Program-made: the position numbers and the translations under genes
The notes under the pieces: generated by a model
What the model saw: the letters and a program-made list of their open reading frames with translations, nothing else
Database searches by the model: none
What the model was told of the DNA's origin: nothing
In this document: positions 1 through 64,000 of the stretch, one piece after another
Layout of the letters: each line of letters starts with the position of its first letter
Position numbering within the stretch: the first letter of the stretch is position 1
From: Candidatus Gastranaerophilales bacterium
GTDB lineage: Bacteria > Cyanobacteriota > Vampirovibrionia > Gastranaerophilales > Gastranaerophilaceae
Direction: 5' to 3'
Assembly: GCA_944324485.1 (NCBI GenBank)
Contig: CALUWM010000010.1
Coordinates: 1-64,000, forward strand
DNA: 64,000 nucleotides

Positions 1-216
1 CAAGAGCCGACTCCAACTCAAGAGCCGACTCCAACTCAAGAGCCGACTCCAACTCAAGAACCGACTCCAACTCAAGAGCCGACTCCAACTCAAGAGCCGA
101 CTCCAACTCAAGAGCCGACTCCAACTCAAGAGCCGACTCCAACTCAAGAACCGACTCCAACTCAAGAACCGACTCCAACTCAAGAGCCGACTCCAACTCA
201 AGAGCCGACTCCATCT
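1..216 (+). repeat. 18-bp coding minisatellite, 12 tandem units
   Basis: Twelve contiguous 18-bp units, CAAGAGCCGACTCCAACT or a close variant, with no spacers, each coding QEPTPT. Units 4, 9 and 10 carry GAA instead of GAG (silent); unit 12 has TCT for ACT. The array continues beyond the left edge. Near-identity at the DNA level points to recent expansion by slippage or unequal recombination. Confidence 0.95.
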
Positions 217-705
217 CCTGAACCAACTGAAAATCCAAGTTATTGTCCTGATACAGATACAGATGGCTCTAGCGGTGATAACGATAACGATACACCTGAT
301 GGTGGCGCAGATTTTGAAGATTCTACAAAACCAACAGCTGAACCAACTGAAAATCCGGAAGAAACTGAATCTCCTGATACAAGCCCAGCGCCAACTGAAG
401 ACTGTGAACCTAATCCAACAATTAATCCAGATCAAGGCAATCTTGAAACTGCACCTCCTGGTGTAAGCCCTGCACCATCCAGAGACCAAACAGGTAATCC
501 AAATCAAGACGACTCCGGAGAAGAATCTCCCAGCGCAACCCCTGAGCCAACTGAAAAAACAGAAGATGAAACACCTGCAGATAAACCAACAGTTACTAAT
601 ACACCATCCGAAGAGCCTTCAGATGACTGTATAGAAACAGGCACGAATGATTCATCAAAAGAAAAAGACAATGATACCGAAGATGAAGAAAAGGATTTCC
701 AATAA
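1..705 (+). CDS. Pro/Thr/Glu repeat protein, C-terminal part (5' end outside window)
   Basis: Frame 1 is open from the window edge to a TAA at 703-705, so the start lies upstream. The first 72 residues are twelve copies of the hexapeptide QEPTPT (the last ends PS). The rest is rich in Pro, Thr, Ser, Glu and Asp, with recurring EPTE and SPAPTE pieces and four scattered Cys, and ends in an acidic tail. No domain is recognised. Such composition is typical of extended surface or linker regions in secreted proteins (inference); whether the protein has a signal peptide or anchor cannot be seen here. A hairpin terminator follows directly and a pilin-like gene lies downstream on the same strand. I am confident it is coding because the repeat keeps the frame and variable bases fall at the third codon position. 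Confidence 0.8.
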   Translation, partial: QEPTPTQEPTPTQEPTPTQEPTPTQEPTPTQEPTPTQEPTPTQEPTPTQEPTPTQEPTPTQEPTPTQEPTPSPEPTENPSYCPDTDTDGSSGDNDNDTPDGGADFEDSTKPTAEPTENPEETESPDTSPAPTEDCEPNPTINPDQGNLETAPPGVSPAPSRDQTGNPNQDDSGEESPSATPEPTEKTEDETPADKPTVTNTPSEEPSDDCIETGTNDSSKEKDNDTEDEEKDFQ

Positions 706-716
706 TAAAATCTATA

Positions 717-745
717 AATGCCTCCAATAAAACGGAGGCATTTTT
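717..745 (+). terminator. Rho-independent terminator of the repeat protein gene
   Basis: Nine-base arms AATGCCTCC (717-725) and GGAGGCATT (734-742) enclose an 8-nt loop. The right arm runs into a short T tract just after the TAA at 703-705. Confidence 0.85.
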
Positions 746-755
746 CATTAAAAAT

Positions 756-784
756 TTGCGAAATTCCAAAAAAAAATCTATAAT
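756..784 (+). promoter_or_regulatory. Sigma-70-type promoter of the pilin-like gene
   Basis: TTGCGA (756-761), a 17-bp spacer and TATAAT (779-784). Transcription would begin near 791, leaving a short leader that holds the SD GGAG (795-798) before the ATG at 806. Confidence 0.6.
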
Positions 785-805
785 TTCAGTAAATGGAGAA
801 ATAAA

Positions 806-1393
806 ATGAAAAAAGGGTTTACACTTGCTGAAGTTCTTGTTTGTATGGTAATAATCGGTATACTTGCAATCATTATGGTACAAAATGTCAAAACCAAAGA
901 TTTTAAAGAGCAAGGATATATTGCAAATGCACTTAAAATAGCAGAAAATATACAACAAGCATCACTAAAAATAAGAGAAATTGAAAAAACAAACTGTCCC
1001 ATGGCAAGCTTTATGGTTGATATTATGGGCACTTGGGAATATGCACTGATAAATTCTTCCGGAAATAATGCCACAGCATCAGATGTAATTAATCTATATG
1101 CCAAATATATAAAATTTGAAAATACAGGTTTAAAATTCTGCGATTATACCAGCTATTGTTCAAATGATAAGATAATAGGGGCAAAAGTTCCACCGGAAAG
1201 TTATATAGGAATTGAGGTTATATCAGTTTCCGACTGTCCAAGTTACTATATACCGGGCTCCACAACAACAACTCCTGGAAAAGGGAAATGTTGGGGAAAA
1301 TTATATATAGATGTTGATGGAAACAAAGGGCCAAATCAACTTGGAAAAGATGTGTTTGTATATGGTTTAAATGAAATAGGTGTAGCTTATTAA
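806..1393 (+). CDS. Type IV pilin-like / pseudopilin protein
   Basis: 195 aa. The N-terminus is a class III prepilin leader: KKG, then FTLAEVLVCMVIIGILAIIM, with expected peptidase cleavage after Gly4 and Glu at mature position 5. This hydrophobic helix packs the pilus core in the family. The remainder is a globular domain with several Cys (for example NCP, FCDYTSYC, SDCP, GKCWG) that could form disulfides, and Gly/Asp-rich stretches near the end similar to calcium-binding loops of major pseudopilins (weak). SD GGAG sits 7 nt before the ATG. No pilus assembly genes are in view, so type IV pilus, type II secretion and competence roles cannot be separated. Confidence 0.85.
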   Translation: MKKGFTLAEVLVCMVIIGILAIIMVQNVKTKDFKEQGYIANALKIAENIQQASLKIREIEKTNCPMASFMVDIMGTWEYALINSSGNNATASDVINLYAKYIKFENTGLKFCDYTSYCSNDKIIGAKVPPESYIGIEVISVSDCPSYYIPGSTTTTPGKGKCWGKLYIDVDGNKGPNQLGKDVFVYGLNEIGVAY

Positions 1394-2181
1394 GTTTCAT
1401 TGTTAATTAAAAACAAAGTTTTATTTAATCTTGCCAAAAGCTTTGATTTTTCATTTTTTATATTCTGTTCGCTGTATTTACCTTGTGAAGTTGGAATATA
1501 TCTTGCATAATAATTAGAATCATATAACAAATTTCCAAGAATTTTAGCATGGTAATTTGTTGTTAAAATATCAATATAACTCTCTTTTAAAGATTCTGAT
1601 TTTTCTTGATATTTCAATTTTAAATTTTTACTATATAAATCAATCACATTAACACATGCATTAAAACGCTGAATATCTCCATCTTCTTCTATACATTTTT
1701 TTAAATTCGACAAAGCAAATTTAATCCTTTGAATATCATTTAAATAATTCGAAGACTTTTCTTTTTTAACAATAACATCTAAAAACAAAGCATCATCATA
1801 AGGAGCTTTTTTAAGATTTTCATCATATAAATCTTCTTCACTTGGAATCTTCAACTCATCTTTATTTTTAGAAATTGCATCTTGCCTTTTATATTTAAAT
1901 TCATTTTCAATATCAGGCAAAACTCCCCAATAGCCTTTTTTAGCTTCCTCAGTTTCTTCCTTTTTTGAAATTTTATCTTTAAAAAATTTTGAAAACCAGT
2001 TTGTCTTTTGTTTTGTTATATTTTTAATATTTTCTATTTTATCTTTTTGAATTATATTAGGCTTACTTTTTGCATCTTCAAAAGGAGTATCAAGAAAAAA
2101 GTCTTCTTCACAATAAGCAAAATTTATTGTGAAGAAGAAAGATAATACTATTAAATTGAGAGAGATTAAAAACTTTTTCAT
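1390..2181 (-). CDS. Secreted protein of unknown function in the flagellar operon
   Basis: 263 aa with a clear signal peptide (hydrophobic residues about 5-20, cleavage probably near FAYC/EED). The mature part is Lys/Glu/Asn-rich and helical, with no family I recognise. It starts 4 nt after the hook-protein stop with no SD of its own, so it is probably translated by coupling and belongs to the minus-strand flagellar group. That position suggests a periplasmic or basal-body accessory role (inference only). Its 3' end overlaps the convergent pilin-like gene by 4 nt. Confidence 0.7.
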   Translation of the reverse strand: MKKFLISLNLIVLSFFFTINFAYCEEDFFLDTPFEDAKSKPNIIQKDKIENIKNITKQKTNWFSKFFKDKISKKEETEEAKKGYWGVLPDIENEFKYKRQDAISKNKDELKIPSEEDLYDENLKKAPYDDALFLDVIVKKEKSSNYLNDIQRIKFALSNLKKCIEEDGDIQRFNACVNVIDLYSKNLKLKYQEKSESLKESYIDILTTNYHAKILGNLLYDSNYYARYIPTSQGKYSEQNIKNEKSKLLARLNKTLFLINNET

Positions 2182-2185
2182 AATA

Positions 2186-3019
2186 TTAACTTAATAATTC
2201 CATAGCAGATTCCAATAACTGCTTATATGTAGACATAATTTTTCCGGATAAATCAAGTTGGGTTTGAGCTTGTTGCCAATATGTAGCATTAGCTTTAAAA
2301 TCAACATTAGATAATTCAATCAAACCACTCCTTATTTCACCCCTACCAGCAACAGGCTTTCCAGAGTATTCTGTTTCTAAATACTGACCTTGTTTATATT
2401 CAAAAAGTTCCTGAGGATTATGAAAATTCATAACAGCAAGCTTATATAAAGGTGCAGAGTCTTTACCATTATTAGCTTTTCCATACAAAACCCCATCGCC
2501 CTTAATTTCAAATTCGTCATATTTTCCTAAGTATTTTCCATTGTCCGGATCAATCCATAATTTTATTTCAGTAGTTGGAACAGACAATGCTCCACCTTGA
2601 GCAAGAGTATCTTGAAAAGCGTCATTATCTAATGATTTAGTACCGGACATAATTTCGCCTTTATCATTTAAAATATACCCTTGAACTTTTGAACCGTCAG
2701 CAGCTCTGTATACCCCTTCTCCATCAAATTTAAACTCACCCAAACGAGTATAAGCTATTCGTCCTTCATCATTTCTCAAAACAAAAAAACCGTTTCCTTC
2801 GAGAAATACATTCTCATTGGAAGTTCCGGGTATTGCTTTTCCTTGCCCTTGATTTTTCAAAACCATATCAGGAATAGCAGAATCAAGATAAGTCTTAAAT
2901 GTTACTTGACTTTCTCTATAACCTGGAGTATACATATTTACAAGATTTTCCGATATTGCGTTCATCCAATGTACTGTTGTTTTTTGAACATTCATCGCAT
3001 TAATATATGAATCTCTCAT
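2186..3019 (-). CDS. Flagellar hook/distal-rod family protein (FlgE/FlgF/FlgG type)
   Basis: 277 aa. The N-terminal rod motif is present (NAISENLVNMYTPGYRES, about residues 21-38), followed by the FlgE/F/G core GNGFFVL and YTRLGEF, and the C-terminal motif GLIELSNVDF with a terminal heptad helix. These proteins are exported by the flagellar type III apparatus and polymerise into rod or hook. Length is near FlgG (about 260) and shorter than a typical FlgE. The sequence GYRESQVTF and the ending STYKQLLESAMELL leave FlgE, FlgF and FlgG open, so no symbol is given. It starts with SD AAAGGAG and overlaps the upstream fliK-like gene in ATGA (4 nt). Confidence 0.85.
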   Translation of the reverse strand: MRDSYINAMNVQKTTVHWMNAISENLVNMYTPGYRESQVTFKTYLDSAIPDMVLKNQGQGKAIPGTSNENVFLEGNGFFVLRNDEGRIAYTRLGEFKFDGEGVYRAADGSKVQGYILNDKGEIMSGTKSLDNDAFQDTLAQGGALSVPTTEIKLWIDPDNGKYLGKYDEFEIKGDGVLYGKANNGKDSAPLYKLAVMNFHNPQELFEYKQGQYLETEYSGKPVAGRGEIRSGLIELSNVDFKANATYWQQAQTQLDLSGKIMSTYKQLLESAMELLS

Positions 3020-3666
3020 TTGTTGCTCCTTTTTTGCTTTCTGGACTGGTTATCGTCTTTATACCTTGAATATCCCAAAGAGGAATAGTTAATATTTTCA
3101 TCATCAAAACGTTGCTTAAGGCATTGAATATTATTTCTTAAATAGCTCTCTACTTCCGCAGTTCCGGGAATAAAATGAGCTTGAACTTTACCATCTTTAT
3201 CAAGCTTTAAAACAACCGTAACATCTCTATCAAAATCAAGTCTGATTGGTTTATTTGTAGTAACAGAAGTTTGCAACATATTAATCAAAGAATTTGTAAC
3301 TTGAATTCTTTTATTGTCAGAGGTAGATAGTTTAATTTCACTATCTTCTACTGAATAATTTATTAAATTTTGCTGATTTAAAAGATTAACAAAAAATATT
3401 GCATCTTGAACTCCAATTTTAGTTGCATCAATATCAAACTCCGAACCAAAATCAAGCTCTAAAAATTTTGCATTTAATTCTTCCATAAAATCTATTTCTT
3501 TTGGAGAAATAAGATTCTCAATTATCTCTTGCAAGCGAGTTTTTATGCTGTCAAAAGGATTTAATTCTTTTTGACTTATATATTTTTCGGGCTCAAATAT
3601 CTCTCTTAAATTGGTTTTTATTAAGTCCTCGTTATATTCTTGCTTTGAAATGTTTTCAATTTCCAT
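3016..3666 (-). CDS. fliK: Probable flagellar hook-length control protein (FliK-like)
   Basis: 216 aa. The C-terminal half has the shape of the FliK/Flg_hook domain: IRLDFDRDVTVVLKLDKDGK followed by VQAHFIPGTAEVESYLR, NNIQCLKQRF and then INYSSLGYS, matching the family order beta strands, ELLRxxLxxLRexL, then a final strand. The last 15 residues are Lys/Arg/Gln-rich. It is much shorter than usual FliK (about 350-450 aa); the acidic N-terminal part would be the ruler region. Its place between fliJ and a hook/rod gene supports the call. Overlaps fliJ by 11 nt and the hook gene by 4 nt. Confidence 0.6.
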   Translation of the reverse strand: MEIENISKQEYNEDLIKTNLREIFEPEKYISQKELNPFDSIKTRLQEIIENLISPKEIDFMEELNAKFLELDFGSEFDIDATKIGVQDAIFFVNLLNQQNLINYSVEDSEIKLSTSDNKRIQVTNSLINMLQTSVTTNKPIRLDFDRDVTVVLKLDKDGKVQAHFIPGTAEVESYLRNNIQCLKQRFDDENINYSSLGYSRYKDDNQSRKQKRSNK

Positions 3667-4150
3667 TTTTGACTTTTTCTAAATACTCTAAATACTCTTG
3701 ATATTCTTCGTCTTCTTTCTTTTCTTTATTCCTTATAAAGAATTTTTGCGAGCCTATTTCATTCAACTCTTTAAGCTCAAGTGCTTTTTGTTCTTGTATA
3801 TAATTTTCTTTTTGATGTTCTTTATGTTTTTCTAATACATTTACTTCTTGTTCCCTTAATTTTAATAATTCTTTTTCCCTATTAAGTGCCTGTATTGCCT
3901 CTTGTTTTTGTTGTTGAAGCTTTTTATCTTCTTCCCATAAATGTTTTATGAATTTATCATATCTTTCATACATCATTGGGTCTGCTTTTCGCATTTGTTT
4001 TGTCAAATCATCAATTTGTTGAAGATTTTTAATTATTAAAAGTTCAATTCTATCAACCTCTTTCTGAGCATTAATTACCGCTTGGAGCTGCTCTTCTTTT
4101 TTTCTTATCCTGATTTCCAGAATTTTTTGTAATCTATATGAAAAAGGCAT
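3656..4150 (-). CDS. fliJ: Flagellar export protein FliJ
   Basis: 164 aa, almost wholly coiled coil, starting FSYRLQKILEIRIRKKEEQ, which is the typical FliJ opening (F-xx-RLQ-xx-L-xx-R-xx-KEE-x-Q). Long Gln/Lys/Glu heptads run from about residue 15 to 130. FliJ escorts export substrates and couples the FliI ATPase to the FlhA gate. First gene of a minus-strand flagellar operon continuing into the fliK-like and hook/rod genes. fliI, its usual partner, is not in the window. Confidence 0.8.
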   Translation of the reverse strand: MPFSYRLQKILEIRIRKKEEQLQAVINAQKEVDRIELLIIKNLQQIDDLTKQMRKADPMMYERYDKFIKHLWEEDKKLQQQKQEAIQALNREKELLKLREQEVNVLEKHKEHQKENYIQEQKALELKELNEIGSQKFFIRNKEKKEDEEYQEYLEYLEKVKNGN

Positions 4151-4291
4151 TTTTTGTCCATGTATATACTTTCCTAAAATCGAATACGGCTAAAGGATAA
4201 TAACTATTTAATAAAAAAATTATTAAAGTCAAAAAAATCAACTAAATATATGATTTTAATTGTCTAACATATAGTTGATAATTTTATTACT

Positions 4292-5224
4292 ATGGCTAGG
4301 GGATATATAAAAAAAGTCGTATTGGTGCTTGCTTTGTTTGCTTTTTGCAACTTAAACTGTTTTGCACTTGAAAAAATAGGTATCATAACAGATACTCTTT
4401 TAACACCTGTAAACTACTATAATGCCTATTACAGAACTCCTGAATTTTTTGCTCAAGACGTAAGAGCAAGTTTAATGAAAAGAAATGTACAAGTTATTCC
4501 GATTGACTCAGCGCAAAATGCTCTAAAACAAGCCGGCTTAAGGCAATACGACTTAGAATCCCTACAAGGACTACAACAAGGATACAACCTTGAATACCCT
4601 CTTTTAAAAAAAATCGCAAAAAAAATAGGGGTTAAAAAAATGGTTGTAATCACCATGGGAATGGATATACAAAGAGACTTTCTAAAAAATACGATGTGGA
4701 ACATATTTAACGTATCCGGAATGGATGTGGTTAATCCAACCCACAGGGTTTCAGTATATGTAAGTTTTGTCGATGTCGAAAAAGAAATTGTGCTTTGGGA
4801 AAGTATATACGCTAAAAATATAAGAAACAATAAAATGAAAAATCTCGACACTACAATTTCCAACAATTACGAAGGAATGTTACGTTTAAAAGAATACTCC
4901 AAATACATAAGCCCCGATATTGCATATAATGTTAAAATGAAAATGTTAAATCCGAATTTCGTTGAGCCGCCAACTGAAATAACAAGAGAAAATATTAAAC
5001 AATATGCAAAAGACAGACATAATATTGGTGTCAAGAAAGAACTCTCAGAAATTGAAAGAAAAAAATGGGACACAGATAAACTAAGAGACGACACTAAAGA
5101 AAACATTATTGATGTAACAAACACAACAAAAAACGGAATAGTAAATTTTGGAAATAAAACAAAAAACGGTATAATAAATCTAAAAAATAAAATTTTTAGG
5201 AAAAAAGAAGAAAATTGGTTATAA
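4292..5224 (+). CDS. Exported protein of unknown function upstream of fliL
   Basis: 310 aa. Signal peptide: positively charged start, hydrophobic core about 9-21, cleavage probably after CFA near residue 25. The segment from about 85 to 160 (YPLLKKIAKKIGVKKMVVIT then VYVSFVDVEKEIVLWE) has the alternating pattern seen in periplasmic CsgG/TolB-like N-domains, but I cannot assign a family. Near the C-terminus two 11-residue repeats occur, TKNGIVNFGNK and TKNGIINLKNK. No SD is visible; GATAAT at 4277-4282 lies 9 nt before ATG, so the mRNA may be leaderless. 14 nt upstream of fliL, so a flagellar or envelope role is possible. Confidence 0.7.
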   Translation: MARGYIKKVVLVLALFAFCNLNCFALEKIGIITDTLLTPVNYYNAYYRTPEFFAQDVRASLMKRNVQVIPIDSAQNALKQAGLRQYDLESLQGLQQGYNLEYPLLKKIAKKIGVKKMVVITMGMDIQRDFLKNTMWNIFNVSGMDVVNPTHRVSVYVSFVDVEKEIVLWESIYAKNIRNNKMKNLDTTISNNYEGMLRLKEYSKYISPDIAYNVKMKMLNPNFVEPPTEITRENIKQYAKDRHNIGVKKELSEIERKKWDTDKLRDDTKENIIDVTNTTKNGIVNFGNKTKNGIINLKNKIFRKKEENWL

Positions 5225-5237
5225 TCTTGGAGGAATT

Positions 5238-5858
5238 ATGGTAAAACCTGTTGATAACAAAGAAGATAAAAATCCTAATAAAAAACCACCTATTGAACTC
5301 ACACCAAATATGATAATGATATTAAACAACGTCATATTGATTGTTGTGGTTATTGTTTCTATGTTAATTATGTATTTTATGATAGATTCATCTATGAACA
5401 AAAAAATAGCTAAACTTCTTCCTGAAAACGAACAGATAGATGACGAAGAAGAAGATGTAAAACAAGAAGGGGTTTTGTTAGATTTAGGAGAATTCATCTT
5501 AAATTTAGCTGATACAACTCACAGAAGATATTTAAAAGTCGGAGTAGCAATGGAACTTTCCAAAACAGAAGCAGAAATGCTTGAAGCTCAAGCACCAGCC
5601 GCATCTGGAGGACATGGCGGACATGGAGCATCTGCTCCGGTTGATCCAAGTGCTGCAATAATAGGAGAAATGGAAAGATACAAACCCGCAATTAGAGATG
5701 CTATTATATCAGTTCTTTCAAACAAAACTTCAGATGAACTTTCAACTCCGACAGGAAAAGAAATAGCAAAAGAAGAAATTCTACAAATGGTAAACAATAT
5801 CTTTGAAGGTCAAAGAGAAGTTATGAGAGTTAGTTTTGGACAATTTATAATTCAATAA
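5238..5858 (+). CDS. fliL: Flagellar basal body-associated protein FliL
   Basis: 206 aa. Cytoplasmic N-tail, one membrane helix at about residues 31-49 (VILIVVVIVSMLIMYFMI), then the periplasmic FliL domain with LGEFILNLADTTHRRYLKVG, and the typical end IFEGQREVMRVSFGQFIIQ. FliL surrounds the stator ring and modulates motor torque. An Ala/Gly/His-rich insert (SGGHGGHGAS, about residues 122-131) interrupts the domain. Strong SD GGAGG 4 nt before ATG. fliN follows with one intervening base. Confidence 0.9.
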   Translation: MVKPVDNKEDKNPNKKPPIELTPNMIMILNNVILIVVVIVSMLIMYFMIDSSMNKKIAKLLPENEQIDDEEEDVKQEGVLLDLGEFILNLADTTHRRYLKVGVAMELSKTEAEMLEAQAPAASGGHGGHGASAPVDPSAAIIGEMERYKPAIRDAIISVLSNKTSDELSTPTGKEIAKEEILQMVNNIFEGQREVMRVSFGQFIIQ

Positions 5859-5859
5859 A

Positions 5860-6294
5860 ATGGAAGAAAAAGAAGAAAAATTAAATAACGAACAAATTTC
5901 AAACGAAATTTCACCCAATGACAAAATATCAGTTACGGAAGAAATTACAAATTCTGAACAACCCGCTCACGAGTTGGTTACAGTCAGACCTGTTAAATTT
6001 CAAGAATTTGAAGATGTTCCTGCAAATAGATCAATCAAAAAAAATCTTGATATAATGCAAGATGTCTTAATGCACATAAGTGTTGAATTAGGCAGAACAA
6101 AATCTTCGATTAAAGAAGTAATGGAAATGGAAAAAGGTTCAATTGTTGAACTGGATAAAATTGCAGGTGAACAAGTTGAAATATACGTAAATGAAAAGTT
6201 GGTAGCGAAAGGTGAAGTTATTGTAATTGAAGATAAATTTGGTGTTAGAGTTACAAGCACAAGCCTTCAAAAAGGTCTAAATTCTAACCCCTAA
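5860..6294 (+). CDS. fliN: Flagellar motor switch protein FliN
   Basis: 144 aa. The C-terminal SpoA/FliN domain (about residues 58-140) is clear: QDVLMHISVELGRTK, then MEKGSIVELDKIAGEQVEIY, VNEKLVAKGEVIVIEDKFGV and RVTSTS. FliN forms the C-ring with FliM and binds the type III ATPase complex. The first 55 residues are an acidic, disordered extension. Starts one base after the fliL stop without SD, so probably coupled. The 3' end overlaps recG on the opposite strand by 11 nt. Confidence 0.9.
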   Translation: MEEKEEKLNNEQISNEISPNDKISVTEEITNSEQPAHELVTVRPVKFQEFEDVPANRSIKKNLDIMQDVLMHISVELGRTKSSIKEVMEMEKGSIVELDKIAGEQVEIYVNEKLVAKGEVIVIEDKFGVRVTSTSLQKGLNSNP

Positions 6295-8674
6295 ACAAAT
6301 TATAACTTAGAACTTCATTTTTTAATAACGGATAATCATCAATATTTTGATTTTTAACAAATTCAAAAGCATAATCTCTTGCAATATTTAAAATCTCAGC
6401 GTCATTTACTAAATCAGCCAGCCTAAAATCAGGAAGTCCGGATTGTCTGGTACCTAAAAATTCCCCCGGACCCCTCAATTCTAAATCCTTTTGCGAAATA
6501 ACGAATCCATCATTGGTTTTTGTCATAATTTCAAGCCGTTTTCTAACATCTTTGCTTGAACTTGTCGTAATTAAAGCACAATAAGATTGAGCATCTCCTC
6601 GACCAACACGTCCTCTAAGCTGATGCAGCTGAGAAAGACCAAACCTTTCTGCATTTTCTATCACGATAACTGTTGCATTAGGATTATCCACACCGACTTC
6701 TACAACAGTTGTAGAAACCAAAATATCATATTTCCCGCTTTTAAAATCATTCATTACTTCATCTTTTTCAGTATTCGACATCTTTCCATGAAGCAAACCG
6801 ATATTATATCCTTGAAACACACCTTCTTGCAATTTCTTTGCCTCTTCCGTTGCAGCTTTTGCACTAATTGCTTCCGATTCATCTATTAAAGGGTAGACAA
6901 TATAAGCCTGATGCTTAAAAAATATTTCTTTTTTAATTAAATCATATATTTTTTTTCTCTCGCTTAATCCGCCAAGCGAAGTTATAATGGGTTTTCTGCC
7001 TTTTGGTAATTCATTCATTACAGTCATATCCAATTCGCCATGTAAAGTTAAAGCAAGAGTTCTTGGTATCGGAGTTGCTGTCATATTCAGCATTTGAGGC
7101 ATTTTTCCTTTGTTTAAAAGAGCGCTTCTTTGCTTAACACCAAATCTATGCTGTTCATCAATTACAATCGCACCAAGATTATTAAACTCTATTCCCTCTT
7201 GAATAAGTGCATGGGTACCAACCGCAATATGTATTTGACCGTTTTTTAAGTTTGCATATGCTTCTTTTTTTGCTTTTTGCGTATTTTTACCTACAAATAA
7301 ACCAACACTTAAACCGAGCGGAGTTAACCAAGAAGAGAAATTTCTATAATGCTGAAGAGCCAATATTTCAGTAGGTGCCATAATAGCACCCTGATAACCG
7401 TTTTCAATAGCACATAATAACATTATGCACGCTACAACGGTTTTTCCTGATCCAACATCACCTTGAAGCAACCTTTGCATAGGTTTTGTTGAATTTAAAT
7501 CTTTAAAAATCTCATCAATTGCCTTTTTTTGAGCATTTGTTAATTCAAATGGCAAATTCCGGATAAATCTTTCTACAAGTCCATCTTTCTTTATTTCAAG
7601 CTTAATCGATTCATCTTTTTCAATTTCTTTCCTTAGAAGCGCAAGATTTAACTGCATAGAAAAAAATTCTTCAAACACAAGCCTATATCTAGCTTTATCA
7701 ATTTCATCAAATGATATCGGAAAATGCAGAGCAGATATTGCTTCCTTTTTTTTAACCAAAGAAAGCTTATCTATAATATAATCAGGCAAAGGCTCATATA
7801 TCTTATCCCAAAATTTTTCTATTGAATTTTTAATTGCATTCACTAAAGTCTTGGAATTTAAGTCTTCAGTCAAAGGATATATCGGAACAATTCTGTTTTT
7901 TTCAGATTCAATTTCCACACCCTCGCCTAATACTTGTATTTGTACCTTATCCAAAGTAGTTCTTGAATTATAATCATCATATTTAACAGTCCCTAGAACC
8001 ATCACAAGAGAATTTATCGGATACATTTTTTTATAATGTTCAATAAGTCTTCTGTTATTTGTTTTAATAAATAAATTAACGGGAATCATTCCGGTTTTAT
8101 CTTTTATGTAGATTGTAAAAATGGTCAATTTCTTTTGTGTTGTAAAATGCTGAATCTTGGCTATTGTTCCGTATATAGTAACATTTTCACCAAGTTTTAA
8201 ATCCTTAATCTTATTTTGCCCCTTATAATCTGCATATTTTCTTGGATAATATTGTATTAAATCCTTAACCTTGAAAATACCTAATTTATTAAACAACTTT
8301 GCAATCTGAGGTCCAACACCTTTAACAAAAGTAACATCTATGTCTTCAATTTCTTCTTGAAACTCTTTTGATTCAATTACATTCTTTTTTACTTTTGGTT
8401 TAATCTGTTTTCTTAAACGATAAAATAATTCCAATGTTTTATCAATAGTATATTTTCGATTAAAAACACTATCTATTGAATAGCTTTCAAAAAGATTTAT
8501 TAAATTCGCAACATTTTGTTTTTCAACTCTATTTATTCTTTTTAAAACATCATACAAAATACCAATCATAAATTTCGAAAAATTCATCTTTTTACCGTCA
8601 AAATTAATGTATTGATATTTAATTTCTAAGGTGATAGCTTGTTTTACTTTTTCATAAATTTCATCAAAATCCAA
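6284..8674 (-). CDS. recG: ATP-dependent DNA helicase RecG
   Basis: 796 aa. RecG remodels stalled replication forks and Holliday junctions. Order: an N-terminal extension of about 105 residues, helix-hairpin-like VKGVGPQIAKLFNKLGI, OB-fold wedge domain (about 160-260), then SF2 helicase with Walker A GDVGSGKT (405-412), DEQH box (506-509), motif III MTATPIPRTLALTLHGELDM and motif VI RGRVGRGD. The extension makes it longer than E. coli RecG (693 aa) and resembles the cyanobacterial form. The start is TTG at 8674, because no in-frame ATG lies near the N-terminal helix. It follows the cyclase stop by 10 nt, so the two are probably co-transcribed. Confidence 0.95.
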   Translation of the reverse strand: MDFDEIYEKVKQAITLEIKYQYINFDGKKMNFSKFMIGILYDVLKRINRVEKQNVANLINLFESYSIDSVFNRKYTIDKTLELFYRLRKQIKPKVKKNVIESKEFQEEIEDIDVTFVKGVGPQIAKLFNKLGIFKVKDLIQYYPRKYADYKGQNKIKDLKLGENVTIYGTIAKIQHFTTQKKLTIFTIYIKDKTGMIPVNLFIKTNNRRLIEHYKKMYPINSLVMVLGTVKYDDYNSRTTLDKVQIQVLGEGVEIESEKNRIVPIYPLTEDLNSKTLVNAIKNSIEKFWDKIYEPLPDYIIDKLSLVKKKEAISALHFPISFDEIDKARYRLVFEEFFSMQLNLALLRKEIEKDESIKLEIKKDGLVERFIRNLPFELTNAQKKAIDEIFKDLNSTKPMQRLLQGDVGSGKTVVACIMLLCAIENGYQGAIMAPTEILALQHYRNFSSWLTPLGLSVGLFVGKNTQKAKKEAYANLKNGQIHIAVGTHALIQEGIEFNNLGAIVIDEQHRFGVKQRSALLNKGKMPQMLNMTATPIPRTLALTLHGELDMTVMNELPKGRKPIITSLGGLSERKKIYDLIKKEIFFKHQAYIVYPLIDESEAISAKAATEEAKKLQEGVFQGYNIGLLHGKMSNTEKDEVMNDFKSGKYDILVSTTVVEVGVDNPNATVIVIENAERFGLSQLHQLRGRVGRGDAQSYCALITTSSSKDVRKRLEIMTKTNDGFVISQKDLELRGPGEFLGTRQSGLPDFRLADLVNDAEILNIARDYAFEFVKNQNIDDYPLLKNEVLSYNLFRG

Positions 8675-8684
8675 AATCTCAACC

Positions 8685-10643
8685 CTATTTTACAAGTCTG
8701 ATTACTTCATATAAATTTATTTTATTTGTTTTTCCTCTTATTACAACATTTTTTATAGTAATAACATCAACAAAATCTTTTACTCTTTCATAAGTAGACT
8801 CGCTTATTAAAAAATTTGTTCTATATACTTTATTATAATTTTCTATTCTGCTTGCAGTATTTACGGTATCTCCGATTACTGTATATTCCAATCTTTCACT
8901 TGAGCCAATGTTACCTATAAAGGCTTCCCCTGACGAAATTCCTATTCCTATTTCAATTTTTGGTTTACCTTCATCAATCCATTTTTCTTGTAAATACTTA
9001 ACTTTTTTCAACATTTTATCAGCGCACTTAACGGCATCAAGCGCATGATTTTCATTCTTTTTAGGCTCTCCAAAAATTGCAAGAACGGCATCTCCCATAA
9101 ACTTATTTAAAATACCGTTATGTTCTTCAATTATGGGAACTAACGCAGAAAAATATTCATTCAAAATCATTGTCGTTGAATTAGCGTCCATACTTTCAGA
9201 AATTGATGTAAAATTCCTTATATCTGCAAATAGCACTGTAATATCTGCTCTTTTACCACCTAATGAAATATTATCAATATTCTTTACAACATTTTGCATT
9301 ACATCGTATGAGAGATATTTTCCCATTGCCTTTTGAATTTTTATTTTTTTATTATCTTCAACCAAATACCTATATGAATATGCACAAGCAAGCGCAACTA
9401 TTATAAATAATTCAGGTAAAATTAAACTAACTGCGATTTTGTTATAATACATAAAAAATGTAAACAAAAAATATGTAAGCATAGCCAATATAGATGATAA
9501 CAATGCAGCACTAATAGACATTGTATTGGCCAGAACAAAAACCAAAACAAAAACCAGCAAACAAAGCAAAAAATTATACAAAGGACTTGTCGACCTATAA
9601 AAATTATTTGTAATTAAATTATCAAAATTTGTTGCTTGAATATCCAGCCCTGAAAAATTTTCAGAAACAGGTGTTCGTTGAATATCTAAAAGTGCTTGTG
9701 CTTGAGCATTTGCCCCTATAAAAACTACTTTGTTATTAAAATCTTCTATATTAATAAAAGGTTTTTTACCTTTTTTTATGGCTCTATAAGAATTGATTAT
9801 ATCAGAAGCCGAATATTTCTTATGAGAGTAAGTATTATCTAATGTTTTGTAATAGCAAATGTAATTAGACACTACTCCAAAATCATTTTCAACAGGAATT
9901 TTTAAAGTATTTGAGTTAGAAAAACCATAAAGATATTTATCAGTCAAAATAAATTCTTTAATACCTGTATATTTTCCATACATTATAAGGCCTAAAGAAG
10001 GGTAAAAATTACCTTTATAATTAATTAACTGGCTTGCTCTTCTTATATATCCGTCAAAATCTTCAGGAACATTAACAAACCCTAAAGACAAAATATTTTT
10101 AAAATAATCCTTTTGAAGAACTGTGAAGCTTTTAAAATCGCCTTTTTTAGAATATTTTTTTGAACGTTTATCAATTATTCTAATATCTGTTTTTGTCTTT
10201 AATTCAGCATCATACCTTCTTGCATCAATATTATTTTCAAAATCATCATACGCAAAAGCAACACCCGCCGACAATTTTTTAAAGTCCCCGATTTTTGAAA
10301 AAAATTTCCTATCTGACTCAGGAAATTCATTATCAGGAGCCATAATTAATCCATCATATCCAATTAATTTAGCATTTGTATAATTCTCAAAAAAATCAAA
10401 AATTTCAAGATAATATTCCCTTTTCCATGGCCATCTTCCGATTTCATGAAGAGATTTATCATCTATTACAATTAAAACAACATCAGACGAAGAAATTTTA
10501 TTATTCATCGTCAATTTATTCATTATGTTATAAGATTTTAATTGCAAAAAAGGAGCGGTTAGTAAATAAATAACAAGAAAAATAAATACAAAAACCGGAA
10601 ATAAAAACTTTGTGTTTTTTTGCCTAAACTCCATACAAGACAT
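8685..10643 (-). CDS. CHASE2-domain class III adenylate/guanylate cyclase
   Basis: 652 aa. N-terminal membrane helix (about 12-32), extracytoplasmic CHASE2 sensor (about 40-350, with VLIVIDDKSLHEIGRWPW and the closing VVFIGANAQA), three closely packed membrane helices (about 355-427), then a class III cyclase domain (about 465-650). Metal-binding Asp474 in VLFADIRNFTS and Asp518 in FMGDAVLAIFG are present, as is VIGDTVNTASRIE. It would make cAMP (possibly cGMP) in response to an external signal. This architecture is common in cyanobacteria. The start may be ATG 10643 or the fourth-codon ATG at 10634; neither has an SD, and TACAAT lies 7 nt before the second. Confidence 0.92.
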   Translation of the reverse strand: MSCMEFRQKNTKFLFPVFVFIFLVIYLLTAPFLQLKSYNIMNKLTMNNKISSSDVVLIVIDDKSLHEIGRWPWKREYYLEIFDFFENYTNAKLIGYDGLIMAPDNEFPESDRKFFSKIGDFKKLSAGVAFAYDDFENNIDARRYDAELKTKTDIRIIDKRSKKYSKKGDFKSFTVLQKDYFKNILSLGFVNVPEDFDGYIRRASQLINYKGNFYPSLGLIMYGKYTGIKEFILTDKYLYGFSNSNTLKIPVENDFGVVSNYICYYKTLDNTYSHKKYSASDIINSYRAIKKGKKPFINIEDFNNKVVFIGANAQAQALLDIQRTPVSENFSGLDIQATNFDNLITNNFYRSTSPLYNFLLCLLVFVLVFVLANTMSISAALLSSILAMLTYFLFTFFMYYNKIAVSLILPELFIIVALACAYSYRYLVEDNKKIKIQKAMGKYLSYDVMQNVVKNIDNISLGGKRADITVLFADIRNFTSISESMDANSTTMILNEYFSALVPIIEEHNGILNKFMGDAVLAIFGEPKKNENHALDAVKCADKMLKKVKYLQEKWIDEGKPKIEIGIGISSGEAFIGNIGSSERLEYTVIGDTVNTASRIENYNKVYRTNFLISESTYERVKDFVDVITIKNVVIRGKTNKINLYEVIRLVK

Positions 10644-10667
10644 TGTATAATACTTTTAAAAAAATAA

Positions 10668-10695
10668 AAAGCAGATATTATAAAATATCTGCTTT
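10668..10695 (-). terminator. Terminator of the NarL-type regulator gene
   Basis: Perfect 12-bp arms (10668-10679 and 10684-10695) with a 4-nt loop. On the minus strand the hairpin is followed by a T-rich run. It lies just after the regulator stop at 10702 and separates it from the cyclase gene. Confidence 0.85.
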
Positions 10696-10701
10696 ATTAT
10701 A

Positions 10702-11400
10702 CTATACCGATACAATACCCTCTTTTATGGCTTTGACCGCTGCTTGAACTCTATCATCCACACATAGCTTTTGTAATATTGAACAAACATGAGCTTTTGC
10801 TGTATGCACCGAAACAATTAATTCTTGTGCTATTTGAGTATTTGATTTACCCTGTACTAATAATTTTAAAACTTCACTTTCTCTTTCTGTCAATTTTGCT
10901 TTTGAATCCATACAATGAGAAGAATTCATAATCTCAGTATTTTCAGGTTTCGGAAAGAATTTTAAAGCCAAATGTGCAACATTAGAATCAATCCAACATG
11001 CACCTTTTGCCACATTTTTAATAACTCCTGATAAAGTAATAGGGTCAATATCTTTAAGGCAATAGCCGCTTGCACCTGAACCCAAAGAAGCAATGACCTC
11101 TTCTTCTCTATCATGAGAAGTTAAAATAATTACTTTAGTATTAGGTGATATTCCTTTTATTTTTGCTGTTGCCTCTAATCCGTTAATACCCGGAAGCCCT
11201 AAATCCATAAGAACAACATCTGGTTGTTCTTTTTTTATTAACTCTAAACCTACCTCTGCATTTTGCGCTTCAGCGATAACATTAATGTTTTCAATTTCGT
11301 TCAACGCATACCTTAAGCCAACTCTCGTTAACTTATAATCCTCCACAATAATAACGCGCACTTCTTTTGCGCCATTTCTACTAACCGTTTGTTGGCTCAT
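10702..11400 (-). CDS. NarL/FixJ-family response regulator
   Basis: 232 aa. Receiver domain about residues 14-130 with acidic pair ED (20-21), phospho-acceptor Asp66 in VVLMDLGLPG, Thr/Ser in IILTSHD and Lys in YCLKDIDP. A LuxR-type helix-turn-helix covers about 165-225 (LTERESEVLKLLVQGKSNTQ then IAQELIVSVHTAKAHV). It is a DNA-binding transcription regulator activated by phosphorylation. A linker of about 30 residues contains one His and one Cys. SD AAAGGATT precedes ATG. No kinase gene is adjacent. Divergent from dnaX. Confidence 0.92.
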   Translation of the reverse strand: MSQQTVSRNGAKEVRVIIVEDYKLTRVGLRYALNEIENINVIAEAQNAEVGLELIKKEQPDVVLMDLGLPGINGLEATAKIKGISPNTKVIILTSHDREEEVIASLGSGASGYCLKDIDPITLSGVIKNVAKGACWIDSNVAHLALKFFPKPENTEIMNSSHCMDSKAKLTERESEVLKLLVQGKSNTQIAQELIVSVHTAKAHVCSILQKLCVDDRVQAAVKAIKEGIVSV

Positions 11401-11562
11401 TGATTTAATCCTTTCTCGTCTTGTATTGTTAATAAATTATTCTTGGATTAATACTATCTTGCACAAACTTTTTAGTTAATTAGTCTGTTGTATAATTTGG
11501 GCACTATCCACATGGGTAAGTAATTTAAAAAATAAAAATTTTAAATCTTTTAATTTTTATAT

Positions 11563-11574
11563 TATAATCCTTCT
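11563..11574 (+). promoter_or_regulatory. -10 box directly upstream of dnaX (leaderless type)
   Basis: TATAAT at 11563-11568 is separated from the dnaX ATG (11575) by six bases, so the expected transcription start falls on the ATG. No SD is present. The -35 region (11540-11545, TTTAAA) is weak. A second TATAAT at 11491-11496 could serve a longer transcript. Confidence 0.5.
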
Positions 11575-13326
11575 ATGGAAGAAAATTATTTGCCGTTATT
11601 TAGAAAATATCGTCCTCAATCATTTAAAGATTTAATCGGACAAGAAAATCTTGTTAAAGCTTTATCAAACGCTATCGAATTAAATCGAATAGCTAACGCT
11701 TATTTATTTTGCGGACCAAGAGGAACGGGAAAAACCTCAAGCGCAAGAATTTTCGCTAAATCCCTAAATTGCAAAGACGGTCCAACATTGACTCCATGTC
11801 AAAAATGTGCCAGCTGTGTTGACATAACAAATGCAACAGGACTAGATGTTATTGAAATTGATGCCGCATCAAACAGAGGTATTCAAGATGCCAAAGAGCT
11901 AATTTCACAAGTTCAATACGCACCAATAAACGGTAAATATAAAATTTTCATTATTGATGAAGTCCACATGCTTTCAAATGACGCATTTAATGCTCTTTTA
12001 AAAACATTTGAAGAACCACCCAAAAATGTAATTTTCATTCTTGCCACAACAGAACCGCACAAAGTTCTTGAAACAATAGTCAGCCGTTGTCAAAGATTTG
12101 ACCTAAGAAGAATTACAACAGAAGACATTATAAAACGACTAAGGCAAATCTCAGACATTGAAAACATTAAAATAACTGACGAAGCCCTTTTTACGATTGC
12201 AAAAAATGTATCAGGCGGACTTAGAGATTCTCTTGCCTTATTAGATCAAGTTAGCATCTTAGGCGTAAAAGAAGAAATTACAAAAGAACTTATTGAAGAT
12301 TTACTCGGAAAAGTTAATTTTGATATTTTGCTAAAACTTTTAAAAGATGTATACGAAGAAAACATCGAGCTTTCACTGTACGATATTGACGAAATATACG
12401 CAAAAGGAAATGAACCAAGAAACTTAGCAGAAAACTTTATTGAATTTCTAAGAAATGTAACTTTAGTAATAAATTCTTCAAACAACGAGACTCTCACTAA
12501 GTTTACAACATTAATCAAAGAAGATATTGAAAAAATAGAATCGTGTAAATTTGACAAAAACAAAATCATAGAAATTCTTAATACAATAATTGAATATTAT
12601 AAAGAAATAAAGATTTCTACAAATCCATACTTATGGATGGAGCTTGCCATAATTGGAGCTTGTAAATTAAATTTAAAAGATACAAAAAATAAAGAACAAA
12701 CTGCATTAAGTAAAACAGCTTCAATAAAAGAAATCAAACAAATATCGCCAATTAAAGAAAAAGAAGAAGATTTAAAACTAAACATAAACCATGAACCTGA
12801 AAAAACCACAACAAAAGAAGAGCAAACAGATAAAAATACTTACGAAAATGAAAAACCAAAAACTAATAATGAAGCTGAAATATGGACAAATATAGTTAAT
12901 TCAATTCCTTCACTACCAGCAAAAGCATTTTATTCAGGAGTTGCCAAACTAATAAAAATAGAAAATAATAAAATTCAACTCGGTTTCTTGAATGAAAATT
13001 TAATAATACAAGCAAAATCTGATTCTAAAATGCCTCAATTAAAAATTGCCCTTGAAGCAACCTATAAAGATTTTGAAATAGAATTTGTAAAAATTGATTC
13101 AAACACGAAAACTCTTGATGTAAAACCAAAAATCAACCAAAATATACCTAAAAGACCGCCTGAAGCTCCAATAAGCACTCAAAAACAAACTGAAAATGTT
13201 GAAAATCCAATTAGCATAGAGCAACCAAGCGAAGAAGAAAAACAAACAAAAGAAAATGAAAAAAAATATTTTAGCCCCAAAGTCCAAGAAATGATTGAAC
13301 AATTTAACGGAAGAATAATAGATTAA
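11575..13326 (+). CDS. dnaX: DNA polymerase III subunit gamma/tau
   Basis: 583 aa. Clamp-loader AAA+ ATPase: Walker A GPRGTGKTSS (47-56), zinc-binding Cys66/75/78/81, Walker B IIDEVHM (about 126-132), SRC motif (170-172) with the trans-acting arginine. Domain III follows to about residue 360. After that comes a Lys/Glu/Asn-rich linker (about 365-430), a tau-type C-terminal domain (about 430-515) and a low-complexity tail. Loads the beta clamp and tethers polymerase cores. An A8 tract near 13259-13266 could allow slippage close to the C-terminus but would remove only about 20 residues. Ends two bases before a small opposite-strand gene. Confidence 0.95.
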   Translation: MEENYLPLFRKYRPQSFKDLIGQENLVKALSNAIELNRIANAYLFCGPRGTGKTSSARIFAKSLNCKDGPTLTPCQKCASCVDITNATGLDVIEIDAASNRGIQDAKELISQVQYAPINGKYKIFIIDEVHMLSNDAFNALLKTFEEPPKNVIFILATTEPHKVLETIVSRCQRFDLRRITTEDIIKRLRQISDIENIKITDEALFTIAKNVSGGLRDSLALLDQVSILGVKEEITKELIEDLLGKVNFDILLKLLKDVYEENIELSLYDIDEIYAKGNEPRNLAENFIEFLRNVTLVINSSNNETLTKFTTLIKEDIEKIESCKFDKNKIIEILNTIIEYYKEIKISTNPYLWMELAIIGACKLNLKDTKNKEQTALSKTASIKEIKQISPIKEKEEDLKLNINHEPEKTTTKEEQTDKNTYENEKPKTNNEAEIWTNIVNSIPSLPAKAFYSGVAKLIKIENNKIQLGFLNENLIIQAKSDSKMPQLKIALEATYKDFEIEFVKIDSNTKTLDVKPKINQNIPKRPPEAPISTQKQTENVENPISIEQPSEEEKQTKENEKKYFSPKVQEMIEQFNGRIID

Positions 13327-13327
13327 A

Positions 13328-13500
13328 TTATCTTATTTTAAAATTAATCATAGCTTTATGGTTGACTGCAATTAATTCCATTGAATTCCAAAATTGATTA
13401 GGATCAAGTGTTGATTTAGCTTCTAGGTTAACAGTAACTTTAGAAGAATAAAGTTCTGCAAGTTTTTGATCAAAATTATCTGTAATTTGTAGTTTCATCT
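13328..13500 (-). pseudogene. Small conserved-looking gene, broken by one base at an A5 run
   Basis: ATG at 13500 has a good SD (AAAGGA, 8 nt upstream). In the ATG frame it codes only 25 residues (MKLQITDNFDQKLAELYSSK plus KLLLT) because the frame changes at five A in the coding strand (complement of T5 at 13439-13443). With six A the gene would run to TAA at 13328-13330 and give 57 aa, the second part reading VTVNLEAKSTLDPNQFWNSM and ELIAVNHKAMINFKIR. The good SD and protein-like second half suggest a real gene. A sequencing error, a natural frameshift and programmed slippage cannot be told apart here. No family recognised. Confidence 0.55.
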
Positions 13501-13585
13501 TTATTTTCCTTTAATCACTGCTTACATATATATAAAGTATATAAAGATTATCTAATTTCAAATTAAATATTTTTTGTTACAAAAC

Positions 13586-13924
13586 TTAATCTTCTAAAAC
13601 TGTCTCTTCATCGGTATCGTTTTTGTCTTGTGTTTCGGGCTTTTCTTTTTTTTGCCTTTTTTCTTCTTTTTCTTCCGTAATTTTCTTAATCATCATGGCA
13701 CCCGCATTAACCGAAGCAAGGCTATCCAAAGAGGCTCTTAATTGAGCTGATCTATCATGGTAAATGTTTTTTTCTTCTCTGTATTCTTCTTCTTGCAATT
13801 CTTGTGCGAAATATTCGCCGCCCTGTCCCATTTTTTCATCAGACATCTTATTTGCCATGCCGGAAGCATCGCCCGACTTAAAATTAAAACTTGGAATTGG
13901 AGATATACCTCTGTTATCAACCAT
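13586..13924 (-). CDS. Small hydrophilic protein of unknown function
   Basis: 112 aa, no signal peptide or membrane helix. The N-terminus MVDNRGISPIPSFNFKSG is followed by a Met/Gly-rich stretch, a central helix (EYFAQELQEEEYREEKNIYH), a small nonpolar segment (SLDSLASVNAGAMMIKKI) and a Lys/Glu/Asp tail. SD GAGGG 6 nt before ATG. No family recognised. The ISP..NFK opening resembles openings of other unknown proteins in this window. Confidence 0.7.
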   Translation of the reverse strand: MVDNRGISPIPSFNFKSGDASGMANKMSDEKMGQGGEYFAQELQEEEYREEKNIYHDRSAQLRASLDSLASVNAGAMMIKKITEEKEEKRQKKEKPETQDKNDTDEETVLED

Positions 13925-14023
13925 TTTTTACCCTCGTCCTGTGTCTGGTAGATAATATCATTTTTTCTTTAAAAAAACAACATCAGTTAGGAGTATAAAA
14001 CGTATGAATTATTTTTTTTGCTA

Positions 14024-14755
14024 CTAATTCTTAAAATAATCAATTATTTTTAAAACGGCTTCTTCTTCAGTACATCCAACACTATCAGGAGCTGTATTTC
14101 CCCAAAGGGCAAGTATTGTTTTAATATTGCTATATTTTTTACAAGGCAAAATATTATTTATATTATCATCCACAAAAAGTGCGCTAGAATAGCCATTTAG
14201 GCTCATATATTCTTCAAAAAAATCAGCTTTTGAAGGATAATTATTCAAAATTTCACGAGCAAAAATTTCATTCTCGTCCAAACTTAACCCATAATAATTA
14301 AATCTTTTAACAATAGAGCTTTTATTTTTTTTAGAGGCAACTACCATTTTGAATTTTTCTTTTTCATACAAATTTTTAATTTCAAAAAAGAACTTATATG
14401 GTTTTTCTAATTTTTGCCAAAAGTCATAATGATTTTTTATTAAATCTTCTCTAATTTTTAAAAAATCTGCACAAAATTTTTCTTCAAGTTCCTTGTTTCT
14501 GTTTAACAAAGCTCTATTAAAAGAAGGTATGATTTCTTTTTCTTCCAGTCCTTCAAAAATTAAAGGATTAAAATAATAAAACATCCAAATATTATAAACA
14601 AGAAATTTATACTTATAATAAAGCTTATAATTTTTTTCATCTACTTCATCATAAAACGAAGCACCACTATATTGACACCTATTCACAAGATAAACTTCCC
14701 TTAAAGTGTCAAAAAGAACCCCATCAAAATCTAAAAATAAAATTTTGTTTTCCAC
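14024..14755 (-). CDS. HAD-superfamily hydrolase
   Basis: 243 aa. HAD motif I FLDFDGVLFDT (nucleophile Asp9 and acid/base Asp11), motif II in MVVASKKNKSS, and motif III/IV in SALFVDDNINNI. A long helical cap (about 20-120) identifies subclass I. The substrate is unknown; phosphatases of sugar phosphates or nucleotides are usual in this family. The start is GTG at 14755, chosen because the motif-I strand begins five codons later and no ATG is available. No clear SD. Confidence 0.8.
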   Translation of the reverse strand: MENKILFLDFDGVLFDTLREVYLVNRCQYSGASFYDEVDEKNYKLYYKYKFLVYNIWMFYYFNPLIFEGLEEKEIIPSFNRALLNRNKELEEKFCADFLKIREDLIKNHYDFWQKLEKPYKFFFEIKNLYEKEKFKMVVASKKNKSSIVKRFNYYGLSLDENEIFAREILNNYPSKADFFEEYMSLNGYSSALFVDDNINNILPCKKYSNIKTILALWGNTAPDSVGCTEEEAVLKIIDYFKN

Positions 14756-14777
14756 AAAAATTAAGATATCATAAAAA

Positions 14778-14957
14778 CTACAAATTATAAATTTTTATGT
14801 TAGGTCCGTATTTTTGCAATTTAATCCTGTCTGCTAAAGATTTTATTCGCCAATCATTAAATTCAAAAGATAAAAACTCTTCACAAGCCTTAATTTCTTT
14901 AGACAACTGTGCATTAATTTGTTCTTCTTTATCTCTTTTTTCCATACTTTTACCCAT
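14778..14957 (-). CDS. Small charged protein, unknown
   Basis: About 59 aa, helical and charged (EEQINAQLSKEIKACEEFLS), ending ADRIKLQKYGPNIKIYNL. ATG at 14957 was taken; ATG at 14945 (after GGGT, 7 nt) and TTG at 14960 are alternatives. It lies 22 nt before the HAD gene on the same strand, so the two may be co-transcribed. No family recognised. Confidence 0.5.
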   Translation of the reverse strand: MGKSMEKRDKEEQINAQLSKEIKACEEFLSFEFNDWRIKSLADRIKLQKYGPNIKIYNL

Positions 14958-15009
14958 CAAAATAACATCTAAATTAATAAAGTATTTTTTTAATTAAAAA
15001 TTGCAAAAA

Positions 15010-15831
15010 TTAATAAAAAAACATCATTTTTGTTAAGAAAAACAATGAAATTGTTACAAAAACAATGAAAATTAAATGCTTTAAAAAATTATTTTTTTGT
15101 TTTTTGTTCTTTTTATTCTTTTTTTGGGTTTTTTTAGGCTCTTCAATTTTATTTACTTTTTGCTTTACGGTTTTTCTTGCTTCTTTTATTTTTTCTTTTA
15201 CCCTTTTTTGAGATGGGGTCAATTCTTTTTTTCTTTTATTTGTTTTTTTGTAACGAACTACATTGTTAACAAAGCTTTCATCCTTTCTCCCGTCTATTGT
15301 TTTTTCAACATTCGAATTGAACTCTCCTTGTTTTAAGTTTAAAAGTTCTGCTTTTTGTTCACTTGCAAGACGAACATACTCATCAACCAATTTATTTTCT
15401 TTTAAAGGTTTTTGGGTAATTAATAGTGTTTCATCAAATTGTAATTTTCTAATTTTTTCATCCCTCTTTTTAGAATAAGAATAACTTATCGCTATTTCAA
15501 ACGCACGCTTTATCGCTTCTAAGACTTCCGTTGGTGCTATATCTTCACCGTGGGCACACTTATTTCCGGCACGCTTTATAAAAAATAAATCCTCAACAAA
15601 TTCTTTTTGTTCCTGAGTTTCAATTTTATCTTTTAAACAATTCACTACATCATCAAAAGTCATTTCCTTTTGAACTTCGCCTAAAACTTTTTTTGCTGTT
15701 TTTTCTGCAAATATCCTTAATTGCACAGCACATTGGTTAAAATATTCATCTCTAAATAATTTTTCGCTATCAATTATTAAAGAAAATAATTCTTTATCAA
15801 TACTTTTTAAAAAATCAAAATTACTTGCCAA
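15010..15831 (-). CDS. DUF4145-like protein with C-terminal membrane anchor
   Basis: 273 aa. The first 120 residues resemble the DUF4145/HEPN-like helical domain found in some restriction-modification and stress proteins: SEKLFRDEYFNQCAVQLRIF, AEKTAKKVLG and FIKRAGNKCAHGED, the last with the typical RxxGNxxxH pattern. The middle is charged. Residues about 195-250 are very Lys-rich, and the last 22 (HLIFIVFVTISLFFLTKMMF) form a membrane helix, so the protein looks tail-anchored with the domain in the cytoplasm. TTG start at 15831 with SD AAGGA. Sits 13 nt before aroA's stop in the same direction. No nuclease domain or partner gene is seen. Confidence 0.65.
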   Translation of the reverse strand: MASNFDFLKSIDKELFSLIIDSEKLFRDEYFNQCAVQLRIFAEKTAKKVLGEVQKEMTFDDVVNCLKDKIETQEQKEFVEDLFFIKRAGNKCAHGEDIAPTEVLEAIKRAFEIAISYSYSKKRDEKIRKLQFDETLLITQKPLKENKLVDEYVRLASEQKAELLNLKQGEFNSNVEKTIDGRKDESFVNNVVRYKKTNKRKKELTPSQKRVKEKIKEARKTVKQKVNKIEEPKKTQKKNKKNKKQKNNFLKHLIFIVFVTISLFFLTKMMFFY

Positions 15832-15843
15832 AACTTTTCCTTC

Positions 15844-17160
15844 TTAAGAATATCTTAATTTATCCATTAATTTTAAAAACTCAGGAAACGATGTCTCATG
15901 GCAACTAAAACCGTTTATTATAGTGTCTTTTTTATTAATCAAAGACAAAACATAATAACTCATTGCAAGCCTATGATCCAAATATGTCTCCAATTTTGCA
16001 GTCTTATCTATTTCCTTTTTTCCAACAATTATAAATCCATCTTCTTTTTCTTTTATATCGACTCCAAAAGCTTTCATACCCTCAACAATCGCCTTTATTC
16101 TGTCCGATTCTTTATTTCTTAAATCTAGAGCATCTTCTACAACACTTTCACCATCTGCAACAGAAGCTAAAACTGCCAAAATTGGTATTTCGTCAATCAA
16201 TCTGGGTATAATGTCTCCATTTATGGAAAAAGGCTTAATATTTTGGGTATAGCATACTTCAATATCTGCCACTTTCTCTCCGGAGATAATTCTTTCAGCT
16301 AAAATTGAATATTTTACATTTGCTTGTTTAAATACGTCTAAAATACCTGTTCTTGTGGGATTAATTCCGACATTTTTTATCAATACTTTTGATTCAGGAA
16401 CAATTGCCGCTGCAACCATAAAAAAAGCTGCAGAAGAAATATCCCCAACAATTTCAACATCATTTGGTATAAACTCACTTTTTTCAATACTTGTCCAAAA
16501 ACCTTCATCGTCTTTTCCGGTTTTGATATTTGCTCCAAAATACTTAAGCATAATTTCTGTATGATTTCTTGATAAAACAGGTTCTATAACTTTTGTACAA
16601 CCTGAAGCATTTAACCCTGCAAAAATAACAGCACTTTTAACTTGAGCCGAAGCTATGGGAGAAAAATAAGTTATAGAATTCAATTTTTTCCCTTCAATAC
16701 TTAAAGGAAGTTTATTTTGATTTGATGTAATCCTGGCACCCATTAAACTTAATGGCTTTATAATTCTTGCCATAGGTCTTTTTTGAAGACTGTCATCCCC
16801 GATAAATTTACAAGTAAATCCTTCAAAAGAAGAAAATAAACCCGAAAGCAGCCTTACTGTTGTTCCCGAATTACCACAATCTAATGGTTGCACAGGGTTT
16901 TTAAATGCTTTTGTAGCATCAAGCATAATCTCTCTATCAGCTATTTTTTCAAATTCAACACCGATATTTTTTAAAATTTCTAAAGTAGCAACACAATCTT
17001 TGCCTAAAGATAAATTTTTAATTCTAATCTTTTTTTGAGTATATTTTGAAACTATCGAACCAATTATAAGGCTTCTATGAGAAATAGACTTATCAGGAGG
17101 AATGACAATCTCTCCTGATAAGCATTTTTCAATTTTTGAAGTTTTCAAAAAATTATCCAT
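15844..17160 (-). CDS. aroA: 3-phosphoshikimate 1-carboxyvinyltransferase (EPSP synthase)
   Basis: 438 aa, usual family length. Joins shikimate-3-phosphate and phosphoenolpyruvate in the shikimate pathway to chorismate. Motifs: PPDKSISHRSLIIG (active-site Lys and Arg), LDCGNSGTTVRLLSG, RPMARIIKPL, GDISSAAFFMVAAA, PRLIDEIPILAVLA (catalytic Asp), RNKESDRI and DHRLAMSYYV. The active-site loop reads NSGTTVR rather than the NAGTAMR of class I enzymes, typical of class II. Starts two bases after speE's stop, so coupled. No other shikimate gene is near. Confidence 0.95.
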   Translation of the reverse strand: MDNFLKTSKIEKCLSGEIVIPPDKSISHRSLIIGSIVSKYTQKKIRIKNLSLGKDCVATLEILKNIGVEFEKIADREIMLDATKAFKNPVQPLDCGNSGTTVRLLSGLFSSFEGFTCKFIGDDSLQKRPMARIIKPLSLMGARITSNQNKLPLSIEGKKLNSITYFSPIASAQVKSAVIFAGLNASGCTKVIEPVLSRNHTEIMLKYFGANIKTGKDDEGFWTSIEKSEFIPNDVEIVGDISSAAFFMVAAAIVPESKVLIKNVGINPTRTGILDVFKQANVKYSILAERIISGEKVADIEVCYTQNIKPFSINGDIIPRLIDEIPILAVLASVADGESVVEDALDLRNKESDRIKAIVEGMKAFGVDIKEKEDGFIIVGKKEIDKTAKLETYLDHRLAMSYYVLSLINKKDTIINGFSCHETSFPEFLKLMDKLRYS

Positions 17161-17162
17161 TT

Positions 17163-18014
17163 TTAGCCGTTAGCAAGCTCCGAAACAAAATTCGGCACAC
17201 AAAATACAGCGCTATGAAGTGCTCTATTATATATCTTACAAGTATTAGCAATTTTACTTGAGCGAACTTCATCTATTTCAGATGAGTTCAATGGAATTTC
17301 TACATCATCACTACAAAAACCCCATGACCAATATCCGCCGGGGTATGTAGGCATCGGGCCGCAATAAGGAGCCACGTTTTTAAACACTTTTCTCAATAAT
17401 TTATATGTTTTTTTCATATTTTCACTCTGTGCAAAAGGACCTTCTGTTTGGGGAACAACGATTCCACCCTTTTTTAAAGCACGTTTAACATTATTATAAA
17501 ATCCCTCATTGAACAAACCTTCCCCAGGGCCAATCGGATCCGTTGAATCAATTAAAACAACATCATAAACATCTTCTTTATCTTTAATAAAATCAATTGC
17601 ATCTTGCACAAGAACGGAAACTCTCTCATCGTTCAATCCGCATGCAACTGTTGGAAAGAACTTTTTAGAAGCTTCAATAACCATTCCATCTATTTCAACC
17701 ATATCAATATGTTTAACTGAATCATATTTCAAAAGTTCACGAACCGTACCGCCGTCACCACCTCCTATTACTAGGATGTTTTCAGGATTATTATGAGTCA
17801 ACATTGGAATATGAACAATCATCTCATGATAGAAAAACTCATCACGCTCAGTTACCATCATTAAACCATCCAAAGTTAATACATTACCAAAAGCTCTTGA
17901 ATGAAAAACATCAACAGTCTGGTAGGGAGATTTATCAGAAAACAAATCTTTGTCATTTTCTATTGCAATTCCAAAACCTTCAGGGGTGATTTCATGGTAT
18001 AATTTTTCAGCCAT
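17163..18014 (-). CDS. speE: Spermidine synthase
   Basis: 283 aa from the ATG at 18014, which has SD AAAGGA six bases upstream; a start at 18041 would add nine residues without SD. Transfers an aminopropyl group from decarboxylated SAM to putrescine. Motifs: substrate-site YHEMIVHIPML, SAM-binding ILVIGGGDGGTVRELLKY, acidic VDMVEIDG, and the catalytic-site DSTDPIGPGEGLF. The Gly/Asp signature is intact. First gene of a speE-aroA pair. Confidence 0.95.
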   Translation of the reverse strand: MAEKLYHEITPEGFGIAIENDKDLFSDKSPYQTVDVFHSRAFGNVLTLDGLMMVTERDEFFYHEMIVHIPMLTHNNPENILVIGGGDGGTVRELLKYDSVKHIDMVEIDGMVIEASKKFFPTVACGLNDERVSVLVQDAIDFIKDKEDVYDVVLIDSTDPIGPGEGLFNEGFYNNVKRALKKGGIVVPQTEGPFAQSENMKKTYKLLRKVFKNVAPYCGPMPTYPGGYWSWGFCSDDVEIPLNSSEIDEVRSSKIANTCKIYNRALHSAVFCVPNFVSELANG

Positions 18015-18076
18015 TTCTTTTCCTTTATTTAACTTAAACATGTTTCATAATTATACAAAAAAAATTAAGTATTTGT

Positions 18077-18089
18077 TATAATTATTTTA
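18077..18089 (+). promoter_or_regulatory. -10 box immediately before the engB-leading gene
   Basis: TATAAT at 18077-18082, seven bases before the ATG at 18090, with no SD. The transcript would start at or next to the ATG. No good -35 is seen. Confidence 0.45.
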
Positions 18090-18365
18090 ATGAAAAGCAA
18101 AAATAAAATTATGGATTCATTTGAAGAATTTATTGCCTTACCCTTATCTATTCTAAAGAACAGAATAATACAAATAACGGGCTTTAAATCAGATTTTGTG
18201 TCAAGTAAGTCCATCAATGTTGAATTAACAGATGACACTGTTCATATAAACGTTGTGAATAGCGAAGGAGCATATAATTTATTAAGCAGCGTCATCTACA
18301 AAAAACAAATGCTTAAAAAACAACACCAAAAGGAAAAAAAAGAACAAACAAAAACTGCGGTTTAA
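18090..18365 (+). CDS. Small conserved-looking protein upstream of engB, unknown
   Basis: 91 aa. Pattern of helix (FEEFIALPLSILKNRIIQIT), beta hairpin (SINVELTDDTVHINVVNSEG) and a Lys/Gln-rich tail. No signal peptide. No family recognised. It is separated from engB by five bases, so a translation or ribosome-assembly role by association is possible but unproven. Lacks an SD and has a -10 box 7 nt upstream. Confidence 0.65.
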   Translation: MKSKNKIMDSFEEFIALPLSILKNRIIQITGFKSDFVSSKSINVELTDDTVHINVVNSEGAYNLLSSVIYKKQMLKKQHQKEKKEQTKTAV

Positions 18366-18370
18366 ACCAT

Positions 18371-18949
18371 ATGAAAATTAAGAATGCAAAATTTTTAACA
18401 AGTTCCCCCAATTTAGAGCTCTGTCCCGATGTAGATATACCGGAGTTTGCTCTTTTAGGTCGCTCTAATGTTGGAAAATCAAGTTTTATAAATACCCTGG
18501 TTAATCAATCAAAACTCGCAAAAACCTCAAATACTCCAGGTAAAACTCGACTTATTAACTTGTTTGAAATACAAACTGACACAAAACCATTTATTTTAGC
18601 AGATTTACCTGGATATGGTTTTGCTAAAGTTTCAAAAAAAGAACAAGAATCTTGGCAAAAAAACCTTGAAAAATACCTTCTGAAAAGAAAAAACATCGTT
18701 TCAACCATACAATTTATTGATGCAAGGCATGACATACAAAAAAATGACTTTCAAATGCAACAATGGCTTAAATACAATAATATTCCTTGTTTTAATGTTC
18801 TAACAAAATGTGATTACATTTCTAAAAATGAAATATCAAAAAAAATATCCATAATTAAAAAAGAATTTCAAAATGACGCTATACCCTTTTCATCAAAAGA
18901 AAAGCAATATATAGCAGAAATACTAAATAAAATTTCAAATTTAATATAA
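18371..18949 (+). CDS. engB: Ribosome-biogenesis GTPase EngB/YsxC
   Basis: 192 aa. G motifs in order: G1 LLGRSNVGKSSF (about 31-42), G2 TPGKTR, G3 ADLPGYGFAKV, G4 LTKCDY and a G5-like PFSSK. Members act in large-subunit assembly. Usual family length. Five bases after the small unknown gene and convergent with rsmG (9-nt overlap). Confidence 0.95.
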   Translation: MKIKNAKFLTSSPNLELCPDVDIPEFALLGRSNVGKSSFINTLVNQSKLAKTSNTPGKTRLINLFEIQTDTKPFILADLPGYGFAKVSKKEQESWQKNLEKYLLKRKNIVSTIQFIDARHDIQKNDFQMQQWLKYNNIPCFNVLTKCDYISKNEISKKISIIKKEFQNDAIPFSSKEKQYIAEILNKISNLI

Positions 18950-19582
18950 ATTTTCTAAAACAACAAGATTCCTTTCAAAATTTTCTTCAAGAGGCAATTT
19001 ATAAGGAATTATATTAAATTCTGCATTTTTATATTTATTTTTAAAATTTTCAATTTCTGATTTAATTGTCTTTGATTTATAAATTAAAAATTTACCTTTT
19101 TTACCAATATGTTTTTTTGAAAATTCAAAAACATCAAGAATTGATCCCACTGCCCGAGAAACAATCAAATCAACCCCCAAGGAAGATACATCCTCTATTC
19201 TTGCATAAACTATTTCAAGATTATTTAATTTTAAAGTATTTTTTATTTCCTTTATAAAGTTTATTTTTTTCACCCTAGAATCATTCGCAATAATAGTTTT
19301 TTCAGGAAAACAAATCGCAAAAATTACACTCGGAAACCCGCCTCCGGTACCAACATCCAATATTTTTTTAACGCTGTTAAATTCATCCCATTTCAAAATA
19401 GACAATGAATCAAATACATGTTTTTCAAAAATTACTTTTACATCATTTGAACTCATCAAGTTAGTATGTTCATTATATTGAACAAAATTTTTATACCATA
19501 AGTCCAATTTTTCAATAATTTCTTCGTTTATTTCAAAACCAAGTTCTTTTTTTAATATTTCAATTCTTTCTCTACTTATCAT
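18941..19582 (-). CDS. rsmG: 16S rRNA (guanine-N7) methyltransferase RsmG
   Basis: 213 aa. Methylates G527 (E. coli numbering) of 16S rRNA. Motifs: HTNLMSS, KHVFDSL, SAM-binding ILDVGTGGGFPSVIFAICFP, acidic strand IIANDSRVKKINFI, and VDLIVSRAVG. Overlaps the upstream P-loop/TPR gene by 11 nt, so translation is probably coupled. Confidence 0.95.
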   Translation of the reverse strand: MISRERIEILKKELGFEINEEIIEKLDLWYKNFVQYNEHTNLMSSNDVKVIFEKHVFDSLSILKWDEFNSVKKILDVGTGGGFPSVIFAICFPEKTIIANDSRVKKINFIKEIKNTLKLNNLEIVYARIEDVSSLGVDLIVSRAVGSILDVFEFSKKHIGKKGKFLIYKSKTIKSEIENFKNKYKNAEFNIIPYKLPLEENFERNLVVLENLY

Positions 19583-21923
19583 ATTTTTCTAAAATTAAAT
19601 TATAACTCACAGCATCTAAACGCATTTTAATATCTTTAATTCTTTGATTAATTCTTGAAATATTTTCATCATTAGGATTATTTTTCAAGGACGCTTTTGC
19701 GCTCAAAAAGTTAATAAGCGCTTTTTCATCATTTCCTCTGTCATAATGAAATTCTCCGGCTTCAAAATATACAAGTGCAATTTTAAAATCATCATTCAAT
19801 TTTTGAGCAGACGAAAGTGCTTGTTTAAAATAACCGATAGCAGAAACTTCATCAATTCTTGCATATAATTTAGCAAGCTCTTTTTGAGAAAAATACATAT
19901 TTTCATAATCGTTAATTTCACTATCGTATAATAATGCAAGTTTTAGAAAATCAATCGCCTCTTTATAATTTTCCAAATCTATATAAATCAAAGCCAAATT
20001 TGTAAGTGATGCCGAATAATACTTATTCTCAGTTCTTTCTGAACTTATTGTATAATTTTTTCTATAATATTTTACTGCGTTTTCTATATCTTGATTTTCA
20101 TCATATAAAACACCAAGTTTATAATATATTTTTGCAGTCAGTTCTTTATTCTTACCCAAAGCAAGCGAAAGAGCTTTTTCATAATTTTTTATAGCACTTT
20201 GCACCTTAGAATCTGCTTCATCGATTTGAGCAATTTCAATATAAGCTTTTATTCTATAACTTTTCTGATTATTTTCATTATTTGCAATAACTTTAAATCT
20301 TTCTTTCGCATCATCAATTTTATACAAATTTTTACAACAATTTGCAATAAAATATTCTAACTCACAAACCCTTGAATCCCTCATTTTTAAGGCAATATCG
20401 AGTGCGGTTTCATAATATTTTTGAGCGACTTTATACTCATTTAAAAATTCATGATTTTTTGCAATTAAAGATAATATCTCTATTCTAAATTCACCCTCGA
20501 AATCAACCTCATAAGCCCTTTTAAGCTCTGACAAGGCATCATTATATTTATATTCTTTTGAAAAATCTCTTGAGCTATTTATAAGACTCACAATAAAAAG
20601 TCTTGTTTTTTCCTTATTTTCATCAGCTAGAGACTTTTGGTTCAAGTCTTGCAAACGTTTTTGAATTAAAAGTTCATTTTCTTCTTTTGATAAAACATTT
20701 TTTCTTTCTTTTATTTTATTTAACTTTTCCGATAATTTTGACTTTTGATGCAATTTTTCATCATGCCAGCTTGACGTTACAATTCCTAAATATGAAAAAG
20801 CTTTTTGACTTTTATCAGGAGAATTTATTGCAGGAATTAAAGAGTTAAAAAGTTCTATTTCTTTTCTGATGGATTCTCTTGAAAGTCTTATAAGTCTATC
20901 TTTGGGGCTTTTTGTCAGCTCATTTTCATAAATATCAATCAAATTTTTATAATATGTAATCTTTTCTTGTATGGAAAAAGTTTTAACAATATATTGCTTA
21001 AAATAATCCTTTACATATATTTCATTTTTAAAGAAACTTACCAAAAAATTTTTTGATAAATAATCTATATGAGAAATATCTCCTAACTTGTATGTACTTA
21101 AAAATTCTAAGCTCACAGGATGCGATAAAGTACATAATACCTTAAACAATCCCTGATAAACACTTGGTGTCAAAGAAACAAATTTTGAAACCATAAATTC
21201 TTCAAAACCTATTTTAAGACCCATGCTTTTTCTTTCAAATTCACTTATTAAATCTTTAAGACCAATTCCTGTGATACCTGAATATTTAACAGCCATTTTT
21301 AAATATAATTCAAGTCCGCCTGTTATTTCATAAAATTTTTCTTTCGTTTCATCATCCAATGCCTCAGACAATACAGAAAGCTTAGATTGAAATTCTTTTT
21401 TATCTATTTGCTCTATTTCAACTGTTTTTACCTTAATTTTTTTAAATCTAAAAAGATTAGCACCCGAATTTCTAGAGACTATTATTATTTTAACATTTTC
21501 ATAACTTGCAAGATGCGACAAAAAATCAACAATTTCAATATTTTTTTCAACTTTTTCAAAATTTTCAACAACAATAACACAATTTGCATTTATTGTTTTA
21601 AAATAATGACTGACTTTTTCTTTAAAATCTCCTTCTGTAAACTTTTTTAAAGAAATTTTCTGCGCCAAAGAAAAATTCCTTAATGCGTCATAAAAATTTA
21701 ACAAGAAATCGTCAATCACAGTGTTTTCAAAGCAAAAATGCTGAAAAACAAGATTATTTTCACTAAGTTGAGGAATTATTTTTCCTATTGTTTCACTCTT
21801 TGCAGAACCCTTGGGACCATCCAAATAGATTAAGTCAAAAGTAGATATGACAAAATTTAAAATTTCATTTATAATAGAATTGTTAAATTGAAAAAGGCCT
21901 TGAGTCATAATATTATTGTACAT
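19572..21923 (-). CDS. P-loop NTPase with C-terminal TPR repeats (STAND-like)
   Basis: About 780 aa. A P-loop near the N-terminus (YLDGPKGSAKSET) and a Walker-B-like strand (NCVIVVENFEKV) mark a STAND/AAA-type ATPase of about 270 residues. Winged-helix-like and helical regions follow, then a degenerate TPR array over the last 300 residues (for example YKVAQKYYETALDIALKM, YEKALSLALG, YKEAIDFLKLALLY). STAND proteins act as signal-dependent switches; the ligand is unknown. Start uncertain: the ORF could open at 21995, but a TATACT box (minus, 21946-21951) lies inside that extension, so ATG 21935 or ATG 21923 (after GAGA) is likelier. Coupled to rsmG. Confidence 0.75.
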   Translation of the reverse strand: MYNNIMTQGLFQFNNSIINEILNFVISTFDLIYLDGPKGSAKSETIGKIIPQLSENNLVFQHFCFENTVIDDFLLNFYDALRNFSLAQKISLKKFTEGDFKEKVSHYFKTINANCVIVVENFEKVEKNIEIVDFLSHLASYENVKIIIVSRNSGANLFRFKKIKVKTVEIEQIDKKEFQSKLSVLSEALDDETKEKFYEITGGLELYLKMAVKYSGITGIGLKDLISEFERKSMGLKIGFEEFMVSKFVSLTPSVYQGLFKVLCTLSHPVSLEFLSTYKLGDISHIDYLSKNFLVSFFKNEIYVKDYFKQYIVKTFSIQEKITYYKNLIDIYENELTKSPKDRLIRLSRESIRKEIELFNSLIPAINSPDKSQKAFSYLGIVTSSWHDEKLHQKSKLSEKLNKIKERKNVLSKEENELLIQKRLQDLNQKSLADENKEKTRLFIVSLINSSRDFSKEYKYNDALSELKRAYEVDFEGEFRIEILSLIAKNHEFLNEYKVAQKYYETALDIALKMRDSRVCELEYFIANCCKNLYKIDDAKERFKVIANNENNQKSYRIKAYIEIAQIDEADSKVQSAIKNYEKALSLALGKNKELTAKIYYKLGVLYDENQDIENAVKYYRKNYTISSERTENKYYSASLTNLALIYIDLENYKEAIDFLKLALLYDSEINDYENMYFSQKELAKLYARIDEVSAIGYFKQALSSAQKLNDDFKIALVYFEAGEFHYDRGNDEKALINFLSAKASLKNNPNDENISRINQRIKDIKMRLDAVSYNLILEKYDK

Positions 21924-22124
21924 AATTTCTCGCATTGTTTGCAATAGTATAAATATTCGAACGGCATTATAAAAAACAATAGTTGTCATAACCAAAAAGC
22001 TTATTAGGTGTATGTTTTACGGTTTATATAATTATTAAATTTTGTAAAGAATATTTAAAAACAAAAGGCAAAATTTACAATTTAGTGTTGTTTATATATA
22101 TGTGTTTAGTTGTTTGGGGTAAAA

Positions 22125-23126
22125 ATGCAACAAGTTCAAAATTCCAGTGTTGATAGTCTGCCTAAAATAGGCTACCGTGTCTCTAAAGAAAATAAAAAAG
22201 AAAATATTTATAAATCAGAATCACACATTCCAAAGCAAGGTCCCTTTATGGACATTAAAGCTGGTGCGCATAAACTTACAAACGATATTCTGACTTATTT
22301 TCCTAAAGGATTTTCAGGTTCAAAAAACAGCAATTTCTATGAATATCTTTCATTGGGCATGGTGCCTTATATTATAGGTAGCGGCATGTTAATTGGTCTT
22401 TACGGACTTGCAAACGGAAAATTTAACAGTTTTGATAAAGGAGCCGCAAATAAATTTGCAAAAAGAATGGGCGCAGGAGTTATTTTATATGGACTTGGCA
22501 AATGGCTCTCTAAAAAAATAGCACATTTGGGAATTTTTGCATCAACCGGAATAAATCTCGATTGGAAACTTTTAAACAAAGTAAACGAGCTACCTGAAAA
22601 TGGTCAAGAAAAAGGCTTAGTTAGAACTCAATACCCCGGAGTTTTTGATTCTGCCGATTTTCCAAGAAAAGATAAAACTGCTGTTTGGGGAGAACTTGAA
22701 CACGGAAATATATATGCCTTTGAAGATAAAATTCTAAAAAAAGCCGGATATAAAAAAGAACAAAACGCACCAAATCAAACGGCATGGCCATTGATTAGAG
22801 CAGTAAAAGTAAGAACAACAGCACTGGAAAACATAAGCAAATATATTGTTGCCGCAACAGGAGTAGCTCTCGGCTTTCAAAAATCTTTTGAAAATATTGA
22901 ACTTAAAAAACCAACGAGCATTTTAAAATCTCTTAAAAAAAGTTTTGGACAACTTTGGGAAGGCAACGAAAGAAACTTTGCTTCTAAACACTTTGGAAAA
23001 GCGCTCCTTATAGGGTCTGCTCTTGCAACGCTATTAACTTGGTTAATACCGACTTTGGAATTTAAATCCAAACCAAACACCATGGTCTCAAAAGTTGACA
23101 CCAAAAAAGAATTCGAGGTGGCATAA
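22125..23126 (+). CDS. Unknown membrane-associated protein A of the glucan-enzyme cluster
   Basis: 333 aa from the ATG at 22125 (SD GGGG five bases upstream). No signal peptide. Hydrophobic segments occur at about 80-100 (LGMVPYIIGSGMLIGLYGLA), 115-135 (MGAGVILYGLGKWLS), 255-270 and near the C-terminus (KALLIGSALATLLTWLIPTL). No known family. Its stop overlaps the next start (TAATG) with an SD-like GAGGTGG before it, so it is translationally coupled to protein B. It heads a four-gene run ending in two GH13-like proteins. Confidence 0.75.
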   Translation: MQQVQNSSVDSLPKIGYRVSKENKKENIYKSESHIPKQGPFMDIKAGAHKLTNDILTYFPKGFSGSKNSNFYEYLSLGMVPYIIGSGMLIGLYGLANGKFNSFDKGAANKFAKRMGAGVILYGLGKWLSKKIAHLGIFASTGINLDWKLLNKVNELPENGQEKGLVRTQYPGVFDSADFPRKDKTAVWGELEHGNIYAFEDKILKKAGYKKEQNAPNQTAWPLIRAVKVRTTALENISKYIVAATGVALGFQKSFENIELKKPTSILKSLKKSFGQLWEGNERNFASKHFGKALLIGSALATLLTWLIPTLEFKSKPNTMVSKVDTKKEFEVA

Positions 23127-25858
23127 TGACAATTACCATCAGTCCTTTTCTTAGAAATCAATTAAATAATAACAGACGATCAAATAACACAACAAATCAT
23201 CATGAAAAAATTTATGAAGATTTAAAACAACACGCAAATGACGTCAAACCAAATGACGCCAAAGCAAAACTTGTAAAACAAAATCCCATTTCAGGAACTG
23301 CTTCAGCTATTAAAGATAACTTCAATGACGGGCTAAACTTCTTTAAAGCTGCCAAAACTGGAAAAATGAATGATAACAACCTCGGAAGAATAAACGACCT
23401 TGGAATGAAAGCAGGAGCACTTCTTATTGCGACATTTTTAGCTACACACGCCAAAACAAAAACTGAGGCATTAATGCAATTTATAGGAGGAACAACTTTC
23501 TTTGCTTCAATGGCTCTTTGGCCAAAAATATTTATAAATCTTCCCGCAAGAATAATTCATGGATTTCCGATAGATGAAAAATATATAAGTGCACAAGGTG
23601 ATAAAAAAGACTTATACCTTGATAACCAATTTATTCCCACAGGACTTCACTCTAAAAAACAAAAAGAACGTGAAATGAAAAGAATGGGTATAAATCCTAA
23701 TGAACTTAATGCGGAAGAAAAATGGTTCAGAAAAAGACAAAAAACCGCACTTCAAAATAGAACATTATGGATGGCAACAGCAGGTTTTGCAACTCCTCTC
23801 ATGACAGCACTTGTAGGAAACTATGTTCAACCAAAAGTTGAAAATGCTGTTATTGAACATGAATTTAAAAAAGTAAAAGACATCTTATCAAATGATAATG
23901 CTTTAAATAACTACCTTATAAAACAACAAGACCTAAGTAACGTTGAAGCATTAGAGCATTTATTTACTCAAGTTAAAGGTAAAAAATTAGATGATGAATT
24001 TTATGAAAAATTAGCAGAACTTTTACAAATTGGCGATTTATCTCAAAATATGAAAGATAAAGACAATTGGAAACCGCTTGAAAGCTTAAAGCCAAATGAA
24101 CTGATAGAAGCTCTTAAAAAACTACAAGAACAAAAAAGTATAGTAGATGAAGAAAGCTTAAGAAAACTATTAGAAAATACACATCAAGCTACGGGTACAG
24201 CTTTAAAGCTCAATGGACCAAAAACAAAACTTTCAGAGGAAACAATAAATTCAATAATAGGACAACTTGGCGAAAATAAAACTCTTGAAAATTTAAGAAA
24301 AGTTTTAAATTTAAAAGAGACTAAAAAACAACTGGGCGATAAACAAATAGAGGCAATACTAAACGAAGTAGAAACCGATAATGAAGAATTTTTTAAAGCA
24401 ATTAGAGAATATAACAAGGGTTTCCTTTCAAAAATCAAAGGAAGAATAAAAGGGTTCCTTGATTTAATGAACCCTGTTGCAGGATCAAAATCTGAATCAA
24501 TCTACACAAAGCAATACAATGATTTAATGAGTGAAATTTCTAAAAGATTAGGAATAACAAAATATCAAGACCTTAAAAAAATTAAAGAACAAGGAAATAG
24601 TGCCGCAAAAAAATTATTGCAAGACAAAATAAAAGTTTTAATTGATGAGCAAGATAAAAATTATATTGATGGCTTCAATAAATTTGTTGACATTACAACA
24701 AGTCATCTTGGAGATAGAAATCTACAAAGCTTTGAAAATGACATAAGAGCAGCTTTTGGAGATAATTTTCCACTTCTTCGTGATAGAAAAAAACTGGAAG
24801 ACTTTTTAAAATATGTTAAATCAGCTGATGAATCAAATACCAAATTATTACCTGAAAATAAAACTTGGTTAATGCAAATCTTTGAAGATTATTCCACAAC
24901 CGAACAAAGCGCACCAAAGAAAGCTTCAATTGACGTGCTTAATTTTGAAGGAATAACAGGTAATAAAAAAGAAGCATCAAATAAACTTGGTGAAACATCA
25001 TCTTTAATGAAAATATTTAATGCAGGTACGCAAGATGAAACATATTTCAAAAAATTAGACGGGCTTACCAATGCTATAAATGATTTTTTAAGCGCAAAAA
25101 ATACAAATTATAATCAAGCAAAAGATACTTTAAGAGAAACTCTTAAAAACATTCTCGGAGAAGAGCATTCAATAGTTAGATTCGACCGTGAATTTGAAAA
25201 TTTTGCACAACATATAAAAAAAGATAATTATGTTTGGATAAATGAAATTCTAAGCGGAAGTAAAGCAGATCAAATTTTAACAAGTCAAATTCTCGGAGGA
25301 AAAGAACAACCATCACATTTATTCAATTTACTTTCTAGATATATCAAAAATAAAAATACAGATATTGACTATACAAGAGCAAAATTAATGATTTGCGCTA
25401 ATTTTGAAAGAAGAGCAAAGGAAGGATTTTTTGACGCTTTTGAAAACAATGAAATAGAAGCAATAAGAAATTTCTTATATGACGGAACAATTTCTGATGC
25501 AATTAACAATCTACAAATTCCAAATAAAGATACAGGAAAAAGTATACTAGAAGCAGTATTTGACTCATCTGTATTTAAATCCGAAGAAAAGGTAATGCCC
25601 GGAATCTCAAACATTATTGAATCCCTTAAGTCATTAGGTAGCGAAGCTAACAATTTCACAGAAAGAACCCTAAAAGCAAACAGTCTTTCAGACCAATTTA
25701 AAACATATGCTACAAGACTTTACAATAATAAAACTTGGATGAGAATATTTGCACCAATGGCAATAGGACTTGTAGCGGTAACTCTTTTAGTTCAACCATT
25801 TTTTGGAAATATCAAAAAAGAATTTCCGGAAGATAAAAAGTCGGGAGGTGCTAAATAA
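23126..25858 (+). CDS. Large unknown protein B of the glucan-enzyme cluster
   Basis: 910 aa, no signal peptide. The N-terminus MTITISPFLRNQLNNNRRSN is polar. Hydrophobic segments lie at about 93-108 (AGALLIATFLATHA), 113-140 (FIGGTTFFASMALWPKIFIN), 215-235 (LWMATAGFATPLMTALVG) and at the end (MRIFAPMAIGLVAVTLLV). Between them is a 600-residue helical, Lys/Glu/Asn-rich region with repeated ALEHLFTQVKGKKL- and LNLKETKKQLGDKQ-like patterns, possibly a helical-repeat scaffold. No family recognised. TAATG overlaps on both sides, with SD GGGAGGTG before the next gene, show coupling to A and to the first GH13-like gene. Confidence 0.75.
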   Translation: MTITISPFLRNQLNNNRRSNNTTNHHEKIYEDLKQHANDVKPNDAKAKLVKQNPISGTASAIKDNFNDGLNFFKAAKTGKMNDNNLGRINDLGMKAGALLIATFLATHAKTKTEALMQFIGGTTFFASMALWPKIFINLPARIIHGFPIDEKYISAQGDKKDLYLDNQFIPTGLHSKKQKEREMKRMGINPNELNAEEKWFRKRQKTALQNRTLWMATAGFATPLMTALVGNYVQPKVENAVIEHEFKKVKDILSNDNALNNYLIKQQDLSNVEALEHLFTQVKGKKLDDEFYEKLAELLQIGDLSQNMKDKDNWKPLESLKPNELIEALKKLQEQKSIVDEESLRKLLENTHQATGTALKLNGPKTKLSEETINSIIGQLGENKTLENLRKVLNLKETKKQLGDKQIEAILNEVETDNEEFFKAIREYNKGFLSKIKGRIKGFLDLMNPVAGSKSESIYTKQYNDLMSEISKRLGITKYQDLKKIKEQGNSAAKKLLQDKIKVLIDEQDKNYIDGFNKFVDITTSHLGDRNLQSFENDIRAAFGDNFPLLRDRKKLEDFLKYVKSADESNTKLLPENKTWLMQIFEDYSTTEQSAPKKASIDVLNFEGITGNKKEASNKLGETSSLMKIFNAGTQDETYFKKLDGLTNAINDFLSAKNTNYNQAKDTLRETLKNILGEEHSIVRFDREFENFAQHIKKDNYVWINEILSGSKADQILTSQILGGKEQPSHLFNLLSRYIKNKNTDIDYTRAKLMICANFERRAKEGFFDAFENNEIEAIRNFLYDGTISDAINNLQIPNKDTGKSILEAVFDSSVFKSEEKVMPGISNIIESLKSLGSEANNFTERTLKANSLSDQFKTYATRLYNNKTWMRIFAPMAIGLVAVTLLVQPFFGNIKKEFPEDKKSGGAK

Positions 25859-27744
25859 TGATTAACAGACCGATTAGCCCAATATTGGCACAAAAAATGA
25901 ATATTCAAGCAAACCAACAAGAACCTCAACAAAAACAAACAGTAGAGGCTAATTTCTCATACGACAATTTTAAATATTCTCCTCTTTTAAAACAAACTAT
26001 ACTGGCTCAATCAAAAAATATCTTAAGTGCAACAAAAACAAGTGCCATAAACCAAACAACAGAAAAAACAGAAAATTACAAAAATAATCTAAAATCAATG
26101 TTTTTAAATAACGAAGCTCAAATTCTTGCTGTCATAATCAGAACAATGAATGCTCAAGATACTGACGGAAATGAATTAATTCAAGGAGATGAAAAATCAG
26201 GAAATTTAATCAATGCAATAGACAGACTTGATGAAATAAAAAATACAGGCTTTAACACCCTTCATTTGCTTCCAATTCATCCTACCGGAAAAACAAAAGC
26301 AATGGGTACAGCAGGCTCACTCTACGCACCATTGGACTTTCTTGCTATCGATCCTGAAATTGTAGATGAAAATCCACCTGAAAAATATAAAAAAAGAATT
26401 GAAGAAATTTATCTGCAATTAACAGGCAAAAAACTAACAAAAATGGACAAAAATGATCCTGATGTTGCAAAAGCACAATGCAAACTGTTTTTAGAAGAAT
26501 GTCACAAAAGAAATATAAAAGCTATGCTTGATTTACCGTCTTGCGGAAGTGTTGATTTTGCAAAAAATCATCCCGAAATGATGGCAGTAGACGCAAACGG
26601 AAAAGAAAAAGTGCCTCAAGGATGGCAAGACATTAGAATGTTAAAACCATTCAAAAATGAAGAAACTCGTGAATTAAACGAATCAGTTCTTGATCTGCAC
26701 AAAAAATATGTTGATATGTGTGTTGAACTGGGTTTTGACGGTATAAGAGCAGATGTAGGCAGAGCAAAACCTGTTGAATTTTGGAATGTAATAATCAACT
26801 ATTCACACGCAAAAGATCCTCAATTTGCTTGGCTTGCAGAAACATACACACACGAAGACGCCTCTCCACAATTAAATATGCCATATGACAGACCAAAAGA
26901 ATTACTAGAAGTTGGTTTTGACGCATACTATGGTCAATATCACATATTTAACGAATGGACGCAAGCTAGTCAACTTTATGATTATGTAAAAGAAAATATA
27001 AATTTAAATAATGAAATCGGAAAACCAAAATCTCTTATAGGTTCATTTGCAACCCATGATGATTCTTCTCCGATGTTATATGGAGGTGCGCCTTGGGTAA
27101 TGTTTACAACCATTTTACAAGGAATGCTGCCACAACTAAATCCTTATATGATTGACGGAACACAAACAGGCGACTATTATATGTACCCGTATGACCATGC
27201 ATTAGTTAAAGAAACAGAAACCGATAACCATGAATGTACAGTACATACAGGAAGAATAGACATATTCAACAAATCAAGAAAACCGGGCGGAAAATTCCCC
27301 GAAATTGAAAATGTTGCAAAAACAATATTCTCCTTAAGAGACGGAAATTACAACGAAACAAATAAAAACTCGAACACTAAATTAAATATGCAAAACTCCA
27401 AAGATGTTATTACAAAAGGATCTTTTATAATACTTCCGACAAATAATCCTGAAATAATAGCATTTGCAAGACACAAAGACGGAAAAACATTAATATTTAT
27501 AGGTAATAGAAATGTAAACAGACCTGTTGGCGGTAAAATAACCATCCCGGGATTAAAACCTGAGCAAAAATTCAATAACCTAATGCCTAAATATGGAGAA
27601 GAATGTAAATTCCAAAACAATAAAAATGGCACTGTTACAGTTGAATTAGGCACATCAAGGGGATGTGTATTTGAAATTGATAATACCGAAATTGAAAAAT
27701 TATCAGACCCCAAAAACGTTATGCAACAAAAATATCTAAATTAA
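25858..27744 (+). CDS. GH13-like (alpha-amylase fold) enzyme, 628 aa
   Basis: Four GH13 regions can be placed: I, IKAMLDLPSCGSVDF (about 220-234); II, GFDGIRADVGRAKP with the nucleophile Asp299; III, FAWLAETY with acid/base Glu328; IV, FATHDDSS with Asp401 as third acid. A C-terminal beta domain (about 515-610) is also typical. So the catalytic triad seems intact and the protein should act on alpha-glucans, but the subfamily is unclear (regions I and IV deviate from the usual DxVxNH and NHD). No signal peptide: the first 80 residues are polar (MINRPISPILAQKMN, Gln-rich). Coupled to gene B; the next gene follows closely. Confidence 0.8.
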   Translation: MINRPISPILAQKMNIQANQQEPQQKQTVEANFSYDNFKYSPLLKQTILAQSKNILSATKTSAINQTTEKTENYKNNLKSMFLNNEAQILAVIIRTMNAQDTDGNELIQGDEKSGNLINAIDRLDEIKNTGFNTLHLLPIHPTGKTKAMGTAGSLYAPLDFLAIDPEIVDENPPEKYKKRIEEIYLQLTGKKLTKMDKNDPDVAKAQCKLFLEECHKRNIKAMLDLPSCGSVDFAKNHPEMMAVDANGKEKVPQGWQDIRMLKPFKNEETRELNESVLDLHKKYVDMCVELGFDGIRADVGRAKPVEFWNVIINYSHAKDPQFAWLAETYTHEDASPQLNMPYDRPKELLEVGFDAYYGQYHIFNEWTQASQLYDYVKENINLNNEIGKPKSLIGSFATHDDSSPMLYGGAPWVMFTTILQGMLPQLNPYMIDGTQTGDYYMYPYDHALVKETETDNHECTVHTGRIDIFNKSRKPGGKFPEIENVAKTIFSLRDGNYNETNKNSNTKLNMQNSKDVITKGSFIILPTNNPEIIAFARHKDGKTLIFIGNRNVNRPVGGKITIPGLKPEQKFNNLMPKYGEECKFQNNKNGTVTVELGTSRGCVFEIDNTEIEKLSDPKNVMQQKYLN

Positions 27745-27795
27745 ATGTTAAACAAATCAACTAAAGGGAACTATAAGACTATAAAAGGGAAAGCT

Positions 27796-30700
27796 ATGGA
27801 TTTATCTGTTAACAAAATAAAAGGAAACAACTTAAAATTTAAGGGTATGAAAGGTGCATTTCATAAAGACAATACACCCATTTTAAAATTTATTGCGCCA
27901 CCTTTTGACAGACAAAATGAAACAGTAACCCTTCAAATAGCTATGTTAAAGCAGGATAAAGAAACAAAACAATATGAACCGCTAGAACAAGAAAATATAA
28001 TGGAGCTTGATTTCGAAGATGACGGAACTTTGGTATTAAGCCAAGATAATGTTAGAGAATATTCAAGAAATTTTGCATACAGATACAAAATTACAAACAA
28101 AAACAATGGGCAAGAACGATATGTTGTTGATGGATTTAAAAAAATAAAACTTAAAGATAACAGCAAAATGAATCTTATTGAACAAAGCGACAACTACTTA
28201 ATAACCCCAAAAACGGGTCCTATGTATCATAGCTTTGTTGACTCAGATGCAATTTTAGATATCAACGGAAAACCTAAAAAATTTGATTCGGATTTTGTAA
28301 GAAATCATTTTAATAAGCTTGGCGGAAGCATCAAAGGGTTAACTTATTTATTAAAAAACACAAATGAACTTGAAAATTATAGATATATAATTACAACACC
28401 TGATATAGGAAATGATCCAACATCCAGCCATAAATATTGGCCAAGCAATCAATATCAATGCTCAAACATTGAAGATTTTAAAGAATTTATTTTTGAATTA
28501 TATAAACGAGGCAAAGGATATGTTGCAGACGGAGCTTTCACTTCGCAAGGCATACATTCTCCTATGGTGCAGCATGTTTTAAAATGGGGAGAAAATTCAC
28601 CCTTTTATAATATGCTTAAAGTCGATGGAAAAATAAATTTAGGGGTTTTACCTGATAAAACTTATGATGGAACAATAGAACCACAAGACTATATCGGTAT
28701 AAGAATAGTAAATTCTCCAAATATAAAAGGGTACGACAGCAAAAAACCAATCTATATACAGTTTTTTGATTCACGTCTTTCAAGTGATGAACAACAAAAC
28801 TCTAACGAACTGATAAAAGCATACGATAAAAATCCTTCTGACCATTATGATATAACCTCTCATCAAGATTCCATAATTCCTTATTATTTTGAAATAAATC
28901 CAAATGATGCAAAAAGACTAAAAGCTTTTGGAAAAAATAAGACAATATTATTAAAAGATATAGAAAGTTTAAACGATTTTCTAACTTTTGAAAATTTTTC
29001 AATTGTAGAAAAATCTAAAGCTTCAGGAGCAAATTTCTGGGATGGCAACCGTGACATCATTAAAATGAACCTTTCCAATCCTACAAACTCAAGAATAGAC
29101 ATTGAAGGGTACAAAAACGCCAGAGATTATCTTTTTGGAGTTGCAAGTTTTTGGAGCGAAACTATTCAATCAGATTTAATCTTGAAAACTGCATTAATGG
29201 GTAATTCTGAAAGGAAACAAACAGCAATACAAAACGACCTTTCTGAAGAAGAATATAAAGAATTAACAAAATCCCATTCTGAAGTAAAATCATTTATCCT
29301 TGAACAAGGAAAAACAGTTGAAGATTATATAAAAGAATTCCCGCTTCAATCGATTGAAACAAACCCAAATTTAAGCGCTGTATTTTCTGAACCAAAATTC
29401 AATGAAGAACTTCTTTCAAAGGATACGTTTGAAGAAATACGAACAATTGTAAATGATGTAATAGATGAAGCAATACCTGATGAATACAAACAAGATGACG
29501 ATTATAGAGTTTATGTTACAAAGCTCTATACACCAACAATACTAAAAAATATATATGCAGGAGCATTATGCCCCAATGCAATAGAAGATGACGGAACAAT
29601 TAATCAAAACGAAATGAAAAAAGTTTCGCTAAATTCCCTAAATGCAGCAAATGCAACCACTCCGGAAGAAGAAAGAAAAATAGTAATAAGAAAAATAACA
29701 AACGGCATCAATAGAGAAACAACTGAAAAAATTAAACAAAAAATGAAAAAAGATCTGCAAAATATAGACCTTAATGGTTTTAAACTTGCAGAAAGTATAG
29801 TTATTCAAGGAAAAGCCGGTCTAAACTGGAGATTTGATGCAGCTAAAGACATAGGTGATTTAGATTCCGTAAGAGACAAAACTGCAAGCTTTAAAAGTAT
29901 TATGGATGGAGACAATCAATTCCCGGGAGTAAAACAATTTTGGACTAAATTTATCTCTAATGCTGCAAAATACAACCCTTCTTTATATAGTATTGAAGAA
30001 ATAACTGATTTTTGGGCATTTGCAGATAAAGAAGATATGCTAAATAAGAACTTTGACGAAAAGCTTGATGCTTGGTTTAAATCACTTTCTGAAGAAGAGC
30101 AAAAAATTCACGAAAATCAAATGCCATATGTAAAAGAAATAGAATTTATTAATTCAACAGGAGCAACAACAAGCTCTAATTATGATGCTTATTTTAATAA
30201 TTTAACCGCTTATCTGGGGGTTGATCCGGAAAATGGTTATGATAAAAGCCATGATGCAGGAAATATAGTTCAACTTAAAAAAAGAATGGAAAACTTTATT
30301 GCTAGTGTACAACCAAACATGGCTATACTTTCTCATATGTTTTTTGATAACCATGATAAGCCCCGTATTCTTCATACCCTGCCTATAAATATGGAATTAT
30401 TCTCCAAAATAAATATGCAATACGCATCCGAAGAAGATAAAAAACAAGCAGCTCCCCTTTTAGAAGGAAGAACAGATTATAAACGAATCTCTGCTAAAGC
30501 GGTTGCAGTTGGCTTATTAATGAAAAAAAACATAGATGAAATATATAAAAACGATCCGGACAAGAAAGATAAACTAACAAAATCATTAATTAATCTTGTA
30601 AATGGCAAATCAAGTGCTTCTCCAAAACCAAATTTTAAAAGAGCAGAAGCATTTGGTACAACTCCATATGAAATATCAACACGTGATATATTCAAAAATG

Positions 30701-31650
30701 CCGGTTATGATAATAACGAAGATGAAATTATAGCATTCCACTACAATCTAAAGAAAAATTCAATGCACTTGCAAGAAAACTTGTGGGAAGTGATGAATGC
30801 CATAATGGGTACTCCTAGCATATTTTATGGTACAAACTTTGGTCAAACAGGCTATGAAACAGCTTCAAAAAACGTTTATGTTCAAAACAGAAATCAAGCA
30901 ATGCATGAACTACAATACAAAAACGGTTACAAGGAATTTTATAAGAAAATAAATGCCATTACAGAGCTATATAAACAACCGGGTTTAAGCGCTCTAAGAA
31001 ACGGTTTTCCAATTTCTCTTAAAAACACAAGTGCAATCAATGGCGTTCATCCCGGTGCGGTTCTGTATTTTAGAGAAAAAATCAAAGAATATGCCGAAAA
31101 AGAAAATAAGACATTTGATGAAATTATAGGAATTATAAATTCAAAAAATAAAAATGAAGGCAAACAGGAATATGAAAGATTTTTATCTGAAGATTTAAAA
31201 ATAGATGGTGCAAACGGAAATTTTGAAACACTAAAAAACGCACTATATGGATTAAACCCTGAAAATCCTTCGACAGAAAAGAATATTGACTTATGGCCAA
31301 TTTTTAAATACGACGAAAAAGGCTCAAAAACAATAAGTATAATTACAAATAATGGTATAACAAGAAAAAAACAGTCGTATAAAGCTAATAGCTCCAATAA
31401 AACATATAAAGTTATGGGTATTCCGATAAAAGATAATTCAGATAGATGTCCTCTTGAAGAAGGAACAAAGGTCGTAAGAAAAATTTATGATAGCAAAAAT
31501 GAAAAATTTGTTGACGATAAAACAGAATATGTCATTAAAAACGGAAACGTTCAATCAGTAAACGGAGACCCAATTCAGTTAACTGAAACTGTTGAAACAT
31601 TCTATGTACCCAATCAAACAAATATCAACGTAAAATATAGAACGAGATAA
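27796..31650 (+). CDS. Very large GH13-like protein (1284 aa)
   Basis: Start ATG 27796 has SD AAGGGA; an ATG at 27745 directly after the previous stop has none. N-terminus MDLSVNKIKGNNLKFKGMKG, then a beta-sandwich-like module (about 20-125) as in GH13 enzymes with N-terminal carbohydrate modules. Candidate GH13 regions (numbering from 27796): I, GYVADGAFTSQGIHSP near 245; II, LNWRFDAAKDI with Asp681; III, KEIEF near 781-783; IV, FFDNHDKPR with Asp854. Regions I and II are about 435 residues apart, far more than in typical members, so a large insert splits the barrel. MNAIMGTPSIFYGTNFG fits the late barrel. No signal peptide. Activity probable but unproven. Confidence 0.75.
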   Translation: MDLSVNKIKGNNLKFKGMKGAFHKDNTPILKFIAPPFDRQNETVTLQIAMLKQDKETKQYEPLEQENIMELDFEDDGTLVLSQDNVREYSRNFAYRYKITNKNNGQERYVVDGFKKIKLKDNSKMNLIEQSDNYLITPKTGPMYHSFVDSDAILDINGKPKKFDSDFVRNHFNKLGGSIKGLTYLLKNTNELENYRYIITTPDIGNDPTSSHKYWPSNQYQCSNIEDFKEFIFELYKRGKGYVADGAFTSQGIHSPMVQHVLKWGENSPFYNMLKVDGKINLGVLPDKTYDGTIEPQDYIGIRIVNSPNIKGYDSKKPIYIQFFDSRLSSDEQQNSNELIKAYDKNPSDHYDITSHQDSIIPYYFEINPNDAKRLKAFGKNKTILLKDIESLNDFLTFENFSIVEKSKASGANFWDGNRDIIKMNLSNPTNSRIDIEGYKNARDYLFGVASFWSETIQSDLILKTALMGNSERKQTAIQNDLSEEEYKELTKSHSEVKSFILEQGKTVEDYIKEFPLQSIETNPNLSAVFSEPKFNEELLSKDTFEEIRTIVNDVIDEAIPDEYKQDDDYRVYVTKLYTPTILKNIYAGALCPNAIEDDGTINQNEMKKVSLNSLNAANATTPEEERKIVIRKITNGINRETTEKIKQKMKKDLQNIDLNGFKLAESIVIQGKAGLNWRFDAAKDIGDLDSVRDKTASFKSIMDGDNQFPGVKQFWTKFISNAAKYNPSLYSIEEITDFWAFADKEDMLNKNFDEKLDAWFKSLSEEEQKIHENQMPYVKEIEFINSTGATTSSNYDAYFNNLTAYLGVDPENGYDKSHDAGNIVQLKKRMENFIASVQPNMAILSHMFFDNHDKPRILHTLPINMELFSKINMQYASEEDKKQAAPLLEGRTDYKRISAKAVAVGLLMKKNIDEIYKNDPDKKDKLTKSLINLVNGKSSASPKPNFKRAEAFGTTPYEISTRDIFKNAGYDNNEDEIIAFHYNLKKNSMHLQENLWEVMNAIMGTPSIFYGTNFGQTGYETASKNVYVQNRNQAMHELQYKNGYKEFYKKINAITELYKQPGLSALRNGFPISLKNTSAINGVHPGAVLYFREKIKEYAEKENKTFDEIIGIINSKNKNEGKQEYERFLSEDLKIDGANGNFETLKNALYGLNPENPSTEKNIDLWPIFKYDEKGSKTISIITNNGITRKKQSYKANSSNKTYKVMGIPIKDNSDRCPLEEGTKVVRKIYDSKNEKFVDDKTEYVIKNGNVQSVNGDPIQLTETVETFYVPNQTNINVKYRTR

Positions 31651-31655
31651 TATAA

Positions 31656-33134
31656 TTAAATAATTTTTACACTAAAATCATCTTTTAAAGCCTCAATAAC
31701 ATGTGGGTTTATGAGTGCTTGCGGACAATTCGAGAGCAAAATTTCATCAACTTGACCCAAAAGCGAAAGGACCATAAATAAACTTGTTAAATTACATTGT
31801 GCAAAAAATAATGTAATTTTAACATTTTTGGCTTTTAATTTTTTTATTGCTCCAATTAAAATATCCGCTTCACAAGGACAATTTAAATTTATAATTTTTT
31901 TATTTTCATATACGCTTAAAGTTTCAAAATCAACCTTACCAGTTATTATTACGACTTCATTTTCTTTAAATTCTTCAATAATTTTATTAACATCTTTAAT
32001 ATCATAATTAACATCAATATATTTTTTTTCTAAATCTTTATTGAAACCATCAAGCTTCAAAGCTGACTGTACAACAGGATTATAATTATCATTTTGTATA
32101 TCAAAAACTTTACTAAATGAAATTATTTTATTTGAAAATATTTCACCTCTATATAAACTATCTATTTTTTGAATAAAATTTTGAGTTATTAAAATTGACC
32201 CCGGAAAAACAGAAAAATCGTACTCTGCATTATCTGTTCCATAATGACCCTTTAAAAATCTATTGTTTTTAAAATATGGGTAAAAATGAGCTAAAAATAA
32301 AGCGCCATTTGTATATACATTAACATCATCTTCAAATAATCCTTCAATTTTCATGTTTTCAAGAGTATTTAAAAGCTTTTGTAATTCATCAAGATCATCG
32401 CCTGAAACAAGTATGCAATGACCTTTTGAAGGGCTTATATTGACTGAAGCATTTTCTTTATCTCCAAATCTTTCTTTATATACTTTAAAAAGCATTTCAC
32501 GAATTTTTAAAGCCGAATTTGAAAATTCCAAAATCCTTCTTATGATTTTTTCATCTCTAATTGAATAACCATTGGTTAAAGCAAAAAATCTTATTATTTC
32601 ATAATCAAAATCATTAAAATTTTGCTCAAATTTCTTAATTTTTACAACATCGATTGCAGCCAATCTTGCAAAAATTGTAATTAATTCGAAAAGTCTAAAT
32701 TTCTTTTTGTCACAATTCTTCTGTCTTATAACAATATTATTTTGAGAAAACTCAATTAATTCATTTATTGTAATATTATCATTTATTTCAAAATTAGCAT
32801 TTATAATTTCACAAGGAAGTTGATTATTTGAACAATAACCTATGTAACTTTTTTTAACTTCTTTTTTATATGAATTTAATTTTTTAAAAAGTTCTATATA
32901 TTTTTTCTGATTAAAACTTGTATTTATTAGAAAAATAGATAATACATCAATCAAAAGAATAACAGCTTCTTTATTTGACATCTTAAATTCATTTAACTTA
33001 ACTAAATAAAAAGCTAATTCTCTTGCTTCACTTAAAAGCAATTCATACAAAGAATTAACGCTCGGATGAATTGAACAAACACCCGATAATTGACAAGCAT
33101 TTTTTTCCGCAATATTTTTAAAAAATTCGTACAT
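31656..33134 (-). CDS. Degenerate hybrid-cluster-protein (Hcp) homologue
   Basis: 492 aa. The fold matches Hcp along its length: ACQLSGVCSIHPSVNSLYEL (Hcp: GCTxxGVCG...LQDLL), ILVSGDDLDELQKLL (Hcp: VSGHDL), NVYTNGALFLAHFYPYFKNN (Hcp: VYTHGEMLPAHxYP), SVFPGSILITQNFI (Hcp: GPxLxTTNCI), AQCNLTSLFMVLSLL (Hcp: QCND) and the end LINPHVIEALKDDFSV. But several metal ligands are gone: the N-terminal CxxC pair is absent, His in GHD is Asp, Glu in THGE is Ala, Cys in TNC is Phe. So it probably cannot build the 4Fe-2O-2S cluster and is a derived paralogue of unknown role. ATG 33134, no SD. Confidence 0.75.
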   Translation of the reverse strand: MYEFFKNIAEKNACQLSGVCSIHPSVNSLYELLLSEARELAFYLVKLNEFKMSNKEAVILLIDVLSIFLINTSFNQKKYIELFKKLNSYKKEVKKSYIGYCSNNQLPCEIINANFEINDNITINELIEFSQNNIVIRQKNCDKKKFRLFELITIFARLAAIDVVKIKKFEQNFNDFDYEIIRFFALTNGYSIRDEKIIRRILEFSNSALKIREMLFKVYKERFGDKENASVNISPSKGHCILVSGDDLDELQKLLNTLENMKIEGLFEDDVNVYTNGALFLAHFYPYFKNNRFLKGHYGTDNAEYDFSVFPGSILITQNFIQKIDSLYRGEIFSNKIISFSKVFDIQNDNYNPVVQSALKLDGFNKDLEKKYIDVNYDIKDVNKIIEEFKENEVVIITGKVDFETLSVYENKKIINLNCPCEADILIGAIKKLKAKNVKITLFFAQCNLTSLFMVLSLLGQVDEILLSNCPQALINPHVIEALKDDFSVKII

Positions 33135-33285
33135 AATATAAAAGAATATTTGATTTTTTAAAAAAAGTAATTACCGAAAAGTTTAATTTTAAAACTACTA
33201 CATTTATAGGATTAATTTGAATTTTTCAAAAATATGAAGCATAATAAAATTATATCAAGATTTACTAAGACTAAAGGGGAAAATA

Positions 33286-33552
33286 TTGTTCAATAGTTAC
33301 GGAAAAAATTTTGATGATGAACAATTCATTTGTCAAACAAATGGTGTTATATCAGATTCCATTGTACAAAATTGGACTATAAGCGCGCTGGAATGTTATA
33401 AAATTAATTGCAACTGTGCTATATGCCCAATAACAAAAGCAAAGTACTCCTTTAAATGTCAAATGAAACATATTGTAGATATTCTTTTAAAAACACGAGG
33501 ACTGCCAAATGAAGCAGAAATTATGAACACAAATAAAGACATTGTGGCTTAA
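33286..33552 (+). CDS. Small Cys-rich protein
   Basis: 88 aa. TTG start at 33286 with SD AAGGGGA five bases upstream. Motif ECYKINCNCAICPI followed by KYSFKCQMKHIVDILLK gives Cys spaced C-x5-C-x-C-x2-C-x10-C, suitable for zinc or Fe-S binding. The C-terminal helix is followed by GLPNEAE. No family recognised with certainty. Divergent from the degenerate Hcp gene, 151 nt apart, so a shared control region is possible. Confidence 0.75.
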   Translation: MFNSYGKNFDDEQFICQTNGVISDSIVQNWTISALECYKINCNCAICPITKAKYSFKCQMKHIVDILLKTRGLPNEAEIMNTNKDIVA

Positions 33553-33566
33553 CTTACATTTTATTT

Positions 33567-33998
33567 CTATTTTGTCCTATTTAAAAAAGATTTCAAAGCA
33601 TCTGTTTTATTTGTTGGTGTCGATAAATCCAATGCTTCAAATTCGTCAAAATCATTTGAAACAAAAGCGCTTCCATAAAACTTCTTAACAAATAAAAGAA
33701 TTAAGTAAAGAATTACCGAACAAAAAGCAACTGCCATCATGGTTTTTAAAAAAAGCCCAACAACCTTTTTGCCTTCCTTTTTTGCGTCAGGCACAACAGA
33801 CTTTTTAACCTTTTCTGTATTTATAGGATCTATATCTAAATCCTTCACACTAATTCCATTTTCAACAAGGTTCATTTGAGCATTTATTTGGTTATTAATC
33901 GGCAAATCTTGTTCATTTTGCGCCAAGACGGCAGGAACAAAAACCAAATTACACAATAAAATGCTTGATAATACAATTTTATTGACTTGTTTTAGCAC
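33567..33998 (-). CDS. Exported single-pass membrane protein, unknown (possibly FliO-like)
   Basis: 143 aa from GTG at 33998, chosen because SD AAGGAG lies 8 nt upstream and the residues right after it form a clean signal peptide (VNKIVLSSILLCNLVFVPAV, cleavage after LA). The open frame extends further upstream but only as an out-of-frame image of the RNase gene's Lys-rich tail. A second hydrophobic helix (about 83-103, FLKTMMAVAFCSVILYLILL) is followed by a 40-residue cytoplasmic tail. Topology resembles FliO, but the sequence is not diagnostic. Overlaps the RNase stop by 20 nt. Confidence 0.65.
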   Translation of the reverse strand: MLKQVNKIVLSSILLCNLVFVPAVLAQNEQDLPINNQINAQMNLVENGISVKDLDIDPINTEKVKKSVVPDAKKEGKKVVGLFLKTMMAVAFCSVILYLILLFVKKFYGSAFVSNDFDEFEALDLSTPTNKTDALKSFLNRTK

Positions 33999-35784
33999 TT
34001 TTAACTCTCCTTGTTCTTTTTTTAGGCTTTTCTTCAGCATTAGCTTCTGTATCAGTTTCTGTTTCTTTTTTCTTAGTCTTTTTAGCTTTTCTTGAAAGTT
34101 TTTTAGGTTCAGATTTTTGTTCAGGGTCAGATTTCTGTTCAGAATTTTCAATTTCACCATTCTCCTGAACAACAGAAGTATTTTCTACCTTTTCTTTCTC
34201 AATCTCACTCACAGCTTCTTCGAGAGCAACTTTTACCTCGTTGTCATGTAAATCAACATTTTCATTTACAAGGCTTCTTTCTTCAATTGCGTCTTTTGCT
34301 CCGTCCATTACCACATCTTTAATCAAATCATCTATAAGTTCATTAACTTCCACCTTTGTTAATTCCGGCTTATTTTCCTGATTTTCAACAGATAAATTTT
34401 GCTGTAATTGTTCTCTATTTTGTCTATTTTTATTTTTATCTCTTCTTTGATTTTTATCAAATTTATAATTTTTCTGGTTTTGATTAGGTGCAACTTCATT
34501 ATTAGAACTAAAGTTTGAGCCAAAAGGACCTTTAATTTTATTCATTTTTGCTCGATTTTCACCAACTGATGTAGGTGTTGCAAATTTTAATTCATCAATT
34601 ACAAAACCTTGTCCTTGGCATTTATCACACTTTTTAGTAAATATTTCAGACAAACTTTGTCCTTGTCTATGTCTTGTTAACTCAACAAGCCCCAAATCTG
34701 ATAATTGTCCAATTTGAGGTTTTGCTTTATCCTTTTCAAGTACAAGCTCAAAATGCTCTAATAAAGCGAGTTTGTCCATTCTGCTTGCCATATCAATAAA
34801 GTCTATTACTACCATACCGCCGATATTTCTTAGTTTTAATTGACGTGCAATTTCATCTGCAGCTTGTATATTGGTTTTTAAAATTGTTTCGGCTTGATTT
34901 GACGAACTTGTAAATTTTCCTGAGTTTACGTCCACAACGGTCAAAGCCTCAGTCTGTTGAATAAATAAATATCCACCCAAAGGTAAATTAACTTTTGTAT
35001 TTAAAGAATTAATTATCTCCTTATTCACACCGGTTGCAACCAACAAAGGCTCATTTCCTTTGTGCATAACAACTTTTACCTGCATATTCCAATGTTGTAG
35101 CAGTTGAGTAGTTCTATGAAGAGCAAAAGCAGTATCAACAATAATTTCATCAACATTAGAATCGCAAGCTTCTCTTATAACTCTATATAATAAATCTTGA
35201 TCTCTATATAAAAGCGTTGGAGGAGTAGCACTATCAGCAGCATTAACGATAGAATTCCACTTTTCAAGTAAAATTTCTAAATCTTCTTGAATTTCAGCAT
35301 CAGTTTGACCTTCAGCCTCTGTTCTTACTATAACTCCGACACCCACAGGTTTAAGCAAGCTTACAATAGATTTTAACCTTGCTCTTTCTTTTTGAGAAGT
35401 AATCTTTTTAGAAACATTTACACCTTTTTCATCGGGCAATAACACCAAAAACCTTCCCGGCAAAGATAATGAAGTAGTAACCCTTGGACCTTTATGTCCT
35501 GTTGGTTCTTTTACAACTTGGACAATCAACTTTTGATTAGGTTTAACCTTTTCTTTCAAGCTACCCTTGCCCATAATATCATCTGTATGTATAAAACCCA
35601 TCCTATCGCTCATACCAACATCAACAAAGGCTGCTTCTATTGAAGGCAAAATGTTATCTACACGAGACAAATATACATCTCCTAATAAAACATCTCCCTT
35701 TGACACAAAAAACTCACAGACCTTATTATCTTCCATTAAAGCAGCGATATTATCTTTTTCTGAAATAATAATCTTTTTTGACAT
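33979..35784 (-). CDS. Ribonuclease E/G family endoribonuclease
   Basis: 601 aa from ATG 35784 (SD AAAGGA, 8 nt). N-terminal S1 domain (about 35-120: GDVLLGDVYLSRVDNILPSI, GFIHTDDI), then RNase-H-like core with GVGVIVRTEAEGQ, LTVVDVNSGKF and MVVIDFIDM (catalytic Asp residues), and the zinc-link CDKCQGQGF (CxxC). A basic, then acidic, disordered tail of about 190 residues ends KPKKRTRRVK, resembling the cyanobacterial RNase E tail. It should start mRNA decay and help rRNA processing. Lies 18 nt after the DUF2344 gene, a conserved neighbour of rne/rng in many bacteria. rne or rng cannot be fixed without a tree. Confidence 0.92.
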   Translation of the reverse strand: MSKKIIISEKDNIAALMEDNKVCEFFVSKGDVLLGDVYLSRVDNILPSIEAAFVDVGMSDRMGFIHTDDIMGKGSLKEKVKPNQKLIVQVVKEPTGHKGPRVTTSLSLPGRFLVLLPDEKGVNVSKKITSQKERARLKSIVSLLKPVGVGVIVRTEAEGQTDAEIQEDLEILLEKWNSIVNAADSATPPTLLYRDQDLLYRVIREACDSNVDEIIVDTAFALHRTTQLLQHWNMQVKVVMHKGNEPLLVATGVNKEIINSLNTKVNLPLGGYLFIQQTEALTVVDVNSGKFTSSSNQAETILKTNIQAADEIARQLKLRNIGGMVVIDFIDMASRMDKLALLEHFELVLEKDKAKPQIGQLSDLGLVELTRHRQGQSLSEIFTKKCDKCQGQGFVIDELKFATPTSVGENRAKMNKIKGPFGSNFSSNNEVAPNQNQKNYKFDKNQRRDKNKNRQNREQLQQNLSVENQENKPELTKVEVNELIDDLIKDVVMDGAKDAIEERSLVNENVDLHDNEVKVALEEAVSEIEKEKVENTSVVQENGEIENSEQKSDPEQKSEPKKLSRKAKKTKKKETETDTEANAEEKPKKRTRRVKSAKTSQ

Positions 35785-35802
35785 ATTCAATTTCCTTTAA
35801 AC

Positions 35803-36483
35803 TTATATAACTCTCATTTCAGCATCGAAAAAACTTATACGTTTAATCCTAAAAACAGAGATATCCTCAAACAAAGCCTTCAAGAATTCATCTGCACGCA
35901 AAGAAGGCGTTTCATCATTTTGACCTGTTTTCAAAACAAAAACAAGGCAATCATCCTTAATCTCCATTGATTTCAGGGAACTTCTATAATTTACAATTTT
36001 TTCTATACCTTTTTTAGTTTTCTTCTTGATCAATAATTCATCAGAAGACAAACACTTTTCTATAATATATCTTATTTTTTCAAAATTGTAAACATGATTT
36101 TTTTTAAAATCAATTTTTGCTTCATATAATGCCCATTGAATATAATTTTCCAAAGATTTAGGTTCACCCTCGGTTTGCTCAACTAAAGATACGACCTCAA
36201 TACCATTTGGAGAAAATTTATCAAATTGCGATATAAAATCGCTAGCCAAAGGTTCATAAGTTTGAAAATTGATAAGTTCACACTCAGACTCTATAAAAAT
36301 AGGTAAAGCCGGAGAATATGATACTTTTGGCATTTTATTGTAACCTTGCGAAAGAACCAACTTTAGCTCCAAGCGTCTAAAAACTTTCAAAATTAAATTT
36401 TGCCAATCCAGATGAGAAACATATTTCAACTCATCCTTTTTTGCCACCTTTAATCTATGCTTGTATATTTTGTCTTCTTGCAT
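35803..36483 (-). CDS. TIGR03936/DUF2344 family protein
   Basis: 226 aa. The opening KHRLKVAKKDELKYVSHLDW then LKVFRRLELKLVLSQGYNKM and PKVSYSPALPI matches the family pattern (F-xx-R-xx-SHLDL, RRxxLPxxxSxGFNPxPKIS). In many genomes this domain is fused to, or next to, a radical-SAM protein and precedes RNase E/G. Here it stands alone, and no radical-SAM gene is present. Function unknown; a role linked to RNase or ribosomal RNA is inferred from context. Its start lies inside the upstream small gene (29-nt overlap). Confidence 0.85.
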   Translation of the reverse strand: MQEDKIYKHRLKVAKKDELKYVSHLDWQNLILKVFRRLELKLVLSQGYNKMPKVSYSPALPIFIESECELINFQTYEPLASDFISQFDKFSPNGIEVVSLVEQTEGEPKSLENYIQWALYEAKIDFKKNHVYNFEKIRYIIEKCLSSDELLIKKKTKKGIEKIVNYRSSLKSMEIKDDCLVFVLKTGQNDETPSLRADEFLKALFEDISVFRIKRISFFDAEMRVI

Positions 36484-36679
36484 TATTTACTTTTTTAATA
36501 AAATCCAATTCCCTATTTTGTTCTGATGTAAAATCACATCTGGAGAGCACATGACTTTGAAGTTCATTAAAATAATCAATCTCATTAATTGTTTTATCAA
36601 GTTGATCTTTTTTAATTTCCTTTACTAGCCTTGACAATATTCTTTTATTTATAAATTCATCTTCAAAAAAACTTTTCAT
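36455..36679 (-). CDS. Small helical protein, unknown
   Basis: 74 aa, helical and charged (FINKRILSRLVKEIKKDQLD, ELQSHVLSRCDFTSEQNREL). No signal peptide. Its 3' end overlaps the DUF2344 gene by 29 nt, so the two are likely coupled. No SD; an AT-rich TATTTT lies six bases before ATG. No family recognised. Confidence 0.6.
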   Translation of the reverse strand: MKSFFEDEFINKRILSRLVKEIKKDQLDKTINEIDYFNELQSHVLSRCDFTSEQNRELDFIKKVNNARRQNIQA

Positions 36680-36736
36680 AATAAGAAAATAACATTTTAT
36701 ACAAATTTTGGCAGAAAATTAAAAATACGTAACATT

Positions 36737-37423
36737 TTAAGAGAAAAAATGTCCTCTTTTTGAATTTAAAGTTATATTATCAAAGGAATACAAAGCAGCA
36801 GGACGCTTTGAAACAGATTTTGTGTATTCATTTGTTTCAACCAAAATATTTGATGATAACATTTTTTTTCTGAAATTTCTTTTATCCAAAGTTTTTTTCA
36901 AAATTAATTCATAAGATTTTTGCAATTCAGTTAAAGTAAACTTTTTAGGCAAAAGTTGAAATGCAATAGGACATAACTCCAATCTTTCCCTTGTTCTTTT
37001 TAAAGAATACTCAATAATTTCTTTATGGTCAAAAGCCAAAGGAGGCAATTTTTCAACATCATGCCACTGTACATCTGCCACGCCTTCAGTATTTTTAACA
37101 TCCAATTTAATATCTTCTGCTCTCAAAAGTGCAAAATAAGCACATGTGATGACACGAGCATTAGGATAACGCAAAGGATCACCAAAGGTATATAGTTGCT
37201 CAAGATAAATATTTTGAACAGTTGTTTTTTCTTTTAATACCCTTAAAGCAGCATCATCAATATTTTCAGACAATCTTATAAATCCCCCCGGAATTGCCCA
37301 TTTACCTCTAAATGGTTCATTTTCACGCTTTACAAGGAGAACTTTAAGTTTATCATTATGAATTGTTAAAATTACAACGTCAACCGTAACTTCATGTGTT
37401 TTTGTTTCAGCAAATGTTCTCAT
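36737..37423 (-). CDS. NrtR-like transcription regulator with a degenerate Nudix domain
   Basis: 228 aa. N-terminal Nudix fold (about 10-145: TVDVVILTIHNDKLKVLLVK, REN, GKWAIPGGFIR) plus a C-terminal winged helix (KFTLTELQKSYELILKKTLD then KRNFRKKMLSS), the NrtR architecture. In NrtR the Nudix part senses ADP-ribose and the winged helix represses NAD genes. The Nudix box reads GFIRLSE...RVLKEKTTV: two of the Glu of REUXEEXGU are replaced (Val and Lys), so hydrolysis is unlikely and a sensing role is favoured. No NAD gene is adjacent. Promoter TTGCCT-17-TAGTAT lies six bases before ATG. Confidence 0.85.
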   Translation of the reverse strand: MRTFAETKTHEVTVDVVILTIHNDKLKVLLVKRENEPFRGKWAIPGGFIRLSENIDDAALRVLKEKTTVQNIYLEQLYTFGDPLRYPNARVITCAYFALLRAEDIKLDVKNTEGVADVQWHDVEKLPPLAFDHKEIIEYSLKRTRERLELCPIAFQLLPKKFTLTELQKSYELILKKTLDKRNFRKKMLSSNILVETNEYTKSVSKRPAALYSFDNITLNSKRGHFFS

Positions 37424-37458
37424 ATGCCTATACTACAATAAACTCAGATTAAAGGCAA
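37424..37458 (-). promoter_or_regulatory. Promoter of the NrtR-like gene (leaderless type)
   Basis: On the minus strand TTGCCT (37453-37458), 17-bp spacer, TAGTAT (37430-37435), then six bases to the ATG at 37423. The expected transcription start is the ATG itself. An AGG inside the six bases could act as a very short SD. Confidence 0.55.
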
Positions 37459-37476
37459 GAAGTACACTTAATTTTA

Positions 37477-37752
37477 TTAAACTGAAACTTGAGCCTTTCT
37501 GGACTCAAGATAATTCAACAAACATAAAGCAAGTTGATCCGGACAACTTGTAGGTCTTGCACCACAAGTTATACCTTTTAATTTAGCAATTACATCATTT
37601 ATATTCATACCAATGACAAGATTTCTTATTCCTTTGTGATTACCATCGCAACCACCAATAAAATCGACATCTTTTATAATGTCATTTTCGATTTCAACAT
37701 CTATTCTTTTACAACATGTTCCTACTGTTAAGTAATTAATTTGTTCACGCAT
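37477..37752 (-). CDS. TSCPD domain protein
   Basis: 91 aa. Contains the family signature PTSCPDQLA near residue 70, plus TVGTCCKRIDVEI, GGCDGNHKG and GITCGARP. The conserved Cys suggest metal or redox chemistry. The domain also occurs at the C-terminus of some class II ribonucleotide reductases; stand-alone members (TIGR03905 type) are of unknown function. SD GAGAGGA 6 nt before ATG. Divergent from pgeF, 35 nt apart. Confidence 0.88.
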   Translation of the reverse strand: MREQINYLTVGTCCKRIDVEIENDIIKDVDFIGGCDGNHKGIRNLVIGMNINDVIAKLKGITCGARPTSCPDQLALCLLNYLESRKAQVSV

Positions 37753-37775
37753 TTTAAATCCTCTCTCTAATATGA

Positions 37776-37787
37776 TATAATTCTTTT
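37776..37787 (+). promoter_or_regulatory. -10 box immediately before pgeF (leaderless type)
   Basis: TATAAT at 37776-37781, then six bases, then the ATG at 37788. No SD. -35 weak (TTTAAA at 37753-37758). Confidence 0.5.
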
Positions 37788-38483
37788 ATGTTTTATGTCA
37801 AACAAATTGAAAATAAAAATATATACTGTTCAGATTTTTTAAATAATCTTGAACACTTTTTTACATCAAGAGACTTGCTTGTTAAAAATAATTTAAATGC
37901 AATATCCAAATATTTAAATATCAAGCCGGAAAATTTATTACGCCCAAATCAAACCCACGAAGATAATATTGAAATAGCAAAAGAAAACATAAAAGAATAC
38001 AAAAACACTGATGCTTTAATTGTTGAAGATAATAACATTGCAATCTATCTGAATTTTGCAGACTGTACACCTGTAATTTTATATGACCCAATAGGAAATA
38101 TAGGAGCAATAGCTCACGCAGGATGGAGAGGTACAGCAAAAAAAATTGCACAAAAAACCGTTTTAAAAATGCAAAAAATATATAACTCAAAACCCGAAAA
38201 CATTATAGCAGTGATTGGACCTTGCATTTCATTTGAATATTTTGAAACTTCAGATGAAGCAATTAAAGAACTTTCAAAAACAATATCTGACACAAATGGA
38301 CTTTTTAGAGGTAATTACGCTGATTTAAAGAAAATTAATGAAAGACAATTATTAGAAATCGGGGTCAAAAAAATTGACATTTGCCCATACTGCACAATTA
38401 AAGACAATGATAAATTTTTTTCTTACAGAAAAGAAAACGCAACAAAACTAAGACACAGTGCTGTTATTAAATTAAAAAACTAA
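37788..38483 (+). CDS. pgeF: Peptidoglycan editing factor PgeF / purine nucleoside phosphorylase family (YfiH)
   Basis: 231 aa. Motifs of the YfiH/DUF152 family: RPNQTHEDNI, LNFADCTPVILYDP, AIAHAGWRGTAKKI and VIGPCISFEYFE, holding the conserved His and Cys metal or active-site residues. Family members remove misincorporated L-Ser peptides from peptidoglycan precursors in E. coli and also show purine nucleoside phosphorylase activity. Slightly short (E. coli 243 aa). Overlaps the convergent sigma-like gene by 4 nt. Confidence 0.9.
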   Translation: MFYVKQIENKNIYCSDFLNNLEHFFTSRDLLVKNNLNAISKYLNIKPENLLRPNQTHEDNIEIAKENIKEYKNTDALIVEDNNIAIYLNFADCTPVILYDPIGNIGAIAHAGWRGTAKKIAQKTVLKMQKIYNSKPENIIAVIGPCISFEYFETSDEAIKELSKTISDTNGLFRGNYADLKKINERQLLEIGVKKIDICPYCTIKDNDKFFSYRKENATKLRHSAVIKLKN

Positions 38484-39145
38484 ATATTTTCACGAGTAAG
38501 TCTTATTAACTCAACAAATCTTTTGGAAAGTTCGACCTGAGATATTTTCATTTCTCTAGCTATTTCCATTTGATTATATCTTTTCATATACCTAAGTGAA
38601 AAAATTTCATAGTATCGTTTTTTTGGAAATTTATCACTTATCATTTTTACTACATGAATTAACTTATCAACAGTATGTTCTGATACTCTTTTTTGCGGAC
38701 AAAATTCAAGCGGATCAATCAACATCTCAACCGCATCATATTTTTCACTTCTTTGTATTTCTTCTTTTAAATTAACTATATCTTGTTTGATTTTATGACG
38801 TTCAAACTCCTGTTCGAGTTCTTCTTTTTCGTCAAGAGGTGATTTTTTAACACTTACGATATCATCTTGGAGTCTGGCATTTTGCTCAATTTGTTTATAT
38901 AAACGAGTTTCATCAAACTTTTTTTTCTCTTTTATAATTTGCTCCATACAAGAATCACAAATCATAGCCAAGTGCCTTCTTAAACGAGACATATCGCGAA
39001 TTGCATCAATCAAAAGATATGATTTTTTATATATAGCATCACAAAATAAATCAATCAACTCCTCATGCCCTTTAAACTTAGGGCTTTCCCTGATGACGGA
39101 TTCAATCAATGCTCTATGGTCTTTGTTAATTTGAACTTTTTTCAT
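38480..39145 (-). CDS. Protein with a C-terminal sigma-70 region 4-like helix-turn-helix
   Basis: 221 aa from ATG 39145; TTG at 39157 is an alternative. The last 50 residues (KKRYYEIFSLRYMKRYNQME then IAREMKISQVELSKRFVELI) read as a sigma region 4 HTH: an FxLRYxxxxxxxEIAxxMxIS pattern. The middle is a Glu/Lys-rich coiled coil. The N-terminal part (HEELIDLFCDAIYKKSYLLI, RDMSRLRRHLAMICDS) is helical and might be a remnant of region 2, though no -10-melting aromatic motif is evident. Either a divergent sigma or a stand-alone regulator. No anti-sigma neighbour. Confidence 0.6.
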   Translation of the reverse strand: MKKVQINKDHRALIESVIRESPKFKGHEELIDLFCDAIYKKSYLLIDAIRDMSRLRRHLAMICDSCMEQIIKEKKKFDETRLYKQIEQNARLQDDIVSVKKSPLDEKEELEQEFERHKIKQDIVNLKEEIQRSEKYDAVEMLIDPLEFCPQKRVSEHTVDKLIHVVKMISDKFPKKRYYEIFSLRYMKRYNQMEIAREMKISQVELSKRFVELIRLTRENI

Positions 39146-39335
39146 TTTTAAAACCAACTTTTAATAAAATACTAGTATAAATAATTCCATTTTTAAACTT
39201 TCTTAATAATTTTGTAACAATTATACATGTGTTTTTCGGGTAAATGGTTGATTTTATTATTTTTTTTGAACTTAGTTTATTTTAGATATATAATAGTTAT
39301 TATAAGCGTTATTGTCTTAATTTGACTTGGAATAA

Positions 39336-41513
39336 ATGAAAAGATTTTATATAAAATTTCTGACAGTTTTTATATTTTTCTCTTTGCTCTTAGGGCAAAG
39401 TGCTTATTGTGCTTCGGGAGTTGATGTAAAAGAATTTAAAAGATTGAAAAATATTAAATCATTATTCAAGAAAAAAGAAAAAAACAACTCCCCTAAAGAA
39501 ATAAAACTTGAAGAAATACCTCTTGATAAATCCACATTTTCATCATTCGAAGATATAGATGATGATATGTATTCTAACCCCGTTATACAAGACAATGACG
39601 AAAAACAAATTAACAACAAAAAAAAGAAAAAGAAATCCTTATTCAATTTCAAACGCAAAAATAAAAAAGAAGAAAACAAACAAGATGAAATAATAGAAGA
39701 AGAAATAAACGAACAAAATTCATCTGAAATAAATGAAATAGAACAAGGAACATACATAAACGACACTGATTTAGTTTATATAAAAGAAGTAGAAATCTAT
39801 GGCAACAATCTTCTTGATGCAAGCTATATAAAAGACCAAATAAAATCAAAAGAAGGCTACCAATATATCCGCTCCGAAGTTTCAAACGACTTAAAAACGC
39901 TATATGGAACAGGATTTTTTACACAAAACATAAGAGCGCTGCCAATTAGAATTGATGACAATAACGTAAAATTAAGAATCATTTTAGAAGAAAACCCACC
40001 CGTTGCAGGTTTTAACATAACCGGCAACAAAAGTATTCCAACTTCTGAAATAATGAATATTTTAAATGAGTACAAAGGTTTGCCTCAAAATATTTTAAGC
40101 TTAAATAACGCAATAAATCAAATACAAGAGCTGTACTCATCAAGAGGCTATATTCTTGCCAGAGTTACAAAAGTATCAGATGATCCTGACGGATTTATAA
40201 ATATAGAAATAAACGAAGGAATCATAGGGGATATAATAGTTGAAGGAAACAACAAAACCAAAGATTTTATTGTTAAAAGAAATATTTTCCTTCAACCGGG
40301 TTCAGTTTATAACGAAAATACCATGAGGTCTGATATTCTTAGGCTAATGGGGACTCAAGCATTTAAAGATGTACAAAGAGAACTGAAACAAGATGAAAGA
40401 ACAGGACTTTATGATGTATATATAGCTCTTGAAGAACAAAGAACAGGAAGAATATCTCTTGGGGTTGGTATTGATTCAGCTTCAGGGTTCTTTGGTTCAG
40501 TTGGCTTTGGCGAAAACAATTTTAGAGGACTTGGACAAAAACTTAACTTAAACTTACTTGCAGGTACAGGTATTTTAATGAATGACAGTTCAGTCATTAA
40601 TAAAGCCAATTTGCAAGGTGAAATAAGCTTTTTAGAGCCAATGTTTAAGCGTGAAAATCAATCACTTGCAATCAGAGGATTTGCAAGATATTACGGCAGC
40701 TATCAGGTACCGTTAGCAATTGAAAAAAGATTTGGTGCCGAAGCTACTATTTCAAGAAAATTTATAACATATAAAAACTTATCCGGTTCACTTGGCTTTG
40801 GAGTTGAGAGCGTCAACCTGTCTGAAGGCGATGAAGGAACTATTAGAAACAAATATTTATCCCATGGTGTACCTTGGGCACTACGTGAAAAAGAACTTGA
40901 CGGCGGCTTCTTTATAAAAATAACCCCCGCGCTCACCTATGACACGAGAGATAGTGCAGTTAATGCTCGCAGAGGTGTACTTGCAAGGGCTATGTTTGAA
41001 GAAAATTTAGGAATTTCAGGAGAAACATTCGGAAAATTACACGGTATGATTAGAAAATTCACTCCTTTAGGTAAAAAATCTTCAATAGTCCTGACTGCTA
41101 AAGCAGGTGGAAAACTTCATGGGGACATGCCTGAATTTGCAAGCTTCGCCCTTGGCGGTCCATACACAATAAGAGGTTTCAATATTTCAGAAGTAGGTGT
41201 TGGCGATGGCTATATGATGGGAAGTGCTGAAGTAAGAGTACCTATACCATTTATAGACAGGCTTACATCAAATTCATTCCTAAATAACTTAAGGCTTGCA
41301 GCATTTGTTGATGCCGGAACATTATTTAACAAATCAATCGGTTCTGAAATATATGATAAACCGGGATACGCTATCACCGCAGGCGTAGGATTAAGGGTAT
41401 TTATTCCGGGGTTAGGACCAATTAACTTAGATTATGGTATTCCTCTTACAAATACTTGCGGTGTAGACAGAGGTTCAGGCTTCTTCACTTTTGGTATGGG
41501 TGAAATGTACTAA
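39336..41513 (+). CDS. bamA: Outer-membrane assembly protein, Omp85/BamA family
   Basis: 725 aa. Signal peptide about 1-26 (hydrophobic FLTVFIFFSLLLGQ, cleavage near YCA). Residues about 35-145 are a Lys/Glu/Asn-rich low-complexity linker. POTRA domains follow (about 148-375; NLLDASYIKDQIKSKEGYQY, VAGFNITGNKSIPTSEIMNI, GDIIVEGNNKTKDFIVKRNI), then a 16-strand barrel (about 375-725) with LGGPYTIRGFNISEVG (the Omp85 RGF signature) and LRLAAFVDAGTLF. It folds and inserts beta-barrel proteins, and proves a diderm envelope. TamA-like or Oep80-like variants cannot be ruled out. No lpxD or skp neighbours. Confidence 0.85.
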   Translation: MKRFYIKFLTVFIFFSLLLGQSAYCASGVDVKEFKRLKNIKSLFKKKEKNNSPKEIKLEEIPLDKSTFSSFEDIDDDMYSNPVIQDNDEKQINNKKKKKKSLFNFKRKNKKEENKQDEIIEEEINEQNSSEINEIEQGTYINDTDLVYIKEVEIYGNNLLDASYIKDQIKSKEGYQYIRSEVSNDLKTLYGTGFFTQNIRALPIRIDDNNVKLRIILEENPPVAGFNITGNKSIPTSEIMNILNEYKGLPQNILSLNNAINQIQELYSSRGYILARVTKVSDDPDGFINIEINEGIIGDIIVEGNNKTKDFIVKRNIFLQPGSVYNENTMRSDILRLMGTQAFKDVQRELKQDERTGLYDVYIALEEQRTGRISLGVGIDSASGFFGSVGFGENNFRGLGQKLNLNLLAGTGILMNDSSVINKANLQGEISFLEPMFKRENQSLAIRGFARYYGSYQVPLAIEKRFGAEATISRKFITYKNLSGSLGFGVESVNLSEGDEGTIRNKYLSHGVPWALREKELDGGFFIKITPALTYDTRDSAVNARRGVLARAMFEENLGISGETFGKLHGMIRKFTPLGKKSSIVLTAKAGGKLHGDMPEFASFALGGPYTIRGFNISEVGVGDGYMMGSAEVRVPIPFIDRLTSNSFLNNLRLAAFVDAGTLFNKSIGSEIYDKPGYAITAGVGLRVFIPGLGPINLDYGIPLTNTCGVDRGSGFFTFGMGEMY

Positions 41514-41585
41514 AAGTAAATTTTTATAAAAAAACCATGACAATTGCTTTAATGTAAGCAAATACCAAATATAAAATAAAGCAAA

Positions 41586-42326
41586 TTAAACTTTCATTCT
41601 TCCGTTCAAATTTTTATTTGCAAATGCCATATAACTTGTCATGGAAGGAAATTGCTTTCTATTATACAAACCGGTACCCACTCTTGAAGGGTCATAGTAT
41701 GGCTTGTGCGGTTCATTTTTTAAGTCAGGATTATTTTTTTCCATTCTTTTTTGAACAAAATACGCACTAACATCACGAATAATAGGTGTTAAAATAGAAC
41801 AGCCTATAACTGCACCCGCAAAGGCACCTGCAACACTTGCAGCAGCCTTGACATTATCTTTGTACGCTTCTTTAGCAGTTTCGGTGATACTATCTGACAA
41901 ATTGCCATTTTCAAAAAAAGCTTTTTTCATAGCAACAGCCAATTTAGGTTTTTTAAAAATACCTTTCTCTGCTTTATTAATGGCTCTTTTAGCAAAATCA
42001 GTTGCTTTATCAGCTAATTTATCTCCCATATTGTCGACATAATTAGCTGCTGATTTTTCAAGATATTTAATTAATTTTCTTGTCATTAAAAAATAAATGC
42101 CGATATTTGCAACACCCGTTGCAACGCCTGCAGGAATTAAAAATTTCTTATCCTCAGGACGTGTATTTTTATCTATTGCAGTAGCAGTCGTATTACTTGC
42201 AGCAGCAAATAACATACCGATTGCATTTAAACACAATAATGTATTTCCTGCGTCTTTAGGGTTTGGAGAGCATTTTCTAAGTAATTCCCAAACTCCCTTG
42301 CCTGTTTTTTGCATATCGGCAGCCAT
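41586..42326 (-). CDS. Unknown membrane-associated protein, partner of the upstream gene
   Basis: 246 aa, no signal peptide. Hydrophobic segments at about 28-45 (LLCLNAIGMLFAAASNTTA), 63-80 and 160-180 (AAASVAGAFAGAVIGCSILT); a Lys/Ala-rich amphipathic region lies between. The C-terminal part (VGTGLYNRKQFPSMTSYMAF) is Tyr/Asn-rich. No family recognised. Starts by TAATG overlap with the previous stop and has SD GGAGG, so strongly coupled to it, the same design as the A/B pair at 23126. Confidence 0.7.
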   Translation of the reverse strand: MAADMQKTGKGVWELLRKCSPNPKDAGNTLLCLNAIGMLFAAASNTTATAIDKNTRPEDKKFLIPAGVATGVANIGIYFLMTRKLIKYLEKSAANYVDNMGDKLADKATDFAKRAINKAEKGIFKKPKLAVAMKKAFFENGNLSDSITETAKEAYKDNVKAAASVAGAFAGAVIGCSILTPIIRDVSAYFVQKRMEKNNPDLKNEPHKPYYDPSRVGTGLYNRKQFPSMTSYMAFANKNLNGRMKV

Positions 42327-42961
42327 TATTTAACCTCCTTTGCATTATCACTATTTTGAGGTTTTTTAACTTTTGCACCAATATTTTTAACAAATTTTGT
42401 TGCATTTTTATTAATAAAATTAATAAACGGTGCATCAATAACAAAATTTGTAACAAGCATAACCAACAATGCAACAGCTCCGCCTATATTCTTACCCCAA
42501 GCCGAAGCATTTGATATTTTTTTATACTTACTGCTATTTTCATTCAATCCTTTATTTACAATTCCGGCAAATTTATCTGAAAATTTATCACCAAGTTTCT
42601 CCCCTGCTTTTTCCCCTGCTTTCATACATAAAGCAGTTGCAGCAGCAATACATAAACCTCTTATAACAACACCAACAATTGTCCCACCAACAGCTTGAGA
42701 AAAAGTTCTTACCGCTTGAACTTTTGAGCTTTGCTTTGTTCTTCCGTCTTTTTCATCAGTAATTTTTGTAATAGTCTTTCCGATTCCGATATCCATTGCA
42801 GGACCAATTGTTGCTTCTGAAGCTGACATAACTACCTTTTGTGCAATAACCGATGAACCAGCAAGAGTAGCTAATAAAGCAGGATGCTTTGTAATAAATC
42901 CAACGGTTTTTTCACCAAAAGAACCTTTAAAGTTTTGATTGCTAATGCTATTTACTTTCAT
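42326..42961 (-). CDS. Unknown membrane-associated protein with N-terminal NFKG motif
   Basis: 211 aa. Starts MKVNSISNQNFKGSFGEK. Hydrophobic or glycine-rich segments at about 30-50 (LLATLAGSSVIAQKVVM), 90-112 (AVGGTIVGVVIRGLCIAAAT) and 155-175 (IGGAVALLVMLVTNFVI), with a Lys/Gly amphipathic piece (AGEKAGEKLGDKFSDKF) between. No signal peptide, no known family. TATAAA eight bases before ATG and no strong SD. First gene of the pair with 41586-42326. Confidence 0.7.
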   Translation of the reverse strand: MKVNSISNQNFKGSFGEKTVGFITKHPALLATLAGSSVIAQKVVMSASEATIGPAMDIGIGKTITKITDEKDGRTKQSSKVQAVRTFSQAVGGTIVGVVIRGLCIAAATALCMKAGEKAGEKLGDKFSDKFAGIVNKGLNENSSKYKKISNASAWGKNIGGAVALLVMLVTNFVIDAPFINFINKNATKFVKNIGAKVKKPQNSDNAKEVK

Positions 42962-43137
42962 ATGACCACTTTATAATTAACCAATAATTTAAAAACCATA
43001 AACCTAAATTTTTGCCATGCAAAACACTACGTTTTACATTTTTTTACATAATCCCCGTTGACCACAACTGCCAATTTAGAATAAAATTTATTATAACAAA
43101 AAAGTGCAAAAAATACATAAAATTGGATATTAAGATT

Positions 43138-44685
43138 ATGCAAAGAAAAGAAAATTCAAAACAAAATTTTAAAAAACCGTTTTTTTATGATATCACCCTA
43201 AGGGACGGCAACCAATCTTTAAAAAAACCTTGGAGTCTAGAAGAAAAAAAATTCATCTTTGATAAAATTGTTTCTCTTAATATTCCAGCCATTGAAATAG
43301 GATTTCCGGCTTCATCCCAAATGGATTTTGAATCCTGCAAAACACTTGCGCAACGCTCAAAAAACACTCTTGTTTCAGTTCTTGCAAGAGCGCACAAAGA
43401 CGATATAGAAAGAGCAATTCTGGCTGTTAAAGATGCACAAAAACCAAGATTGCACACATTTATTACTCTATCGCCGTTTCATATGAAGCACGTTTTAAAT
43501 AAAAAACCTGATGTTGTTGCTTCTCTTGCAATAGAGGCTGTTGAATACGGTCATAAAAATCTTTTAAAAGAAAACAAAAATGCAGATATTGAATTTTCAG
43601 TAGAGCATTTTGGAGATTGTCTTGAAAATCTTGATTTTGTTATAGATGTTTTAAAGGATATAGTTAAAAATGGCGCTACAACAATAAACCTGCCAAACAC
43701 AGTTGAAAGATACCGCCCAAAAAGATTTTTAGATATGATTACAAAAGTAAAAGAAAATTTACCAGAAAATATAATAATTTCAGTTCATAATCACAATGAT
43801 TTAGGAATGGCAACAGCCACAACAGTGGAAAGTTATTTTAGAGGAGCACAACAACTTGAATGTTGCCTTAATGGTTTGGGTGAACGTGCGGGAAACACTG
43901 ATTTTATGCAAGTCGCTGTTGCACTTCATAATAGCGGAATTGAAACAGGAATAAAACTTGATAAACTCTATGAAACAGCTTTAATTATCTCTCAAATGTC
44001 AAAAATTAAAATATATGAAAAAGCTCCCTTGATAGGACCTGAAGCCCTTGCACACAGAAGCGGAATACATCAAGACGGCGCAATAAAAACAAAAGACATG
44101 GACTTCGGTGCTTATAGACCAATTCATCCAAACCTGATAGGAAGATTTGATGATGAAAAAATTGGTTTCACTTCTCAATCAGGTAAAACTGCCATTTATG
44201 ATATCATTAAAGCTCTAAAATACCCTATTACAATTCAAGAATCGGTTTATTTAACACCTATTGCTAAAAAAATAGCAGAAACCAAAGGTGAACTTACAGA
44301 TAAAGAAATTCTTGAATTATACTTTGACAAAATATGCAACATCAAAGGAGCATTTGAATTAATTTCCTTTAAGCAAATTGAAAAAGGAATTTTTGACTTA
44401 TTTTTCAATTTTAAAGGCGAAAGAAAAGAAGTTATCGGACAAGGAAACGGCCCCTTGGATGCTTGTTTAAATGCCTTAAAAAAATTAGGATTTGAAACGA
44501 AACTTTCATATTATAAACAATATTCTCTAGATAGCGATTCTGAAGGTTCTTCAGCTAGAGCAATGAGCATGATATCTATGCTTAATAAAGAAGGAAAAGA
44601 AATAATCGGCAGAGCAATAGACACATCAACTGCTCAAGCAAATGTGAAAGCAATATTCAACGCCCTAAATCAAATATATGTTTAA
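43138..44685 (+). CDS. leuA: 2-isopropylmalate synthase
   Basis: 515 aa from ATG 43138. An upstream in-frame stretch to 43012 looks non-coding (odd composition, no SD). Condenses acetyl-CoA with 2-oxoisovalerate, the first step of leucine synthesis. Motifs: [14 protein letters not shown] (DmpG/HMGL family, catalytic Arg and metal-binding Asp), INLPNTVER, metal-binding [15 protein letters not shown] (HxH), [20 protein letters not shown]. The C-terminal regulatory domain is present ([20 protein letters not shown]). RDGNQ rather than RDGEQ points to the LeuA type-2 form. Homocitrate or citramalate synthase are less likely alternatives. No other leu gene nearby. Confidence 0.85.
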
Positions 44686-45776
44686 ATGCTAAAATTCATA
44701 GTTTTATATAAAGGTTCTTTAGTTTTTGTATCGAAAAAATGCAAATCCCTAGGATTTATTGAAAACTTTACTTCGGATTCTGTTGGAATTTGAGCATTAA
44801 TTGTAGAACAAAATTCACTATCTCCCACTTTAAAATAAACATTTTTATATGCGCCCAAGTTCTCTTCAAAAACCACTTTTGCACTAAATTTAATAATATT
44901 AAAAGGATACAATGGGTTGCCTTCGGGAATAATGTCTTCGGGTCGAACACCGACCAAAACTTCATTTTTATTTTTAATTGAAACAGGCATGGAATTCAAA
45001 CTCAAGGAAATATTACCCATTACCATAATTTCATTTTTTATTTCCGCCAAAGAAATATTCATTGGATTAGCTCCCATAAACGTGGCAACAAAGACATTTT
45101 TGGGATGATTATATACATTATAAGGAGTGTCAAACTGTTGAATCATTCCTTCATTTAAAACAACAATTCTATCCCCCATTGTAAGAGCTTCAGTTTGATC
45201 ATGTGTAACATATATAAAAGTTGTTTTTAATTTTTTATGAAGCTTTTTAATCTCAGAGCGCATCTCGCTTCTTAATTTTGCATCCAAATTAGATAATGGT
45301 TCATCCATTAAAAAAACTTTTGGTTCGCGTACGATTGCTCTTGCCAAGGCAACTCTCTGGCGTTGCCCTCCTGAAAGTTCTTTTGGCTTAGAGTTTATAT
45401 AATCTTCAAGTTTTAAAATCTCAACTGCTCTTGTAATTCTTCTTTGAATTTCACATTTTGCAACTTTTCTAACTTTTAAACCTAATGCTATATTCTCTTT
45501 AACAGAAAGATGAGGATATAAAGCATAGCTTTGAAAAACCATAGCTATATCTCTATCTTTTGGAGCAACTGAATTTACCATATTATCATCAATGAAAATT
45601 TCACCTGAAGTTGGAGTTTCAAGTCCTGCAATCATCCTTAATAAAGTAGACTTACCGCAACCCGATGCACCAACAAGAACGATAAACTCACCATCATTTA
45701 TTTCAAGATTAATATCTTTTAAAATTTCTTTTTTACCAAAACTCTTCGAAATATTTTTTAATAATACTTTTGCCAT
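44682..45776 (-). CDS. Sugar ABC transporter ATP-binding protein (MalK/UgpC/MsmK type)
   Basis: 364 aa. Complete ABC ATPase: Walker [10 protein letters not shown] (about 36-44), Q-loop [13 protein letters not shown], signature [14 protein letters not shown], Walker [14 protein letters not shown]-loop [15 protein letters not shown]. The C-terminal OB/TOBE domain ([13 protein letters not shown] ... [11 protein letters not shown]) is typical of carbohydrate importers. No permease or binding protein is adjacent, so it may be a shared ATPase serving several importers, as MsmK does in some bacteria (inference). Overlaps leuA's stop by 4 nt (convergent). Confidence 0.9.
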
Positions 45777-45798
45777 TAAACTCTACTCTTTTATCCAC

Positions 45799-46926
45799 CT
45801 ATCTTAAAGGTAACACAAAAGTAAACATTGTGCCAAAGTTCTCTTTAGAATATACCCAAATTTCACCTTTAAAATCTGTTATATAATTTTTTAATAAATT
45901 TAATGAAGCCTTTAGCCCAATCGGACGCTTAATTGAACCTTTATAATAAGTATCAAAAATATTATCCAATTCGTCTTGACTGAATACCAAATCTGCAATC
46001 TTTGCTTCAAACAAAACATATTTTGTTGTATCGTATGAATCATTTGCTAAAAAGTCTCTTGTTTTTAAGAAATCCAAAGGGGGATGCCCAATATTTAAAG
46101 AGCACTTACCCAAATTTACAAATCTCAAAAATATATCCATTATACAACGCAAAATATATTCAACAATTTCGCTATCTAAAAAGCAATCTCTCTCTGTTAA
46201 AGTCGAATAATCAAGAGAAAATATAATCTTCTTGTCCTTAAAATCCTTCTCATAAACTCGATTAATAGATTTTATGAGACTTATTAAATCAAATAACTTT
46301 CTTTTATATTCAATTTTTTTAGATTCTGCCTTGAAAAGAGTAAATAATTTTTCAAGATCATAATTTAAATCTCTTGCATTTATATTTATAATATTTAAAT
46401 ATTTTTGCTGTTTTTCAGATAAAGCTCCGCCGATACCGTCTAAAAGAGCTCGAGAAAATCCACTTATTGAAACAAGATTAGATAAAATAACTCCGGATGA
46501 ATCCAACAAGAAATCATTTTTTTCATCTATTATCTTTTGTGCAACAGAAAACTTTTCTTTTGTTACTTTATTTTCTTTGTGTTGCTCTGTTGCATTTCTT
46601 GCTACAACATAAACTTTATTTGTTTCTAAATCTCTCCTTGCAGTTATCTCAAGTAACAAAGATGGTCTTTCTTCCTCTTTTATAAAAGCTTTAACAAGTT
46701 CCGAAGAACCATCTTGAACAATTTTATTTAATATTGCAGTGCCGTTTTCAACAAACTCGGAAAAATAATGCCCTAAAACATTAAACCTGTTAGTATCATA
46801 CATTTCAAGAACTTTGTCATTAACGTCTATTATTTTACCGTCTTGTTCTAATGTAAAAATTCCGTCTGGCAATAAATTGAAGTTATTATCTTCTTTTTGG
46901 CTTTTAAAATACTCTAATATTTTCAT
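45799..46926 (-). CDS. PAS-histidine-kinase-like protein lacking the phospho-acceptor His
   Basis: 375 aa. PAS domain (about 15-115: LLPDGIFTLEQDGKIIDVND, YVVARNATEQ), DHp-like helices (about 130-195) and a degenerate ATPase domain (to 375; ending GEIWVYSKENFGTMFTFVLP). In the DHp helix the usual F-xx-xSHELRTPL is DFLLDSSGVILSNLVSISGF, so His and the downstream Pro are missing while the next helix (LLDGIGGALSEKQQKYLNII) is well kept. The N-box lacks its Asn and the DxGxG motif is absent. So neither autophosphorylation nor ATP binding is expected; a regulatory pseudokinase is likely. No membrane helix. No SD; TATAGC six bases before ATG. Confidence 0.8.
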   Translation of the reverse strand: MKILEYFKSQKEDNNFNLLPDGIFTLEQDGKIIDVNDKVLEMYDTNRFNVLGHYFSEFVENGTAILNKIVQDGSSELVKAFIKEEERPSLLLEITARRDLETNKVYVVARNATEQHKENKVTKEKFSVAQKIIDEKNDFLLDSSGVILSNLVSISGFSRALLDGIGGALSEKQQKYLNIININARDLNYDLEKLFTLFKAESKKIEYKRKLFDLISLIKSINRVYEKDFKDKKIIFSLDYSTLTERDCFLDSEIVEYILRCIMDIFLRFVNLGKCSLNIGHPPLDFLKTRDFLANDSYDTTKYVLFEAKIADLVFSQDELDNIFDTYYKGSIKRPIGLKASLNLLKNYITDFKGEIWVYSKENFGTMFTFVLPLR

Positions 46927-47069
46927 TTATTCGCTATAAAACCTTCTCAAAATTATATTATCACAATATCTTATCAAACGAAAGTTATAGTAAACTTATT
47001 CTTTGTAATAATTAACATTTAAATTAAAAACAACTAAGATAAAGTAGAGTAGCTAGGATGACTTAAAAA

Positions 47070-47399
47070 ATGGATTTTTTAAAGATAACTCATAAAAATA
47101 AAATTATTTTAACTATAAATAAAAGCAAAATTGACGATGATATAGTTGACAATATATTAAAAGCAACAAAAAATCATCAAACAATCGGACTTGATATGAA
47201 AAATGTTATCACTATAAATTCAAAAAAGTTTATTAACTTACTTTTAACTAATAAATTTAAACTTTTTAATCTTCAAAGTGAAATTTTAATGTATATTTCA
47301 ATAATTTTAAAAGAAGGTTCTCTAAAATCATATATAAACAAAAACGATTTTATCGAAAATAAAAGAGAATTAATCAAACGTCGCTTTCTTGTTGCCTAA
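47070..47399 (+). CDS. STAS-like small protein
   Basis: 109 aa. Pattern of strand (NKIILTINKSKIDDD), strand (TIGLDMKNVITINSKKF) and helices (LFNLQSEILMYISIILKEGS) follows the STAS/anti-anti-sigma fold (LDLSxVxxIDSSGLxxLL). The conserved Ser phosphorylation pair is NSKK, so one Ser remains. A role in partner-switching is possible but weakly supported. SD AGGATG is 11-12 nt before ATG. The following GT-C-like gene has its own promoter starting inside this stop region. Confidence 0.55.
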   Translation: MDFLKITHKNKIILTINKSKIDDDIVDNILKATKNHQTIGLDMKNVITINSKKFINLLLTNKFKLFNLQSEILMYISIILKEGSLKSYINKNDFIENKRELIKRRFLVA

Positions 47400-47426
47400 T
47401 TAAACCATAATTTGTAGAATTAAAAT
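47392..47426 (+). promoter_or_regulatory. Promoter of the GT-C-like gene (leaderless type)
   Basis: TTGCCT (47392-47397), exactly 17 bp, TAGAAT (47415-47420), then six bases to the ATG at 47427. The -35 box matches that of the NrtR-like gene base for base. No SD. The -35 overlaps the end of the STAS-like gene. Confidence 0.6.
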
Positions 47427-49523
47427 ATGTTCTTTTTAGGAATCTTATTAAACTTTTTTTCTTCATATATAATTGCTTCGCTTATAGGAAGCGAATTGAT
47501 AATCTTTATTGCCTTTTTTGCATTAATAATTCTAAATATAGAAATTTTATCGATTTTTAATTCGATTAATTCAATAAATATAATTCTTTTGAATTTATTT
47601 GAATTATTTTTTTTAATACTTTTTTGGAGAAACAAAAACTACCCGAATTTAGCCCTAAAAATAGACTTTAAAAGACTTAAAAATGCTTTTTTGCTGGATA
47701 AATCATTAATTATTCTGGCGATTTCTTTTATAATTTTAATTTTCACAACATTTATTTTAGCTATTGTTATGCCTCCACTGGAGCCTGACAGCCAAACTTA
47801 TCATTTCTTAAGAGCAGTTGAATTTATATCACAAAAAAATCTCTCACATTTTGAAACAAACGACATTAGAGCCCTAATCATGCCAATAAATTCAGAAATT
47901 TTTTATACTTGGATGATAGCCTTAAAAAAGAATTTTCAAGGGTGCGGACTTTTATCTTTTTTTTCATACATTTTTACGCTTTTTGCAAGTTTAGATATTT
48001 GTTCAAAATTCAAAATATCGTATAGAAAAAGATTGTGGGCAATATTTCTTTTCTCATCGCTTGCAGCAATTATAATCCAAATTCCAAGTCTGCAAACAGA
48101 TATAACCGTAGGAGCACTTTTTTTATGCACAGTTGCTTTATACTTAAAAAATCACAAAAAATATATTTATTTTTCATCTTTATCGCTTGCAATCGCTCTT
48201 GGCGTCAAAAGTACAAGCTTTATGATGCTTTTTGGTTTAATAATTTTAATCTTAGCAATCACTTATTTTATTAAAAAAGAAAGAAATTTTAAAAATATTG
48301 GGCTGTTTATTACTTTTCTTATTTTAAATTTTCTTATATTTTCATCATATAACTACATTTTAAATCTTATAGATTTCCATAGTCCATTCTCAAACCACGC
48401 TGCTTATCTTGGACACAAATTTTGGGGCGGATATAAGGGATTTATTTCAAATTTAACACATTTTTCATTTCAAGCACTTGATTTTACAGGTTTTAAATGG
48501 GGGTATTATTTAAATGATAAAATACTTCACCTAAAAAACGCTTTCTTTCATTTAATAAACATTAACCCCATCATAGGATGTAATGTTGAAATGGAAAAAG
48601 TAAATATTATAGCCGATGAACAAGTTGCAGGTTTTGGAATTTTAGGTTTTTTAGTATTTATACCTTGTATTTTTATTTCAATTTATAAAATCTTTTCAAA
48701 TAAAAATAAAAAAACAATTTTTCTATTTTTTTTAGCAATCATTTTTTTAATAAACATAATTGTTTTATCTTTAAGCATTGGTTATATGATTTTTTCAATA
48801 AGATTTATTGTATCATTTGTTTGCTTATCTAGCGTATGTCTTATATATTCATACAGAAAAAAAAGTGCCATAAAGCCTTTTATCATATTTTTTATGATTT
48901 TTTATATGACTCTTATTTCAACACATATTAAAAGAATGCCTTTTTTTGTTGTAATAAAAAATTTAAAAACAAATAACTTTAATTTATCTAAATTTAATAA
49001 AGATTGTTTCAACAGCAAAATAACTGATGTATTCGAATTAGCACCTGATATACTTGAAACAGTGAATAAAAGATATAAAAATGTTTCAAAAGTTGCAATC
49101 GTTAAAACAACAAATTCCTCTTTGTTATATTTAAAAGACAAAAATATAACAAAAATTGATTTTGATTTTATAAATGCAGCAAACCTAGATAAAATAAACC
49201 TCAATAACTATGACTTGGTTATATTAGAAGGAGAAATTCAAGATGACAATGTTTTTAATCCTGAAGATGTGGAAATAAATTATATAATTGAAAATGAAAA
49301 AATAATTTTTAATAAAGAACAAAAAAATAAAGTTCAATGCTGCTATAACGCAATAAATACAAATCCGAACGAATCAATATCAAGAGAATGTTTAGGTTAT
49401 GCCTATATGCTAAAAAATAAAGACTTTAAAAAAGATTATACAAAACTTTTCAAATCAAAAAGTACAAAAATGGAAATTCAAATACACTACTTTAAGAATA
49501 TTAAATTTTCTGATAATATATAA
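47427..49523 (+). CDS. Polytopic membrane protein, probable GT-C-type glycosyltransferase
   Basis: 698 aa. About 11-13 hydrophobic helices across residues 1-500. After a helix near residue 95-115 comes MPPLEPDSQTYHFLRAVEFI, with an acidic pair in the first external loop like the catalytic D/E of GT-C enzymes (PMT/ArnT, GT39), then INSEIFYTWMIAL. A soluble C-terminal domain of about 190 residues (about 505-698) contains YDLVILEGEIQDDN and a helix-rich end. Likely moves a sugar from a lipid carrier to an envelope acceptor (family-level inference). Codon and base composition are even more AT-rich than its neighbours. Confidence 0.6.
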   Translation: MFFLGILLNFFSSYIIASLIGSELIIFIAFFALIILNIEILSIFNSINSINIILLNLFELFFLILFWRNKNYPNLALKIDFKRLKNAFLLDKSLIILAISFIILIFTTFILAIVMPPLEPDSQTYHFLRAVEFISQKNLSHFETNDIRALIMPINSEIFYTWMIALKKNFQGCGLLSFFSYIFTLFASLDICSKFKISYRKRLWAIFLFSSLAAIIIQIPSLQTDITVGALFLCTVALYLKNHKKYIYFSSLSLAIALGVKSTSFMMLFGLIILILAITYFIKKERNFKNIGLFITFLILNFLIFSSYNYILNLIDFHSPFSNHAAYLGHKFWGGYKGFISNLTHFSFQALDFTGFKWGYYLNDKILHLKNAFFHLININPIIGCNVEMEKVNIIADEQVAGFGILGFLVFIPCIFISIYKIFSNKNKKTIFLFFLAIIFLINIIVLSLSIGYMIFSIRFIVSFVCLSSVCLIYSYRKKSAIKPFIIFFMIFYMTLISTHIKRMPFFVVIKNLKTNNFNLSKFNKDCFNSKITDVFELAPDILETVNKRYKNVSKVAIVKTTNSSLLYLKDKNITKIDFDFINAANLDKINLNNYDLVILEGEIQDDNVFNPEDVEINYIIENEKIIFNKEQKNKVQCCYNAINTNPNESISRECLGYAYMLKNKDFKKDYTKLFKSKSTKMEIQIHYFKNIKFSDNI

Positions 49524-49553
49524 AAGTTGAATGAAGATTTACGAGGATATTTT

Positions 49554-50258
49554 ATGTTTAAAAAAGCTTTATCTATGACTTTACTGTCTGCAATTATTGC
49601 CTCAACATCTTTGCAAACATTAGCGTATAATTACAACGATACTGATGTTGAGCACCTACAAACCGTTAAAGACGCAAAGATTGATCTTGTTAAAATTACT
49701 CCAAGCGGAAATGTTATTCAAAAAGAAAACAACCTTGTAGTAAACTTTGCACAAAATTTCAATTCAAAATACTATAAAACAGGAGATTACGTACAATTTG
49801 TATTTGAAAATGACGTCAAAACAACCGAAGGAACTTTATTAATACCTTGCAATTCTTCTCTTATTGCAAGAATTACCTGCATCGAATCTCCAAAATGGTT
49901 TTCAAGAAATGCAAAAGTCTTTATGGAATTTACACACATCTTACTTCCGGATGGAACAAATATTCCTGTTTGTGTAGAACTTGCCAAAAAGAAAAAATAT
50001 CTTCAAGAAGGTGCTAAAGAAACAGCAGGAAAAATAGCAGCATACACCCTCTCCATAGGTGGAGTAGGCTCAGGCTTAGGTGCAGCAATAGGAGTTGCAG
50101 CAGGTAATACAATTACAGGTTTAATTATAGGCGGTTCAATCGGTGGCGGAGTAGGATTAGTTTCTGGCGTAGTTTCTCCTGGGCTTCATTACAAAGCAAA
50201 AAAAGGCGAAAAAGTAATTCTTGAACTACAAGATAACTTAAAATTACCTGTCAGATAA
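49554..50258 (+). CDS. Exported protein with C-terminal glycine-zipper hairpin
   Basis: 234 aa from ATG 49554 (SD GAGG, 8 nt). Signal peptide about 1-23 (FKKALSMTLLSAIIASTSLQ). The mature domain of about 150 residues is beta-rich (VQFVFENDVKTTEGTLLIPC, VFMEFTHILLPDGTNIPVCV). Residues about 165-205 form Gly-rich membrane-like segments (IGGVGSGLGAAIGVAAG, LIIGGSIGGGVGLVSGV), a glycine-zipper motif seen in envelope and pore-forming proteins. Family not recognised; an envelope-integrity or lipid-interacting role is possible. Confidence 0.7.
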   Translation: MFKKALSMTLLSAIIASTSLQTLAYNYNDTDVEHLQTVKDAKIDLVKITPSGNVIQKENNLVVNFAQNFNSKYYKTGDYVQFVFENDVKTTEGTLLIPCNSSLIARITCIESPKWFSRNAKVFMEFTHILLPDGTNIPVCVELAKKKKYLQEGAKETAGKIAAYTLSIGGVGSGLGAAIGVAAGNTITGLIIGGSIGGGVGLVSGVVSPGLHYKAKKGEKVILELQDNLKLPVR

Positions 50259-50280
50259 AAGTAATCATTATAACAAATAA

Positions 50281-50330
50281 TTGAATAAATCACCTTCTTA
50301 TGCTATAATTATAGTAAAAGAAGGTGATTT
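50281..50330 (+). promoter_or_regulatory. Promoter overlapped by an SD-sequestering inverted repeat
   Basis: TTGAAT (50281-50286), 17-bp spacer, TATAAT (50304-50309). A perfect 13-bp inverted repeat, AAATCACCTTCTT (50287-50299) and AAGAAGGTGATTT (50318-50330), fills the spacer and the leader. The right arm holds the SD AAGG of the gene at 50332. RNA started here (near 50316) lacks the left arm; RNA reading through from upstream would fold and hide the SD. The repeat could also be a repressor operator. Confidence 0.65.
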
Positions 50331-50331
50331 T

Positions 50332-50592
50332 ATGTCTTTTGATATCAATCCAAACAGAAATCTATCTAACGTACAAGCTTCATCTAAAACATCCGGCGGA
50401 GGTGCAGGAAACACCGGTTATTTTCAACGTGGAGAAGCTGAAGAAGAGTCTATTGAATTTTCAAAAGATTATCCGGATGACAGTTTTGAAAGACAAGGGG
50501 AAGAAACTGTTGAAGAAGAAAGTCTCATTTCTATAATAAAAAATTTAATCTCAGATTTTCTTTCAGTAATTAAAAATTTCTTTACTAAATAA
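50332..50592 (+). CDS. Small acidic protein, unknown
   Basis: 86 aa from ATG 50332 (SD AAGGTG, 6 nt). Start MSFDINPNRNLSNVQASSKT, Gly/Ser-rich, then an acidic middle (AEEESIEFSKDYPDDSFE) and a hydrophobic, amphipathic C-terminal helix (LISIIKNLISDFLSVIKNFF). The helix may bind membrane or a partner. No family recognised. Own promoter with an overlapping inverted repeat suggests tight control. pgk follows 63 nt later with its own signals. Confidence 0.65.
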   Translation: MSFDINPNRNLSNVQASSKTSGGGAGNTGYFQRGEAEEESIEFSKDYPDDSFERQGEETVEEESLISIIKNLISDFLSVIKNFFTK

Positions 50593-50594
50593 AG

Positions 50595-50647
50595 TTGAAG
50601 ATTGTTTATCTTTATTCTAAAATTACCTTATGTTGTTACATAAGGAG
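50595..50647 (+). promoter_or_regulatory. pgk promoter with SD-overlapping hairpin
   Basis: TTGAAG (50595-50600), 17 bp, TAAAAT (50618-50623). An inverted repeat CCTTATGT (50626-50633) / ACATAAGG (50638-50645) with loop TGTT has the pgk SD (AAGGAG, 50642-50647) in its right arm. A transcript begun near 50630 would carry only part of the left arm and leave the SD open, unlike read-through RNA. Confidence 0.5.
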
Positions 50648-50655
50648 TTTGAGAC

Positions 50656-51855
50656 ATGAAAAAATCAATCAAAGATTTAGGCGACATCAAAGGAAAAAGA
50701 GCTCTTGTAAGAGTAGATGTTAATGTTCCTTTAGATGAAAATAACAATGTATCCGATGATACAAGAATTCAAGCAATTATTCCAACCGTAAAATACTTAA
50801 CTGACAAGGGAGCAAAAGTAATCCTAATGGCTCATTTAGGACGTCCAAAAGGTGAAGTTAAACCTGAATTTTCTCTTGCACCAGTTGCATCTCATATGTC
50901 AAAAGTACTTGGACAAGATGTATTATTTATTAAATCATTAGTTGGAAAAGGTGCAGATAAAGAACTTGAAGCACTCAAAGATGGACAAGTTGCACTATTA
51001 GAAAATATAAGATTTTATAAAGAAGAAGAAGCAAAAGATGATGATATGACTTTTGCAAAAGAACTTGCAAAACTAGGGGATTTTTATGTAAATGATGCTT
51101 TTGGGGCAGCTCACAGAAAACATACATCAACTGCAAAATTAGCTCACATACTAAAACCTGCAGTATCAGGTCTTCTAATGGAAAAAGAATTAAGATGTTT
51201 AGGTGATGCCCTAAATAATCCTTCTCATCCTTTCACTGCAATTGTTGGCGGAGCAAAGGTTTCTACTAAAATCGGCGTTTTAGAAAACTTAATTGATAAA
51301 GTTGATAACTTAATCATTGGTGGTGGTATGGCTTACACCTTTGTAAAGGCTAATGGTGGTAAAATAGGTAACTCAATTTGTGAAGATGACCAACTAGAAA
51401 CAGCAAAAGCCATAGAAGCAAAAGCAAAAGCAAAAGGAGTTAATCTGGTTTTAGCAAGCGATGTATTAGTTACAAATGATTTTTCAGGAAACGGCGAAAA
51501 CAAAATAGTAGATGTAAATAATATTCCTGATGGCTTTGAAGGAGTTGACGCAGGACCTGAAACTCAAAAAAGATTTGCAGACGTCATAAAGTCTTCAAAA
51601 ACAATATTAATGAATGGTCCTGTCGGTGCTTTTGAAAATCCAAAATTTGCAGAAGGAACAAAAGCAGTATTAAAAGCAATTGTTGAAGCAACAAAAGAAG
51701 GTGCTACTTCTGTTATTGGTGGTGGCGATTCTGTTTCAGCAGCTAAAAAATTCGCAAAAGCAGAAGATTTTACCCATGTTTCAACAGGCGGGGGAGCTTC
51801 TTTAGAATTCATCGAAGGAAAAGTTCTTCCGGGCGTTGACGCTTTAGACGATTAA
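50656..51855 (+). CDS. pgk: Phosphoglycerate kinase
   Basis: 399 aa, normal length. Converts 1,3-bisphosphoglycerate and ADP to 3-phosphoglycerate and ATP in glycolysis. Motifs: KRALVRVDVNVPLDENN, MAHLGRPKG (substrate-binding His and Arg), LLENIRFYKEEE, VNDAFGAAHRKHTS, AIVGGAKVSTKIGV, LIIGGGMAYTF, GPVGAFE, and the nucleotide-binding SVIGGGDSVSAAKKF. SD AAGGAG 8 nt before ATG. Followed by a strong terminator, so monocistronic or with 50332. Confidence 0.97.
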   Translation: MKKSIKDLGDIKGKRALVRVDVNVPLDENNNVSDDTRIQAIIPTVKYLTDKGAKVILMAHLGRPKGEVKPEFSLAPVASHMSKVLGQDVLFIKSLVGKGADKELEALKDGQVALLENIRFYKEEEAKDDDMTFAKELAKLGDFYVNDAFGAAHRKHTSTAKLAHILKPAVSGLLMEKELRCLGDALNNPSHPFTAIVGGAKVSTKIGVLENLIDKVDNLIIGGGMAYTFVKANGGKIGNSICEDDQLETAKAIEAKAKAKGVNLVLASDVLVTNDFSGNGENKIVDVNNIPDGFEGVDAGPETQKRFADVIKSSKTILMNGPVGAFENPKFAEGTKAVLKAIVEATKEGATSVIGGGDSVSAAKKFAKAEDFTHVSTGGGASLEFIEGKVLPGVDALDD

Positions 51856-51875
51856 TTTGTTTTAAAATAAAAATA

Positions 51876-51902
51876 AAAAAACCGTCAAATTGACGGTTTT
51901 TT
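51876..51902 (+). terminator. Rho-independent terminator after pgk
   Basis: Arms AAAAAACCGTCA (51876-51887) and TGACGGTTTTTT (51891-51902) with a 3-nt loop and T6 tail. Ends 47 nt after the pgk stop. The A-tract also allows function on the minus strand. Confidence 0.9.
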
Positions 51903-52006
51903 ATTTCATACATATAGATGATTTTTTGTTTATGATATTAAAGCATAATCATATAGAATCGATAGCTTGATAGTATGATATTTTTCTGTCAAAGCAAGGA
52001 TTATAA

Positions 52007-53674
52007 ATGTTAAAACAAAAAACTAAATTTCCCCAAAGAAAAGACGATACGACCATGACAAATTCTGAAAAAACACTGGAATTAGCAGTTGCAGCTCATC
52101 AAAGATATCTTCTAAAAGCAACCAATGAAGATTTAACAACAGCAATAAACTGCTATATCGAAACAATTAAAGAAAACCCCGAACAGACAAGTGCATATTA
52201 CAGGCTTGCAACACTTCTGCATAAAAATGGTCAAATAGGCGTGCAAAGTGCTATTGAACAATGCTCAAAAGCGGTAAAAATCAATCCAGATGATGCCAAT
52301 GCCCATATGTATCTGGGATATTTTTTATCTTTAAATTCAGAATTTGAAAAAGCAAAAGAAGAGTTTAAAACAGCTATAAAATTGAAACCTTCAACTTCAA
52401 GAACTCGTCTTGTTCTTGCTTTAACTTGCTTAGAAAAAATAAAAAACTCAACAGAAAAAAAATCAATTAACGACTTCACAAATGCTCTTTATTACGGAAT
52501 AACCGGTACTTTAATGAGCTTATTTGACAAAGCAAGTATAAAAATGTTGGCAAGAAACATTGCTGACGATATTAATTTCACAAAATACAAGGCAATAGGT
52601 GAATTTTTTGAAAAAATAAATTCAGAAAAAAAGGCCTACGATATATATCTAAATGCCGTTGATAACTCTAAAAAATCAATCAGCCTTTATGAAAGAATGG
52701 CACGTATTGCAATAAAGAAAAATCGTTATGACATAGCATTTGATTGCTTAAATAATGTCGTTGTTTTGTCAGATAATGATCCAATGAAGGTTGTTAATGT
52801 TATCGAATTTGTTGAACAATACCAAACTGATAAAGTTGACGAATTAATTGATTACTATACTATTTTAGCGAATAAATACCCCGAACTTTCGAAATGTTAT
52901 TACGAATTAGGGCATTTATACCTGAAAAAAGACGAAAAAATAAATGCCCTAAGTGCATTCAAACTCGCCTTAAAGTATGACGAAAATAACCCATATTACC
53001 AAAATTCACTTGCATACGCATATGTTCAACTTGAACAATATGATAGTGCAATTGAACTTTATAAAAAAGCACTTGAGGCTAATCCTAACGATGAGTGGAC
53101 ATCGGTAGTAGCTCAAGCTTTAGCTGCAATATATCATCAAATCAAAGGAAACTCCGAAGCTGCAATCTCTATGCTTCAAAACAGCTTACTATTAACTAAA
53201 AATAAATCACAAATCCATGAAGCAATTGCAGATATATATTATGATATTGAAAATCTGGATAATGCCATTGAATACTATAATTTAGCTTTAAATGAAGATT
53301 CGGACAATCCCAAAATATATTCACGACTTGCAATGGCTTATTGGGAAAAAGATTGCATAGAAAAAGCAATAATATTCTACTCTAAAGCAATTGAGCTGGA
53401 TTCAAGCTACGATATAGCATATAACAATCTTGGAGTTGTATTCCTTGATGGTCTTGGAGATGCAAACAGAGCAGCAGAATACTTTAAAACAGCTATTGAG
53501 ATTAATCCTGAATATGTGCTTGCGCACTTCAATTTGGCAAGAAGTCACGAAATACTAAATGAAAAAATTACAGCCGCAAAACAATATCAAAAAGCTTTAA
53601 ACTTAAATAAAGAAAAAAATGAGCTAGATAACAAAATCATAGAAGAAAGACTATACAAACTTTTTGAAGCTTAA
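52007..53674 (+). CDS. Cytoplasmic TPR-repeat protein
   Basis: 555 aa. No signal peptide or membrane helix. TPR units run from about residue 30 to 540, for example QTSAYYRLATLLHKNGQIGV, DANAHMYLGYFLSLNSEFEK, NPYYQNSLAYAYVQLEQYDS, AYNNLGVVFLDGLGDANRAA. Acts as a protein-binding scaffold; partner unknown. SD AAGGA 7 nt before ATG supports the first Met; MTNSEKTLEL at residue 17 is an alternative. Starts a three-gene run with another TPR protein and a GGDEF protein. Confidence 0.85.
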   Translation: MLKQKTKFPQRKDDTTMTNSEKTLELAVAAHQRYLLKATNEDLTTAINCYIETIKENPEQTSAYYRLATLLHKNGQIGVQSAIEQCSKAVKINPDDANAHMYLGYFLSLNSEFEKAKEEFKTAIKLKPSTSRTRLVLALTCLEKIKNSTEKKSINDFTNALYYGITGTLMSLFDKASIKMLARNIADDINFTKYKAIGEFFEKINSEKKAYDIYLNAVDNSKKSISLYERMARIAIKKNRYDIAFDCLNNVVVLSDNDPMKVVNVIEFVEQYQTDKVDELIDYYTILANKYPELSKCYYELGHLYLKKDEKINALSAFKLALKYDENNPYYQNSLAYAYVQLEQYDSAIELYKKALEANPNDEWTSVVAQALAAIYHQIKGNSEAAISMLQNSLLLTKNKSQIHEAIADIYYDIENLDNAIEYYNLALNEDSDNPKIYSRLAMAYWEKDCIEKAIIFYSKAIELDSSYDIAYNNLGVVFLDGLGDANRAAEYFKTAIEINPEYVLAHFNLARSHEILNEKITAAKQYQKALNLNKEKNELDNKIIEERLYKLFEA

Positions 53675-53698
53675 TAAATAAAATAACCGTCACCAAAA

Positions 53699-54760
53699 AT
53701 GAAAAAATTAAAAAAAATATTCGAATCAACCTTAGCAAAAGTGATAAGTGCAGTACTTATCATACTTTTTGCATTAAGTGTTTTTGTTTTTTTTGATTTT
53801 TATAAAAGAGAAATAAACAAATTTAGAGGATATTACTGGATTTATAAGGGTGATAAAGCATTTAAAAAACAAGATTTATCAAAAGCAATTTATTTCTATG
53901 AAACAGGTATAAAGCTTCATCCAAAGCATTACAAAGCAATGTACAACCTTGCAAACATCTATGTTGTATATGAAGACTATTATTCCGCGTTAAAAAACTA
54001 CGAAAAAGCACTTCTGGTAAAACCGGATTATGAAGTTGCAAGAATTGACTATGCTATAATTTTGTCTGAAACATATAAAACCGATGAAGCGATAAAACAA
54101 TATAAAAAAGTTATCTCAAATAGACCACATTTTATAAGGATTCCATTTTTAGTAGACAGCAAAAAATCCTACATACACAATAGAGGGGTCGCATATTACA
54201 ATATGGGATTAGCTTATCGTACAAAATCACTTTTAGCAGGATTAAATCAAGATTCAAGCAGATACTATCTGCAAAAAGCAAGCGAGTCGTATGAAGAAGC
54301 AGTAAGTATATTAAAAACATATAATTCAAACTATAATCTCGGATTAATACATCAACTTTTAAGAAATCATAATCAAGCGGGATATTATTACTGCAAAGCA
54401 ATGGAAATAGAGCCTTTTGAGTATGAAGCACATTTCAATCTTGCAATAATTTTAAAAGATATGAAAGATTACAGAGGAGCAGCTGAAGAATTTAAAAAAG
54501 CAGCCTTAATATTAAATCTTAAAAATGACCCTGATAAAACACGTTATATTTTTGATATTTTAAGTGAAGTCAATCAAAAAATTGCAATTTATAGCGACAA
54601 AGAATATTTTGAAAAAATCAAGGAACAAGAAGAAAACACACCTGCAAAATACAAAGCCGGAAAACTCATACTTGATAATAATGACAAAAACATACAAAAA
54701 GAATTAATCCAAGATTTTAAAATATGCGAAGGCAGAAAGGTTTTTATGGGTGATATTTAA
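53699..54760 (+). CDS. Membrane-anchored TPR protein
   Basis: 353 aa. N-terminal membrane helix at about 14-34 (VISAVLIILFALSVFVFFDF) followed by TPRs outside the membrane: GDKAFKKQDLSKAIYFYETG, HYKAMYNLANIYVVYEDYYS, YEVARIDYAIILSETYKTDE, AYYNMGLAYRTKSLL. Tyr-rich throughout. No SD; the gene lies 24 nt after the previous TPR gene. Its TAA is followed at once by the ATG of the GGDEF gene, so the three probably form an operon in which the TPR proteins sense or scaffold for the cyclase (inference). Confidence 0.85.
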   Translation: MKKLKKIFESTLAKVISAVLIILFALSVFVFFDFYKREINKFRGYYWIYKGDKAFKKQDLSKAIYFYETGIKLHPKHYKAMYNLANIYVVYEDYYSALKNYEKALLVKPDYEVARIDYAIILSETYKTDEAIKQYKKVISNRPHFIRIPFLVDSKKSYIHNRGVAYYNMGLAYRTKSLLAGLNQDSSRYYLQKASESYEEAVSILKTYNSNYNLGLIHQLLRNHNQAGYYYCKAMEIEPFEYEAHFNLAIILKDMKDYRGAAEEFKKAALILNLKNDPDKTRYIFDILSEVNQKIAIYSDKEYFEKIKEQEENTPAKYKAGKLILDNNDKNIQKELIQDFKICEGRKVFMGDI

Positions 54761-56143
54761 ATGGAACTTGAAACTTTATATAATTTTTCATATACACTCG
54801 TCAAATCATTCGAAGAAGCAAAAGATAGAAATGATTTAATTGAAAGCTTTTCAAAAGCCTTAAGATTGTTTTTTTCCATCGAAGATTTAAAAATTTATCT
54901 TATGGACGAGTATTCATTCCTTTTAAAAGACTTTACAAAACCTTGGGAAAATCTTGCCCATAATGAAGAAAATGCCGAAATAAAACAAGAGTTTGACAAC
55001 TTTCTAATTCAAAAAAGTACATTTGAAATAAAAGAAAATATTTTATATTTTCCCATTTGCCAAAAAAATAAAACTCTTGGCATAGTTAAGATTAAATCAA
55101 GCGAAAAAATAAATCCTAACAATGATTTATTTAAAATTTTGCCACTCGTAATAGCTCAAATTTCTATGTTGACTGCAACTTTAAAAAATAAAGAAATGAT
55201 TAAAATCAGCTCTAAATTTCATCAAACTGTAAGAAATATTGCAAAAATAACTGAAACACAATATGAACTAGACTACATTCTACCCATAATGGGCGAAATG
55301 ATTGACCAATTTATATCAGAACATTTAATATATATTTTTATAAAAAATAAAAATAAAAAAGAATATAAATTAATCTGGCCAAAAAACTGTTCAGATAACA
55401 AAATATATGAATATCTGGAAGAAATAACACCAAAATCATCAACAATAATTAAACAAGAGGGGAAAATGGGAATTTTTCCGCTTATAGTTGATTCTAGGGC
55501 CTATGGAGCTATTGTTGCATATAATCATTTCGATAAAATAACAAAAAAAGAAATTGAATATCTGGAAGAAATAAAACAACAAGCTCAAATTACCTTATCA
55601 AAGGCAAAATCTTATGTTGAAGTACTGGAATATGCAACAATTGACGCCTTAACTGGATATAACAATCGTCATCAATTTGAAAAAAGATTAAAGGAAACAA
55701 CAGCAGCAGCAAAAAGACAAAATCAACCACTTTGTTGCATAATGTCCGATATTGATTTTTTCAAAAAAGTTAACGACACATATGGCCATGCGGTTGGAGA
55801 TTGCGTTTTAAAAACAGTGGCAAAAACAATAAAAAAAGAATTAAGAGAAGAAGATATTGCCTCAAGGTATGGCGGAGAAGAGTTTATATTTTTGCTTCCC
55901 CATACAAAACTTGAAGAAGCGGTTGTAGTTGCTGAAAGACTAAGAAATCAAGTAGAAAAGAAAAAAATAAATATAGAAGAATACAATATAAAAGACACTA
56001 AAGAAATTTCCGTAACAATTTCCATAGGTGTAAGTGAGTATAACAAAAACGACAAAGAACCACAGGCATTATACCAAAAAGCTGATGCTGCCTTGTACAA
56101 AGCAAAAGAAAATGGAAGAAACCGAGTTATTATTTATGAATAG
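54761..56143 (+). CDS. GAF-like/GGDEF diguanylate cyclase
   Basis: 460 aa. An N-terminal sensor region of about 280 residues holds two GAF-like parts (about 15-140 and 165-280), then a GGDEF domain (about 290-460). Active site RYGGEEFIFLLP (GGEEF), metal Asp in MSDIDFFKKVNDTYGHAVGD, and an inhibitory I-site REED five residues before GGEEF. DALTGYNNRHQFEKRL opens the domain. Should make c-di-GMP with product inhibition. No EAL domain in the window, but an HD-GYP phosphodiesterase lies 2.2 kb away on the other strand. Confidence 0.93.
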   Translation: MELETLYNFSYTLVKSFEEAKDRNDLIESFSKALRLFFSIEDLKIYLMDEYSFLLKDFTKPWENLAHNEENAEIKQEFDNFLIQKSTFEIKENILYFPICQKNKTLGIVKIKSSEKINPNNDLFKILPLVIAQISMLTATLKNKEMIKISSKFHQTVRNIAKITETQYELDYILPIMGEMIDQFISEHLIYIFIKNKNKKEYKLIWPKNCSDNKIYEYLEEITPKSSTIIKQEGKMGIFPLIVDSRAYGAIVAYNHFDKITKKEIEYLEEIKQQAQITLSKAKSYVEVLEYATIDALTGYNNRHQFEKRLKETTAAAKRQNQPLCCIMSDIDFFKKVNDTYGHAVGDCVLKTVAKTIKKELREEDIASRYGGEEFIFLLPHTKLEEAVVVAERLRNQVEKKKINIEEYNIKDTKEISVTISIGVSEYNKNDKEPQALYQKADAALYKAKENGRNRVIIYE

Positions 56144-56871
56144 TTCTCTTTTTTAATCCACCAAAACATATTTAAACCATAAATATAAACATTAAAAAAT
56201 AAAACTGCCATTATTAAAATAGAGTTCGAAGTTAAAATAAACCCGCCCAACACTACAAAAAAAGCAATTAAATAGCCTTTTATTCCATTATTTTTATAAC
56301 AGTTTAAAAACAAATCCAAAAATTTTTCCTCCGGCTTTTTAAAATAAAAAGCTTGTTGAGAATAATTAAAAAATGGAATTAAAACAAGCGTATTAATTGT
56401 ATATATTAAAAGAACTTTAAATGACAAAAGACTTTGCAAAAAACTCATAGTGCCATATGGAAAATTAAAAAGCGAACTTAAAGACACTGGTGCAAAAATA
56501 TGACACAAAACAAATGCCGGAACATAACCTATAATTGAAAATAATGCAACATAAGTTATCCAAAGAGCGAGATCTTTTTCTTTTTGTTTTGCAATTTCAT
56601 AACATTCTTTTAAGCTAATAGCATTTTTATTATAAAAATAATTTGCTGCAACATTTAAGCTGTACGTTATTAAAATACCTCTCCAAAAAGAATAAAAAAT
56701 ACAAGGAATAGTTACCAAAATCCCTAAAATTGCAAAAAAAGGATTTATAAACATAAAAAACATTACAAAAAAACCTAAGAGACCTATCAAAACAGGCTTT
56801 ATCAACAAAATAAAATATTCTTTTATATATTTTTTAAAGAAATCTAAACTTAATTTTAATAACGCTTCCAT
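56134..56871 (-). CDS. Polytopic membrane protein, unknown
   Basis: 245 aa, about six hydrophobic helices (for example PVLIGLLGFFVMFFMFINPF, FAILGILVTIPCIFYSFWRG, GYLIAFFVVLGGFILTSNSI). The N-terminal amphipathic helix LDFFKKYIKEYF and the FWRG turn recall DUF4013/DUF975-type proteins, but not strongly enough to assign. Its ATG directly precedes the stop triplet of the upstream membrane gene (ATAAATG), so the two are coupled and may form a complex. Convergent with the GGDEF gene, 10-nt overlap. Confidence 0.7.
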   Translation of the reverse strand: MEALLKLSLDFFKKYIKEYFILLIKPVLIGLLGFFVMFFMFINPFFAILGILVTIPCIFYSFWRGILITYSLNVAANYFYNKNAISLKECYEIAKQKEKDLALWITYVALFSIIGYVPAFVLCHIFAPVSLSSLFNFPYGTMSFLQSLLSFKVLLIYTINTLVLIPFFNYSQQAFYFKKPEEKFLDLFLNCYKNNGIKGYLIAFFVVLGGFILTSNSILIMAVLFFNVYIYGLNMFWWIKKENYS

Positions 56872-57636
56872 TTATTCTCCTTGAAATTTTTTTGCAACGA
56901 TTATTTGAGCTCCAAGATATAAAGTTGCAAAAAAGTATATTGAATACAAACTTAAAACAGAATCAAGAAATTCAACTGTTTGAACCAAAAACAAATTTTT
57001 AAAAAACGAAAACAAATACACTAATAAAACTAAAATTATAAACTTAAATATAAAAGCAACTAAATATACAATCAAAATTAAAGGAAAAGTATAAAGAAAT
57101 TTTTTAAAGAAAAGTTTAATAGAATCCATAACCGCAACAAACATGTTTTTATTTTGTTGGGATATTTTAACCATAGAAAAACTTAAAGAAACGTAAAAAA
57201 TAATTGAAAAAATACTCACAACCCTCTGTAAAATCAAAGTATACTGAGGAAAAAATTTAGAAGCAAAATACCCTAAAATAAAAACTAAAAAAGGAATTAA
57301 ATTAAAAAAAGCAAGCACTAAAAGAGCTTTTATTGTCTTTAAATTTGAAAAATCAGCTCCGCTAAACTCATTAGATAAAAAAGAAAAAATCTTTTTAAAC
57401 ATAAAAAATAAGCCAACAAAGTATAAAACTATTGCGACTGTAAATCGAAAAATGCTTCCGAAGCTATACATTCCTTGCCCAAAAGCAAATAATGCAAACA
57501 TAAGCTCTATATAACTAATAATCTGAATTACAATCATGGTCCACACATGAGGCATTAAGTTTCTTAATTTTTCAAACGCAAACTTAAAAGAATCAACTAT
57601 TATATTGAATAAACCTTGAAAATAATTAATTACCAT
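56872..57636 (-). CDS. Polytopic membrane protein, unknown, partner of the next gene
   Basis: 254 aa, about six helices, many Phe and Ile. An amphipathic N-terminus (FNIIVDSFKFAFEKLRNLMP) is followed by TMIVIQIISYIELMFALFAF, VAIVLYFVGLFFMF and later long helices (FPLILIVYLVAFIFKFIILV). Overall layout resembles 56134-56871, suggesting distant paralogues; no family recognised. Divergent from the PHP gene, with a 54-nt gap holding a promoter-like TATACA. Confidence 0.7.
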   Translation of the reverse strand: MVINYFQGLFNIIVDSFKFAFEKLRNLMPHVWTMIVIQIISYIELMFALFAFGQGMYSFGSIFRFTVAIVLYFVGLFFMFKKIFSFLSNEFSGADFSNLKTIKALLVLAFFNLIPFLVFILGYFASKFFPQYTLILQRVVSIFSIIFYVSLSFSMVKISQQNKNMFVAVMDSIKLFFKKFLYTFPLILIVYLVAFIFKFIILVLLVYLFSFFKNLFLVQTVEFLDSVLSLYSIYFFATLYLGAQIIVAKKFQGE

Positions 57637-57690
57637 ATTAAAATCTCCTTAATAGGATTATACAATTTTTAAAGGTGCTTAGGCAATACA

Positions 57691-58335
57691 ATGAATATCA
57701 AAGAATTATTTTTAAATTTTCAAAAAGAAGACTTTTATTCAAAAATAAATCTTCATATACATTCGAACTACTCTGATGGTCAAAAAGACTTTGATTTTCT
57801 TGTTGAACAAGCAAAAACACTTAAAATGAAATATATTTCGATTACTGACCACAATACCGTTGAGGGTTATAAAAATTCGAAATACATAAATGATCCGATT
57901 TTAATAAAAGGTGTTGAATTTGACTGTTTTTGCAAAATGTCTCTTTTGCATATTTTAGGTTATGGAATAGACATTGAAAACGAAAATTTAAACAAAATAT
58001 GCGGAAAAAATGAAAAAGAAACAAAAGATGATTTTATAAGACTATTTAAATCAAGACATCCCAAAAAAGTTATTAAAGCAATACATGATGCAGGCGGAAT
58101 TGCTGTTTTGGCTCATCCATGCTGTTGTAATGTAATATCTTTATATCATTTTGTAAAATGCCTTAAAAACTACGGTCTAGACGGTCTTGAAACATACTAT
58201 CCATATGATCGTTTTAGAAGCATAATAAAATTCAGCTCCAGACAATCACCATTCAAAATAGCCGAAAAATTAAATCTTATTAAAACCGGAGGTTCAGATG
58301 AACACAAAGACCTTCTTAATCATAACTGTTATTGA
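57691..58335 (+). CDS. PHP-domain phosphoesterase (YciV/TRPH-like)
   Basis: 214 aa. PHP motifs in order: INLHIHSNYSDGQK (metal His pair), ISITDHNTVEGY, IKGVEFDCFC, AVLAHPCC and TGGSDEHKD. Family members release phosphate from 3',5'-bisphosphonucleotides or trim short RNA. Shorter than the usual 270-290 aa, mainly because the insert and C-terminus are reduced; the last metal motif is only 11 residues from the end. Overlaps the HD-GYP gene by 20 nt (convergent). Confidence 0.85.
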   Translation: MNIKELFLNFQKEDFYSKINLHIHSNYSDGQKDFDFLVEQAKTLKMKYISITDHNTVEGYKNSKYINDPILIKGVEFDCFCKMSLLHILGYGIDIENENLNKICGKNEKETKDDFIRLFKSRHPKKVIKAIHDAGGIAVLAHPCCCNVISLYHFVKCLKNYGLDGLETYYPYDRFRSIIKFSSRQSPFKIAEKLNLIKTGGSDEHKDLLNHNCY

Positions 58336-59431
58336 TTTCTTTATATAAAGTCGAATATTTCATATAATATTCTTCCGGATTATCTTTAGCAGCTTTAATT
58401 ACATCTTGAATTTCTACAAATTTTTGTGCAAGCTGAGGATCAAATTGGCTCCCTGCGCATTTATCTATTTCATTTATAGCTGTCTCATGGGTCAAAGCAA
58501 CCCTATATGAACGAGTAGAAGTCATTGCATCATAAGTATCCGCAATAGCAATAACTCTTGCCGCAAAAGGTATATCTTCACCTTTCAATCCATCAGGATA
58601 TCCCCTTCCATCCCATCTTTCATGGTGATGTTTAACTCCGGGGGAAATCTCATGAAGTTTTTTAATACTTGCAATCAACCTTTCTGAATTTGAAGGATGA
58701 GACTTCATTATTGCAAATTCATTATCGGTCAATTTTCCGGGTTTGCATAATATAGCCTGCGGAATGGCAATTTTACCTATATCATGCAATAAACCCGCTG
58801 TTTCGATTTGTTCCAGCTGATTTTCGGGAACTTTTAATTCCTTAGCTAAAATAATCGAATACAAAGTAACCCTCATTGAATGGCCATGTGTATATGGATC
58901 TTTAGCATCCAAAGCAGAAGCTATGGATTTAATAGTTTTATAAAATAATTCTTTTAAATCTTTTAAAATCATTGATTTTGAACTTGCAAGGTCAAATTTA
59001 TCCAAACCGTTTTTAACTATTTCTTGAAGCTCTTGAGGATCAAAAGGTTTTAAAATATACTGAAACAGATTACATTTATTAACTGCGTCTGTTATTATTT
59101 CGACATCAGAAAAGCCCGTCAAAAGAATTTTTATTACATCAGGAGCAATGTTATTAGCTTCTTCAAGAAATTTTGTACCTTCCATAATAGGCATTTTATG
59201 GTCTGAAACAATTAAAGAAATATCATTTATATTTCTTTTTAATATTTCCAAACCTTCAAGACCATTTGAAGCAGTTAAAATAGTATATTTACCCCTAAAA
59301 GTTCTTTTTAAAAGCTGCAAATTATTAATTTCATCATCCACAATTAAAATAGTGTGTTCGTTATGCACCGATGTTGCACTAATTAAATCACCAACACTAT
59401 TTAAAAATAAATCATTTTTGACATTTAACAC
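58316..59431 (-). CDS. Response regulator with HD-GYP output (RpfG type)
   Basis: 371 aa, GTG start at 59431 with SD GAGG 8 nt upstream. Receiver domain (about 27-145: TILIVDDEINNLQLLKRTFR, phospho-acceptor Asp in IVSDHKMPIMEG, Thr in LLTGFSD, Lys in YILKPFD). HD-GYP domain (about 165-360) with HGHSMRV, LLHDIGKIAIP and HHERWDGRGYPDGLKGEDIP; the GYP triad is complete, so c-di-GMP hydrolysis is expected. No kinase is adjacent; the degenerate kinase at 45799 cannot serve it. Confidence 0.95.
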   Translation of the reverse strand: MLNVKNDLFLNSVGDLISATSVHNEHTILIVDDEINNLQLLKRTFRGKYTILTASNGLEGLEILKRNINDISLIVSDHKMPIMEGTKFLEEANNIAPDVIKILLTGFSDVEIITDAVNKCNLFQYILKPFDPQELQEIVKNGLDKFDLASSKSMILKDLKELFYKTIKSIASALDAKDPYTHGHSMRVTLYSIILAKELKVPENQLEQIETAGLLHDIGKIAIPQAILCKPGKLTDNEFAIMKSHPSNSERLIASIKKLHEISPGVKHHHERWDGRGYPDGLKGEDIPFAARVIAIADTYDAMTSTRSYRVALTHETAINEIDKCAGSQFDPQLAQKFVEIQDVIKAAKDNPEEYYMKYSTLYKEINNSYD

Positions 59432-59559
59432 TATATTATCCTCGTATGCCGTAATTTTACAGCTTCCATTTTTATATCGACATAATTTTAAAATTCTTTA
59501 ATTTATAAGTTAAGTTTTGTTAACAATATAATAACAGATTTTTAATTTTTTAACATCAA

Positions 59560-59587
59560 AAAGCCCCCTCAACTTGAGCAGGGCTTT
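59560..59587 (-). terminator. Terminator of the coiled-coil gene at 59607
   Basis: Arms AAAGCCC (59560-59566) and GGGCTTT (59581-59587) with an inner CTCAA/TTGAG extension. On the minus strand it is followed by T5 and AT-rich sequence. Confidence 0.8.
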
Positions 59588-59606
59588 ACACTTTTTTATC
59601 TCTCTC

Positions 59607-60026
59607 TTATTGGAAATATCCAAAACTATCTTCAATATTTTTTTGATGTAATTCTTTTAATGATTCTGTATCAGCTTTCATAGCTTCCAATCTTGTTGAT
59701 AAATTATCATTTTCAAGTTGAATATCTGTTTCATAATCTGTTGCAGCATTTTCTTCTGCTTCAACTTCATCGTCTTCCATGTCTCTTAATTCTTTTAATT
59801 CCGTCATTAGGTCTTCATATTCTTTGCTTGAATTTTCTTCATCAAGAGAATCGATTTTATTTCTTATTTTTTCTTCTTCAACTTGATATTTTGCACGAAT
59901 TTCAGAAATTTTTGCAGAAGAATGTTTCTGTTTAAGACGAATTGCCATGCTATTTTTTGTAATTTGATTTTCAATATCACTTGCATTTGCGTCATTATTC
60001 ATTATATTCAATAAATCTATTAACAT
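59607..60026 (-). CDS. Acidic coiled-coil protein, unknown
   Basis: 139 aa, no signal peptide. N-terminal hydrophobic stub (LIDLLNIMN), then long heptads (KISEIRAKYQVEEEKIRNKI, YEDLMTELKELRDMEDDEVE) and a second helix (LSTRLEAMKADTESLKELHQ), ending DSFGYFQ. Strongly acidic in the middle. The short hydrophobic end and helical body resemble type III export substrates or chaperones, but this is not diagnostic. Single gene with its own terminator. Weak SD (AGAAAG). Confidence 0.7.
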   Translation of the reverse strand: MLIDLLNIMNNDANASDIENQITKNSMAIRLKQKHSSAKISEIRAKYQVEEEKIRNKIDSLDEENSSKEYEDLMTELKELRDMEDDEVEAEENAATDYETDIQLENDNLSTRLEAMKADTESLKELHQKNIEDSFGYFQ

Positions 60027-60161
60027 ATTTTTACTTTCTATAATATCTACATATTAATAAAAACAAATATATAAATGTTATTTCAAAAATATATATTTTA
60101 GTTACATTTCTTAACATATATCAAGCAAAGTGTTTATTCGCTAGCAGATATCGCAATAAAT

Positions 60162-60911
60162 CTATAATAATTGAGTCATAATCAAAGGACCGTCTTCACT
60201 TGCAACAACAGTATGTTCAAAATGTGCAGACGGTTTTTTGTCATCTGTTACAACTGTCCAGCCGTCAGCCAAAGAATGTACTTCATCACAACCTAAATTT
60301 AACATAGGCTCTATCGCAATAGCACAATTTTTCTTAATTACGACATTCGAATTTGTCCTGTAATTAAAAAGAAAAGGATCTTCATGCATCTGTCTTCCAA
60401 CGCCATGTCCGCCATATTGCCGAACAATACCGACTTTATTTTCAAGTGCAACATCTTCAATAGCGGCAGAAACATTTTCAAGCAACGTATCGGGAATCAT
60501 TTTTTCAATTCCCGCAAAAAGAGCTTTTTCAGTAACATCTAAAAGCCTTTGAATTTCAGAAGATATTTTACCGACAGGATAAGTCCATGCTCCATCCCCA
60601 ACCATTCCGCGAAAAGTTGCACCGACATCAATAGAAACTATATCACCTTCTTTTAAAATTCTATCTTTCGAAGGAATACCATGAACAACCTCTTCATTAA
60701 TTGAAGCACAAATAGAAGCCGGAAAACCTTGATAACCAAGAAAAGTAGGAATAGCCTTATTTTTTTTAATAATATCATAAGCAATCTTATCAAGCTCTAA
60801 TGTTGATATACCCGGTTCAATAACTTTTGCCATTTCCTGATGAACTAAAGCAACAATTGAACCTGCATGACGCATAATTTTAATTTCTTCTCTTGATTTT
60901 CTATTAATCAT
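60162..60911 (-). CDS. map: Methionine aminopeptidase, type I
   Basis: 249 aa from ATG 60911 (SD AAGGG six bases upstream); an earlier start at 60932 has none. Removes initiator Met. Metal ligands: SIDVGATFRGMVGDGA (two Asp), GGHGVGRQMHEDP (His), IAIEPMLNLG (Glu) and FEHTVVASEDGP (Glu); substrate His in VVHGIPS. In most bacteria map follows adk in the spc operon. Here an AbrB-like gene lies between, adk has a terminator, and map is probably read from the AbrB promoter. Confidence 0.96.
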   Translation of the reverse strand: MINRKSREEIKIMRHAGSIVALVHQEMAKVIEPGISTLELDKIAYDIIKKNKAIPTFLGYQGFPASICASINEEVVHGIPSKDRILKEGDIVSIDVGATFRGMVGDGAWTYPVGKISSEIQRLLDVTEKALFAGIEKMIPDTLLENVSAAIEDVALENKVGIVRQYGGHGVGRQMHEDPFLFNYRTNSNVVIKKNCAIAIEPMLNLGCDEVHSLADGWTVVTDDKKPSAHFEHTVVASEDGPLIMTQLL

Positions 60912-60956
60912 ATTTTTCCCTTTGCTATACAAATATTATACAACCAAAAGAAAATA

Positions 60957-61274
60957 TCATGCTTTTCTAACTAAAACTCTATTTTCATCTATTTCAACAT
61001 TTATATAATCATTAATAGGGTCAACATCAAGAACCTCAATCAATGCAGCAGGTAAATATATTCCATAACCACCGCCACTTTTTTGAAAATTTCTTACCAT
61101 ATTATTTTTATATTTATCAAACTCATCTTCATTTACAGGAGAAAAATAAAGACAAGAATTTTTAGCAACAATTAAAATCTTTACTTCATCTGGTTTGTAG
61201 CCTAAAAGCTTTAATAATGACTTTTGAAAATAGAGCACCCAACCATTTCCGCTTGGTTTCAATTTTTTCTTCAT
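60957..61274 (-). CDS. Tandem AbrB/SpoVT-like DNA-binding protein
   Basis: 105 aa made of two similar halves: KKLKPSGNGWVLYFQKSLLK (residues about 3-22) and VRNFQKSGGGYGIYLPAALI (about 60-79), each with the swapped-hairpin pattern (GxGxxxxxPxxLxxxLxxxP then xxIxVExxxxxLxxxP). AbrB/MazE folds bind palindromic DNA. SD AAGGG five bases before ATG. A 16-bp inverted repeat lies 35 bp upstream, a possible autoregulatory operator. No toxin gene is adjacent, so an antitoxin role is not supported. Confidence 0.65.
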   Translation of the reverse strand: MKKKLKPSGNGWVLYFQKSLLKLLGYKPDEVKILIVAKNSCLYFSPVNEDEFDKYKNNMVRNFQKSGGGYGIYLPAALIEVLDVDPINDYINVEIDENRVLVRKA

Positions 61275-61308
61275 ATATGCCCTTTAAAATTTTAATATAA
61301 GTCCAATA

Positions 61309-61358
61309 AATGTATTATTGACTAGATTATAAAAAAATTGTATAGTCAATAATACATT
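61309..61358. promoter_or_regulatory. Perfect 16-bp inverted repeat with symmetric promoter boxes
   Basis: AATGTATTATTGACTA (61309-61324) and its exact reverse complement (61343-61358), spacer 18 bp. Each arm contains TTGACT, a -35-like box, facing inward. On plus, TTGACT-17-TATAGT fits a promoter; on minus, the same spacing gives TCTAGT. It lies between the AbrB-like start (61274) and the adk terminator, so it is probably the AbrB-map promoter and operator. Confidence 0.6.
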
Positions 61359-61411
61359 ACAATGGAATTATATTAGATATATAAATAAGCTCAGACTGTT
61401 TGGTTTATTAA

Positions 61412-61435
61412 AAAAGACCCTCAAAATGAGGGTCT
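61412..61435 (-). terminator. Terminator of the spc-operon segment after adk
   Basis: Arms AGACCCTCA (61415-61423) and TGAGGGTCT (61427-61435), 3-nt loop; on the minus strand followed by T6 (61411-61416 region). It lies 19 nt past the adk stop. Confidence 0.9.
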
Positions 61436-61454
61436 CTCTTGAATTATAAAAATC

Positions 61455-62123
61455 CTATTTTTCTTCAAAAATTATACTTTTCAGATTTTCCCATATTTCA
61501 CTTATAGGTTTATTAGCATCAATTTCCTTTAATATACCCATTTGCTTAAAATAATCATACAAAGGTGCAGTTTCTTTCTCGTAAGTTTCAAATCTTAAAC
61601 GAGCAGTTTCTTCATTATCATCCTTCCTTTGAACTAATTTCGTATCGCATATATCACAATAATCCATTATCTTAGGCGGATTTGATACAAGATTGTAAAT
61701 AGTCCCGCATTTAGGGCAGCTTCTTCTATTTACAAGTCTTTGAACCAAAACATCGGTCGGAATATCAAAATAAACAGCCAAAGCATCTTCTTTTAAATTA
61801 AAAGTATCTAACTCGTCCATGATTTCTTTTAGCGCATTAGCTTGTTCAACAGAACGTGGAAAGCCATCCAAAATATAACCATTTAAGCAATCGTCCCTAA
61901 GAAGTCTATCTTTAATGACTTCTGAAACAACTTTAAGTGGAACAAGCTGGCCTTTATCTATATATCCCTTTGCAATAACACCAAGTTCAGTGCCATCTTG
62001 AATATTCTTTCTTAAAAGTAAGCCGGTGTCAATGTGCGGAATTGAAAGTTTATCAGCCAACCTTGAAGTTTGCGTTCCTTTTCCCGAGCCAGGAGGGCCC
62101 AAAAATATAAATACTTTTTTCAT
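61455..62123 (-). CDS. adk: Adenylate kinase
   Basis: 222 aa. Interconverts ATP, AMP and 2 ADP. P-loop LGPPGSGKGTQTSRLA (7-22), AMP site HIDTGLLLRK and LDGFPRSVEQA, and a zinc-type LID with Cys4 (SCPKCGTIYN ... YCDICDTKLVQR) as in Gram-positive and many thermophilic enzymes. ADP-site RFETYEKETAPLYDYF. Standard place after secY, 10 nt apart, in the spc operon. Confidence 0.97.
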   Translation of the reverse strand: MKKVFIFLGPPGSGKGTQTSRLADKLSIPHIDTGLLLRKNIQDGTELGVIAKGYIDKGQLVPLKVVSEVIKDRLLRDDCLNGYILDGFPRSVEQANALKEIMDELDTFNLKEDALAVYFDIPTDVLVQRLVNRRSCPKCGTIYNLVSNPPKIMDYCDICDTKLVQRKDDNEETARLRFETYEKETAPLYDYFKQMGILKEIDANKPISEIWENLKSIIFEEK

Positions 62124-62133
62124 TATTTATCCT

Positions 62134-63474
62134 TTATTGTTGTAAAAAGCTTTCATAATTTTTAGCCAACATATGTGTTTTTATTTGATTTATAAAATCA
62201 AGCGCAACACCGACTAAAATTATCAAGCTTGTTGCTCCAATACCTTGGAAAGTTGTAATATTAGTAACTTTCGTTGCAATAGTAGGAATTAAAGCAATGA
62301 TACCTAATGCCAATGCACCAATTAAAGTTATTCTCGTTAAAATTTCATTCAACTTGTCTGCTGTGGGCTTTCCTGGTTTAACTCCAGGGATAGCCGAACC
62401 ATATTTTTTTAAATTATTAGCAATTTCCTTTGGTTGCATCGAAGGAATAATTGACGCATAAAAGAACGTCAAAGTAACGATTAATACAAAATAAATCACA
62501 TAATAACTTAGAGAATTTGCACTAAATAACAAATTCAACCTTTCAAATATTCCGGCTAGAACTTGATTTTTAACATGCATTTGTTGAACAAAACCAAGTA
62601 CAGTAGCAGGGAACAGCAAAATTGCAACTGCAAATATTATTGGCATAACACCACCCGGATTAAGTTTAAACGGAATATTTGTATTCTGACCGCCATAAAC
62701 TTTATTTCCAACTTGACGCCTTGCAGAAACAATAGGAACTTTTCTTGCAGCCTCATGCAAAACTATAATAAATATTATAGTAGCAAGAAATATTGCAACT
62801 AATGCGACTAAACCTAATTGCAACATAGCATCTTGACTAACAAGCGTAGCCGTTCTATCACAATATAATGGAATACCGGCAATAATACCAACAAAAATCA
62901 GTAAGGATGCGCCATTTCCTACACCCTTTTCTGTTATTAATTCAGCAAGCCACATAACAATTATGGCACCGGCTGTCAATGATACAGCTGAGCCTACAAA
63001 AAACATCACAGGATTAATCCCATGCATTATAGCTCCAGGAAGCTTGTATAAAGCAAGTGCAAAAACAACAGATTGAAACAAAGCTAAAAACACAGCAAAA
63101 ACTCTTGTTAATTGCTGTATTTTACGACGCCCAGCTTCGCCTTCTTCTTTTTGCGCTTTTTCCAAACTGGGAACAATAACTGCCATCAACTGCATAATAA
63201 TTGAAGATGTAATATAAGGTCCTATACCTAAGGCAAAAATCGAAACCTTGCCCAAAGCACCACCTGAAAACATATCCAAAAAGCCGATGAGATTATTACC
63301 GCTAGCTAAATTTAAAAATACTTCATTGTTTATACCATAAATAGGTAACTGTGCTCCAAATCTAAATAAAGCAATTATGGCAAAAGTGAATATAAGCTTT
63401 TGCTTTAATCCACTTGCTTGCCAACTTGCCATTAAATTTTGCACAACTTTTTCTGAATCAATATTCTGTTGCAT
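62134..63474 (-). CDS. secY: Preprotein translocase subunit SecY
   Basis: 446 aa, ten membrane helices. Conserved pieces: MDMFSGGALGKVSIFALGIG, PYITSSIIMQLM, LITEKGVGNGASLLIF, IVSARRQVGNKVYGGQNTNI (cytoplasmic ribosome-binding loop), PFKLNPGGVMPIIFA and the C-terminal DQ/HM-rich end. Forms the SecYEG channel. Start overlaps the rplO stop by one base. Confidence 0.97.
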   Translation of the reverse strand: MQQNIDSEKVVQNLMASWQASGLKQKLIFTFAIIALFRFGAQLPIYGINNEVFLNLASGNNLIGFLDMFSGGALGKVSIFALGIGPYITSSIIMQLMAVIVPSLEKAQKEEGEAGRRKIQQLTRVFAVFLALFQSVVFALALYKLPGAIMHGINPVMFFVGSAVSLTAGAIIVMWLAELITEKGVGNGASLLIFVGIIAGIPLYCDRTATLVSQDAMLQLGLVALVAIFLATIIFIIVLHEAARKVPIVSARRQVGNKVYGGQNTNIPFKLNPGGVMPIIFAVAILLFPATVLGFVQQMHVKNQVLAGIFERLNLLFSANSLSYYVIYFVLIVTLTFFYASIIPSMQPKEIANNLKKYGSAIPGVKPGKPTADKLNEILTRITLIGALALGIIALIPTIATKVTNITTFQGIGATSLIILVGVALDFINQIKTHMLAKNYESFLQQ

Positions 63475-63917
63475 TATACTAGTTCTGCCTTTCCGCCTGC
63501 TTTTTCAATTTTTTCTTTAGCTGATGGGCTGAAATAACTTGCTTTTACAGTAACAGCCTTTGTAATTTCACCATTTCCCAAAATTCTTAAAGCGACAGCG
63601 GAAGAGTGTGCTCTGCCTAATTCTTGTAAATAAGCTAAATCAATAACTTCAGAATCTAATTCAGCTAATCTTGCAATGTTAATTTCAGCAGAAACTTCTC
63701 TAAATTTATTTTTAAAACCTTTCAATTTAGGCATTTGTCTATAAGAAGGCATTTGTCCACCTTCAAAACCTCTTTTATGAGAATTGCCTGATCTTTGTCC
63801 TTCACCATTATTACCACGGCAAGATGTTTTACCATGGCCTGAAGCAATACCTCTACCCTTACGTTTCTTAGTATGAGTTGCGCCTTCAGCTGGTCTTATA
63901 TCTTCTAAACTTAACAT
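63474..63917 (-). CDS. rplO: 50S ribosomal protein L15
   Basis: 147 aa. Gly/Arg/Lys-rich N-terminus typical of L15: RKGRGIASGHGKTSCRGNNG, EGQRSGNSHKRGFEGGQMPS, YRQMPKLKGF; C-terminal L15/L18e domain ILGNGEITKAVTVKASYFS. Position between rpmD and secY is the bacterial standard. Confidence 0.97.
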   Translation of the reverse strand: MLSLEDIRPAEGATHTKKRKGRGIASGHGKTSCRGNNGEGQRSGNSHKRGFEGGQMPSYRQMPKLKGFKNKFREVSAEINIARLAELDSEVIDLAYLQELGRAHSSAVALRILGNGEITKAVTVKASYFSPSAKEKIEKAGGKAELV

Positions 63918-63932
63918 TTGTTTTTACCTTTC

Positions 63933-64000
63933 TTATTCAACAATTTCAACAATGTGAGGTACTTTATTTACCATACCAAGTATTGTAGCACTAGCTTGAT
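63933..64000 (-). CDS. rpmD: 50S ribosomal protein L30, C-terminal end (start outside window)
   Basis: 22 codons are visible up to the TAA at 63933-63935, reading QASATILGMVNKVPHIVEIV and E. The L30 end pattern GMVNKVxHxVxVxE is clear, and the gene lies just upstream of rplO as in the spc operon. The 5' part lies beyond position 64000. Confidence 0.85.
   Translation of the reverse strand, partial: QASATILGMVNKVPHIVEIVE

Follow-up and report, generated by a model that had tools for sequence, protein, structure and literature searches.

A conserved gene block of Gastranaerophilales combines two GH13 proteins with two new membrane-type protein families

Introduction

Gastranaerophilales is a non-photosynthetic, mostly gut-dwelling order of the Cyanobacteriota. 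The described systems that come closest to the locus reported here are the classical Glg gene set, Sus-type starch utilisation and, at the level of single proteins, the GH13 enzymes. General use of glycogen, starch and alpha-amylase has been reported for the Gastranaerophilales/Melainabacteria (PMC3787301, PMC4040986).

Here, we describe four genes, termed A to D, from the 1.72 Mb genome (59 contigs) of a Candidatus Gastranaerophilales bacterium; the window is the whole stretch of 64,000 nucleotides that was analysed. What the block would share with the classical Glg gene set is an alpha-glucan handled in the cytoplasm, as we propose for A-D. However, it is not a classical glycogen operon, as there is no GlgA, GlgB, GlgC or GlgP among A-D, it encodes two membrane-type proteins, and its GH13 members come from other branches. 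Similarly, the block resembles Sus-type starch utilisation in bringing together GH13 enzymes and membrane-associated proteins in gut bacteria, but its products lack signal peptides and A and B match neither SusC, SusD nor TonB-dependent receptors; no homologue of A or B matches the SusC/SusD-like Pfam families at E<=0.01. No description of the A-D cluster was found in the literature searched. The block joins known enzyme types to two new membrane-type families that have no relative in Pfam or NCBIfam.

Results

The four genes lie on the plus strand, as do all features of the block given below. Gene A (22125-23126) encodes a lineage-specific, all-helical membrane-type protein of 333 amino acids, for which an alternative in-frame TTG start is possible upstream, at 22110. 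Gene B (23126-25858) encodes 910 amino acids: an N-terminal domain resembling A, followed by a long helical central part and, near the C-terminus, a hydrophobic helix. Gene C (25858-27744) specifies a GH13 enzyme of 628 amino acids without a signal peptide, and gene D (27796-31650) a divergent GH13 enzyme of 1284 amino acids. The A/B and B/C junctions are TAATG overlaps, with GAGGTGG and GGGAGGTG upstream, respectively, both of which are good ribosome-binding sites, while C and D are separated by 51 nt, with GGGA upstream of the start of D. The ORF coordinates are those expected from the preliminary description, which had reported four plus-strand genes, two TAATG overlaps and a last gap of 51 nt, and inspection and hydropathy bore out its claim that none of the four proteins has a signal peptide. 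An alternative in-frame ATG for D at 27745, directly after the stop of C, would add 17 amino acids; the homologues of D begin near the equivalent of 27796, not 27745. A promoter and terminator scan gave no signal above shuffles.

A genome collection was scanned with C as bait, and the best 80 of 541 candidate loci, a sample biased to close relatives of C, were read with profiles of A-D built from 23-30 homologues each. Among these best 80 of 541, A, B and C occur in the same order and on the same strand in all 75 loci that have enough flank, and the remaining five begin at a contig edge. D lies directly after C in 42 of the same 80 loci and elsewhere in the genome in many other genera. Thus, of the four-gene cluster proposed in the preliminary description, the A-B-C unit stands, whereas D need not belong to it. 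A and B almost always adjoin a GH13 gene in this profile scan, and homologues mostly without GH13 neighbours were not seen. C is 87-89% identical in the nearest Candidatus Gastranaerophilales relatives. By gene clustering, the flanks of A-B-C fall into several unrelated sets according to lineage: in the genus of the window the block is preceded by rsmG-type and TPR-protein genes and followed by a hybrid-cluster-like gene, and other genera have KDO-synthesis-type and UppP-type genes upstream (names read from sequence). A fixed block between changing flanks indicates that A-B-C is kept together by selection, and the recurrence of the A-D block across the order while its neighbours change is far beyond chance.

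In a sample of 292 genomes of the phylum, A was found in 131, all from the Gastranaerophilales family of the window except one from another family of the order, and it was absent from all other members of the class and phylum searched in that sample, photosynthetic cyanobacteria included. A is present in every sampled genome of the family, where the block is near-universal, and in most of the order. Among 58 closer relatives, A was detected in 49, B in 50, C in 52 (one match to C reaching only E 1e-3) and D in 49. When one A gene that is truncated where its contig stops is counted, 50 of these genomes have both A and C, one has C only, none has A only and seven have neither (Fisher p 2.7e-8, a guide only since the genomes share ancestry); the single C-only genome is 66% complete. 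Some members of the order without the block still have GlgA-type enzymes. No relative of C was found in the viral contigs searched.

Single-sequence scans of C and D against Pfam and NCBIfam gave nothing over cut-off. The GH13 regions that had been noted in both proteins were confirmed through their homologues and profiles: PF00128 is matched by 19 of 27 C homologues at E<=1e-3 (best 5.5e-11) and by 12 of 23 D homologues (best 3.8e-25), both profiles match GH13 structures in the PDB, and both proteins have an intact triad. By these matches, C and D belong to GH13. C is the most conserved of the four proteins, with a mean identity of 72% in the genus, and its profile matches 4gkl and 3dhu, which are alpha-amylases, and 1gju, a maltodextrin glycosyltransferase (E 7e-30, 3e-25 and 1e-24, respectively); in sequence it resembles alpha-amylases and maltosyltransferases. 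Common to C and these structures are the catalytic Asp/Glu/Asp and, close to the first strand, a Ca-loop-like DxDGN, but C has an N-terminal extension of its own, a motif I of DLPSC where DxxxNH is usual, and a gene that lies alongside those of membrane-type proteins. Asp299 (26752-26754; GFDGIRADV) would be the nucleophile and Glu328 (26839-26841; LAET) the acid/base, both within the stretch aligned to 3dhu, and Asp401 (27058-27060; ATHDD) would be the third catalytic residue by motif reading. All three are invariant in the 27-30 homologues of C.

The best PDB matches of the D profile (E 2.4e-23) are of the neopullulanase, cyclomaltodextrinase and maltogenic amylase type (2z1k, 1ea9 and 1sma). 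In this, and in its intact triad, D resembles neopullulanases and cyclomaltodextrinases, but it adds a large insertion, of about 400 amino acids between barrel motifs I and II, is 1250-1450 amino acids long across its homologues and carries an N-terminal F-x-G tag; a place in the neopullulanase subfamily is suggested by the type of the best matches, while no NCBIfam model was matched and D is twice as long. The positions of the nucleophile and the third catalytic residue fall on Asp681 (29836-29838; NWRFDAAKD) and Asp854 (30355-30357; DNHDKPR) by motif reading, and that of the acid/base on Glu735 (29998-30000), in a stretch aligned with 2z1k and 1ea9; all three residues are invariant in 23/23 homologues. 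Because their catalytic residues do not vary, C and D look like working enzymes. Most genomes of the genus also encode a paralogue of C, which has a typical signal peptide in the copies examined (L073:7366-8913, minus strand; G000:C12). That C has no signal peptide while its paralogue has one supports a cytoplasmic place for C, and both C and D are very probably cytoplasmic.

Single-sequence scans of A and B against Pfam and NCBIfam gave nothing over cut-off, a Pfam scan of 25-26 homologues of each gave only isolated single-member matches, and the A profile found no relative in the PDB by sequence. The two proteins are therefore of no known family, as first described, and membership of a known unrelated family was not seen. 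A correction to that description is that the two proteins have one domain in common: hhalign aligns A with the first quarter of B (probability 97.3, E 1.8e-11, 204 columns), placing the A-homologous domain of B at residues of about 39-250 (23240-23875), and the A profile retrieves B genes. The several hydrophobic stretches reported earlier are present in both proteins and are moderate, with hydropathy peak means mostly of 1.5-2.0, so that membrane insertion of A and B is likely rather than certain. Near its C-terminus B has a long hydrophobic helix (residues 854-888; 25685-25789), visible in both hydropathy and predicted structure. A is predicted to be mostly helical with moderate confidence (AlphaFold2 pLDDT 78.6, pTM 0.74), and the prediction for B (pLDDT 74.6, pTM 0.65), also mostly helical, supports the long helical centre noted previously. 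The best fold matches, with Z 6.0 for A (rmsd 4.9 over 87) and Z 5.2 for B (rmsd 4.7 over 152), do not rise above what generic helical bundles give, and Foldseek found no match for A below E 0.2; matches to generic helical bundles, the V-ATPase c-ring and designed bundles were set aside. Both proteins evolve fast and are without enzyme-like motifs. A single B homologue of 26 matches VMAP-M1 (E 8.8e-7).

The genome that holds the block also encodes GlgA (485 amino acids), a GT35-type/GlgP-type phosphorylase, GH77 and a GlgX-like protein, the first three on other contigs than A-D. Since the classical glycogen enzymes are present as well, A-D would be an addition to ordinary glycogen metabolism and not a replacement for it. 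Beside the normal GlgA there is a second GT5 protein of 876 amino acids (L177:511-3141, minus strand; G000:C2:69.1-71.7 kb). Its N-terminus has two hydrophobic stretches and its KxGGL and EPCGL motifs are intact, so that it can be read as a glycogen-synthase-like enzyme anchored in the membrane; in the order, long GT5 proteins are common, though not universal. A GlgB/TreZ-like, branching-enzyme-like GH13 protein of about 790 amino acids (799 in the window's genome; L157:10834-13233 and L054:297-2651, minus strand) has clear relatives in roughly half of the genomes, and in genus g14, and only there, its gene comes immediately after D in the same orientation. Two genomes of family f6 have D as the next member of a same-strand gene run that includes a gene for a GPH sucrose-type symporter. 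Together, the glycogen enzymes, the second GT5 and the g14 and f6 neighbours fit a cytoplasmic handling of alpha-glucan or alpha-glucoside. Neither the membrane-type GT5 nor the branching-like GH13 tracks the block strictly; the idea of a strict phylogenetic profile was rejected, and both count as supporting context only.

Discussion

Based on these observations, we propose that A, B and C, with D where it is adjacent, act in Gastranaerophilales as a membrane-platform unit that processes alpha-glucan on the cytoplasmic side, a model to which we would give about an even chance. A and B, which have a hydrophobic helical domain in common, would form a platform at the membrane. The long helical centre of B would hold the enzymes; B as a scaffold is plausible, as is glucan as the substrate. 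Glycogen or maltodextrin would be brought to the membrane, where C, which is amylase/maltosyltransferase-like, and D, which is neopullulanase/cyclomaltodextrinase-like, would cut or transfer alpha-glucosidic bonds, degrading or rearranging the substrate at the inner face. The membrane insertion, the physical complex, the substrate and the reaction are what we infer here; counting against the model are the moderate hydropathy of A and B, the separation of D from the block in about half of the genomes, the GlgA-type enzymes of some order members without the block, and the loose tracking of the block by the membrane-type GT5 and the branching-like GH13.

The N-terminus of D bears on a different model. 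Its F-x-G tag (27838-27846; LKFKG, with F15 and G17) is invariant at F and G in 23/23 homologues, while the rest of the N-terminus is variable. The pattern [ILV].F[KTSQRG]G falls within the first 60 residues in 18 of 712 ORFs as against 18 of 2585 windows elsewhere (p 1.5e-4), and starts of the form M-x(1,5)-ISP occur in 7 of 712 as against 2 of 4375 (p 3e-5); these counts cover half of the genome (849 kb, 712 ORFs), the patterns were chosen post hoc and some matches are ordinary proteins. B and C of the window's genome start with ISP. A tag common to all four proteins was considered and rejected, as it is consistent only in D. One could imagine non-classical export, in which C and D leave the cell or reach its surface by a pathway that uses the N-terminal tag and includes A and B, and there break down starch from the diet. 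The gut habitat would suit such a role, as would an invariant F-x-G following a polar variable stretch in a protein without a signal peptide and the occurrence of other tagged proteins in the genome. However, the lineage already secretes a C paralogue and a TreS-like GH13 that bear ordinary signal peptides, homologues of A and B do not carry the tag clearly above background and those of C do so only sporadically, and A and B are unlike any secretion protein by sequence; we consider export unlikely.

Also unlikely, and a little more so, is that A and B have a part in membrane shaping or in an unknown compartment, with their GH13 partners in a role other than glucan turnover, for example sensing. 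Fast evolution without enzyme-like motifs, the predicted long helical form of B and the ability of D to leave the block would all be in keeping with this, but the invariant catalytic residues of C and D argue for an enzymatic activity that has been kept. We find it harder still to favour a model in which A and B export a capsule-like surface alpha-glucan or provide the place where it is assembled, with C and D trimming it inside the cell: although A and B are membrane-type and the same genome encodes a branching-like GH13 and a GT5 that carries hydrophobic helices at its N-terminus, neither A nor B shows a transporter signature in Pfam or the fold search, and gene clustering, with neighbours annotated in part, revealed no consistently linked transporter gene. 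Finally, lineage-specific genes can remain adjacent by descent, but co-inheritance without joint function is very improbable given that the order and overlaps of A-B-C persist across several families while both flanks change and that A and C are present or absent jointly.

If the membrane-platform model is true, a whole order of common animal-gut bacteria uses a membrane-linked unit for storage glucan, and no other group tested has one. Given its near-universality in the family and its absence from those photosynthetic cyanobacteria that were searched, the block may be among the traits that accompanied the group's fermentative, host-associated life. A-D also represent concrete targets in a lineage of which hardly any members are in culture.

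Several proteins without signal peptides begin with a polar variable stretch, often M-x-ISP or M-x-ISA, followed by an xSFKG-type motif (L156:12495-14888, L162:7365-8288, L163:2337-3467, L181:1916-2395, L192:8377-9123, L197:8775-9698 and L197:9873-10967). This motif is a possible lineage-specific N-terminal address tag. A broader scheme, which we hold to be as hard to favour as the surface-glucan model, would have A and B build a membrane-bound compartment or platform to which a dedicated N-terminal address tag (M-x-ISP... xSFKG) directs a second set of glucan enzymes, namely C, D, the membrane-anchored glycogen-synthase-like protein and the branching-like GH13, together with other tagged proteins.

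Three further neighbourhoods deserve mention. In family f6 (L068:1269-3501 and L069:7092-9281), D lies behind genes for the GPH symporter and a xylose-isomerase-like TIM-barrel protein. Downstream of the block in the window, 31656-33134 on the minus strand encodes a prismane/hybrid-cluster-like protein of 492 amino acids, which hydroxylamine reductase models match below cut-off and only in its first 390 residues. A coiled-coil-rich protein of 713 amino acids with an EF-hand-like DKDGNGDLSSEEL loop is encoded at L157:13394-15535 (minus strand), upstream of the gene for the GlgB-like GH13.
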